Origin: Candidatus Polarisedimenticolaceae bacterium
Lineage (GTDB): Bacteria > Acidobacteriota > Polarisedimenticolia > Polarisedimenticolales > DASRJG01
Direction of reading: 5' to 3'
Assembly: GCA_036376135.1 (NCBI GenBank)
Contig: DASVAW010000139.1
Coordinates: forward strand, 1 to 33,737
Length of the DNA: 33,737 bases
In this document: piece after piece, positions 1-33,737 of the stretch
Layout: each line of letters starts with the position of its first letter
Position numbering within the stretch: position 1 is the stretch's first letter
Position numbers and translations under genes: made by a program
The notes under the pieces: model-generated
Told to the model about the DNA's origin: nothing
What the model saw: only the letters and a program-made list of their open reading frames with translations
Database searches by the model: none

Positions 1-1234
1 CGCAGCGGGCGGTCGGGATCAGCGGGTGGCCGAGGGCTTCCGCCTCGAAGCGGCCGGGGCCCTCGACGATGTCGGGGAACGGGTCGTTCGGGTTCTCGAA
101 CGCGCAGGCGCTCATCGCGGCGAGGGCCTCGATCTCCCCGCAGGCGTCGACCCAGCGCGAGACGGCCGCGCCGTGGCGCGCGCGCCAGGCCTCCACCGCC
201 ATCGCCATCTGCGTCGTCCACAACGCGACCGCCGCGAACGGGGCGACGAGCTGGTTCCGCCGCAGCTCCATCCAGTCGAGCCGCTTCGCGAGCGACGCGA
301 TCGCGGCCGACGGGGCGGCTCCGTCGGAGTCGAGGGCCGCGCGGAGCTCGCGGAGGGGCTCGGATTCGAACGGCTCCCGCTCGATCCGTGCGAGCACCTC
401 CGAAAGGACGCGAAGCTCCGCGCCGGGGCGGTCGGCGTCGTGCACGATCGCGACGACGCGTCGTCTCGCCGCGAGGGCGAGCGATCCGTTGAGGACGCCG
501 AAGATCGCGAACGGGATCGCGGTCGTCGCACCGGACAGCCAGGTCAGAAGCGACACGAGCCCGCACGCGCCGAGGATCGCGGCGAGCATCCGGAGCGGCA
601 AGGGGAACGGACGCGCGGGGGACCGCGCCCACGCGCGCAGCCGGTCGGGGTGGACCTCCGCGGCGACCGCGTCTCCCGCGAGGGCGAGGTCCTCGCGCAG
701 CTCGAGGCGCGGCTTCAGCTCCTCGAGGGCGAGCTGACGATCGCGGATCGTGCGCGGCGTTGCGGGGGAGAGCAGCCACGTCGAAAGCGTCGCCTCACCG
801 GCGCCGGTTCTGGTGGTGTTGACCCTTTCGAAGAGGGAGCCCGGGCCGAACAGGTCGAGGTCGGCGGCGTAGGGGTGGTGCTCGGGGGCGTGCCGCGAGC
901 CGTCCCGCCCCGTGCCGGCCCAGCGCTCCTCGATCCGCGCGATGCCTGCGTCGTAGTGCGCGACCGCCCGGTCGGCGCGGGCCTTCGCGCGCAGGACGCG
1001 GTCGTGGAGGACGACGAGGACCACGAAGAGGAGGACGGCGACGGCGATCCAGCCCCAGCCCCAGGTCCCCTTCCAGGCGCCGATCGCGAGGGCGACGGCG
1101 AGGGCCGCGGTCGCGGCCCGTGAGAGCACGACTCGATCGTCCCGGCGGGACTCCCGACGCACGGCGGCCTCGCGCCGGGTCCGCCGGTCTTGATAGGCGT
1201 CAAGCGGGGGCGTCACCCGCGCATGGTGGCGCAT
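1..1234 (-). CDS. MutS-related membrane-associated ATPase, 5' part (truncated by window edge)
   Basis: The reverse strand reads open for 411 codons from an ATG at 1234 to the window edge, so the C-terminal ATPase domain is not visible. Around residues 127-140 is the stretch DLFGPGSLFERVNTT, followed by GEATLSTWLL and RDRQLALEELKPRLELRE. The visible end carries FEAEALGHPLIPTARC, which leads into the ATPase domain in MutS-related proteins. There are four likely membrane helices (about 36-54, 60-78, 214-235, 238-257), unlike true MutS. Family knowledge: MutS-related proteins of this shape are annotated as mismatch-repair-like but have no proven repair role. A GTG at 1216 is an alternative start; neither start has a clear ribosome-binding site. 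It is divergent from the TPR gene at 1304. Confidence 0.8.
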   Translation of the reverse strand, partial: MRHHARVTPPLDAYQDRRTRREAAVRRESRRDDRVVLSRAATAALAVALAIGAWKGTWGWGWIAVAVLLFVVLVVLHDRVLRAKARADRAVAHYDAGIARIEERWAGTGRDGSRHAPEHHPYAADLDLFGPGSLFERVNTTRTGAGEATLSTWLLSPATPRTIRDRQLALEELKPRLELREDLALAGDAVAAEVHPDRLRAWARSPARPFPLPLRMLAAILGACGLVSLLTWLSGATTAIPFAIFGVLNGSLALAARRRVVAIVHDADRPGAELRVLSEVLARIEREPFESEPLRELRAALDSDGAAPSAAIASLAKRLDWMELRRNQLVAPFAAVALWTTQMAMAVEAWRARHGAAVSRWVDACGEIEALAAMSACAFENPNDPFPDIVEGPGRFEAEALGHPLIPTARC

Positions 1235-1243
1235 GTCGGGGGA

Positions 1244-1272
1244 TTCGGAAAGGTCGCGAACGGGCGTACACT
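1244..1272 (+). promoter_or_regulatory. Possible weak promoter of the TPR gene
   Basis: TTCGGA (1244-1249) and TACACT (1267-1272) are separated by 17 bases and lie 32 bases before the ATG at 1304. The -10 matches the sigma-70 consensus at four of six positions, the -35 at only three. The position between divergent genes is right, but the match is weak. Confidence 0.25.
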
Positions 1273-1303
1273 CCCCCGGCACCGGCCCCCACGGAGGATT
1301 CCC

Positions 1304-2008
1304 ATGCGTTGCCCCCGCTGCGGTCACGACGCCGCCGAGAAGGACAGCTTCTGCGCCTCGTGCGGCATGTTCCTGCGCGATGCCTGGATCGACCACCGCC
1401 TGCTCCTGGCGCTCGTCCACGAGCGGGAGGGGCGGCACACCGACGCGCGGCGCGAGCTCGAGCGGCTGCTCGCGGCCGACCCCGGCAACGTCCTCGCGAA
1501 CCACCAGCTGGGAGTCCTGTTCTTCCACCAGGGGACGCTCGACCTCGCGATCGAGAGGTACAAGAAGGCGATCGACGGAGCCCCGCGCTTCCTCCTGTGT
1601 CACTACGACCTGGGCGTCGCGTGGTACCACCGGGGGAACATGCCGGAGGCGATCTGGTCGTACCGGACCTGCCTCGAGATCGACCCCAACTTCAACGCCG
1701 CGCACTACCGCCTCGCGATCGCCCTCTTCCACGCCGGGGAGCTCGACCAGGCGCTCGAGCATTTCGAGAAGTGCACCTCGCTCACCCCCGAGTACCTGAT
1801 GGCCCGCTACCACGTCGGCGTGATCCACGAGCGGCTCGGCGACGTCGCGCGGGCGGAGCGCGAGTTCACCAGGAGCCTGGACGAGGGGGTGGGGGAGGTG
1901 TCGAGCCTGTTCCACCTCGCGGCGATCCGGAAGGCGCGGGGCGACGAGGCCGGCGCGCGCGAGTTGCTCGAGCGCGCGCGGCAGTTCGGTCGCGCCGTCG
2001 TGAAGTAG
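1304..2008 (+). CDS. Zinc-ribbon plus tetratricopeptide repeat protein
   Basis: A 234-residue protein. Cys3, Cys6, Cys17 and Cys20 form an N-terminal zinc ribbon (CPRCG and CASCG knuckles). The rest is helical TPR repeats, with typical units such as LANHQLGVLFFHQGTLDLAIERYKKA reading as a ladder from about residue 40 to 230. No signal peptide or membrane helix is seen, so it is probably a cytoplasmic scaffold. The ATG at 1304 is chosen because GGAGGA lies just upstream; the frame stays open further upstream but that part looks non-coding. It ends 13 bases before the DRE-TIM enzyme at 2022, so the two are probably co-transcribed. The binding partner is unknown. Confidence 0.85.
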   Translation: MRCPRCGHDAAEKDSFCASCGMFLRDAWIDHRLLLALVHEREGRHTDARRELERLLAADPGNVLANHQLGVLFFHQGTLDLAIERYKKAIDGAPRFLLCHYDLGVAWYHRGNMPEAIWSYRTCLEIDPNFNAAHYRLAIALFHAGELDQALEHFEKCTSLTPEYLMARYHVGVIHERLGDVARAEREFTRSLDEGVGEVSSLFHLAAIRKARGDEAGARELLERARQFGRAVVK

Positions 2009-2021
2009 AAGGGAAGGCCCC

Positions 2022-3269
2022 ATGACGACACCTGCCGACGACGGGCTCGTCTACGACTGGGCGGAGCACGGCCCGATGACGTTCCGGCGTCCGGGCGTGC
2101 GGGTGATGCTCGACGACGAGACGCTGCGCGACGGACTCCAGAGCCCCTCGGTCGCCGATCCGCCGCTCGAGGACAAGGTCAAGATCCTGCATCTCATGGA
2201 CCGTCTCGGGATCGAGACGGCCGACGTGGGGCTTCCCGGCGCGGGACCGCGCCAGCGTGAGGCGGTGGAGACCCTCTGCCGCGAGATCGACCGCGCGAAG
2301 CTGCGCATCAAGGCCAACTGCGCGGGGCGCACCCTGATGGTGGACATCCAGCCGATGGCGGAGGTCCAGCAGAAAACCGGCGTTCCGATCGAGGCGTGCC
2401 TGTTCATCGGCTCGAGCCCGATCCGGCAATACGCCGAGGAGTGGGCGCTCGAGCAGATCCTCCGGCACACCAGGGAGGCGGTCACGTTCGCGGTGCGGGA
2501 AGGGCTCGACGTCATGTACGTCACCGAGGACACCGTCCGCTCGTCCCCCGACGACCTGCGCGTCCTGCTCACCGCCGCGATCGAGGCGGGGGCCAAGCGC
2601 GTCTGCCTGTGCGACACGGTCGGCGCCGCGGTCCCGCAGACCGCGTTCAATCTCGTCTCGTGGGTGCGGGGCCTCCTGTCCGAGCTGGGCGTCGCCGACC
2701 GCATCGGGGTCGACTGGCACGGTCACCGCGACCGCGGCCTCGGGATCGCGAACACCCTCGCGGCCGTCGAGGGAGGGGCGACGCGCGTGCACGGCACGGC
2801 GCTGGGCGTGGGGGAGCGCGTCGGCAATACGCCGATGGAGGAGATCCTCGTCAACCTGCGTCTGCTCGGCGTGCGCGACGACGATCTCTCGGCGCTTCCC
2901 GAGTACGTCGAGGCGGTGTCGCGGGCGACCGGGGTCCCGATCCCCGTGAACACCCCGATCGTCGGGAAGGACGCCTTCCGCACCGCGACGGGGGTGCACG
3001 CCGCCGCCGTCGTGAAGGCGCTCCGGAAGGGAGACGCGTGGCTTGCGGACCGGGTCTACTCCGGCGTGCCGGCGAGCTGGATCGGGCGCAGCCAGGAGAT
3101 CGAGATCAGCCACATGTCGGGAAAGTCCAACGTCCTCTTCTGGCTGAACGCTCGCGGGCTCCCCGAGACCTCCGAGATCGTCGACGCGATCCTCGCCATG
3201 GCCAAGACCTCCCAGCGGGTGCTCAGCGAGGCGGAAGTGCTCGAAGCGATCCACCGCGTCCGGGCGTAA
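2022..3269 (+). CDS. DRE-TIM metallolyase family enzyme (2-isopropylmalate/homocitrate synthase-like)
   Basis: A 415-residue TIM-barrel acyltransferase or lyase. The metal-binding DETLRDG signature is at about residues 32-38 and the HGHRD motif (His223, His225) near the end of the barrel, followed by GERVGNTPMEE at about 254. The region SHMSGKSNV near residue 365 belongs to the post-barrel subdomain. The protein is about 100 residues shorter than classical LeuA and lacks the C-terminal leucine-sensing domain. The family condenses acetyl-CoA with a 2-oxoacid or cleaves HMG-CoA-like thioesters; the exact substrate cannot be read from the sequence. GAAGGGAAGG precedes the ATG. The stop codon forms the first bases of the large palindrome at 3267. 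It may be a housekeeping neighbour of the benzoyl-CoA operon, not part of it. Confidence 0.85.
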   Translation: MTTPADDGLVYDWAEHGPMTFRRPGVRVMLDDETLRDGLQSPSVADPPLEDKVKILHLMDRLGIETADVGLPGAGPRQREAVETLCREIDRAKLRIKANCAGRTLMVDIQPMAEVQQKTGVPIEACLFIGSSPIRQYAEEWALEQILRHTREAVTFAVREGLDVMYVTEDTVRSSPDDLRVLLTAAIEAGAKRVCLCDTVGAAVPQTAFNLVSWVRGLLSELGVADRIGVDWHGHRDRGLGIANTLAAVEGGATRVHGTALGVGERVGNTPMEEILVNLRLLGVRDDDLSALPEYVEAVSRATGVPIPVNTPIVGKDAFRTATGVHAAAVVKALRKGDAWLADRVYSGVPASWIGRSQEIEISHMSGKSNVLFWLNARGLPETSEIVDAILAMAKTSQRVLSEAEVLEAIHRVRA

Positions 3270-3322
3270 ATGGGGACAGCAACCTATTTCCCAGTTGGGA
3301 AATAGGTTGCTGTCCCCATTTA
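3267..3322. repeat. Perfect 56-base palindrome (27-bp arms, 2-base centre)
   Basis: Bases 3267-3293 are the exact reverse complement of 3296-3322, with GT between them. The arms contain the block GGGGACAGCAACCTATTTCC and are clearly more AT-rich than the flanks. The stop TAA of the upstream gene is the start of the left arm. No T-run follows, so it is not a standard intrinsic terminator, although a hairpin this strong would still affect the transcript. It resembles REP/RAYT-type or MITE-like repeats dispersed in GC-rich genomes. That class assignment is inference; no second copy was noticed in this window. Confidence 0.9.
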
Positions 3323-3323
3323 T

Positions 3324-3337
3324 CCGATGTCAATCGG
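3324..3337. promoter_or_regulatory. Small FNR/CRP-like dyad upstream of the benzoyl-CoA operon
   Basis: CCGAT-GTCA-ATCGG is a 5-bp inverted repeat with a 4-base spacer. It keeps the GAT-N4-ATC core of FNR-type boxes (TTGAT-N4-ATCAA) but not the outer TT/AA. An oxygen-responsive FNR-type input would suit an oxygen-sensitive reductase; in R. palustris the FNR-like AadR has this role. The dyad is short and could be chance. Confidence 0.25.
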
Positions 3338-3351
3338 CGATCGGCGTCTCC

Positions 3352-3379
3352 TGTAATAGGAATTAGGTGTCCTAATTCC
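3352..3379 (+). promoter_or_regulatory. Putative -10 box and overlapping dyad operator of the had-oah-bcr operon
   Basis: TGTAAT at 3352-3357 matches the -10 consensus at five of six positions; no convincing -35 is seen. Immediately downstream, at 3359-3379, lies a 9-bp perfect inverted repeat GGAATTAGG-TGT-CCTAATTCC, where the transcription start would fall. It ends 14 bases before the had start codon. A repressor bound here would block initiation, and an Rrf2-type repressor is encoded at the end of the operon. The dyad could instead be another REP-like repeat, since a larger palindrome lies just upstream. Confidence 0.45.
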
Positions 3380-3393
3380 GAAAAGGGGGTCGG

Positions 3394-4440
3394 ATGCGCG
3401 TCGCCGGTTGGGAGGTGCGGGAACCGGGGCGGCCGATGGTCCTCGCGGAGCGCGAGGAGCGTGCGGGCGCGGGCGAGGTGATCGTCGAGGTGGCCGGGTG
3501 CGGCGTCTGCCACACCGACCTCGGCTACTTCTACGAAGGGGTCCCGACGCGCCACCCGTTCCCCCTCGTGCTCGGCCACGAGATCAGCGGCCGCGTCGTG
3601 GAGGCGGGGGACGGCGCCGCGAGCTGGCTCGGGCGGTCGGTGGTGGTTCCGGCCGTGATTCCCTGCGGGACCTGTCCCGCGTGCCTCGACGGCAGAGGCT
3701 CGGTCTGCCCGAAACAGATCTTCCCCGGCAACGACGTGCACGGCGGTTTCGCCACGCACGTGCGCGTCCCCGCGCGCGGCCTCTGCCCCGTTCCGGAAGG
3801 CGCCGACCTCGTCGCCCTCGCGGTGATCGCGGATGCCGTCTCGACCCCGTACCAGGCGATCGCGCGAAGCGGCCTCGGAGCGGGGGACGTCGCGGTGTTC
3901 GTCGGCGCGGGGGGCGTGGGCGGGTTCGGGGTGCAGGTCGCGGCCGCGCTCGGCGCGCACGTGATCGCCCTCGACGTGGACGACGCGAAGCTGGCGGCGC
4001 TTCGGGAGCACGGAGCCGCGGCGACGTGGAACGTCGCCGCGACCGAGCTCAAGGAGCTGCGCAAGCGGGTGCGCCGCTTCGCGGAGGAGCGCGGGGTCCC
4101 GACCTGGCGCACGAAGATCTTCGAGACCTCGGGGACGCCGGCCGGCCAGGCGACGGCATTCGGCCTGCTCGCCCACGGCGGCTGGCTCGGCGTCGTCGGA
4201 TTCACTCCGAAAAGCGTCGAGGTGCGGCTTTCGAACCTGATGGCCTTCGACGCCGTCGCCCAGGGGACCTGGGGGTGCGCCCCCGAGCTCTATCCCGAGA
4301 TCGTCCGGCTCGTCGTCGAGGGCAAGATCGCCCTCGAGCCGTTCGTCGAGCGCCGACCGCTCGCGTCCGTCAACACCACCTTCGAGGATCTGCACGCCCG
4401 GCGCGTCGCGCGTCGCGTGATCCTCGTGCCGGAGGCCTGA
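3394..4440 (+). CDS. had: 6-hydroxycyclohex-1-ene-1-carbonyl-CoA dehydrogenase
   Basis: A 348-residue zinc-type medium-chain alcohol dehydrogenase. It should oxidise 6-hydroxycyclohex-1-ene-1-carbonyl-CoA to the 6-oxo compound with NAD+, the step before ring opening. The catalytic-zinc region GCGVCHTD (Cys39) is followed by GHE (His62-Glu63); the structural-zinc cysteines are 91, 94, 97 and 105. The Rossmann motif GAGGVGG starts at residue 171. GCGVCHTDLGYFYEGV, LGHEISGRVV and the PGND..GGFA stretch are features of the Had branch, not of general alcohol dehydrogenases. GGGGGT precedes the ATG. It is the first gene of the operon, and its stop is two bases before oah, the next pathway step, which firmly supports the call. 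Confidence 0.93.
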   Translation: MRVAGWEVREPGRPMVLAEREERAGAGEVIVEVAGCGVCHTDLGYFYEGVPTRHPFPLVLGHEISGRVVEAGDGAASWLGRSVVVPAVIPCGTCPACLDGRGSVCPKQIFPGNDVHGGFATHVRVPARGLCPVPEGADLVALAVIADAVSTPYQAIARSGLGAGDVAVFVGAGGVGGFGVQVAAALGAHVIALDVDDAKLAALREHGAAATWNVAATELKELRKRVRRFAEERGVPTWRTKIFETSGTPAGQATAFGLLAHGGWLGVVGFTPKSVEVRLSNLMAFDAVAQGTWGCAPELYPEIVRLVVEGKIALEPFVERRPLASVNTTFEDLHARRVARRVILVPEA

Positions 4441-4442
4441 GC

Positions 4443-5552
4443 ATGGAGTTCAAGGATCACGACCTCCCCGAGACGAAGGACTGGCCGGGGGTCCTGTACG
4501 AGCAGACGCCGCTGCGAAGCCCCGACGGCGCCGTCGTCGCGGGGCTGCACGCCGTCCGGATCACCCTCGACAATCCGAGGCAATACAACTCCTACACGAC
4601 CGCGATGGTGAAGGGGGTGATCGCCGGAATGCGGCGCGCGTCGAACGACCGCGCCTGCGTGGCGGTCGTCTTCACGGGAGCGGGGGATCGCGCCTTCTGC
4701 ACCGGCGGGAACACCGCCGAATACGCGACCTACTACGCCGGGCGCCCCGAGGAGTACCGGCAGTACATGCGCCTGTTCAACGACATGGTCACGGCGATCC
4801 TGCACTGCGACAAGCCGGTGATCTGCCGCGTGAACGGGATGCGGATCGGCGGCGGCCAGGAGATCGGGATGGCCTGCGACTTCTCGATCGCGCAGGACCT
4901 CGCGGTCTTCGGCCAGGCCGGTCCCCGCCACGGCTCGGCCCCCGACGGGGGGAGCACGGACTTCCTGCCCCTGTACGTCGGGATCGAGGCGGCGATGGAG
5001 AGCTGCACGACCTGCGAGCCGTGGTCGGCGCACAAGGCGCACCGTCTGGGTCTGCTCACGCGGGTCGTCCCCGCGCTCAAGCTCGACGGCGCGTGGATCC
5101 CCAACCCCCTGGTCGTGACCGACCGCTGGCTCGACGGATACGGCCGGATCGTGCACGGCGAGCGCCGCGCGGGGCACGAGCTCGCCGCCGGCAAGGAGAC
5201 CCTCCGGCGGGCCACCGTCGATCTCTCCGAGCTCGACCGCGAGGTCGACGCGATGGTCTGGGCGCTGGCGAACCTGATGCCCGGCTGCCTGTCGAAGACG
5301 ATCGAGAGCCTGCGCAAACACAAGCTCACGCCCTGGGACCGGAACCGCGAGGGGAACCGCGCGTGGCTCGCCCTCAACATGATGACCGAGGCGAAGGCGG
5401 GGTTCCGTGCCTTCCACGAAGGCGGCAAGGAGCGCCGCGAGGCGGACTTCCTCCTCCTCCGGCGACGGCTCGCCGAAGGCGAGCCCTGGGGAGACCCGCT
5501 GATCGACGAGGTCCTGGCGGCCGCCCGTGCCGCGGGCAAGGAGGCGAGATGA
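4443..5552 (+). CDS. oah: 6-oxocyclohex-1-ene-1-carbonyl-CoA hydrolase (ring-opening, BamA/Oah)
   Basis: A 369-residue crotonase-fold enzyme, close to the usual length of about 375. It should hydrate and hydrolytically open the ring of 6-oxocyclohex-1-ene-1-carbonyl-CoA to 3-hydroxypimelyl-CoA. The family-defining block is very well kept: GNTAEYATYYAGRPEEYRQY from about residue 89, then CDKPVICRVNGMRIGGGQE (about 122-140), then MACDFSIAQDLAVFGQAG and PRHGSAPDGGSTDFLPL. This enzyme is used as a general marker for anaerobic aromatic degradation through benzoyl-CoA. Its stop overlaps the GNAT start in ATGA, so the genes are translationally coupled. Confidence 0.96.
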   Translation: MEFKDHDLPETKDWPGVLYEQTPLRSPDGAVVAGLHAVRITLDNPRQYNSYTTAMVKGVIAGMRRASNDRACVAVVFTGAGDRAFCTGGNTAEYATYYAGRPEEYRQYMRLFNDMVTAILHCDKPVICRVNGMRIGGGQEIGMACDFSIAQDLAVFGQAGPRHGSAPDGGSTDFLPLYVGIEAAMESCTTCEPWSAHKAHRLGLLTRVVPALKLDGAWIPNPLVVTDRWLDGYGRIVHGERRAGHELAAGKETLRRATVDLSELDREVDAMVWALANLMPGCLSKTIESLRKHKLTPWDRNREGNRAWLALNMMTEAKAGFRAFHEGGKERREADFLLLRRRLAEGEPWGDPLIDEVLAAARAAGKEAR

Positions 5553-6013
5553 GCGCCTCCGTCCGGGCCGAGACGACCGTCCGGCCGCTGCGCGCGGGGG
5601 ACTTCAACGACGTCGTCTCGATCGACACGCAGCACACCGGGACGGGGAAACCCGCCTACTGGGAGCGCGTCTTCCGGGCGTTCCTGCACCCCAGGCGCGG
5701 CGAGTTCCGCGTCGCCCTCGCGGCGAGCGAGGCCGGAAGCCTCGCCGGCTATCTGATCGGCGAGGTCCGGGCCTTCGAGTTCGGCTCGGAGCCGTGCGGC
5801 TGGATCTTCGCGGTCGGCGTGCGGCGCGACCACCTTCGCGGCGGGGTGGCGACCCTCCTGCTCGAGGAAGCCTGCCGCCGTTTCCGCGAGCACGGGATCG
5901 AGACGGTGCGGACGATGGTCGAGCGGCGCGACGTCCCGGTGCTCGCGTTTTTCCGCGCGAACGGGTTCGTCGCGGGGCGTTTCGTGCAGCTCGAGCGCGG
6001 CGTGGAGGAGTAG
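5549..6013 (+). CDS. GNAT-family N-acetyltransferase (first of two in the operon)
   Basis: A 154-residue GCN5-type acetyltransferase that overlaps the oah stop by four bases. The fold is readable: VRPLRAGDFNDVVSID (strand 1/helix 1), AGYLIGEV (strand 4), IFAVGVRRDHLRGGVATLLLEEA (acetyl-CoA pyrophosphate loop), and VLAFFRANGFVAGRFVQLE at the C-terminus. It shares scattered identities with the second GNAT at 11335 (IDxxxTG, EFG..EP, FF...GF), so the two look paralogous. The substrate is unknown. Family precedent in benzoate clusters is BadL of R. palustris, which acetylates aminobenzoates; protein lysine acetylation, for example of a CoA ligase, is another possibility. Confidence 0.85.
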   Translation: MSASVRAETTVRPLRAGDFNDVVSIDTQHTGTGKPAYWERVFRAFLHPRRGEFRVALAASEAGSLAGYLIGEVRAFEFGSEPCGWIFAVGVRRDHLRGGVATLLLEEACRRFREHGIETVRTMVERRDVPVLAFFRANGFVAGRFVQLERGVEE

Positions 6014-6015
6014 GC

Positions 6016-7191
6016 ATGAGCGGATCTCTCGCGGGGCTTCTCGAGCGCGCGGAGCGCCTCTATCGCGACCTCTCCTTCTCGGCGGTCGGCGAATGGAAGC
6101 GGCGCACCGGCGGGCTCGCGGTGGGATACATGCCGATCTACGTCCCGCGGGAGCTCTTCCGCGCGCACGGCGTCCTCCCCGTCGGGATCATGGGCGGGGG
6201 CGAGGACCTCGAGATCATCCGGGGCGACGCCTATTACCAGTCGTACATCTGCCACATCCCCCGAAGCACCATCGAGCTCGGTCTCTCGGGAGCGCTCGAC
6301 GTCCTCGACGGCATGGTCTTCCCCGCGATCTGCGACGTGATCCGGAACCTCTCGGGGATGTGGAAGATCGAGTTCCCCGACAAGCTCTCCCGCTACCTCG
6401 ACGTGCCGCAGAACTTCGATCCCGCGGTCGGCGGGGCGTTCTACCGGCACGAGCTCGAGGAGCTCTCCGAGGCCCTCGTCGCCCGGGGCGCGAAGCCCTA
6501 CGACCCCGAGGCGCTGCGCGAGGCGATCGTCGCCTACAACGAGAACCGCGCGCTCGTGCGCGAGCTTTACGCCCTGCGCATCGAGTCCCCGTGGAAGGTC
6601 CCGACCTCCGAGCTCTACATGCTCCTGCGCGCGTCGCTCGTGATTCCCGTCGAGGAGTCGACGGCGATGCTCCGGGAGTACGCCCGCCTCGTCCGCGAGG
6701 ACGCCTCCCGCCTTCCGATGGACCAGGCCCGCGTGCTCCTGACGGGCTCGTTCTGCGAGCAGCCTCCGCTCGGCCTCATCAAGACCCTCGAGCGGGCGGG
6801 CTGCTACATCGTCGACGACGACTTCGTGCAGGTCCACCGCTGGATCCGAGGCGACCTCCCCACCGACGGCGATCCCCTCGAGGCGCTCGTGGCGGCCTTC
6901 CTGGGCGACTCGATCGAAAGTCCGACGCGCTACGCCGGCGAGATCGAGAAGGGCGCGGAGCTCGTCGCGCGGACGCGCGGCTCGCGCGCCGAAGGGGTCC
7001 TGTTCTGCGCGCCGAGTTTCTGCGACCCGGCGCTGCTCGACCAGCCCATGACGGTGAAGGTCCTCGAGAACGCCTCGATCCCGTGGACGGCGTTCAAATA
7101 CGCCGAGAACAACGGCCAGTTCCAGGTCATTCGCGAGCAGGCGGGGACCTTCGCCGATTCGATCAAGCTCTGGAGCGGGGTGAACGCATGA
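6016..7191 (+). CDS. bcrC: Benzoyl-CoA reductase, subunit C (BcrC/BadD type)
   Basis: A 391-residue protein of the BcrB/BcrC/HgdB superfamily, one half of the substrate-reducing module of ATP-dependent class I benzoyl-CoA reductase. Diagnostic blocks are GGGEDLEIIRGDAYYQSYIC, HIPRSTIELGLSG, FPAICDVIRNLSGMWKIEFP and a LDVPQNFDPAVGGAFY stretch. Cysteines in YICHIP and FPAICD are candidate iron-sulfur ligands, as in relatives. A close resemblance to Thauera BcrC and R. palustris BadD is recalled, not computed. It starts two bases after the GNAT stop and overlaps bcrB in ATGA. The related 2-hydroxyacyl-CoA dehydratases are less likely because of the neighbouring had and oah. Confidence 0.93.
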   Translation: MSGSLAGLLERAERLYRDLSFSAVGEWKRRTGGLAVGYMPIYVPRELFRAHGVLPVGIMGGGEDLEIIRGDAYYQSYICHIPRSTIELGLSGALDVLDGMVFPAICDVIRNLSGMWKIEFPDKLSRYLDVPQNFDPAVGGAFYRHELEELSEALVARGAKPYDPEALREAIVAYNENRALVRELYALRIESPWKVPTSELYMLLRASLVIPVEESTAMLREYARLVREDASRLPMDQARVLLTGSFCEQPPLGLIKTLERAGCYIVDDDFVQVHRWIRGDLPTDGDPLEALVAAFLGDSIESPTRYAGEIEKGAELVARTRGSRAEGVLFCAPSFCDPALLDQPMTVKVLENASIPWTAFKYAENNGQFQVIREQAGTFADSIKLWSGVNA

Positions 7192-8468
7192 ACCCGAGCG
7201 CGGCCATGAAGGACGGAAGCCAGCTCCGTCAGAAGGAGATGATCGCGGAGCACTACTCGAGGCTCGCGCACTCCCCGCACACGGGGGAGAAGAGCGTCTA
7301 CACCTTCGTTCCCGGAAACCTCACCGAGCTCGTGCGCAGCTTCGACCTGCTCCCGGTCCTCCCGGAGATCAACGCCCTGCAGTCGGCGATGCGCGGGAAG
7401 TCCAAGGACTACATCGCGATCGCCGAGAAGCTCGGGCACTCCGAGGACGTCTGCACCTACGTGAAGTGCGACGTCGGGATGAAGCGGTCCGGCAACCTCG
7501 GCCCGACCGGCGAGCACCTCCCCGACCCCGACCTGCTGCTGCTCTCCTACACCGGCTGCTTCACCTTCATGAAGTGGTTCGAGCTGCTGAAGGAGGAGTA
7601 CAAGGCCCCCGTCGCCATGCTGCACGTCCCCTATCAGGCGGAGGGGCGCATCACCACGGCCGCGCGCGACTACGTGGTACGCCAGCTGAAGGAGTCGGTG
7701 ATCCCGAAGCTCGAGCAGGTGTCGGGAAGGAAATACGACGAGGACAAGCTGAAGGAAATGCTCGCCCGGTCGAGCCGGGCCGAGGACGATCTCGTGCACG
7801 TGCTCGAGTCGGCCAAGCACCGACCCTCCCCGATCGACGCGTACTTCGGCGGGGTCTACTACATCGGGCCGATCTTCACGGCGTTCCGCGGGACCGAGGA
7901 GGCCGTCGGCTACTACCGCGCGCTGCGGTCCGAGGTCGACGAGCGGATCGCGATGGGGAAGGGGCCCGTCACCCCGGACGGCGAGATGGAGCGCGAGCGG
8001 TTCCGGCTCGTGGTGGAGGGGCCTCCCAACTGGACCTCGTTCCGGCAGTTCTGGAAGATGTTCGCCGACGAGGGCGCCGTCGTCGTCGCCTCGACCTACA
8101 CGAAGGTCGGCGGCGTCTACGACAACGGCTTCCGCCACGACCCCGAGCGACCCCTCGAGACCCTCGCCGAGTACTGCCTCGGCTGCTACACGAACCTCAA
8201 CCTCCCCACGCGCGTCGACATGTTGTGCCGCTACGTCGAGGAGTACGGGGCCGACGGCCTGCTCGTGAACTCGATCAAGAGCTGCAACTCGTTCAGCGCC
8301 GGGCAGCTCATGATGCTGCGCGAGGTCGAGCGGCGGACCGGCCGCCCCGCGGGGTTCGTCGAGAGCGACCTCGTGGACCCGCGCTACTTCTCCGCGGCGA
8401 ACATCAAGAACCGGCTCGAGTCCTATTTCCAGATGATCGAGCAGAAGCGCGCGGGGGGTGCCGCATGA
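7188..8468 (+). CDS. bcrB: Benzoyl-CoA reductase, subunit B (BcrB/BadE type)
   Basis: A 426-residue partner of BcrC in the catalytic heterodimer that binds benzoyl-CoA. Recognisable blocks are EHYSRLAHSPHTGEKSVYTF near the N-terminus, CTYVKCDVGM, LLSYTGCFTFMKWFELLKEE, VEGPPNWTSFRQFWKMFADEG, and LVNSIKSCNSFSAGQLMML near the C-terminus. Cysteines in CTYVKC, YTGC and KSC are candidate iron-sulfur ligands. The length is close to known BcrB proteins. It overlaps bcrC and bcrA by four bases each, giving the C-B-A-D order of bcrCBAD and badDEFG and presumably balanced subunit synthesis. Confidence 0.94.
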   Translation: MNPSAAMKDGSQLRQKEMIAEHYSRLAHSPHTGEKSVYTFVPGNLTELVRSFDLLPVLPEINALQSAMRGKSKDYIAIAEKLGHSEDVCTYVKCDVGMKRSGNLGPTGEHLPDPDLLLLSYTGCFTFMKWFELLKEEYKAPVAMLHVPYQAEGRITTAARDYVVRQLKESVIPKLEQVSGRKYDEDKLKEMLARSSRAEDDLVHVLESAKHRPSPIDAYFGGVYYIGPIFTAFRGTEEAVGYYRALRSEVDERIAMGKGPVTPDGEMERERFRLVVEGPPNWTSFRQFWKMFADEGAVVVASTYTKVGGVYDNGFRHDPERPLETLAEYCLGCYTNLNLPTRVDMLCRYVEEYGADGLLVNSIKSCNSFSAGQLMMLREVERRTGRPAGFVESDLVDPRYFSAANIKNRLESYFQMIEQKRAGGAA

Positions 8469-9769
8469 AGGCCTACGTCGGGATCGACCTCGGCTCGACG
8501 ACGACCAAGGCGGTCGTCCTCGACGACGCGGGGGCGACCCTCGGCCGGGGGATCACGAACAGCCGCTCGAACTACGCCCTCGCCTGCGAGGTCGCCCTCG
8601 GCGAGGCGCTGATCGCCGCGCGTTTCGGCCTCCTCGACCGGGAGCTCGCGGCGGCGGGGATGCCGGAGGCCGAGCGATCGCGGCGGCTGGCCGCCCTGGG
8701 CCTGCGCTTCCGGGGACGCCAGTATCTCGCGCAGCTCGAGGTCTTCCGCCGCATCGCCGCGAGGATCGTCGCGCACGACCTGCTCGCGCGCGGCGTCGCT
8801 CCCGTCGTCGACGGCATGCTCGACCGCATGGCCGGGGAGGCGCGGACGCTGTTCGCCGAGGGAGCGAGCCGCAAGTCCGACTTCTTCCGGGACCTCGCGG
8901 GGAGCCGGTTCCTGCAGCTCGCCGAGGAGGTCTCGCGCGACGGCGCCGCGGCGTTCGACCGGCTCGTCGGGGTCTTCGACAAGGCGATCCTGGAGGTCGA
9001 GAACACCCCCTCGGGAGCGGAGGACTTCGGGACGCACGCACGCGCCGCCTCGGCGGACCTCGAGGACGCACCCGACGCGTTGCGGCGCGCGGTCGAGGCG
9101 GTCGCCTCGGTGCCGCTCCAGGTCGCCTCGTCGGTGGGGACCGGGTACGGCCGGCAGACGCTCCCGTTCCCGAAGGAGCAGATCCGCTCCGAGATCCTCT
9201 GCCACGGCCTCGGCGCGCACGCGATGTTCCCCGGAACCCGCACCGTCCTGGACATCGGCGGCCAGGACACCAAGGCGATCCAGGTGGACGACCGCGGCAT
9301 CGTCACCTCCTTCCAGATGAACGACCGTTGCGCGGCGGGATGCGGGCGTTACCTCGGCTACATCGCCGACGAGATGAACCTCGGCCTGCACGAGCTCGGG
9401 CCGATGGCCTGCAACTCCTCCCGCCCGGTGCGGATCAACTCGACCTGCACCGTCTTCGCGGGGGCCGAGCTGAGGGAGCGGCTGAGCCTGGGCGAGAAAC
9501 GCGAGGACATCCTGGCCGGCCTCCATCGCGCGATCATCCTGCGCGCGATGTCGCTCCTGGCGCGGTCGGGCGGGGTCGCGAACGAGTTCACCTTCACCGG
9601 GGGCGTCGCCAAGAACCCCGCCGCGGTCGACGCGCTGCGCGGCCTGATCCGCGAGAACTACGGCGAGGTCGCGATGAACATCTCCCCCGACTCGATCTAC
9701 ACCGGAGCGCTGGGCGCGGCGCTGTTCGCCTGGCGCGACGCCCGCCGCGGCGAGGAGGCGGCGGCATGA
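8465..9769 (+). CDS. bcrA: Benzoyl-CoA reductase, ATPase/electron-activating subunit A (BcrA/BadF type)
   Basis: A 434-residue ASKHA-fold ATPase (BadF/BadG/HgdC family). The phosphate-1 loop GIDLGSTTTKAVVLDD is at about 6-21, phosphate-2 VLDIGGQDTKAI at about 261-272, and the adenosine motif FTGGVAKN at 377-384. Cys289 (in NDRCAAGCGRYLG) and Cys328 (in NSTCTVFAGAE) are 39 residues apart, matching the spacing of the two cysteines that each HgdC monomer contributes to its bridging [4Fe-4S] cluster. With BcrD it should hydrolyse ATP to push a low-potential electron into BcrBC. The large insert between the two ATPase halves is usual for BcrA. It overlaps both neighbours by four bases. Confidence 0.95.
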   Translation: MKAYVGIDLGSTTTKAVVLDDAGATLGRGITNSRSNYALACEVALGEALIAARFGLLDRELAAAGMPEAERSRRLAALGLRFRGRQYLAQLEVFRRIAARIVAHDLLARGVAPVVDGMLDRMAGEARTLFAEGASRKSDFFRDLAGSRFLQLAEEVSRDGAAAFDRLVGVFDKAILEVENTPSGAEDFGTHARAASADLEDAPDALRRAVEAVASVPLQVASSVGTGYGRQTLPFPKEQIRSEILCHGLGAHAMFPGTRTVLDIGGQDTKAIQVDDRGIVTSFQMNDRCAAGCGRYLGYIADEMNLGLHELGPMACNSSRPVRINSTCTVFAGAELRERLSLGEKREDILAGLHRAIILRAMSLLARSGGVANEFTFTGGVAKNPAAVDALRGLIRENYGEVAMNISPDSIYTGALGAALFAWRDARRGEEAAA

Positions 9770-10605
9770 ACAGCGCGGGGATCGACGTCGGCTCGTCGGC
9801 GGTGAAGGTGGTCGTCGCGCGCGCGGAGGCGGGCGCGTCCGCGATCCTCGCGTCGGGGGTCGAGAGGATCCGGCGGCGGGATCCGCAACAGGTCGCGGCC
9901 TCGCTTTTCGAGCGCTGCGTCGAGGAATCGGGGCTGAAACGCTCCGACCTCGCCTACGTCGCGACGACGGGGGAGGGGGAGATGGTCCCCTTCCGCACCG
10001 GCCACTTCTACGGGATGACGACGCACGCGCGCGGCGGCCAGTACCTCGAGCCGGACGCGCGCGCGGTGATCGACATCGGCGCGTTGCACACCCGCGCGGT
10101 GCTGATGGACTCGCGCGCGAAGGTCGAGGCGTACCGGATGACGAGCCAGTGCGCCTCGGGCTCCGGGCAGTTCCTCGAGAACATCTCGCGTTACCTGGGG
10201 ATCACGATCGACGAGATCGGGCCGCTGTCGCTGCAGGCCGACGACCCCGAGGCGTGCTCGTCGATCTGCGCGGTTCTGGCGGAGACCGACGTCATCAACA
10301 TGGTGAGCCGCGGGATCCGCGCCCCGAACATCATCAAGGGGATCCACCAGTCGATGGCGGGGCGGTACCTGCGCCTGCTGACCTCGGCCGGGGCGCGCGG
10401 CGTCGTGCTCGTCACCGGCGGACTCGCCGGGGACGTCGGCCTGATGGCGGCGCTGCGCGAGGCGGCCGAGGCCCAGAAGGCCGCGGTCGACATCCGCGCC
10501 CACGATCGGTCGATCCTTGCCGGGGCGATCGGCGCGGCGCTGTGGGGAGCGTTCCGCGCCGAGCGCCTGGCCCGCGAAGGCGTGACCTTCGCGGCGGAGG
10601 CCTGA
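9766..10605 (+). CDS. bcrD: Benzoyl-CoA reductase, ATPase/electron-activating subunit D (BcrD/BadG type)
   Basis: A 279-residue ASKHA ATPase, the short partner of BcrA. Phosphate loop GIDVGSSAVKVVVA is near residue 5, VIDIGALHTRAV at about 101, and VLVTGGLAGD near 215. Cys129 (MTSQCASGSGQF) and Cys168 (CSSICAVLAETDVINMVSRGI) are again 39 residues apart, so BcrA and BcrD could each supply two ligands to a shared [4Fe-4S] cluster. The size matches known BcrD/BadG, and it completes the four-subunit enzyme. The stop is followed after one base by the SDR start. Confidence 0.95.
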   Translation: MNSAGIDVGSSAVKVVVARAEAGASAILASGVERIRRRDPQQVAASLFERCVEESGLKRSDLAYVATTGEGEMVPFRTGHFYGMTTHARGGQYLEPDARAVIDIGALHTRAVLMDSRAKVEAYRMTSQCASGSGQFLENISRYLGITIDEIGPLSLQADDPEACSSICAVLAETDVINMVSRGIRAPNIIKGIHQSMAGRYLRLLTSAGARGVVLVTGGLAGDVGLMAALREAAEAQKAAVDIRAHDRSILAGAIGAALWGAFRAERLAREGVTFAAEA

Positions 10606-10606
10606 G

Positions 10607-11317
10607 ATGCGCATCCTCGACCTTCGGGGGAAAACCGCTCTGGTGACCGGGGGCTCCGGAGGGATCGGCCTCGCCGTCGTCGGCCTGCTCCGGGAGGCGG
10701 GGGCGGAGGTCTTCAGCCTCGACCTCCCGGGGAGGCTGAACCCCTCCGGCGCGACCGCGATCGAGGCCGACCTCACCGACCCCGGGGCGGTCGCGGCCCT
10801 CGGCTCGCGGATCGCGAAGCTCGACATCCTCGTGCACGCCGCGGGAATCACCCGCGACGCGGTCCTGTGGAAGCTCGACGACGCCGCGTGGCGCGACGTC
10901 TTCGCGGTCAACCTCGACGCGGCGTTCCACCTCCTGCGCGAGGTGGTTCCGTGGATGCGCCGGGACGGCGGCGGCTCGATCGTGCTCGTCGCGTCGATCA
11001 ACGGCGAGCGCGGGAAGATCGGCCAGGCCAACTACGCCGCGAGCAAGGCGGGATTGATCGCCCTGGCGCGCACCGCGGCCCGCGAGACGGGCCGCTTCCG
11101 GATCCGCGTGAACGTCGTCTCGCCGGGGCTCATCGACACCCCGATGACCGCGGGCCTCGACCCCGAGGTGAAGCGGCGCGCGATCGAGGAAACCGCCCTC
11201 GGCAGGTCCGGCTGCCCCGAGGACGTCGCGAACGCGGTGTTGTTCCTGGTTTCGCCGTGGGCCGCGCACGTCACGGGCCAGGTGCTGCGGGTGGACGGCG
11301 GGCAGCTCATCGGATGA
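10607..11317 (+). CDS. Short-chain dehydrogenase/reductase (FabG-like)
   Basis: A 236-residue classical SDR. The cofactor motif TGGSGGIG is at 14-21 and HAAG at 77-80. The catalytic Ser130 (LVAS), Tyr143 and Lys147 (YAASK) are all present, and it ends in the usual VDGGQLIG. The family oxidises or reduces beta-hydroxy/beta-keto acyl thioesters and other carbonyls. Its place one base after bcrD suggests a role on a downstream CoA ester. 3-hydroxypimelyl-CoA dehydrogenase is one reasonable guess, since oah yields that compound, but the sequence alone does not show the substrate. A detached fatty-acid or polyhydroxyalkanoate reductase is an alternative. Confidence 0.85.
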   Translation: MRILDLRGKTALVTGGSGGIGLAVVGLLREAGAEVFSLDLPGRLNPSGATAIEADLTDPGAVAALGSRIAKLDILVHAAGITRDAVLWKLDDAAWRDVFAVNLDAAFHLLREVVPWMRRDGGGSIVLVASINGERGKIGQANYAASKAGLIALARTAARETGRFRIRVNVVSPGLIDTPMTAGLDPEVKRRAIEETALGRSGCPEDVANAVLFLVSPWAAHVTGQVLRVDGGQLIG

Positions 11318-11334
11318 CCGGGAGGGGAGAAGTC

Positions 11335-11802
11335 ATGACCACGATTCGCGGGCTGCGGCCCGAGGACCTCGACGCGGTGATCGCGCTGGACGCCCGGAAC
11401 ACCGGCCGCCGGCGCGAGGAGTTCTTCCGGCTCAAGCTCCAGCAGAACCTCGTCGAGAGCGGGATCAAGGTGTCCCTCGCCGCCGAGCTCGACGGGGCGT
11501 TCGTCGGCTTCCTGCTCGCGCGGGTGTTCTACGGCGAGTTCGGGCGTCTGGAGCCCGCCGCGGTCCTCGACACGATCGACGTGCACCCCGACTTCCGGAA
11601 CCGCGGCGTCGGCCGCGCGCTCCTCCGGCAGCTGCGGGTGAACCTGCGCGGGCTGAACGTGCCGAGGCTGCAGACCGAGGTCGCCTGGGAGAACCCCGAC
11701 GTCCTGATGTTCTTCCACCACGAGGGGTTCCGGCCGTCGCCGCGGATCTGCCTGGACCTCGACCTCTCGTCGCCCCCCTCCGACGACGAGGCGCCCGCGT
11801 GA
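11335..11802 (+). CDS. GNAT-family N-acetyltransferase coupled to the Rrf2 gene (BadL-like candidate)
   Basis: A 155-residue GCN5-type acetyltransferase. IRGLRPEDLDAVIALD opens the fold. TIDVHPDFRNRGVGRALLRQL is a textbook acetyl-CoA loop (RNRGVG), and VLMFFHHEGFRPS closes it. GGGAGGGGAG lies just before the ATG at 11335; an ATG at 11314 overlapping the SDR stop is possible but has a weaker site. The stop overlaps the Rrf2 GTG start (GTGA). In R. palustris the GNAT BadL acetylates aminobenzoates and the products release BadM, an Rrf2 repressor, from the reductase operon. The same two families side by side here suggest an equivalent ligand-making step; the substrate remains unproven. Confidence 0.85.
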   Translation: MTTIRGLRPEDLDAVIALDARNTGRRREEFFRLKLQQNLVESGIKVSLAAELDGAFVGFLLARVFYGEFGRLEPAAVLDTIDVHPDFRNRGVGRALLRQLRVNLRGLNVPRLQTEVAWENPDVLMFFHHEGFRPSPRICLDLDLSSPPSDDEAPA

Positions 11803-12245
11803 ACCTGCAGAAGGGGACGCGCTACGCGCTCTACGCCGCCGCCGCGCTCGCGCGGGCCTGGGGGAGGGAGCCCGTCACGGCGTCGGGACTCGCGAAGGCG
11901 CACGGCCTCCCGGCGACGGTGGTCGCGAAGGTCCTCCAGGATCTCGCCCGCGCGGGGCTCGCGACGGGGCAGCGCGGCACGCGCGGCGGGTATCAGCTCG
12001 CGAAGGCGCCGCACCGGATGACCCTGCTCGACGTCGTGGAGGCGTTCGAGCCGTCGCATCCCGGGATGGAGGAGGATCGGCTGCGCCGGGTCTTCGAGGA
12101 GATCGACGCCTCGACGCGCGCGACCCTCGCCTCGATCACCCTCGAGACGTTGATCGGCGCGCGACGAGATCGGACAGGAGCACGAGCGCTTCCTCCCGCG
12201 TCCGAACCTCGCCGCGATCCCGCGCGTTCTCGATCGCGGCGATGA
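11799..12245 (+). CDS. Rrf2-family transcriptional regulator (BadM-like candidate)
   Basis: A 148-residue winged-helix protein. GTRYALYAAAALARAW opens the fold, a recognition-helix region follows (LPATVVAKVLQDLARAGL, about 37-54), then the wing GQRGTRGGYQLAKAP and the MTLLDVVEAFE dimer segment. There is no cysteine in the whole protein, so it cannot hold an Fe-S cluster as IscR and NsrR do; it more likely senses a small molecule or acts constitutively. The GTG start overlaps the GNAT stop. From about residue 113 the gene overlaps the convergent cca gene, and its last ~30 residues are arginine/proline-rich and atypical for the family. It probably controls the operon starting at 3394; the dyad at 3359-3379 is a candidate site. 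Confidence 0.85.
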   Translation: MNLQKGTRYALYAAAALARAWGREPVTASGLAKAHGLPATVVAKVLQDLARAGLATGQRGTRGGYQLAKAPHRMTLLDVVEAFEPSHPGMEEDRLRRVFEEIDASTRATLASITLETLIGARRDRTGARALPPASEPRRDPARSRSRR

Positions 12246-13611
12246 GCCGGCCCATCTCGGGCCCGGGGGGCACCCCGAGCGCGAGCGCATCGCGCCCCTG
12301 AACCAGGGGCTTCGCCGGCTCCACGTCGAGGGCGTGCTGCGCGACCGTCGCGGCGAACCGGTCGCCCGGGGGGTGCGGCCCGGTCCGGACGTCCTCGAAG
12401 GCGCGTCCGCGCCAGTCGGCCTCGCACGCGGCGAGGAAGACCCGCCACGGGGTCGGGTGGAGCCGCTTGACCAGCTTGCGCACCGCGTTCACGTAGGCGC
12501 GCTCGTCGATCTGCCCCTTCTCGAGGTCCCGATGGAGCGCGTGCGGCAGGGCGTGCCACTTGACGATCCCGACGACCGCGCGCTCGACCTCCTCCCCGAA
12601 CGTCAGGCGCGAGAGCACGGCGCGCGCGAGGGGCTCTCCGGCGGACTCGTGTCCGGGGGAGACGACCCGCTCGACCCCGTCCTTGACCAGCCGCGTCGTC
12701 GAGACGGGCTTGCCGACGTCGTGCAGGAGCGCGCCGAGGACGACCTGGAGGCGCTGCGCGTCGTCGAACCCCCACGCGGGGCGGCGGGAGAGCTCCGCGG
12801 CCCGGTCGACGACCAGCATCGTGTGGATCCAGACGTTCCCCTCGGGGTGCCACTCCGGCTCCTGCGGGGTCGCCTCGTAGGCCTCGAGCTCGGGAAACAG
12901 CTCCCGGATCGCGCCGATCGCGCGGGCGAGCTCGAGCCCCTTCGACGGCGCCGGGGCGTCGACGAAGAGCTTGCGCAGCTCCTCGGTGACGCGCTCCCGG
13001 CTGAGCTGGCGCAGGTCCCCGCGCGCGACCATCCCGCGCATCAGGTCGAGGGTGCCGGGCTCGGGGACGAGGTCGAACCGGGCCGCGATCTGCACCCCGC
13101 GCCAGACGCGCAGCGGGTCGTCGCCGAACTGGGACGGGTCCACGACGCGGAGGACGCGCGCGCGCAGATCGGCGACGCCCCCCCAGGGATCGAGGATCTC
13201 GCCGGTGATCGGGTCGAGGGCGACGGCGTTCACGGTGAAGTCGCGCCGGCGCGCGGCCTCCTCCGGACCGAGGTACGGGTCCCCCTCGACGACGAACCCC
13301 TGGTGTCCGGGTCCCGCCTTCGAGTCGCGCCGAGGGATCGCGACGTCGAGGTCGACGCCGCGCGCAAGGTGGATCTTGAAGACCCCGAACGACCGCCCGA
13401 CGACGTTGAGCCGCCGGGGGAACATCCGATCGAGCAGGGGCTCGAGGCGCTCGGTCGGCACGCCGTGGACCTCGACGTCCACGTCGAGGGTCTCGCGGCC
13501 GACGAGCCGGTCGCGCACGTACCCGCCGACGATCAGCGCCCGGCCGCCGGCCTGCGCCGCGACCTCGCGGGCGAGCGCGCGCACGGCGTCCTGGGGGTCG
13601 AGCGCTTCCAT
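12136..13611 (-). CDS. cca: tRNA nucleotidyltransferase / poly(A) polymerase family protein with HD domain
   Basis: A 491-residue class II nucleotidyltransferase. GGYVRD (29-34) and the metal-binding DVDVEV (about 43-48) form the active site, and RRRDFTVNAVALDP follows at about 121-134. The head/neck region FGDDPLRVWRGVQIAARFDL is typical of CCA-adding and poly(A) polymerase enzymes. An HD phosphohydrolase-like motif (LLHDVGKP, His297-Asp298) lies in the C-terminal half. The expected role is adding or repairing the 3' CCA end of tRNA; poly(A) addition cannot be excluded. Its last 110 bases run antisense to the Rrf2 gene end. It starts 10 bases after the aspartyl protease stop and is probably in one operon with it and ogt. 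Confidence 0.9.
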   Translation of the reverse strand: MEALDPQDAVRALAREVAAQAGGRALIVGGYVRDRLVGRETLDVDVEVHGVPTERLEPLLDRMFPRRLNVVGRSFGVFKIHLARGVDLDVAIPRRDSKAGPGHQGFVVEGDPYLGPEEAARRRDFTVNAVALDPITGEILDPWGGVADLRARVLRVVDPSQFGDDPLRVWRGVQIAARFDLVPEPGTLDLMRGMVARGDLRQLSRERVTEELRKLFVDAPAPSKGLELARAIGAIRELFPELEAYEATPQEPEWHPEGNVWIHTMLVVDRAAELSRRPAWGFDDAQRLQVVLGALLHDVGKPVSTTRLVKDGVERVVSPGHESAGEPLARAVLSRLTFGEEVERAVVGIVKWHALPHALHRDLEKGQIDERAYVNAVRKLVKRLHPTPWRVFLAACEADWRGRAFEDVRTGPHPPGDRFAATVAQHALDVEPAKPLVQGRDALALGVPPGPEMGRLIAAIENARDRGEVRTREEALVLLSDLVARRSTSRG

Positions 13612-13621
13612 GCGCGGAAGA

Positions 13622-14944
13622 CTACTTCCTCGGGGGACGGGACGCCGCGATCCGCCGCGATTTCGTGTCGACGATCACGACCGCGTCGGCGAGGACGTCG
13701 AGGCCGAGGAATCCCGAAACCTCCACCCCCGACAGGCGGCTTCGCTGCGTGAGATCGCCCGCCGTCTTCGGCTTCGCGCTGGGGGGGAGCCCCGGGAACT
13801 CGAGCGCGATCCCCATGACCTGGCGCGCGCCTTCGACGGCGCCCCCGTACGTTCGAACGTCGGCCTTCGCTCCCGTCGGCCGGCCGGCGAAGTCGAAGGA
13901 GAGGAAGCTGCGCGTCGCTCCCGTGTCGAAGAGGAACAGGCCGCGGCGTCCGTCCCCGGCTGTCGCTTCGACGAGGATCTGCCCGGCGACGTCCCAGTAG
14001 GGGACCGCCCCCGCGGGCGCCTCGCCGGCGTCGAGGAGGAGCCGCCCCTTCGCGAGATCGAGGGTGACGCGGTACCCGGAGAAGATCCCGACGCCGAGCA
14101 CCCCCTGATAACGCCCCGTCGGGTCGATCTCGGTCGGCGTCGTCGTGACGACGGCATCCTTGAAGCGCAGCCCGCCGACCGCACACGAGGGGATGAACCA
14201 CTTCTTCGAGGCCTCGCGCCCCGATCCGCCCCCCGCGAAAACGGTCTCCTCCGAGATCGGCTCGAGCCCCGACTTCTTCACCGCCCGCTCCACGGCGAAC
14301 AACCCGCCCGAGCCCGTGTCGAGGAGGACCCAGACCTTCCGTCCCCCGAGCTCGACCTGGACCACGAACCCCGCCGAGCCGCCGCCCCCGTCGGGGATCG
14401 CGCGCAGGGGCACCTCGACCCGTTCGGGGCTCGTCTCGCGCACCCACGTCGCCCGGTCCCCGAGCGCCTTCAGGTAGCGGATCGTCCCGCGCGCCCCTTC
14501 GATCCGGTCGGCGTCGTCGCCGTCGCTTTTCGCGAGGTAGCGCTCGAGGCGCGCGATCGTATCGGCGCGCGAGGTCCCCACCGACGCCGCGTGGTAGAGG
14601 ACGAAGCGGTCCTCGGGGGCGAGCGCGACCGCACGATCGAGGAGGGTCCCGGCTTCGTCGGTCTTCCCCTCGGCGGCGCGCACGAGCCCGAGGGTCACGA
14701 GCGCGCGGGGCGGCGCGTCCTCGCGCGTCGCGAGCGGGGCGAGGGTCCTGCCCGCCTCGTCGATCCGGCCGGCGCGGTAGAGCGCCTCTCCCAGCACCGA
14801 GACGGCTTCGGCGTTCGACGGCGCGGCGCCCGCGAAGGCCTTCGCCGCGTCGAGCGCCTCCCGCCAGGCGTCCTTCTCGATCAGCGCGCGGACGGCGGCA
14901 GCGTCCTGGGCGAGCAGGGCGAGGGCGAGAATCGGGGCGAGCAT
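13622..14944 (-). CDS. Secreted aspartyl protease-like protein with N-terminal helical-repeat region
   Basis: A 440-residue protein. The N-terminus (MLAPILALALLAQDAAA) looks like a short signal peptide. Residues ~18-165 are TPR-like helical repeats. Two aspartyl-protease half-sites follow: LLDTGSGG (Asp209) and LFDTGATRSFLS (Asp340), each with a downstream hydrophobic-Gly segment (GVLGVGIF and GFLGLDVL). Two DTG motifs in one chain suggest an internally duplicated, pepsin-like arrangement of retropepsin-type lobes. The substrate is unknown; it probably acts outside the cytoplasm. The ATG overlaps the ogt stop (ATGA), so ogt, this gene and cca form a coupled run, though a shared function is not evident. 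Confidence 0.82.
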   Translation of the reverse strand: MLAPILALALLAQDAAAVRALIEKDAWREALDAAKAFAGAAPSNAEAVSVLGEALYRAGRIDEAGRTLAPLATREDAPPRALVTLGLVRAAEGKTDEAGTLLDRAVALAPEDRFVLYHAASVGTSRADTIARLERYLAKSDGDDADRIEGARGTIRYLKALGDRATWVRETSPERVEVPLRAIPDGGGGSAGFVVQVELGGRKVWVLLDTGSGGLFAVERAVKKSGLEPISEETVFAGGGSGREASKKWFIPSCAVGGLRFKDAVVTTTPTEIDPTGRYQGVLGVGIFSGYRVTLDLAKGRLLLDAGEAPAGAVPYWDVAGQILVEATAGDGRRGLFLFDTGATRSFLSFDFAGRPTGAKADVRTYGGAVEGARQVMGIALEFPGLPPSAKPKTAGDLTQRSRLSGVEVSGFLGLDVLADAVVIVDTKSRRIAASRPPRK

Positions 14945-15426
14945 CAGAGCAACCTTCCGCCCCGCTCGAGGTCGAGCAGCGTCCGCTTCATCACCAGGCC
15001 TCCCCCGAAGCCGGTGAGCGAGCCGTCGGATCCGACCACGCGATGGCACGGGATCACGAGCGGGATCGGGTTCTTCGCGCAGGCCAGGCCGACCGCGCGC
15101 GCGGCGCCGCTCTTGCGCAACGCGCGCGCGACGTCGCCGTAGGTCCACCGCTCGCCGTAAGGAATCGCGACGAGACGACGCCAGACCGCCTGCTGGAACT
15201 CCGTGCCGTCGGCCTCGAACGGAAGATCGAAGGTCCTGCGTTCCCCCTTCACGAATTCCTGCAGCTGCTTCTCGACGACCGCGAGCGCGGGGTGATCGGA
15301 GCGCGGCGGGGCGGGGCGGCGCGACCAGACGAACTCGATCGCCTTCAGCACGCCTTCGTCGTTCACGTAGAGGTCGAGACCGCAAAGCCGCGTCGTGATG
15401 CGCCGTCCATGAAGGGAAGAAGACAT
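14944..15426 (-). CDS. ogt: Methylated-DNA-[protein]-cysteine S-methyltransferase
   Basis: A 160-residue O6-alkylguanine-DNA alkyltransferase. The suicide active site IPCHRVVG has Cys127, preceded by the helix-turn-helix TEFQQAVWRRLVAIPYGERWTYGDVA and ARAVGLACAKNP; GSLTGFGGGL and the LLDLERGG tail complete the family pattern. It transfers alkyl groups from O6-alkylguanine in DNA to itself. It lacks an Ada-type N-terminal domain, so it is the constitutive Ogt type. It is the first gene of the minus-strand ogt/protease/cca run, and a -10-like TAGAAT lies only seven bases before its ATG. Confidence 0.95.
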   Translation of the reverse strand: MSSSLHGRRITTRLCGLDLYVNDEGVLKAIEFVWSRRPAPPRSDHPALAVVEKQLQEFVKGERRTFDLPFEADGTEFQQAVWRRLVAIPYGERWTYGDVARALRKSGAARAVGLACAKNPIPLVIPCHRVVGSDGSLTGFGGGLVMKRTLLDLERGGRLL

Positions 15427-15432
15427 GCGTGG

Positions 15433-15438
15433 ATTCTA
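15433..15438 (-). promoter_or_regulatory. -10-like box of ogt, suggesting a leaderless message
   Basis: On the minus strand TAGAAT matches the -10 consensus at five of six positions and ends seven bases before the ogt ATG, so transcription could start at or next to the start codon. No good -35 was found (TTCACT at a 19-base spacing is the best). The rest of 15427-15579 is the divergent control region shared with the TPR gene at 15580; nothing else stands out in it. Confidence 0.35.
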
Positions 15439-15579
15439 CGCAGGTCGCCGTTACGAAAGTGAATTCCGGAACGATCCGCAGCGAGCGCGACGGAAAAACC
15501 CGCAGACCCGGATCGATTCTCGGGGTGGTGGCCGGATTCGTCATTCGGGCGCAGATTCGACGGCGCACGGAGGATCACC

Positions 15580-16641
15580 ATGCGCCGCACCCGGGTCGCC
15601 TTCGCCGCTCTTCTCCTCTGGGGGGGCTTCTCCTTCTCGCATGCGGGGGAACCGATCCCGCCCGCGCCCGCCGAAGTCGGGCCGCTTCTCGAGGAGGCCG
15701 TCTCGATGCAGGAGGCGGGGCGCCACGACGAGGCGATCGCGCGTTACGAGGAGATCCTGAAGGTGAACCCCGGGTTGCCGCAGGCGCTCGCGGGGCTCGC
15801 CTTCTCCGCGTACGCGAAGGGCGACTGGCAGAAAACCGTCTCGATCGCCGAGCAGATCGTCGCCACCGGCAAGGACTGCCCCGCGGGGGTCTACCTCGTC
15901 ATCGGTTCGGCCTACGGGATGATGGGGCTCTGGGACAAGGCCGAAGAGGTGCTCCTCCTCGGCCAGTCGGTGTGGCCGCGCGACGAGGCGCTCCGCTTCC
16001 ACCGCGCGATCAACGTCTTCGCCCAGGGCCGCGTGAGCGACGCGATCGACCACCTCGAACGGTGCATCCGCAACTCGCCGTACCGCCCCGAGTACTGGCG
16101 CGCGCTCGGCGACGCGATGAGCGCCGACGGCGCGCGCGGCCGCGCCTTCGCCGCGTACGCGCGCTCGCTGTCGCTCGACGGGAACACCGAGCGTTCGCGG
16201 GAGATCGCCCAGCAGATGTGGCGGATGTTGTTCGAGGCGCGCGGGACGGTCGAGACGAAGCCGGGGGACGCGACCGAGGAGGCCGAGGCGAAGGGGTTGT
16301 CGCTCGTGGGGAACCTCCGCCACGACGCCGCCTGGCGCAACCGTTCCGACGCGGAGTATTTCGCTTTCGCCCTCGACACCATGCTCAAGCTGGTCTCCGC
16401 GCTCAACGCGGAAGGACAGCGCGACCTGTTCTGGGGACCGTTCGCGATCGCGTATTTCGACGACCTGCGCAAGGCGGGACACATGGAGGCGCTGGCGTTC
16501 GACATCCGCCAGGCGGCGAACGACCCCGAAGCGCGGGCGTGGCGCGCGCGCAACGCCGAGAAGCTCGCCCGGTACCGCACCTGGTCCGAGCGCTGGGCGG
16601 TGAACTGGTCGACGGTCGCCGAGAACGAAACGCGGCGTTAA
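15580..16641 (+). CDS. Secreted tetratricopeptide repeat protein
   Basis: A 353-residue protein with a signal peptide (MRRTRVAFAALLLWGGFSFSHAG) and TPR units from about residue 35 to 205, for example EAVSMQEAGRHDEAIARYEE and LAFSAYAKGDWQKTVSIAEQI. The C-terminal ~150 residues, rich in Trp and Arg, are not recognised as a known domain. GGAGGATCACC before the ATG is a good ribosome-binding site. It ends 47 bases before the glycogen-debranching gene on the same strand; a functional link is possible but not shown. It probably acts in the periplasm or at the membrane in protein-protein contacts. Confidence 0.85.
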   Translation: MRRTRVAFAALLLWGGFSFSHAGEPIPPAPAEVGPLLEEAVSMQEAGRHDEAIARYEEILKVNPGLPQALAGLAFSAYAKGDWQKTVSIAEQIVATGKDCPAGVYLVIGSAYGMMGLWDKAEEVLLLGQSVWPRDEALRFHRAINVFAQGRVSDAIDHLERCIRNSPYRPEYWRALGDAMSADGARGRAFAAYARSLSLDGNTERSREIAQQMWRMLFEARGTVETKPGDATEEAEAKGLSLVGNLRHDAAWRNRSDAEYFAFALDTMLKLVSALNAEGQRDLFWGPFAIAYFDDLRKAGHMEALAFDIRQAANDPEARAWRARNAEKLARYRTWSERWAVNWSTVAENETRR

Positions 16642-16688
16642 CGCCCCTCGGCCTTGAAAACGAGGCGCAGGTCGTCTACTTCTGCGCC

Positions 16689-18743
16689 ATGACCATCACG
16701 TTCGATTCCGACACGCTCTCGAACTTCGAGGACGCGTCCCGCCGCGAGTGGATCGAGCCGAACGGGCTCGGCGGGTGGGCGTCTTCGTCCCTTTCCGGCG
16801 CGAACACGCGCCGATACCACGGTCTGCTGGTGGCCGCGACCCGTCCCCCCGTCGGCCGCATGGTGCTCCTCTCCAAGCTCGACGCGACGATCGTCCGCGA
16901 CGGCGAGCGTTTCGAGCTCGGCTCGAACCGCTGGCCGGGGGCGGTCTGGCCCGAAGGGCACAAGACCCTCCAGAGCTTCGAGCGCGACCTCTTCCCCGTC
17001 TTCGTCCACGAAGCCGGAGGCGTGCGCCTCCGGAAGACCGTCGCCGCGATCCACGGGGAGAACACCACCGTCGTCGTGTACGAGGTCCTGGAGGCGGCGG
17101 CGCCCTTCGTCCTCGAGCTCCGGCCGTTCGTGGCCGGGCGCGACCACCACGCGCTGGTGCACGCGAACCCGTTCGTCCGGGCCGAGGCGTCGTTCGAGGC
17201 GGGGGTGCTCGCGATGCGCCCCTACGACGGGGTGCCGGAGGTCTTCGTTTCCGCGGCCAGGGCGGAGTTCACGCCGGGCGCCGACTGGTACCGCAGCTTC
17301 GAATACGACTTCGAGCGGGAACGCGGCCTCGACTTTCGCGAGGACCTGTTCACCTACGGCGTCCTGCGCCGCGAGCTTCACGTCGGCGACCGTTTCGGCG
17401 TCGTGATCTCGACGGCGAACCCGGGCGGGCGCGACGCGTGGAAGCTCCTCGAGGCGGAACGCAAGCGCCGCAAGGAGCTGGTCGCGGCGGTCCCGGAGAA
17501 GGACGCGTTGCGCCGGGCGCTGATCCTCGCCGCCGACGGGTTCGTCGTGCGGCGCGGCGAGAGCCGCGCGTCGATCGTCGCCGGCTACCCGTGGTTTTCG
17601 GACTGGGGACGCGACGCGATGATCGCGCTTCCCGGTCTCACGCTCGCGACCGGCCGATTCGACGACGCGAGGAAGGTCCTGCTCGCCTTCCGCGACGCGC
17701 GGATGGACGGGTTGATCCCGAACCGGTTCGGAGAGCGGGCCGGCGAGGCCGAATACAACGCCGCCGACGCGACGTTGTGGATGTTCGTCGCCGTCCACGA
17801 GTACCTCAAGGCCACGGGGGACCTCGCGTTCGTGACGAAGGAGATGCTTCCCGCGCTTCGCGAGGTGATCGAGCATCACGAGCGCGGGACGCGCCACGGC
17901 ATCCGCGTCGACGCGCAGGGGCTCCTGTACGCGGGCGAGGCCGGCACGAACCTCACGTGGATGGACGCGAAGCTCGGCGACCACGTGTTCACCCCCCGCG
18001 TCGGTCGCGCCGTCGAGGTGAACGCCCTCTGGTGCAACGCCCTCGCGATCCTCTCCGACTTCGAGAAACAGGCCGGAAACGAGGCCGAGTCCGGGACCCT
18101 CGCGAGGAAGGCGAAGAAGGCCAAGGCCGCCTTCGTGAAGGTCTTCTGGAACGAGGAGGCGGGCTACCTGCTCGACGTGGACGACCACGTCCGGGAGGCC
18201 TCGATCCGCCCGAACGCGCTGATCGCGCTCTCGCTCCCCTTCGCGCTCCTCTCGAAGGAGCAGGCGAAGCGCCTGCTCGACGTCGTCGAGGAGAAGCTCC
18301 TCACCCCCGTCGGCCTGCGCTCGCTCGCCCCCGGGGATCCGGCCTACCGGCCGGTCTACCAGGGCGGGCCCGCCGAGCGCGACGCGGCCTATCACCAGGG
18401 GACGGTGTGGCTGTGGCTGCTCGGCCCCTACGTCAACGCGCTGCTGCGCACGCAGGGGGCCGCCGGGAAGGCCAAGGCGGCGAAGCTCTTCGACGCGCTT
18501 CCCGCGCACCTTGCCGAGGGTTGCGTCGGGCAACTCTCCGAGATCTTCGACGGCGAGCCGCCGCACGCCGCGCGCGGCTGTCCCGCGCAGGCGTGGAGCG
18601 TCGCCGAGGTCCTGCGCGCGTGGACCCTCGTCGAGTCGAGGCCGTCGGCGTCGAAGAAGAAGCCGTACCGGATCGTCCCGGTGAAGGCCGAGGGGAAGGC
18701 GAAGTCGAGGAAGAAGGCGAAGGGTCCCGAAGCGCAGCCCTGA
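16689..18743 (+). CDS. Amylo-alpha-1,6-glucosidase (glycogen debranching enzyme family)
   Basis: A 684-residue protein with a bacterial/archaeal debranching N-terminal domain (REWIEPNGLGGWASSSLSGANT at about 19-40) and an (alpha/alpha)6-barrel GDE_C-type catalytic domain. WFSDWGRDAMIALPGL (about 302-317) is the characteristic catalytic region, and MDGLIPNRF, YNAADATLWMF and HQGTVWLWLLGPYVNAL fit the same fold. The family cleaves alpha-1,6 branch points in glycogen-like glucans, usually in the cytoplasm; no signal peptide is seen. The ATG at 16689 lacks an obvious ribosome-binding site, although it starts the conserved domain well. The tail (~30 residues) is lysine-rich and low-complexity. Its TGA abuts the stop of the convergent kinase gene with no bases between. 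Confidence 0.9.
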   Translation: MTITFDSDTLSNFEDASRREWIEPNGLGGWASSSLSGANTRRYHGLLVAATRPPVGRMVLLSKLDATIVRDGERFELGSNRWPGAVWPEGHKTLQSFERDLFPVFVHEAGGVRLRKTVAAIHGENTTVVVYEVLEAAAPFVLELRPFVAGRDHHALVHANPFVRAEASFEAGVLAMRPYDGVPEVFVSAARAEFTPGADWYRSFEYDFERERGLDFREDLFTYGVLRRELHVGDRFGVVISTANPGGRDAWKLLEAERKRRKELVAAVPEKDALRRALILAADGFVVRRGESRASIVAGYPWFSDWGRDAMIALPGLTLATGRFDDARKVLLAFRDARMDGLIPNRFGERAGEAEYNAADATLWMFVAVHEYLKATGDLAFVTKEMLPALREVIEHHERGTRHGIRVDAQGLLYAGEAGTNLTWMDAKLGDHVFTPRVGRAVEVNALWCNALAILSDFEKQAGNEAESGTLARKAKKAKAAFVKVFWNEEAGYLLDVDDHVREASIRPNALIALSLPFALLSKEQAKRLLDVVEEKLLTPVGLRSLAPGDPAYRPVYQGGPAERDAAYHQGTVWLWLLGPYVNALLRTQGAAGKAKAAKLFDALPAHLAEGCVGQLSEIFDGEPPHAARGCPAQAWSVAEVLRAWTLVESRPSASKKKPYRIVPVKAEGKAKSRKKAKGPEAQP

Positions 18744-19958
18744 TCACACCGGGAGCCTTACCTTCGCGACGCACCCCGCGGTGTCCCGGCGATTCTCCAG
18801 GGCGAGGCTTCCGCCGTGCGCCTCCGCGATCTGCCTCGCGAGGACGAGGCCGATCCCGCTCCCGCCGGGCTTCGTCGTGAAGAACGGGACGAACAGGTTC
18901 GACGGATCGGCGAGCCCGGGGCCGTCGTCCTCGACGCGGACCTCGACGACGTTCCCCGAGAGCACCCACGCCAGCCGCACCGCGCCGCCGGTCTCGAGCG
19001 ACGCCTCGGCGGCGTTGCGGATCAGGTTGATCAGCATCGGGTCGAGCTGATCCCGGTCGCCGCGCAGGCGGACGTCGGGGCCCCCCGCGATCTCGATCGG
19101 CACGCGCCTCTCGAGCGAGGCTGCGTCGTGAATCCACGTCGCGACGGCGACGACGCCGGGGGACGGCTTCGGCAGGCGCGCGAGGCGGGTGTATCCCTCG
19201 AGGAATCGCGCCAGCGAGGCCGCGCGCTCCCTCACGACGGTCAGGCCCCGCTCGAGGTCCTCGCGCACGGCGGGATCGGGGTGCGGCGCGCGGCGCGCGC
19301 GGCTTTCGAGGCTCTCGGCGATCGAGCGGATCGGTCCCAAGGAGTTCCCCATCTCGTGCCCGAGGACGCGGATCAGGCGCAGCCACGCCGTTCGCTCCTC
19401 CTCGCGCAGGAGGTCGCCGAGGTTCGTCACGACGACGAGCCGCATGGGGCGACCGCGCTCGCGGAACGTCGTGCGTCGCACTCCGAAGCGCCCGGCGCCG
19501 CCGGGGAAGGCGCGGTCGATCGTCCCCGGGCCGTCGCGGAGCAGCGACTCCGCGCCGACCTCGGTCGCCGGCGAGCCGAGGAGCTGGAAGACCGGAATGG
19601 ACAGCAGGCGCTCCGCCGCGCGGTTGGCGAGGCGCACGCGCCCCTCGTCGTCGAAGGCGAGGACGGCCACGTCGATCTCCTCCATCACGGTGCGAAGGAG
19701 GGCCGTCGCCTCGAGCGCCTCGCGGCGTTGCGCCGCCATCGCGTCGGCCAGGAGGTTCGCCTCGACGAGGGCGTCGCCGAGGGGATCGCCCCGCCGCGCC
19801 TCGATCGCGCGGATCGAGAAGTCGTCCTCGCGCAGGGCCGAGAGGAGGTTGGCCAGCGTCTGGAGCCGGCGCATCTCGCGGCGCCGACGCCAGCGAAGCG
19901 CCGCGAGCGCGCCCAGGCCGCACGCGGCGGCGAGCGCGAGAAACGCCCCGGCGCTCAC
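18744..19958 (-). CDS. Sensor histidine kinase (PAS-HisKA-HATPase)
   Basis: A 404-residue kinase starting at a GTG that overlaps the response-regulator stop (GTGA). One membrane helix (about 4-22) is followed by a basic stretch, a PAS-like domain (VMEEIDVAVLAFDDEGRVRLANRAAERLL), the phospho-acceptor box VLGHEMGNSLGPI (His201), and ATP-binding motifs LINLIRNAAEAS (N box), VEDDGPGL (G1) and GSGIGLVLARQIAEAHGG (G2). The HEMGNSLGPI form is NtrB-like. It should phosphorylate the sigma-54 regulator encoded just upstream and so switch on the exporter operon. There is almost no extracytoplasmic loop, so the signal is probably sensed in the membrane or cytoplasm. Confidence 0.92.
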   Translation of the reverse strand: MSAGAFLALAAACGLGALAALRWRRRREMRRLQTLANLLSALREDDFSIRAIEARRGDPLGDALVEANLLADAMAAQRREALEATALLRTVMEEIDVAVLAFDDEGRVRLANRAAERLLSIPVFQLLGSPATEVGAESLLRDGPGTIDRAFPGGAGRFGVRRTTFRERGRPMRLVVVTNLGDLLREEERTAWLRLIRVLGHEMGNSLGPIRSIAESLESRARRAPHPDPAVREDLERGLTVVRERAASLARFLEGYTRLARLPKPSPGVVAVATWIHDAASLERRVPIEIAGGPDVRLRGDRDQLDPMLINLIRNAAEASLETGGAVRLAWVLSGNVVEVRVEDDGPGLADPSNLFVPFFTTKPGGSGIGLVLARQIAEAHGGSLALENRRDTAGCVAKVRLPV

Positions 19959-21316
19959 AGTCCGTGGCGCTGGAGACGCCGGTAGAGGGCGCTTCGGCTC
20001 AGTCCCAGCGCCTCGGCCGCCTTGCTGACGTTGCCGGCGTGGCGGTCGAGAGCCTTGCGGATCAGGACGCGCTCGACGTCCTCGAGGCTCATCGCCTCGA
20101 GCGCCGTCGGGGCCGCCGGCGCGGACGGGTGGGAAAGGCCGAGGTCGCCCGCGCGCACGAGCGGCCCTTTCGCCAGGAGCACCGCCCGCTCGATCCCGTG
20201 CTCGAGCTCGCGCACGTTTCCGGGCCACAGGTGCGCGACGAGGGCGTCGAGGGCCGCCGACTCGAACCCCTCCACGGGGCGGTGGTAACGCGACGCGTGG
20301 GTCTCGAGGAAATAGGCCGCGAGCAGGGGGATGTCCTCCGGACGCTCGCGCAGCGGCGGGACGCGGATCTCCACGGTGTTCAGCCGGTACAGCAGGTCGG
20401 GACGGAAACGTCCCGCCGCGGCCTCGGCGGCGAGGTCGGCGTTGGTGGCCGCGATCACGCGCACGTTCACGCGGTGCGACCGCGAGGAGCCGACCCGCTC
20501 GAACTCCCCGCTCTCGAGGACGCGCAGCAGCTTCGCCTGCATCGCGGGGGAGAGGTTGCCGATCTCGTCGAGGAAGAGGGTCCCTCCGTCCGCGAGCTCG
20601 AACCGGCCCACGCGGTCGGTCGACGCGTCGGTGAAGGCGCCGCGGACGTGCCCGAACAGCTCGCTCTCGAAGACCCCTTCGCTCAGCCCGCCGACGTTCA
20701 CGACGACCAGGGGACGCCCGGCGCGGGGGGAGGCGTCGTGCAGCGCGCGCGCCACCACCCCCTTCCCCGAGCCGTGCTCGCCGGTGATCAGGACCGCGGC
20801 CCCGGACGGGCCGACGCGTTCGATCCGCTCGAGGACGGGACGCATGGCGGACGAGCGCGCGAGCAGGCGCGGCGCCCCGTCCGAACGCAACACGCGCAGC
20901 TCGGCTTCGAGACGCTCGCCGCGGCGGAGCACCCGACCCAGCTCGACCTGCGTGCGCACGGTGGCGAGCAGCCGCGCGTTCTCCCAGGGTTTGGCGAGGA
21001 AGTCGCGCGCCCCCTTCCGCATCGCCTCGACCGCGAGGTCGACGGTCGCCCACGCGGTCATCACGACGATCGGCAGGGTCGCGTCGATCGCCCGGACGCG
21101 CGCGAGGAGGTCCAGCCCCTCGCGTCCCGACGTCGTGTCGCGGGCGTAGTTGAGGTCGAGCAGGAGCAGGTCGTGGTCGGAGGAGCCGATCGACTCGAGG
21201 ACCGCCGCGGGGGAGCCCGCGGGCACGACCTCGAATCCCTCCGGGCCCAGGAGCAGGCGCACCGCCTCGAAGACCTCCCTCCGATCGTCCGCGACCAGGA
21301 TCCGCGCCGGCTCCAT
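19955..21316 (-). CDS. Sigma-54-dependent response regulator (NtrC family)
   Basis: A 453-residue three-domain regulator. The receiver has acidic Asp10-Asp11, phospho-site Asp54, Thr87 and Lys109, with the unusual insertion LDLNYARDTTSGREGLDLL after Asp54. The AAA+ domain has Walker A GEHGSGKG (169-176) and Walker B GTLFLDEIGNL. The sigma-54 contact loop reads GAFTDA (226-231) instead of the usual GAFTGA. A Fis-type HTH (NVSKAAEALGLSRSALYRRLQRHG) ends the protein. It should activate the -24/-12 promoter upstream of the HlyD gene, in the same operon. The gap from the preceding permease stop is 32 bases. Regulators with this receiver insertion are commonly found beside MacB-type exporters. Confidence 0.93.
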   Translation of the reverse strand: MEPARILVADDRREVFEAVRLLLGPEGFEVVPAGSPAAVLESIGSSDHDLLLLDLNYARDTTSGREGLDLLARVRAIDATLPIVVMTAWATVDLAVEAMRKGARDFLAKPWENARLLATVRTQVELGRVLRRGERLEAELRVLRSDGAPRLLARSSAMRPVLERIERVGPSGAAVLITGEHGSGKGVVARALHDASPRAGRPLVVVNVGGLSEGVFESELFGHVRGAFTDASTDRVGRFELADGGTLFLDEIGNLSPAMQAKLLRVLESGEFERVGSSRSHRVNVRVIAATNADLAAEAAAGRFRPDLLYRLNTVEIRVPPLRERPEDIPLLAAYFLETHASRYHRPVEGFESAALDALVAHLWPGNVRELEHGIERAVLLAKGPLVRAGDLGLSHPSAPAAPTALEAMSLEDVERVLIRKALDRHAGNVSKAAEALGLSRSALYRRLQRHGL

Positions 21317-21348
21317 TCCGGGTAGTACGCAACCGAGGGGCGTTTCGT

Positions 21349-23766
21349 TCACGGCTCCCTGAGGGCGGCGGCGGGATCGATGCGGGAGGCGCGCCGGGCG
21401 GGGCGCCACGAGGCGGTCGCCGCGAGGAGCAGGATCGCCGTCCCGGACCCCGCGAGGGAGAGCGGATCGAGGCGCGAGACGCCGTGCAGCAGCGAGGCGA
21501 GGAGGCCGGATCCCGCGAAGGCGACCGCGAGCCCGATGGCGCTTCCGAGCGCGGCGAGCCCGACCCCCTCGCCCACGACCCCGAGGAAGACCCGTCGCTC
21601 GGGGGCCCCGAGGGCCATGCGGACGCCGATCTCCGCGGTCCGCTGCGCGATCGCGTGGCCGAGCACGCCGTAGACCCCGGCCGCCGCGAGCGCCGCCGCG
21701 AGGGAGGCGAAGGCGCCCAGGAGGACCGCGTGGAACCGCGGGCGGGCGAGGGCCCGATCCACGAGGGTCTCGAGGGTCGCCGGGAGGGAGACCGCCTGCT
21801 GCGGGTCGAGCGCGTAGACCGCCTCGCGGAACGCGCGATCGATCGCGGCGGGCGGAAGGCTCGTCCTCACGACGAAGTCCGAGCGGTACTGCCCCCCCTG
21901 CGAGATCGGGGCGTAGATGTCCGGGCGCCGCGCTCCCCACTCGCGGTAGCGGCCGTCGCGCACGACGCCGACCACCTCGCGCCACGGCTGCTTCGAATCG
22001 GGCGGGCCGAACTTCAGGCGTTTCCCCAGAGGGGAGGCCCCCGGCCAATAACGCTGCGCCACCGACTCGCCGACGATCACGACCGGAGCCGTGTCGGCGC
22101 GGTCCTCGTCGGTGAAGTCGCGTCCCTGGATCCGGGTCAGTGCGACCGTGTCGAAATACCCCGGGCTGACCGCGAGGTAGTTCGCGTAGGGGTTGCTCCG
22201 GAACGCCGCCTCGTCCTGCCCCTCGACGGTGTGGGGATAGTCCCACCCCACGGTGCCCGACAGCGGCCGCATCAGGACGGCCGCGGCGGCGTCGACACCC
22301 GGGATCGCGCGCACGCGTTCGACGAGCCTCGTGAAGAAGGCCGCCTGAGCGGCGCGGTCCGGGTAACGCGCGCGGACGAGTGCGACGCGCGCGGTCCAGA
22401 CGCCGCGCGGGCTCCAGCCCGGGTCGAGGCGCTCAAGAGCGAGCGCGGAGCGCACGAGCAGGACCGCCCCCGCCGCGAGGACGACCGCGAGCGCGACCTC
22501 GGAGACGACGAGCGCGCGCCTGGCGCGCACGCCGCGCGGGGTCGCAAGGACGCGGACGGCGGCCTCGCGGAGCACCGTCGCGGGCTGGGCCCGCAGCGCG
22601 CGCCAGGCGGGAATGGCGGCGGCGAGGAGCGCACACGCGAGACTCGCGGCGACGGCGAAGAGGACGACCCGGCCGCTCATCGTGACGTCGGCGACGCGGG
22701 GGAGGTCTTCCGGAGCGAAGGCCCGCAACGCGCGGACGCCGATCGCGGCGACCACGAGGCCGAGCGCGCCGCCGCCGAGAGCCACCAGAGCTCCCTCGGC
22801 GAGCGCGACCCGTGCGAGCCGCCGGGGCGGCGCGCCCAGCGCCAGGCGGATCGCGGTCTCCCGCCGGCGCCGGGCCGAAAGCCCCAGCAGCAGGTGGGTC
22901 ACGTTCGCGCAGGCGATGAGCACCACGGCGACCACGGCGCCCTGCAGCAGCGGCAGCGCCCGGCGGGCGCTCCCGAACACCGCGTCGAGCATCGGCACGA
23001 GCCGCACGCCGTACCCCCCGTTCTCCTTCGGCCAGGAGGCCGCGAGGGTCGCGGCGAGCCGGTCCATGCCGGCCCGCGCCGTCTCGAGGCTCACTCCGGG
23101 GGCCAGGCGCGCCACGGCGCGATAGACGCGGAAGGCGCGGGCGTTCGGGTCCGCGCGGTCGGAAGGGGGGAGCGCGGCCCAGAGCTCCGCGCCGTCGGGG
23201 AAGTCGAACCCCGGAGGGAGGACGCCCACGATCGTCGCGGGGTCCCCTTCCAGCGTGATCGCGCGCCCGACGATCCCGGGATCCGATCCGTAGCGCCGTT
23301 GCCAGAGTCCGTGGCCGATCACCACCACCGTCGGGGCGTCCAGGCGGTCGTCCCCTTCCCGGAGGGTTCGGCCGAGAGCGGCGCCGATCCCGAGCGTTTC
23401 GAAGAAGTCGGGGGTCACGACGTTGCCGGCGACCTGCGACGGTTCCCCCGAACCGGTCAGGGTGAAATCGAGGTTCACCGACGACATCAGCGCGATGGAG
23501 GAGAAGACGTCGTTCTGCTCGCGCCAGTCGGCGAAGTTCGACCAGGAGACCTCGACGAGCCCCTCCGGATCGCGCGCGTTCGATTCCCAGACGGTGACGA
23601 GGCGGGCGGCGTCCACGTACGGAAGCGGGCGCAGCAGGATGCCGTCCAGCGCGCCGAACGTCGCCGCAGCCGCCCCGATCGCCGCGGCGAGCGTCGCGAC
23701 CGCGATCGCCGTCGAGGAGGGTGCCGCGCCGAGGTTCCGGGCGGCGTCGCGGAGGTCCCGGGTCAA
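21349..23766 (-). CDS. ADOP-type ABC transporter permease (second of two)
   Basis: An 805-residue protein with two FtsX-type membrane modules and two MacB periplasmic core domains. It opens with RDLRDAARNLGAAPSSTAIAVATLAAAIG and has a mid-protein FtsX set (LLQGAVVAVVLIACANVTHLLLG, ETAIRLALGA). A second MacB_PCD follows (about 440-640), then the last FtsX domain (AEIGVRMALGAPERRVF) and the terminal SRIDPAAALREP. This is the architecture of Acidobacterial duplicated orphan permeases. The start is TTG at 23766: GGAG and GAGGGG lie just upstream, and the N-terminus fits the family exactly. It begins seven bases after the first permease stop, so a heteromeric pair with one ATPase is likely. The substrate is unknown. 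Confidence 0.92.
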   Translation of the reverse strand: MTRDLRDAARNLGAAPSSTAIAVATLAAAIGAAAATFGALDGILLRPLPYVDAARLVTVWESNARDPEGLVEVSWSNFADWREQNDVFSSIALMSSVNLDFTLTGSGEPSQVAGNVVTPDFFETLGIGAALGRTLREGDDRLDAPTVVVIGHGLWQRRYGSDPGIVGRAITLEGDPATIVGVLPPGFDFPDGAELWAALPPSDRADPNARAFRVYRAVARLAPGVSLETARAGMDRLAATLAASWPKENGGYGVRLVPMLDAVFGSARRALPLLQGAVVAVVLIACANVTHLLLGLSARRRRETAIRLALGAPPRRLARVALAEGALVALGGGALGLVVAAIGVRALRAFAPEDLPRVADVTMSGRVVLFAVAASLACALLAAAIPAWRALRAQPATVLREAAVRVLATPRGVRARRALVVSEVALAVVLAAGAVLLVRSALALERLDPGWSPRGVWTARVALVRARYPDRAAQAAFFTRLVERVRAIPGVDAAAAVLMRPLSGTVGWDYPHTVEGQDEAAFRSNPYANYLAVSPGYFDTVALTRIQGRDFTDEDRADTAPVVIVGESVAQRYWPGASPLGKRLKFGPPDSKQPWREVVGVVRDGRYREWGARRPDIYAPISQGGQYRSDFVVRTSLPPAAIDRAFREAVYALDPQQAVSLPATLETLVDRALARPRFHAVLLGAFASLAAALAAAGVYGVLGHAIAQRTAEIGVRMALGAPERRVFLGVVGEGVGLAALGSAIGLAVAFAGSGLLASLLHGVSRLDPLSLAGSGTAILLLAATASWRPARRASRIDPAAALREP

Positions 23767-23773
23767 CGGCCCC

Positions 23774-26239
23774 TCACTCCCACCGGAGCGCCTGCGCCGG
23801 GTCGATGCGGGAGGCGCGCCAGGCCGGGATCCAGCAGGCTCCCGCGCTCAGCGCGGAGACGACGAGCGCGACCATGCCGTAGGTCGCCGGGTCCTCGGGG
23901 CGCACGCCGTGGAGCAGGCTCGTGGTCAGGCGCGTCAGCGCGATCGAGCCCGCGAACCCGGCCGCGAGGCCGACCGCGCAGAGGACGAGCCCGCCGCCGA
24001 GGATCATGAGTCGCACGTCGAGGGGGCGGGCCCCCAGGGCCACGCGCACGCCGATCTCCCGCGTGCGACGCGCGACGGTGTACGCCGTCACGCCGTAGAT
24101 CCCGACGGCGGCGAGGGCGACCGCGATCGCGGAGAAGGCGGTCATCAGGCGGGCGATCAGCCGCGTGCGCTCGAGCGAACCGTCCACGATCTCCTCGAGG
24201 GTTCGCACGCGCGCCATCGGGAGGGTCGGGTCGATCTCGCGGAGCGCTTCGCGCGACGCCTTCACGAGCGACCGCGGGTCCGAGGACGTCCGCAGCGCCA
24301 CCGTCGTCTGCGTCGAGGCGAATCCCAGTCGCGCCGCCTGCGACTCGAGGAAGAAAACCTCGGTTCCCGCCGGCCGGTCGAGCCCGCCGTTGCGCACGTC
24401 CGGGACGATGCCGACGATCGTGGCCCACGGCGAGCCGTCCTCCGGACGCAGCCGGCCGCCCAGCGCGCTTTGCTCCCCCCAGAACCGCTTCGCGAGCGAC
24501 CGGTTGACGAGGCAGACGAACGGGGAGTCCGGCCCCTCGTCGGACGCGTCGAAGGGGCGTCCCTCCTCGACCTTGACCTTCAGGACGTCGAGAAGTTCCC
24601 GGCCCGACACCTGGTAGTAGTCCACGTTCTCGAAGGGGCCCTCCGGGGGGGCCGTGTACCCGTCGATGTCGGTGTCGTTGGCGAGGAGGGTTCTCACCGG
24701 CGGGGGATCGCTCATCGTCGCCGCGGAGGTCACGCCAGGAAGCGAGCGCAGGCGCTCCTCCAGGCGCGACCAGAAGGCGGCTCGGGCGGCGTTGTCGCGG
24801 TAGGTCGCTCCCGGCAGCTCGACCTCGAAGGTGAGCACGCCCGCCGCGTCGAACCCCGCGTCGGCGCGCTGCAGCTCGCGGAAGGTGCGGATCATCAGCC
24901 CCGCCCCGACGAGCAGCATCACGGTGAGCGCGATCTGGACCGCGACGAGGGCGCGGCGCGTGCGACGGCCCCGAAGCCCGCCCGCCGTGCGGGTTCCGCC
25001 CGATTGCAGGTCGCGTCCGAGGTCGAGGTCGCGAAGGGTCGCGAGCGGGGCGACCGAAAAGGCGCCGGCGGTGGCGATCGCCAGGAGCGTGGCGAAGACG
25101 AGCACGCGAGCGTCGATGCCGATCTCCGCGGCGCGCGGGAGCGCTTCGGGGAACGCCGCCATCAGTCCCTTCAGCGCGGCCCAGCCGCCGGCCGCGCCGA
25201 CGGCGGCTCCCGCGAGAGCCAGGACGAGCCCCTCGGCGAAGGCGCGCCGGGCGAGCGTCGCACGGGCGGCCCCGAGCGCGACCCGGATCGCCGTCTCGCG
25301 GCGCTTCGCCTCCCCGCGCGCGAGCAGGAGGTTCGCGACGTTGACGCAGGCGATCAGCAGGACGAACCCCACCGCCGCGAACAACGTCCACACGGCGGTG
25401 CGGGCTCCCCCGACCGCGTCCTCGTGCGCGGGGACGTAGAGCAGGAGGTGCTTCTCGCCGAACACGTGGTTCTTCTTGATCGCCTCGGCCCACAGCGGGA
25501 TCTGGCGCCGCTTCTCCGCCTCGGCGGCCTCGAGGGTCGCGCCGTCGCGCAGGCGTCCGAGGACGTGGAGGTAGTGGCTCCCGCGACGCTCGAGGGCCTC
25601 GGCGGTGCGCGAGAGGCCCAGCGGCAGCACGACGTCCGGCGCGGAGGAGGCGCCGAGCGGGAACACGAAGTCCGGCGGGAGCACCCCGACCACCTCGTTG
25701 GCGGTCCCCTGCACGAGGACCTTCGCCCCGACGATGTCCTTTCGCGCGCCGAACGCCCGCCGCCAGAGGGCGTCCGAGATCATCACGACCCGCGGGCCGT
25801 TGACGACGTCCTCCTCCTTCGTGAAGCCGCGCCCCGCGGCGGGGGTCACGCCCAGCGTGCGCAGCATCCCCTCGGTGAACTGGACGGCGCGCGCCCGCAG
25901 CGGCCCGTCGTCGCCGCCGACGTTGACGCCCCCTTCGGTGTACGCGGCGACCGACTCGAACGCCGGCAGGTCGCGCTCGACCTCGAAGAACTCCGGCGGG
26001 GACATCCAGAACTTCCTCAGCGAGAGGGCCGGGAACTCGGTGTAGATCCGGACGAGCTCCCCCGGCTCGGGGTAGGGGAGCGGCTGCAGGAGCATCCCGG
26101 AGACGACGCCGAACATCGCGGCGTTGGAGCCGATTCCCAGGGCGAGGGTTCCCGCGGCGAGGAGCGCGAACCCCGGCGACTTGGCGAGGGAGCGCGCGGC
26201 GAGGCGCAGGTCGTGCGCGAGCCCGGCGGCGGCGTTCAC
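23774..26239 (-). CDS. ADOP-type ABC transporter permease (first of two)
   Basis: An 821-residue permease with the same FtsX-MacB_PCD-FtsX-MacB_PCD-FtsX layout as its neighbour, but clearly diverged. HDLRLAARSLAKSPGFALLAAGTLALGIGSN opens the protein; VGFVLLIACVNVANLLLARGEAKRRETAIR marks the middle FtsX set and TREIGVRVALGARPLDVR the last, and it ends in SRIDPAQALRWE. Translation starts at GTG 26239, overlapping the ATPase stop (GTGA). The family is placed in export or membrane remodelling together with MacB-type ATPases; here the full partner set (HlyD, ATPase) is present, so the pair is not an orphan. Confidence 0.93.
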   Translation of the reverse strand: MNAAAGLAHDLRLAARSLAKSPGFALLAAGTLALGIGSNAAMFGVVSGMLLQPLPYPEPGELVRIYTEFPALSLRKFWMSPPEFFEVERDLPAFESVAAYTEGGVNVGGDDGPLRARAVQFTEGMLRTLGVTPAAGRGFTKEEDVVNGPRVVMISDALWRRAFGARKDIVGAKVLVQGTANEVVGVLPPDFVFPLGASSAPDVVLPLGLSRTAEALERRGSHYLHVLGRLRDGATLEAAEAEKRRQIPLWAEAIKKNHVFGEKHLLLYVPAHEDAVGGARTAVWTLFAAVGFVLLIACVNVANLLLARGEAKRRETAIRVALGAARATLARRAFAEGLVLALAGAAVGAAGGWAALKGLMAAFPEALPRAAEIGIDARVLVFATLLAIATAGAFSVAPLATLRDLDLGRDLQSGGTRTAGGLRGRRTRRALVAVQIALTVMLLVGAGLMIRTFRELQRADAGFDAAGVLTFEVELPGATYRDNAARAAFWSRLEERLRSLPGVTSAATMSDPPPVRTLLANDTDIDGYTAPPEGPFENVDYYQVSGRELLDVLKVKVEEGRPFDASDEGPDSPFVCLVNRSLAKRFWGEQSALGGRLRPEDGSPWATIVGIVPDVRNGGLDRPAGTEVFFLESQAARLGFASTQTTVALRTSSDPRSLVKASREALREIDPTLPMARVRTLEEIVDGSLERTRLIARLMTAFSAIAVALAAVGIYGVTAYTVARRTREIGVRVALGARPLDVRLMILGGGLVLCAVGLAAGFAGSIALTRLTTSLLHGVRPEDPATYGMVALVVSALSAGACWIPAWRASRIDPAQALRWE

Positions 26240-26940
26240 GACGCGAGCGTCCCGGGGACGTCGGAGAGGATCTTGCCGTCGAAGATGTGCACCGTCCGTC
26301 GCGCGTGGCGCGCGAACCTCACGTCGTGGGTGACCATGCAGATCGTCGCCCCCTGGCGGTGCAGCTCGTCGAGCAGCTCCATCACCGAGTCGCCGTTGTG
26401 GGAGTCGAGGTTCCCCGTCGGCTCGTCGGCGAGCAGGATCAGGGGGGACCCGACGAGCGCGCGCGCGACCGCGACGCGCTGCTGCTGGCCGCCGGAGAGC
26501 TGCGACGGGTAGTGCTTCTGCCGGTGCGCCATCCCCACGCGCTCGAGCGCCTCGCCGACCGCCTTGCGCCGGTCGGCCGCGGGCATGTCGCGATAGGTGA
26601 GCGGGAGCTCGACGTTCTCGAAGACCGTGAGGTCCCCGATGAGGTTGAACGACTGGAAGATGAACCCGATCTCGCGGTTGCGGATCCGCGCGCGCTCGGC
26701 GGGAGAGAGCTCCTGCACCGGCCGCCCGTTGAGCCAGTAGGCCCCCGCGCTCGGAGTGTCGAGCAGGCCCAGGATCGACAGCAGCGTCGACTTCCCGCAC
26801 CCCGACGGTCCCGCGATGGACAGGTAGTCCCCCTTGTGGACGTCGAGGTGGATCCCCGACAACGCATGCGTCTCGACCTCGTCGGTCAGGAAGACCTTGG
26901 TGAGCTCCTCGAGGCGGATCAGGGGGGTCTCGGCGTTCAT
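26236..26940 (-). CDS. ABC transporter ATP-binding protein (MacB/LolD type)
   Basis: A 234-residue ATPase with Walker A GPSGCGKST, the FIFQSFNLIGDLTVFENVELPL Q-loop segment typical of MacB/LolD, signature LSGGQQQR, Walker B LLADEPTGNLD and the switch MTHD. It powers the two ADOP permeases encoded directly downstream, with which it overlaps, and probably works with the HlyD adaptor whose stop lies ten bases upstream. Such type VII-like exporters move substrates from the periplasm or inner membrane outward and do not transport across the inner membrane. Confidence 0.95.
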   Translation of the reverse strand: MNAETPLIRLEELTKVFLTDEVETHALSGIHLDVHKGDYLSIAGPSGCGKSTLLSILGLLDTPSAGAYWLNGRPVQELSPAERARIRNREIGFIFQSFNLIGDLTVFENVELPLTYRDMPAADRRKAVGEALERVGMAHRQKHYPSQLSGGQQQRVAVARALVGSPLILLADEPTGNLDSHNGDSVMELLDELHRQGATICMVTHDVRFARHARRTVHIFDGKILSDVPGTLAS

Positions 26941-26950
26941 GGGGCCTCCT

Positions 26951-28198
26951 TCAATCGATGCGGATGCGGTCGAAGCCGTCCCAGCCGGCGGTGTCCGAGA
27001 GGATCACGCGGTCGCCGGCGGAGAGTCCCGAGACGATCTCGATCTCGCGCGCCGACGCGCGTCCGAGCTCGACGGGGACGCGGACGGCCTCGCGGCCGTC
27101 GGGGTCGAGGCGGAAGACTCCGGCGCGCGAGCCGGGCTGGCCGAACGCGGGTCGCCCGACGTGCAGCACGTCGGGAAGGGTCTCGATCGTGATCGTGCCG
27201 TCCACGGAGAGATCGGGGCGCGCTCCCTTCGGAAGCGCTCCGTCGAGCGTGACGTCCACGCGCACCGTGCCGTCCACGACCGCGGGGTCGATCCGGCTCA
27301 CGCGACCCTCGACGATCCCGACGCGGGTGTCGATCGACGCGCTCATCCCGATCGCGATGTCCTTGGCCTGGGTCTCGGGGACGCGAAGCTCCGCCTTGAG
27401 CCGATCGGGGCGGGCGACCTTCGCGAGCACCGTCCCCGCGGCGAGCGCCTGGCCGGGCTCGACCGGGATCTGCTGGAGCACGCCGTCGATGCCGGCGCGC
27501 ACGCGCAGCGCGTCGGCCTCCTCGCGGCGCAGCGCCGCCGCGGCGCGCAGCTGGTCGAGGCGCACGTCGATCGCCCGCTCGCGCGCGCGAAGCGCCGCCT
27601 CGGCGGTCGAGAGGCGCTCCTGCTCGAGCGAGCGGCGGGTGTCGAGCTCCTCGACGCGCACCCGGGAGGTCTGGAGGACGAGCCCCGAGACGAGGCCGTC
27701 CTTGGCGAGCTCCTCGTTCGCGGCGGCCTCGAGCCGCGCCTGCTTCCAGTCGGCCTCGACGGCGGCGGCGGTGGCGCGCCGATCGAGCCACCCGTTCTTC
27801 AGCTCGACCTTCCCGCTCGACGCGTCGGCTTCCGCCGCGGCGACCTCGAGGGCGGCGTCGCGCGCGGCCGCCTCGACGTCCGGGTCCGACAGCTCGAGGA
27901 GGACGGTATCGGGGGCGACGACCGCCCCCGCCTGAACGACGACCCGCTCGACGCGGGCCGAGGACCGTGCGGTGATCCAGCGCACGTCCTCGGGGACGAG
28001 CGTCCCCGGCGCGCGCACGTCGCGGACCATCTCCCCGCGCTCGACGGTGCCGACGTAGACGGCGTCGCGACGGACGGTCGGGGGGGCGGGCTCGAGCCTC
28101 GACACGCCGAACGCGAGCGCGGCGATCGCGAGGACGCCCCCTGCGGCGTAGGCGAGACGCCGGGGGCGGCGATTCGGGGGGGTGCGGGGGACGTCCAT
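26951..28198 (-). CDS. HlyD/MacA-type periplasmic adaptor (membrane fusion) protein
   Basis: A 415-residue adaptor. A single N-terminal membrane helix (about 15-33) is followed by a lipoyl/beta-barrel half (ARVERVVVQAGAVVAPDTVLLELSDPDVE), a long coiled-coil hairpin (about 120-245, rich in Ala, Glu and Arg), the second lipoyl half (GIDGVLQQIPVEPGQALAAGTVLAKVA), a beta-barrel domain and a C-terminal membrane-proximal domain (LSAGDRVILSD). The ATG at 28198 lies only three bases from the predicted sigma-54 start site, so the message may be nearly leaderless; a TTG at 28216 was considered but would precede that start. It is the first gene of the exporter/two-component operon. Confidence 0.92.
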   Translation of the reverse strand: MDVPRTPPNRRPRRLAYAAGGVLAIAALAFGVSRLEPAPPTVRRDAVYVGTVERGEMVRDVRAPGTLVPEDVRWITARSSARVERVVVQAGAVVAPDTVLLELSDPDVEAAARDAALEVAAAEADASSGKVELKNGWLDRRATAAAVEADWKQARLEAAANEELAKDGLVSGLVLQTSRVRVEELDTRRSLEQERLSTAEAALRARERAIDVRLDQLRAAAALRREEADALRVRAGIDGVLQQIPVEPGQALAAGTVLAKVARPDRLKAELRVPETQAKDIAIGMSASIDTRVGIVEGRVSRIDPAVVDGTVRVDVTLDGALPKGARPDLSVDGTITIETLPDVLHVGRPAFGQPGSRAGVFRLDPDGREAVRVPVELGRASAREIEIVSGLSAGDRVILSDTAGWDGFDRIRID

Positions 28199-28212
28199 CG
28201 CCCGGGCACAAC

Positions 28213-28226
28213 GCAACGGACGTGCC
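28213..28226 (-). promoter_or_regulatory. Sigma-54 (-24/-12) promoter of the HlyD-ABC-two-component operon
   Basis: On the minus strand the bases read GGCACGTCCGTTGC. The GG (28225-28226) and GC (28213-28214) are exactly ten bases apart, and GGCACG-N4-TTGC matches the sigma-54 consensus over both elements; the flanking bases (G for T before, G for A/T after) are the only mismatches. Transcription should start near 28201. It heads an operon that encodes its own sigma-54 activator, which makes the match more believable than by sequence alone. Confidence 0.8.
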
Positions 28227-28240
28227 CGCGTTCCATCCCT

Positions 28241-28280
28241 CCGGCGAACCGCTCGCGGCGGCGGTGCGACCGTTCGCCGG
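28241..28280. promoter_or_regulatory. Inverted repeat upstream of the sigma-54 promoter
   Basis: CCGGCGAAC at 28241-28249 and GTTCGCCGG at 28272-28280 are 9-bp reverse complements separated by 22 bases. It lies about 40-80 bases before the predicted start site and may be an activator or IHF-linked element. Confidence 0.4.
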
Positions 28281-28295
28281 AAGCGGTGTCCGCTT
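28281..28295. promoter_or_regulatory. Candidate enhancer site for the sigma-54 regulator (dyad AAGCGG-TGT-CCGCTT)
   Basis: A perfect 6-bp inverted repeat with a 3-base centre, 80-95 bases before the predicted sigma-54 start. That is the classic place for an NtrC-type upstream activating sequence. The regulator's Fis-type HTH would be the reader. Binding is inferred from position and symmetry. Confidence 0.45.
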
Positions 28296-28297
28296 CT

Positions 28298-28313
28298 GGG
28301 ACGGCGCCGTCCC
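28298..28313. promoter_or_regulatory. Perfect 16-base palindrome GGGACGGCGCCGTCCC
   Basis: It lies two bases beyond the previous dyad and about 97-113 bases before the predicted start, so it could be a second activator site. It is also nine bases after the stop of the co-directional gene at 28322 and could be a terminator stem, though no T-run follows. Confidence 0.4.
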
Positions 28314-28321
28314 GCAATCGG

Positions 28322-28870
28322 TCAGTGCAACAGGATCCCGGGGCCCGCCACGAGGTCTCCCGTCACGTCGCAAGCCTCGGGATGACCTCGCGCGACGAGC
28401 GACTCGGGGGGAACCCGGCGCCGTCCGCGGGCCGCGTCGTCCATCTCTGCGGCGACGCTCTGTTCGATCTCCAGCGCGAATCGCTCCCCGGCGGTTCCCG
28501 CGCGCTCGTCGCGGCTCCCCTGGAAGATGCGGATCAGGTGCGCGAGCTCGTGCGCCAGCACGGCGACCCTGCGCCCCTTGAGCCCGCGTTGCGGGACGCC
28601 GATCCGCGCGCGCAGCCAGGCGATGCAGGAGGCATCGCGGGGATGGGCGGGAGTCCAGACCTCGACCCGGGATCGGACGCGGGCGCGGGAGTCGCCCGAC
28701 GCGGCCACGAGCGTCAGCTGCGCGGCGCGGGTCGCTTCCAGCGCCTCCCACGTCTTCCGGAACGTCGGGGAGTCGCGAAGCCCCGCCTCGACGAGTTGCG
28801 CGAGTTGGGGCGGCGTGCCCACGAGGAACTCCGCGGCGAGCGCAAGGCCGGCAACCCCCGAGAGGAACAT
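28322..28870 (-). CDS. Small exported HExxH metallopeptidase-like protein
   Basis: A 182-residue protein. Residues 1-18 look like a signal peptide or membrane anchor. The motif LAHELAHL places His107, Glu108 and His111 in an HExxH zinc-peptidase arrangement, and Glu residues in FALEIEQSVAAEMDD about 25-30 residues later could give the third ligand. The family is not recognised; the remainder is helical and Arg-rich, and length is small for a secreted protease. It might be a shortened or non-peptidase relative. It is separated from the neighbours by ~100-base gaps on both sides and is probably its own unit. There is no clear ribosome-binding site. Confidence 0.65.
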   Translation of the reverse strand: MFLSGVAGLALAAEFLVGTPPQLAQLVEAGLRDSPTFRKTWEALEATRAAQLTLVAASGDSRARVRSRVEVWTPAHPRDASCIAWLRARIGVPQRGLKGRRVAVLAHELAHLIRIFQGSRDERAGTAGERFALEIEQSVAAEMDDAARGRRRVPPESLVARGHPEACDVTGDLVAGPGILLH

Positions 28871-28904
28871 GCCCGACTCGTACGCTCGGGGGGATCGTCG
28901 CGTG

Positions 28905-28936
28905 CCCTCGCCGCAGCCGGAGGGGCGCGGCGAGGG
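28905..28936. repeat. 10-bp stem inverted repeat after the secreted-protein gene
   Basis: CCCTCGCCGC (28905-28914) and GCGGCGAGGG (28927-28936) form a perfect stem with a 12-base loop, 31 bases past the stop of the minus-strand gene at 28967. It may help end transcription, but no T-run is seen. This is the only notable element in 28871-28966. Confidence 0.45.
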
Positions 28937-28966
28937 GTCAGGGGAGCGGGGCGCGCAGCGAGGCCT

Positions 28967-29644
28967 CTACGGTTTTCCCTGCAGGCTCCCGTCGGGCGTC
29001 GAGGGCGGGATGTTCAGCCACGCCGGGGGACCGTTCCCGACCGGTGCTCCGGTCCGGGAATAGACGATGTCGTCGAGCTGGAGGTAGGTCGAGCCGGAAG
29101 GGTTGAACTCGGAGATCGTCACCGACCGGAACGACCGCTCGCTGATCAACTGGACCTGGACGTTCACCATGAACTCGAACGGGCTCTCCCACCACGGCCA
29201 GTAGGGGAGGACGTCGAGCCGGTAAGTCTCGCCGTCGATCGTCAGCGCGAGGGCGCGCGGCGTCTCGCCGGTGTCCCACGTCAACACGCCCAGCGACAGG
29301 GCGTAGATCGGATGCGTGAAGTCGAGGGTGATCGAGCCGCCGCCGTTGAGCGACGCGTCGACGTAAGTCGTCCAGTTCGGGTGGATCCGGAACCCGTTCC
29401 GCACCGAGGCGAGACTCGTTCCGCTCGGGTCGTGGAAGGTCACCGTCACGGCACCGAGGTCGAGCGTGTCGCCGTCGAGCAGGGGCCGCGGCTCCACGAA
29501 GTCGAGCGTTTCGTACGCCCGCTGGTTCGACCCTCCGATCAGGTCCTCCCAGCGGTCCTCGGGACCCATGAAGCGGACCTGGGCGTGGGCGGCCGAAGCG
29601 AGCAGGAGAAATGACGCGAGGACGGCGATCGGACGGATTCGCAT
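28967..29644 (-). CDS. Secreted protein of unknown function
   Basis: A 225-residue protein with a clear signal peptide (MRIRPIAVLASFLLLASAAHAQ). GGAGGGG lies seven bases before the ATG at 29644. The mature part is rich in beta-strand-like, aromatic segments (GGGSITLDFTHPIYALSLGVLTW, YRLDVLPYWPWWESPFEF) and ends with YLQLDDIVYSR near the C-terminus. That overall pattern, with an acidic LDDI tail segment, is reminiscent of secreted jelly-roll/beta-sandwich proteins with carbohydrate-binding-like folds, but no family is recognised. No sorting signal was identified at its end. It is followed by a strong stem at 28905-28936. Confidence 0.7.
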   Translation of the reverse strand: MRIRPIAVLASFLLLASAAHAQVRFMGPEDRWEDLIGGSNQRAYETLDFVEPRPLLDGDTLDLGAVTVTFHDPSGTSLASVRNGFRIHPNWTTYVDASLNGGGSITLDFTHPIYALSLGVLTWDTGETPRALALTIDGETYRLDVLPYWPWWESPFEFMVNVQVQLISERSFRSVTISEFNPSGSTYLQLDDIVYSRTGAPVGNGPPAWLNIPPSTPDGSLQGKP

Positions 29645-29733
29645 GGGTAGCCCCTCCGAGCGTCGAAAGTACGCGCGAGGGGACTGCCGGCTGGATCGGG
29701 GCGGGGAACGGGGGTGCAGGCGCAGGGAACGCC

Positions 29734-30444
29734 CTACGGCACGAACCTCGGCAGGTTCCCCTTCCAGTACGGCCAGTCGTGACCGAACACGCCGGGCCAG
29801 AACTCGCCGACGACGTTGAGGCCCTTCCCCGCGAGCATCTCCGCGAACCAGCGGTTCTCGCCGATGAGGTGATCCTGCTCGCCGGTCGCCACCACGAAGC
29901 CGATGTGCCGCATCCGGTCGAGGGCCTCGCCGTCGAGGTTGGGGAAATACGACGACGGGTTGTTGAAGTAGCAGTCGTCGCTCCACCAGCCGTGCAGGAA
30001 ACGGTGGATGTCGTACAGCCCCGAGAAACACACGACGCGCGAGACCAGGTGGGGGAACCGCCCGGCGAAGTTCATCGCGTGGTAGGCCCCGAACGACGCC
30101 CCGAAGGTCACGACGTCCTCGCGCTGGGCCTTCTGCCGGATCAGGGGGATCACCTCGGTCTCGAGGTAGCGGGCGTACTGGAGGTAGCGGTGGATCTTCC
30201 AGCCCGGGTGCGCGCCCTGGTTGTACCAGTGCTCGTTGTCGATGGCGTCCACGCAGCAGACCTGAATCTCGCCGGCGTCGATCTTGGGCTGCAGCCCCTC
30301 CATCAGGCCGCAGTCCTCGTTCTGATAGGCCGAGCCGAGGGAGGTGGGGAACGCCAGGACCGGCCGGCCCCAGTTCCCGTACCAGAGAAGTTCCATCGGA
30401 CGCCCCAGCGACGGGCTGTCCCAACGGTGGTGCTCCCGGTGCAT
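29734..30444 (-). CDS. Esterase, alpha/beta-hydrolase fold (esterase D family-like)
   Basis: A 236-residue hydrolase. GASFGAYHAMNFAGRFP carries the nucleophile elbow with Ser117, Asp191 (ATGEQDHL) is the likely acid and His222 (GVFGHDWPYW) the base. No signal peptide is seen, so it acts in the cytoplasm. Its GMEGLQPKIDAGEIQV-like region and tight size suggest the enterobactin-esterase/esterase D group. It is transcribed divergently from the ATP-grasp/GCS2/aminopeptidase run; together these families recur in amidoligase neighbourhoods. It may hydrolyse an ester of the cluster product or be a housekeeping hydrolase. Confidence 0.85.
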   Translation of the reverse strand: MHREHHRWDSPSLGRPMELLWYGNWGRPVLAFPTSLGSAYQNEDCGLMEGLQPKIDAGEIQVCCVDAIDNEHWYNQGAHPGWKIHRYLQYARYLETEVIPLIRQKAQREDVVTFGASFGAYHAMNFAGRFPHLVSRVVCFSGLYDIHRFLHGWWSDDCYFNNPSSYFPNLDGEALDRMRHIGFVVATGEQDHLIGENRWFAEMLAGKGLNVVGEFWPGVFGHDWPYWKGNLPRFVP

Positions 30445-30463
30445 CGGCCTTTCCCCCCTGGGC

Positions 30464-30469
30464 TATAGT
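30464..30469 (+). promoter_or_regulatory. -10-like box of the ATP-grasp operon
   Basis: TATAGT matches the -10 consensus at five of six positions, about 50 bases before the GTG at 30520. No -35 is evident. It lies in the 75-base gap between divergent genes. Confidence 0.4.
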
Positions 30470-30519
30470 GACGGGTCATCTTAGCCCGGTCGGGCGGTAA
30501 AAACGTGGGGGAAGTCGGC

Positions 30520-31470
30520 GTGCCGAAGCGCATCGGGATCCTGTTCGGGATGGAACGTTCCTTTCCTCCGGCTCTCGTCGAGGCGGTGAACGCGCTCGGC
30601 GGGGGTAAGGTCGTCGCCGAGTTCGTGGAGCTCGGGCCGTTCCGCCAGGACGTCCCTTGCCCGTACGACCTCGTGCTCGACCGGATCAGCCACGAGGTCC
30701 CCTTCTACCGGACGTGGCTCAAGTGCGCCGCCGCGAACGGAACCCAGGTCGTCAACAATCCCTTCTGGTGGTCGGCGGACGACAAGTTCCTCAACAACGT
30801 CATCGCCCTCGAGGCGAAGGTCGCCGTCCCGAAGACGGTGCTCCTTCCCCACAAGCAGCACCCGCCGAACACCTCGTCCGATTCCTTCTCCAACCTGACC
30901 TATCCGGTCGATTGGGACGCCGTCTTCGACTACCTCGGGTTCCCGATCTTCATGAAGCCCGCGGACGGCGGCGGCTGGAAGGACGTCTACAAGGTCGACA
31001 ACGTCGAGTCGTTCTTCCGCGCGTACGACCAGACGCGCGACCTCTCGATGATGGCGCAGGAGGCGATCGAGTTCACGGAGTACTTCCGGTGCTACGGGAT
31101 CGGGCGCCGCGACGTGCGGATCATGCGTTACGACCCTCGCGCGCCGTTCGAGCGTCGCTACGTGCGCGACGCCGCCCCGCTCGACCCGGCGATGGAGGAG
31201 CGGATCAAAGGCGACGTCCTGGCGCTGTGCCGGGCGCTCGGCTACGACATGAACACCGTCGAGTTCGCGGTTCGCGACGGCGTGCCGTACGCGATCGACT
31301 TCATGAACCCGGCTCCCGACTGCGACGCCTTCTCGGTGGGTGAGGACAACTTCCGCTGGGTGGTGGACACGGTCGCGCGATGCCTCGTGGACCGCGTGAA
31401 CGACCCGCGCCCCGTCGAGCTGACCGGCGATTGGCCCGGTCGCGCTCCGGCGCCCAGCGCCCGAAGGTAA
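30520..31470 (+). CDS. ATP-grasp family carboxylate-amine ligase-like protein
   Basis: A 316-residue protein starting at GTG 30520, where GGGGGAA lies seven bases upstream and the conserved KRIGILFGMERSFP begins at once; a GTG at 30505 has poorer support. NNPFWWSADDKFLNN (about 79-93) is a substrate/adenine-side motif. The ATP-grasp core has Lys146 in FMKPADGGGWKDVYKV, Glu249 in NTVEFAVRDG and Asp260/Asn263 in AIDFMNPAPD for metal binding. The family joins a carboxylate to an amine via an acylphosphate. It is the first gene of the run with a GCS2-like ligase and an aminopeptidase, consistent with stepwise peptide-bond formation on a small molecule. The substrate is unknown. Confidence 0.87.
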   Translation: MPKRIGILFGMERSFPPALVEAVNALGGGKVVAEFVELGPFRQDVPCPYDLVLDRISHEVPFYRTWLKCAAANGTQVVNNPFWWSADDKFLNNVIALEAKVAVPKTVLLPHKQHPPNTSSDSFSNLTYPVDWDAVFDYLGFPIFMKPADGGGWKDVYKVDNVESFFRAYDQTRDLSMMAQEAIEFTEYFRCYGIGRRDVRIMRYDPRAPFERRYVRDAAPLDPAMEERIKGDVLALCRALGYDMNTVEFAVRDGVPYAIDFMNPAPDCDAFSVGEDNFRWVVDTVARCLVDRVNDPRPVELTGDWPGRAPAPSARR

Positions 31471-31474
31471 CGCG

Positions 31475-32584
31475 GTGAAGCGGCCGAGCCTCACGATCGG
31501 GGTCGAGGAGGAGTTCCAGGTCGTCGACCCGGTCACCCGCGCGCTGCGAAGCCACGTCCACGAGGTGTTCGAGGCGGAGGCCAAGGCGGGCGGGATCTCG
31601 CTCAAGCCGGAGCTGCACGCGCCGGTCGTGGAGGTCGGCACGGCGGTGTGCCGCGACATCGAGGAGACCCGGCGCGAGGTCGTCAACACGCGGCGGACGC
31701 TCATCCAGATCGCGCGCGAGCAGGGGCTGCGCATCGGCGCCGCCGGCACGCATCCGTTCTCGCACTGGGCGGACGTGGGCATCACCGGCGGGAACCCGCG
31801 CTACGAGCGCCTGATCTCCGACCTGCAGATCGTGGCGCGCGGGAACCTGATCTTCGGCCTGCACGTACACGTCGGGGTCGAGGACCGCGAGACGCAGATC
31901 ACGATCCTCAACCAGGCGCGTTACTTCCTCCCGCACATCCTCGCGCTCTCCGTGAACTCGCCGTTCTGGATCGGCCGCGAGACCGGGTGGATGTCCTACC
32001 GGTGCAAGGTCTTCGACAAGTTCCCGCGGACCAACATCCCGGACTACTTCCAGTCGTACGCGGAGTACCAGGAGCTCGTCGAGACCCTGCGCAAGACCAA
32101 CTGCATCCTCGACGCCGGGCAGATCTGGTGGGACGTGCGCCCGCACCACCGGTACGACACGATCGAGTACCGGATCTGCGACATCCCGCTGCGCGCCGAG
32201 GAGACGGTCACGATCGCCGCGCTCTTCCAGGCGATCACCGCGAAGCTGTGGCTGCTCCGGAGCCGCAACCTCACCTATCGTCCGTACCGCCGTACGCTGA
32301 TCATGGAGAACAAGTGGCGCGCGGCGCGGTGGGGGGTGCGCGGCCTGCTGATCGACTTCGGGAAGCAGGAGGAGGTCCCTTACGCGAGCCTGCTCGACGA
32401 GCTCCTCGAGTTCGTCGACGACGTCGTCGACGAGCTGGGCTCGCGGCCGTACGTGAACGGCGCGCGGAGGATCCTCGAGACGGGCACGGGGGCGGAGCGG
32501 CAGCTCGCCGTCTGGCGGGCGACCGGGGACCCCAAGGCCGTCGTCGATTTCGTCGTCCAGGAAACCGAGCAGGGGCTCGGGTAG
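31475..32584 (+). CDS. Glutamate-cysteine ligase type 2 (YbdK-like) carboxylate-amine ligase
   Basis: A 369-residue GCS2-family ligase with GTG start at 31475 after a GAAGG site. The metal-site signature GVEEEFQVVD is at 9-18, VVEVGT at 51-56, GTHPF at 91-95 and LHVHVGV (His130, His132) in the core. Family members such as E. coli YbdK show weak gamma-glutamylcysteine synthetase activity, so the true substrate is often another amine or acid. It lies four bases after the ATP-grasp gene and 13 before the aminopeptidase. Pairing with an ATP-grasp ligase suggests a two-bond peptide-like product, not glutathione itself. Confidence 0.93.
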   Translation: MKRPSLTIGVEEEFQVVDPVTRALRSHVHEVFEAEAKAGGISLKPELHAPVVEVGTAVCRDIEETRREVVNTRRTLIQIAREQGLRIGAAGTHPFSHWADVGITGGNPRYERLISDLQIVARGNLIFGLHVHVGVEDRETQITILNQARYFLPHILALSVNSPFWIGRETGWMSYRCKVFDKFPRTNIPDYFQSYAEYQELVETLRKTNCILDAGQIWWDVRPHHRYDTIEYRICDIPLRAEETVTIAALFQAITAKLWLLRSRNLTYRPYRRTLIMENKWRAARWGVRGLLIDFGKQEEVPYASLLDELLEFVDDVVDELGSRPYVNGARRILETGTGAERQLAVWRATGDPKAVVDFVVQETEQGLG

Positions 32585-32597
32585 TCTCAAGGGTGCC

Positions 32598-33635
32598 ATG
32601 CCGACCGATCTCCTCCACGTTCCCTACGACCCGGCGTTCCAGGAAGGGGCGCGCAACGCCGTCCGCGTGTGCCTGCAGGTCCGCCCGCTCGAGCGGTCGG
32701 TCCTGATCACGGACCGGGCCTCGCTCCCGATCGGCGCCGCGCTCGCCGCGCAGTTCCGCGAGGCGGGGGCGGACCTCTCGACCTTCGTCCTCGAGGACCT
32801 GGCGCCGCGCCCGCTGCGCGGGCTTCCGGCGCCCGTGCTCGACGCCCTCGAGCACGCGGGCGTCAGCTGCTTCGCGGCGGTGGGGCAGGAAGGGGAGCTG
32901 CACTCACGGATCGAGATGACGGCGGTCGTGAACCGCAGGCGCGTCCGCCATGCGCACATGGTGAACATCTCCCCGCGGATCATGGTCGAGGGAATGCGCG
33001 CCGACTTCCGCAAGGTCGACGCGTTGTGCCGCTGGCTGCTTCCCCGGATGGAGGCGACGCAGGTGTTCCGCGCGGTCTCCGCGGCGGGGACCGACCTCAC
33101 CGCGACCTTCGACCCGCGGATCAAATGGCTCAAGACCTCCGGGATCATCAGCCCCGACAAGTGGGGGAACCTCCCGGGGGGCGAGGTCCTCACGGCCCCC
33201 GACCGCGTCGACGGGGTGTTCGTCGTGGACGGCGTGCTCGGCGACTGGATGGCCGCGAAATACGGCGACATGCAGGCACACCCGCTGCGGATCGAGATCG
33301 AGAACTCGCGGATCACCAGGATCGACTGCGACGTTCGCGAGATCGTGGACGACTTCCGGCAATACGTGTCGAAGGACGAGAACTCGAACCGCGTGGGGGA
33401 GCTGGCGCTCGGAACCAACGTCGCGCTGCGCGATCCGATCGGACAGATCCTCCAGGACGAGAAGATCCCCGGCCTGCACATCGCGTTCGGCCACCCGTAC
33501 AGCGAGCACACCGGGGCGACCTGGCGCTCGTCGAGCCACATCGACGTCGTCGGCCGGCACTTCGACGTGACCCTCGACGACGTCCCGGTGATGAAGGACA
33601 GCAAGTTCCTCGTCGACGTCGACGCGCTCGCCTAG
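32598..33635 (+). CDS. M29-like (AmpS/thermophilic-type) metallo-aminopeptidase
   Basis: A 345-residue protein. Candidate metal ligands are Glu196 (LPGGEV), Glu268 (GELALGTN), His294 (LHIAFGHPYSEHTG), His314 and Asp316 (SSSHIDVV), the order typical of M29 aminopeptidases. No signal peptide is seen. In amidoligase neighbourhoods such enzymes may trim or recycle the peptide-like product; a general peptide-degrading role is the alternative. The ATG at 32598 has only a weak preceding site (GGGTG). It ends three bases before the next, truncated gene. Confidence 0.88.
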   Translation: MPTDLLHVPYDPAFQEGARNAVRVCLQVRPLERSVLITDRASLPIGAALAAQFREAGADLSTFVLEDLAPRPLRGLPAPVLDALEHAGVSCFAAVGQEGELHSRIEMTAVVNRRRVRHAHMVNISPRIMVEGMRADFRKVDALCRWLLPRMEATQVFRAVSAAGTDLTATFDPRIKWLKTSGIISPDKWGNLPGGEVLTAPDRVDGVFVVDGVLGDWMAAKYGDMQAHPLRIEIENSRITRIDCDVREIVDDFRQYVSKDENSNRVGELALGTNVALRDPIGQILQDEKIPGLHIAFGHPYSEHTGATWRSSSHIDVVGRHFDVTLDDVPVMKDSKFLVDVDALA

Positions 33636-33638
33636 CCG

Positions 33639-33737
33639 ATGGACCGGGCGCTCGTTCCGGTCTTCAACCGCGCCTACACCGACGACGTCTACCGGCGCGT
33701 CTGCTCCCTCATGGAGGAGCGGTGCGAGGAGCCGTCG
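33639..33737 (+). CDS. 5' end of an unidentified gene of the amidoligase run (cut by window edge)
   Basis: Thirty-three codons are visible from the ATG at 33639, beginning MDRALVPVFNRAYTDD and continuing without a stop to the window end. It follows the aminopeptidase stop by three bases, so it is in the same operon. Too little is present to assign a family; the N-terminal sequence is not from a signal peptide. Confidence 0.6.
   Translation, partial: MDRALVPVFNRAYTDDVYRRVCSLMEERCEEPS

Follow-up and report, generated by a model that had tools for sequence, protein, structure and literature searches.

A probable BadL–BadM-type control circuit within a class I benzoyl-CoA reductase operon

A class I benzoyl-CoA reductase operon in the stretch of DNA analysed here (33,737 nucleotides, hereafter the window) ends in two overlapping genes, one for a GNAT acetyltransferase and one for an Rrf2-type repressor. 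This arrangement raises the question of whether the operon is controlled as in R. palustris, where aminobenzoates acetylated by BadL cause BadM to leave the badDEFGAB promoter (VanDrisse and Escalante-Semerena 2018, PMC6191541), and, if so, which acetyltransferase plays the part of BadL. An earlier note on this DNA had likened the two terminal genes to badL and badM, suggested that they form a portable unit of sensor-maker and repressor, and proposed a comparison of both proteins with BadL and BadM by phylogeny.

The operon and its two acetyltransferase genes

The gene pair at 11335–12245 is real. Both open reading frames are present with their Pfam domains, they overlap at GTGA as the earlier note had described, and they close a same-strand run with the order had-oah-GNATA-bcrC-bcrB-bcrA-bcrD-SDR-GNATB-rrf2, in which had, oah and all four reductase subunits were assigned by NCBIfam equivalog cut-offs (Table 1). 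The adjacency of the terminal GNAT gene and rrf2 recurs in four relatives (loci L039, L041, L201 and L202) and is thus not due to chance. A second GNAT gene, missing from the earlier note, lies further upstream in the same operon; we refer to it as GNATA and to the terminal one as GNATB.

Table 1. Genes of the operon and the predicted operator in the window
Feature	Position	Strand	Evidence and remarks
Predicted Rrf2 operator, 21-bp perfect dyad GGAATTAGG-TGT-CCTAATTCC	3359..3379	+	14 nt before had start codon
had, 6-hydroxycyclohex-1-ene-1-carbonyl-CoA dehydrogenase	3394..4440	+	TIGR03201 above cut-off; first gene after predicted operator
oah, 6-oxocyclohex-1-ene-1-carbonyl-CoA hydratase	4440..5552	+	TIGR03200 above cut-off; start codon near 4437–4443
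GNATA, BadL orthologue by tree and identity	5549..6013	+	PF00583; overlaps oah stop codon (ATGA); between oah and bcrC
bcrC, benzoyl-CoA reductase subunit C	6016..7191	+	TIGR02263 above cut-off
bcrB, benzoyl-CoA reductase subunit B	7206..8468	+	TIGR02260 above cut-off
bcrA, benzoyl-CoA reductase subunit A	8465..9769	+	TIGR02259 above cut-off
bcrD, benzoyl-CoA reductase subunit D	9766..10605	+	TIGR02261 above cut-off
SDR, short-chain dehydrogenase	10607..11317	+	PF13561, E 1.3e-53; often adjoins bcrD in the phylum (synteny)
GNATB, bcr-linked GNAT family	11335..11802	+	PF00583, E 1.8e-10; 155 aa; ATG start; gggagggg just upstream
rrf2, BadM-clade repressor	11799..12245	+	PF02082, E 3e-25, full-length domain; 148 aa; GTG start; last operon gene

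No protein of the window's own genome passes the TIGR02262 cut-off for benzoate-CoA ligase (the best reaches 267 of 375 bits), and 2 of 41 genomes of the class have a protein above it. Given this profile of its own genome, the growth substrate of the operon may be something other than benzoate.

On the upstream side, genes for a TPR protein and an HMGL-like aldolase/synthase occupy 1307–3269, ahead of the predicted operator; their homologues adjoin the reductase cluster, after GNATB, in three other loci (L044, L048 and L049). On the downstream side, a gene of the poly(A) polymerase/CCA-adding type (PF01743, HD; 12136–13611, minus strand) lies tail-to-tail with rrf2 and overlaps its 3' end by about 110 nt.

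As the reference for BadL we used three genomes (G084–G086) that stand in for R. palustris CGA009; we take them as members of the R. palustris group because their BadA proteins match the PDB sequence of BadA at 98–99% identity. Each of them has one GNAT gene beside badM, whose product is taken here as BadL; the reported gene order in R. palustris is rpa0663 badM, rpa0664 badL, rpa0665 hbaH (PMC6974649). GNATA is 40% identical to these BadL proteins (E about 1e-31 to 1e-33), as compared with 26–29% for GNATB (E about 1e-7 to 1e-9). In a GNAT tree of 74 rows, GNATA and the BadL proteins form one clade (30 rows, support 99/94), and the GNATB proteins form a separate one (33 rows, support 98/90), in the count of which two more distant bcr-linked GNATs that fall outside it (L056 and L057) are not included. 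Assigning the role of BadL to GNATB was also tried directly, and the grouping of BadL with the window's GNATB clade was rejected by the AU test (p = 3.3e-5). As judged by tree and identity, GNATA is the BadL orthologue of the operon; by the same measures and the AU test, GNATB is a distinct GNAT family tied to bcr genes and not BadL, contrary to the resemblance that had been claimed for it. The badL–badM clusters already published for Geobacter metallireducens (gmet_2096) and Magnetospirillum magneticum (amb3392) have reported identities to RpBadL of 47% and 41%, respectively (PMC6191541), figures that, compared as reported, resemble those of the GNATA clade and not of GNATB.

Partners of the repressor across genomes

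In our survey of the phylum, which covered class I reductase loci reached via BcrB in 396 genomes plus loci reached via GNAT, the Rrf2 repressor occurred in seven genomes (that of the window, G007, G024, G346, G331, G310 and G009). All seven carry GNATA, as compared with a GNATA-like gene in 1 of 40 others (Fisher p = 1.3e-7, counts uncorrected for relatedness). The corresponding figures for GNATB are five of the seven versus about 18 of the 40 (Fisher p = 0.24, likewise uncorrected for relatedness). Some loci among the 40 repressor-less genomes end at contig ends. In about 18 clusters GNATB follows bcrD or SDR with neither this Rrf2 nor GNATA present, and two genomes (G009 and G310) have the repressor without GNATB. 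The constant placement of GNATB after bcrD or SDR suggests a role connected with the reductase and not with the Rrf2 repressor.

The same tie was seen in Alphaproteobacteria, where a GNATA/BadL profile search of 385 genomes gave matches in 22, and 19 loci with a full BadL could be read. A BadM-type gene directly follows BadL in all 19. Alphaproteobacterial GNATB, found in 7 of 20 loci, consists of two GNAT domains fused in tandem (roughly 300–340 residues) and lies apart from badL–badM, the only locus where it adjoins them being that of R. pseudopalustris. Examples of such tandem fusions are L081:16120-17076, L286, L287, L290, L291, L295, L297 and L300.

The recurrence of BadL–BadM in two phyla, with the repressor tracking GNATA, argues that a portable unit of sensor-maker and repressor does exist, and that it is made of GNATA and Rrf2. 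The idea of portability put forward earlier is thereby retained, with the partner of the repressor changed from the overlapping GNATB to the more distant GNATA. That badL and badM recur together in other bacteria had already been reported (PMC6191541).

Whatever its ancestry, GNATB could still be the functional partner of the overlapping rrf2 and the maker of its ligand, as the possible translational coupling at GTGA, the same neighbour pair in four relatives and the tandem-fusion GNATB-type protein adjoining BadL–BadM in R. pseudopalustris would lead one to expect. We regard this as unlikely, given the rejected orthology to BadL, the many clusters with GNATB and no such repressor, the two genomes with the repressor and no GNATB, and the separation of GNATB from badL–badM in the other alphaproteobacterial loci.

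A different role for both acetyltransferases would be to modify proteins of the reductase complex (on lysine or at the N-terminus), with no part in induction. GNATB has a GNAT fold (PF00583; structure model with pLDDT 85), and the folds closest to its model include N-terminal protein acetyltransferases, a match that does not discriminate among GNATs; in PDB sequence and fold searches, aminobenzoate and protein acetyltransferases were not separable. The tie of GNATB to bcrD in most clusters, with no repressor gene nearby, would also fit such a role. The evidence against it concerns GNATA only, which is an orthologue of BadL; homologues of BadL acetylate aminobenzoates but did not acetylate BadM (PMC6191541). 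As an account of both proteins we consider it very improbable.

In L076 (G009), a divergent reductase, its BcrB about 31% identical, comes after had-oah-GNATA-SDR-rrf2 and GNATB is missing; the control genes appear to have been retained while the reductase differs. In L203 (G310), also lacking GNATB, rrf2 stops after about 45 codons and the predicted operator before had is retained; the shortening could reflect disruption of the gene or an assembly break. L228 (G343) carries a divergent GNATA-like gene ahead of an SDR gene and of a distantly related class I reductase (BcrB 39%); the part of the locus that was read shows no BadM-type gene.

A predicted operator ahead of had

The region upstream of had contains a dyad with two perfect arms of 9 nt each. 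When upstream-of-had sequences were compared side by side, related dyads were found at the matching place in the six other repressor-bearing genomes. Scored by a leave-one-out matrix (built from the six other sites), the dyad ranked first in 7 of 7 loci with 27.7–39.4 bits; non-overlapping matches in the same scan were no higher than about 12 bits, and shuffles (five per locus) gave at most 16.6 bits. The best operator score in 22 repressor-less clusters of the phylum, scanned in full, was 14.0 bits. The seven-site pattern has exactly one zero-mismatch place per genome and, since it was built from those same sites, its weight rests on the absence of other places in each genome. An independent local count gave 0 mismatches at 3359–3379, where shuffled sequence would yield 0.03 sites with three mismatches or fewer. 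Relative to the other genomes, AAATAGG is changed to AATTAGG in one arm of the window's dyad and CCTATTT to CCTAATT in the other, and this matching change supports selection on the dyad. From these observations we infer that the dyad is the operator of the Rrf2 repressor, which would place an operator before the reductase operon as in the case of BadM, here as a sequence prediction.

A consensus scan of the window promoter revealed no recognisable −35 element, and TTGACN occurs upstream of the dyad in several relatives. The operator motif of the phylum was looked for in the badD promoter of R. palustris and is absent there, no position in those loci scoring above 12 bits. A matrix made from four alphaproteobacterial sites ranked a badD-promoter site first in L170, L169 and L081 and not in L168, with small margins, and is given no weight here.

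A longer inverted repeat occupies 3267–3322, with two perfectly complementary 27-nt arms (TAAATGGGGACAGCAACCTATTTCCCA) that are 2 nt apart. It begins where the HMGL-like gene ends, on the stop codon, reaches to 36 nt before the predicted operator and is similar in character to a repeat element; its arms include CCTATTTCC, which resembles the operator half-site of relatives.

The repressor and the proposed circuit

The window's Rrf2 protein, five full-length homologues from the phylum and 21 alphaproteobacterial BadM-type proteins form one clade (support 99/95). Among the Rrf2 proteins of the window's own genome that were compared (this one and three others), it is the best match of BadM (E 7e-15; the next, 4e-13), with an identity of 33–35%. 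By this placement it is a BadM-clade protein, and the resemblance to BadM suggested earlier stands. The proposed phylogenetic comparison was thus borne out for the repressor, and for the acetyltransferases it placed GNATA inside the BadL clade and GNATB outside.

Overall, the window probably holds a circuit of the BadL–BadM type that governs anaerobic aromatic degradation. Both control genes lie within the operon that they would regulate, and GNATA would make the ligand. The Rrf2 repressor would sit on the dyad ahead of had, shutting off the entire run had-oah-GNATA-bcrCBAD-SDR-GNATB-rrf2. The product of GNATA would be the releasing ligand, a small acetylated aromatic, with an aminobenzoate or a similar aromatic amine as the most likely acceptor. 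Once the ligand frees the operator, the operon would be turned on, yielding more GNATA and more repressor; with the gene for GNATA among those induced, induction would be self-reinforcing, and the position of rrf2 at the operon end would add negative feedback.

The proposed circuit shares with that of R. palustris a class I benzoyl-CoA reductase locus holding both a BadM-clade Rrf2 and a BadL-clade GNAT, an operator (predicted, in the window) before the degradation operon, and a repressor without a cysteine triad. It differs in that bcrCBAD-SDR-GNATB stands between the window's BadL (GNATA) and the repressor gene, the two control genes belong to the operon they would regulate, and an extra acetyltransferase, GNATB, is present; the operator sequence is also different, and the repressors are about 33% identical. 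In R. palustris badL and badM are apart from badDEFG and on the other strand, so that the wiring differs from that of the window.

What the repressor senses could be questioned in view of its relatives. The five full-length homologues of the phylum (L039, L041, L076, L201 and L202) contain C-X8/9-C-X5-C, an iron-sulfur-type motif as in cluster-binding Rrf2 proteins, and the reductase is oxygen-sensitive (PMC6191541); the repressor might accordingly respond to oxygen, redox state or iron via iron-sulfur chemistry instead of an acetylated aromatic, with the GNATs serving otherwise in the pathway. In the window protein, however, the cysteine loop is missing and there are zero cysteines altogether, and the alphaproteobacterial BadM-type proteins have zero or one cysteine and lack the motif. 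Moreover, the BadM of R. palustris, without the triad, responds to acetamidobenzoates (PMC6191541), and sensing by a cluster would leave the strict tie between the repressor and GNATA unexplained. We therefore hold this reading to be quite unlikely, and prefer release by a GNATA-made ligand.

Cysteines are present in most other Rrf2 proteins of the set compared, and the simplest reading is that the motif was lost twice, independently, in the window lineage and in the alphaproteobacterial one. A broader and more speculative extension, which we find possible though doubtful, is that BadM-type repressors of the phylum are two-input sensors, in which an Fe-S cluster would report on oxygen or redox state and an acetylated aromatic made by GNATA would report on substrate. 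The cluster would have been lost twice, once in the window lineage and once in the alphaproteobacterial one, and GNATB would be a dedicated, undescribed acetyltransferase of the class I reductase.

If the proposed circuit is correct, a switch whose repressor is released by the product of an acetyltransferase, experimentally described and little sampled, would extend to another bacterial phylum. The analysis corrects the choice of the acetyltransferase to be assigned to this switch and supplies a precise 21-bp predicted site. As far as can be judged from sequence, what is new is the phylum, the operon-internal arrangement, the predicted operator, the cysteine-bearing relatives of BadM and the recognition of GNATB as a distinct bcr-linked family that accompanies the reductase across many genomes. 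The cysteine-bearing relatives raise the question of whether some BadM-type repressors hold an Fe-S cluster and of how a lineage could pass from sensing through a cluster to sensing of a ligand.

The structure model of the window's Rrf2 protein (mean pLDDT 70.6, moderate) has the Rrf2 fold, the nearest solved structures being RsrR, CymR and IscR. The fold is common to cluster-binding IscR, NsrR and RsrR and to clusterless CymR; unlike IscR, NsrR and RsrR, the window protein has no cysteine ligands, belongs to the BadM clade and has a single predicted site, before the bcr operon.

Follow-up and report, generated by a model that had tools for sequence, protein, structure and literature searches.

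Predicted sigma-54 promoters are reported to be enriched before genes of COG0577 in Gammaproteobacteria, Opitutia and Bacteroidia, and of COG1136 in Opitutia (PMC12316311, 2025). The sections of that paper at hand present this as the first evidence tying sigma-54 to the MacB-type ABC (antimicrobial peptide exporter) family, and mention that ZraR is able to regulate its own operon; the terms acidobacteri* and leaderless are absent from its main text. Those systems resemble ours in having sigma-54 promoters before ABC-type antimicrobial peptide exporter genes, but they were found by COG enrichment, and in the same sections enhancer, regulator and leader length are not described. The portions at hand of TSS papers on leaderless messages and sigma-54 (PMC3616915, PMC5243855, PMC9723704, PMC12403871) do not join the two subjects.

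As for the genes, the regulator of our locus shares the Receiver-AAA+-Fis layout and a partner kinase with ZraSR, AtoSC and NtrC-type systems, while scoring far below the NCBIfam equivalog cut-offs (AtoC, 366 of 714; ZraR, 363 of 760). Both permeases pass the ADOP model and the adaptor passes RND_mfp, as in ADOP/MacAB-type exporters. The ATPase resembles DarD, LolD and MacB alike, and the genes stay below the DarB, DarC, DarD, MacB, MacA and LolD cut-offs. Here the ADOP permeases are accompanied by an ATPase, an adaptor and the two genes of a sigma-54 two-component system. As a type of switch this is nothing unusual; what is new is the conserved enhancer described here and a start that is often predicted to be almost leaderless. 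To our knowledge, no control has been described for the ADOP exporters of these uncultured bacteria.

The window, meaning the whole 33,737-nucleotide stretch analysed, comes from a Candidatus Polarisedimenticolaceae genome of 4.38 Mb in 179 contigs. We consider it likely that an ABC exporter operon, ending in its own two-component pair, is turned on from a sigma-54 promoter that has a dedicated enhancer. This reading is drawn from sequence, namely the letters of the promoter, the conserved box and enhancer, the order of the genes, rpoN and the domains encoded. The features are as follows.

28287 to 28313, minus strand: enhancer-like element (UAS) GGGACGGCGCCGTCCCAGAAGCGGACA, at -112 to -86 (dyad scan, conservation)
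28213 to 28226, minus strand: -24/-12 sigma-54 promoter GGCACG-N4-TTGC (letters, and conservation before orthologous operons)
28201, minus strand: predicted transcription start (distance from the -12 GC)
26951 to 28198, minus strand: HlyD/RND-type periplasmic adaptor, first gene of the operon (TIGR01730 above cut-off)
26236 to 26940, minus strand: MacB/LolD-type ABC ATPase (profile matches)
23774 to 26230, start approximate, minus strand: ADOP family permease 1 (TIGR03434, 833.2 bits against a cut-off of 622.3)
21349 to 23766, minus strand: ADOP family permease 2 (TIGR03434, 823.6 bits against 622.3)
19955 to 21316, minus strand: NtrC-family response regulator, presumed activator (receiver, AAA+ with GAFTDA loop, Fis-type HTH)
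18744 to 19958, minus strand: histidine kinase (PAS and HATPase_c domains), its start overlapping the regulator stop

The genes are tightly packed, with intergenic distances of 10, about 5, 7 and 32 nt and one 4-nt overlap. The HlyD start is taken as the ATG at 28198-28196 because the N-terminus MD[VI]xR is common to the orthologs. The regulator carries the Pfam domains Response_reg, Sigma54_activat and HTH_8 and is thus of NtrC type, with a loop that reads GAFTDA, as in every ortholog aligned there, where the class criterion has GAFTGA. One copy of rpoN is present in the genome (PF04552, E 2.8e-62, with the DNA-binding domain matched nearly end to end), where the sigma-54 activator domain is matched 30 times, in 22 cases at more than 200 bits. 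The preliminary description had proposed an ADOP-type exporter ending in an NtrC-family regulator and its kinase, and had named absence of rpoN as refuting; the permease scores, the domains of both last genes and the rpoN copy all agree with it.

Two observations concern the surroundings. The gene upstream (28322-28870, minus strand) encodes 182 aa with no Pfam or NCBIfam match, and its AHELAH is an HExxH motif, zinc-peptidase-like. Furthermore, the number of permeases varies widely, since in relatives (L073, L087, L099, L135, L259, L260 and others) the adaptor-ATPase pair precedes differing counts of MacB/ADOP permeases; a second ATPase, about 41-48% identical, is often present in such loci.

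On the minus strand the promoter region reads GGGCACGTCCGTTGCGTTGTGCCCGGGCGATG, the full element being GGCACG-TCCG-TTGC, with GGCACG at 28226-28221 and TTGC at 28216-28213. GG (28226-28225) and GC (28214-28213) are separated by a spacer of 10. Compared with TGGCACG-N4-TTGC there is a single mismatch, G instead of T at -26. Sigma-54 transcripts start 12 nt after the C of the GC, which would place +1 at 28201, just before the HlyD ATG at 28198; location and letters are exactly those first described.

Conservation was assessed on adaptor matches in Acidobacteriota, Verrucomicrobiota and Gammaproteobacteria. The best 80 of 570 confirmed relatives gave 68 non-redundant loci, and further adaptor orthologs were taken from class and phylum relatives. 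A box was required to have at least 9 of 11 consensus letters and an exact GG-N10-GC within 200 nt of the start; box and dyad counts were compared with first-order Markov resampling, which is not an exact shuffle. Among these best relatives, 39 of the 68 loci have the box, against a Markov mean of 1.16 and a maximum of 5 in 200 runs, and the opposite strand gives 2 of 68. A perfect 11/11 box is found in 7 of 68 loci and in none of the Markov runs. Among class and phylum relatives, leaving the window out, 11 of the 18 loci inspected have at least 9 of 11 letters. No 9/11 box was found in the other 29 of the 68 loci, including most Chthoniobacterales, where regulator genes lie directly upstream. 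The sigma-54 promoter first proposed from the letters is supported by this recurrence before orthologous operons, by rpoN and by a conserved element farther upstream.

This element, the UAS, was missed in the preliminary description and is an addition to it. We scanned the DNA upstream of the box for dyads with no prior motif, using all 4-base half-sites and spacers of 0-12. TCCC-N6-GGGA was found in 13 of 40 site-bearing loci (0.20 expected) and GGGA-N8-TCCC also in 13 of 40, window included (0.27 expected), while across 30 shuffles no dyad was counted more than 8 times. Applied to 30 box-free loci, the same scan gave no dyad above 4. In the UAS, a perfect 16-bp palindrome (28313-28298) precedes a half-site, and the enhancer position is nearly constant across loci, at about -95 to -140. 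Examples are GTCCCATTCGTGGGACGGCACCTTCCCA in L101, GTCCCACAAGCGGACA in the class relatives L047 and L060, and GTCCCACAAGCGGACAC in L114 (Acidobacteria gp6), where it lies some 16 nt farther up (TCCC at -117 against -100). GTCCCA-N4-CGGACA is kept in the class relatives L045, L047 and L060, with near variants in others. Three of the eight gammaproteobacterial loci (L106, L132, L141) have no exact dyad.

In terms of shorter motifs, GTCCCANNAGCGGACA without mismatch occurs at a single place in the window, the UAS. With at most one mismatch, TCCCANNNGCG is present in 29 of 39 box-bearing loci, counting redundant loci and dropping L130, whose upstream DNA is only 52 nt so that the scan ran into the gene; the expected 5.82 includes L130. 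It is also found in 12 of 40 loci below the box threshold (4.5 expected), and several of these, having 8/11 boxes, are probably true. A longer enhancer motif has one perfect match in the genome, the UAS, and 9 matches with one mismatch, the perfect match being partly by construction as the motif was drawn from relatives and window together. At up to two mismatches there are 216 genomic matches against 162 for the reversed control. A genome-wide regulon was sought with this motif and not found, the UAS being its only perfect match.

The Opitutia (L101, L113, L117, L121, L122, L136, L139, L142, L146) show a near-fixed array, TCCC-N6-GGGA-N8-TCCC, which begins at -139 to -136; regulator and kinase form a separate upstream unit there where they are present in the DNA examined.

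Across 37 loci the linked regulator shows 58-67% identity. Its GAFTDA loop is kept wherever aligned, and the recognition helix LGLSRSA[LFM]YRR is nearly invariant, the exception being L124, where the match is partial. This fits one regulator family that would read one enhancer. No regulator gene was found in the flanks examined of the eight gammaproteobacterial loci.

We then turn to the leader. In the window the GC-to-ATG distance is 14 nt, which predicts a leader of 3 nt. Across the 39 box-bearing loci this distance runs from 11 to 60 with a median of 22, and is 30 or less in 36. All eight gammaproteobacterial loci (record titles Dokdonella, Lysobacterales, Lysobacteraceae and Gammaproteobacteria) have 11-13 nt, with predicted leaders of 0-2 nt, so a Shine-Dalgarno leader cannot fit; L087, L103, L151, L133, L140, L135 and L139 have 14-17. 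The nearest class relatives keep about 50 nt from box to ATG (50-52 in L043, L044, L046, L047 and L060), the values of L048, L049 and L051 (70, 59, 72) being off by several codons through misplaced start codons. Given 14 nt in the window and about 50 in the nearest relatives, the short form would have evolved repeatedly, or else have been lost along some of the lines between. The almost leaderless message first suggested therefore stands as a prediction and recurs in some distant orthologs, but is not shared by the nearest relatives.

It is close to an even call, slightly under it, that the box is real while the start or processing lies elsewhere, or another start codon is used, so that the message is not almost leaderless and the closeness is a side effect of a compact genome. 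The nearest class relatives, with the same start, speak for this, as do the distances of other sites. Among order relatives, ATG-near sites at 11-16 nt number 10 of 51 where a uniform spread predicts 9.9, and in the eight gammaproteobacterial genomes the HlyD sites account for 8 of the 17 found at 11-13 nt, the remainder showing no excess (9 of 108 non-HlyD sites, about 11 expected). On the other side stand the eight gammaproteobacterial orthologs, all at 11-13 nt, and the genome of the window, where four of the seven stringent sites (GGCACGNNNNTTGC), including that of HlyD, lie 13-16 nt before an ATG. This last excess is weak (P 0.03 against uniform; 6 of 14, P 0.04, with the four copies of one insertion-sequence-like gene collapsed).

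The idea that leaderless sigma-54 messages are the norm in the lineage was rejected on the order-level and gammaproteobacterial counts just given and on stringent sites of relatives. In 30 of about 150 listed loci with such sites, candidate starts are mostly at 20-90 nt and several are preceded by AGGAGG-like letters. The eight gammaproteobacterial genomes have 116 ATG-near sites against 35 in the reversed control. That a promoter abutting the start codon wires this three-phylum exporter switch for leaderless or nearly leaderless translation, coupling tight silence under activator control to a message with no need of a Shine-Dalgarno leader, is an idea we hold to be rather unlikely.

The preliminary description also proposed positive autoregulation. 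The regulator-kinase pair lies only 32 nt past permease 2 on the same strand, and for this reason is probably co-transcribed with the exporter in the window genome, which makes autoregulation plausible. In relatives the pair is often a separate unit, and autoregulation is not conserved. A sigma-54 promoter is silent without its activator and cannot be the activator's sole source, so a second, basal promoter for the pair must exist.

It is possible, though we lean against it, that the pair has its own promoter in or after the permease genes, the sigma-54 promoter serving the exporter only, with no positive feedback. In Verrucomicrobiota the pair is its own unit upstream, and in L261, L264 and L270 gaps of 71-216 nt separate it from the open frames before it, both of which agree with a separate promoter. 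The regions upstream of the relatives' regulators mostly have neither sigma-54 box nor enhancer; an autoregulatory box there was looked for and in general not found, the exceptions being L109 and L120 with 9/11 boxes, and L120 and L126 with a dyad. The 32-nt gap in the window argues against a separate promoter, as does a consensus scan of 18600-28900 that found no sigma-70-like or terminator-like site, a weak test in 72% GC DNA.

Finally, taken on their own, the promoter letters do not exceed chance. At up to one mismatch, TGGCACGNNNNTTGC has one match in the window, at the promoter, against a mean of 0.38 in shuffles, and at least one match occurs in 34 of 100 shuffled windows; the stringent GGCACGNNNNTTGC gives 7 matches in the genome, fewer than the 11 of its reversed control. 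The letters thus prove nothing by themselves. The position of the site, unlike its letters, is beyond chance, in its proximity to an ATG and its conservation before orthologous operons. Besides that of HlyD, the stringent sites at 13-16 nt precede a STAS-domain gene (Pfam match near cut-off) directly after an activator gene, a receiver-domain gene directly after a different activator gene, and a gene for a lipoprotein-like product that matches NosL. That the box is a chance GG-N10-GC match in GC-rich DNA, devoid of function, would agree with the lack of excess by letters but is highly improbable given the joint conservation of box and enhancer upstream of orthologous operons in three phyla; it was this conservation, and not letter statistics, that led us to reject chance alone.

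Other repeats and sites were seen in passing. CGGGCAC/GTGCCCG (28228-28222 and 28209-28203) is a 7-bp inverted repeat spanning the -24 box to just before the start; it was judged a chance feature and was not seen in the orthologs inspected. Between enhancer and promoter lies a perfect 10-bp inverted repeat, TCCGGCGAAC/GTTCGCCGGA (28281-28272 and 28249-28240), with no T run, which may terminate the upstream gene's transcript or introduce a bend in the DNA. In the same genome, four insertion-sequence-like gene copies (L182, L185, L187, L193, on C14, C45, C65 and C137) each carry GGCACG-N5-TGC exactly 13 nt upstream of the ATG, an arrangement that weakly resembles a sigma-54 site; their protein begins MRWPI..VEKQRRFVPRFCPR and its sole domain match is a sub-threshold HTH_38. 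Within 20 kb of one gammaproteobacterial genome (G067:C11:698225-717634) there are six ATG-near sites with sigma-54-like letters, listed in seven rows, perhaps a cluster of co-regulated genes.

Returning to the sigma-54 switch with its own enhancer, its working would be as follows. On a presumed signal, the histidine kinase would phosphorylate the NtrC-type regulator, whose dimers would occupy the GGGAC/GTCCC half-sites that lie about 86-112 bp before the start. With its AAA+ domain the regulator would then drive the sigma-54 RNA polymerase poised at GGCACG-N4-TTGC into the open state. The message would begin about 3 nt before the HlyD ATG, leaving almost no leader for the translation of HlyD, and the exporter would act on its putative substrate. 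The transcript probably runs on into the regulator and kinase and would raise their level, atop a basal promoter not yet seen.

For these uncultured bacteria, a lone promoter call becomes a complete, testable unit of kinase, regulator, enhancer, promoter and exporter, and the enhancer motif offers others a means to find the regulon. If the leaderless layout is true, it would link sigma-54 control to leaderless translation, two subjects unjoined in the parts of the literature searched. Under that less likely reading, a leaderless message could allow the exporter to be made under impaired translation initiation, such as that caused by an antibiotic which is itself exported.
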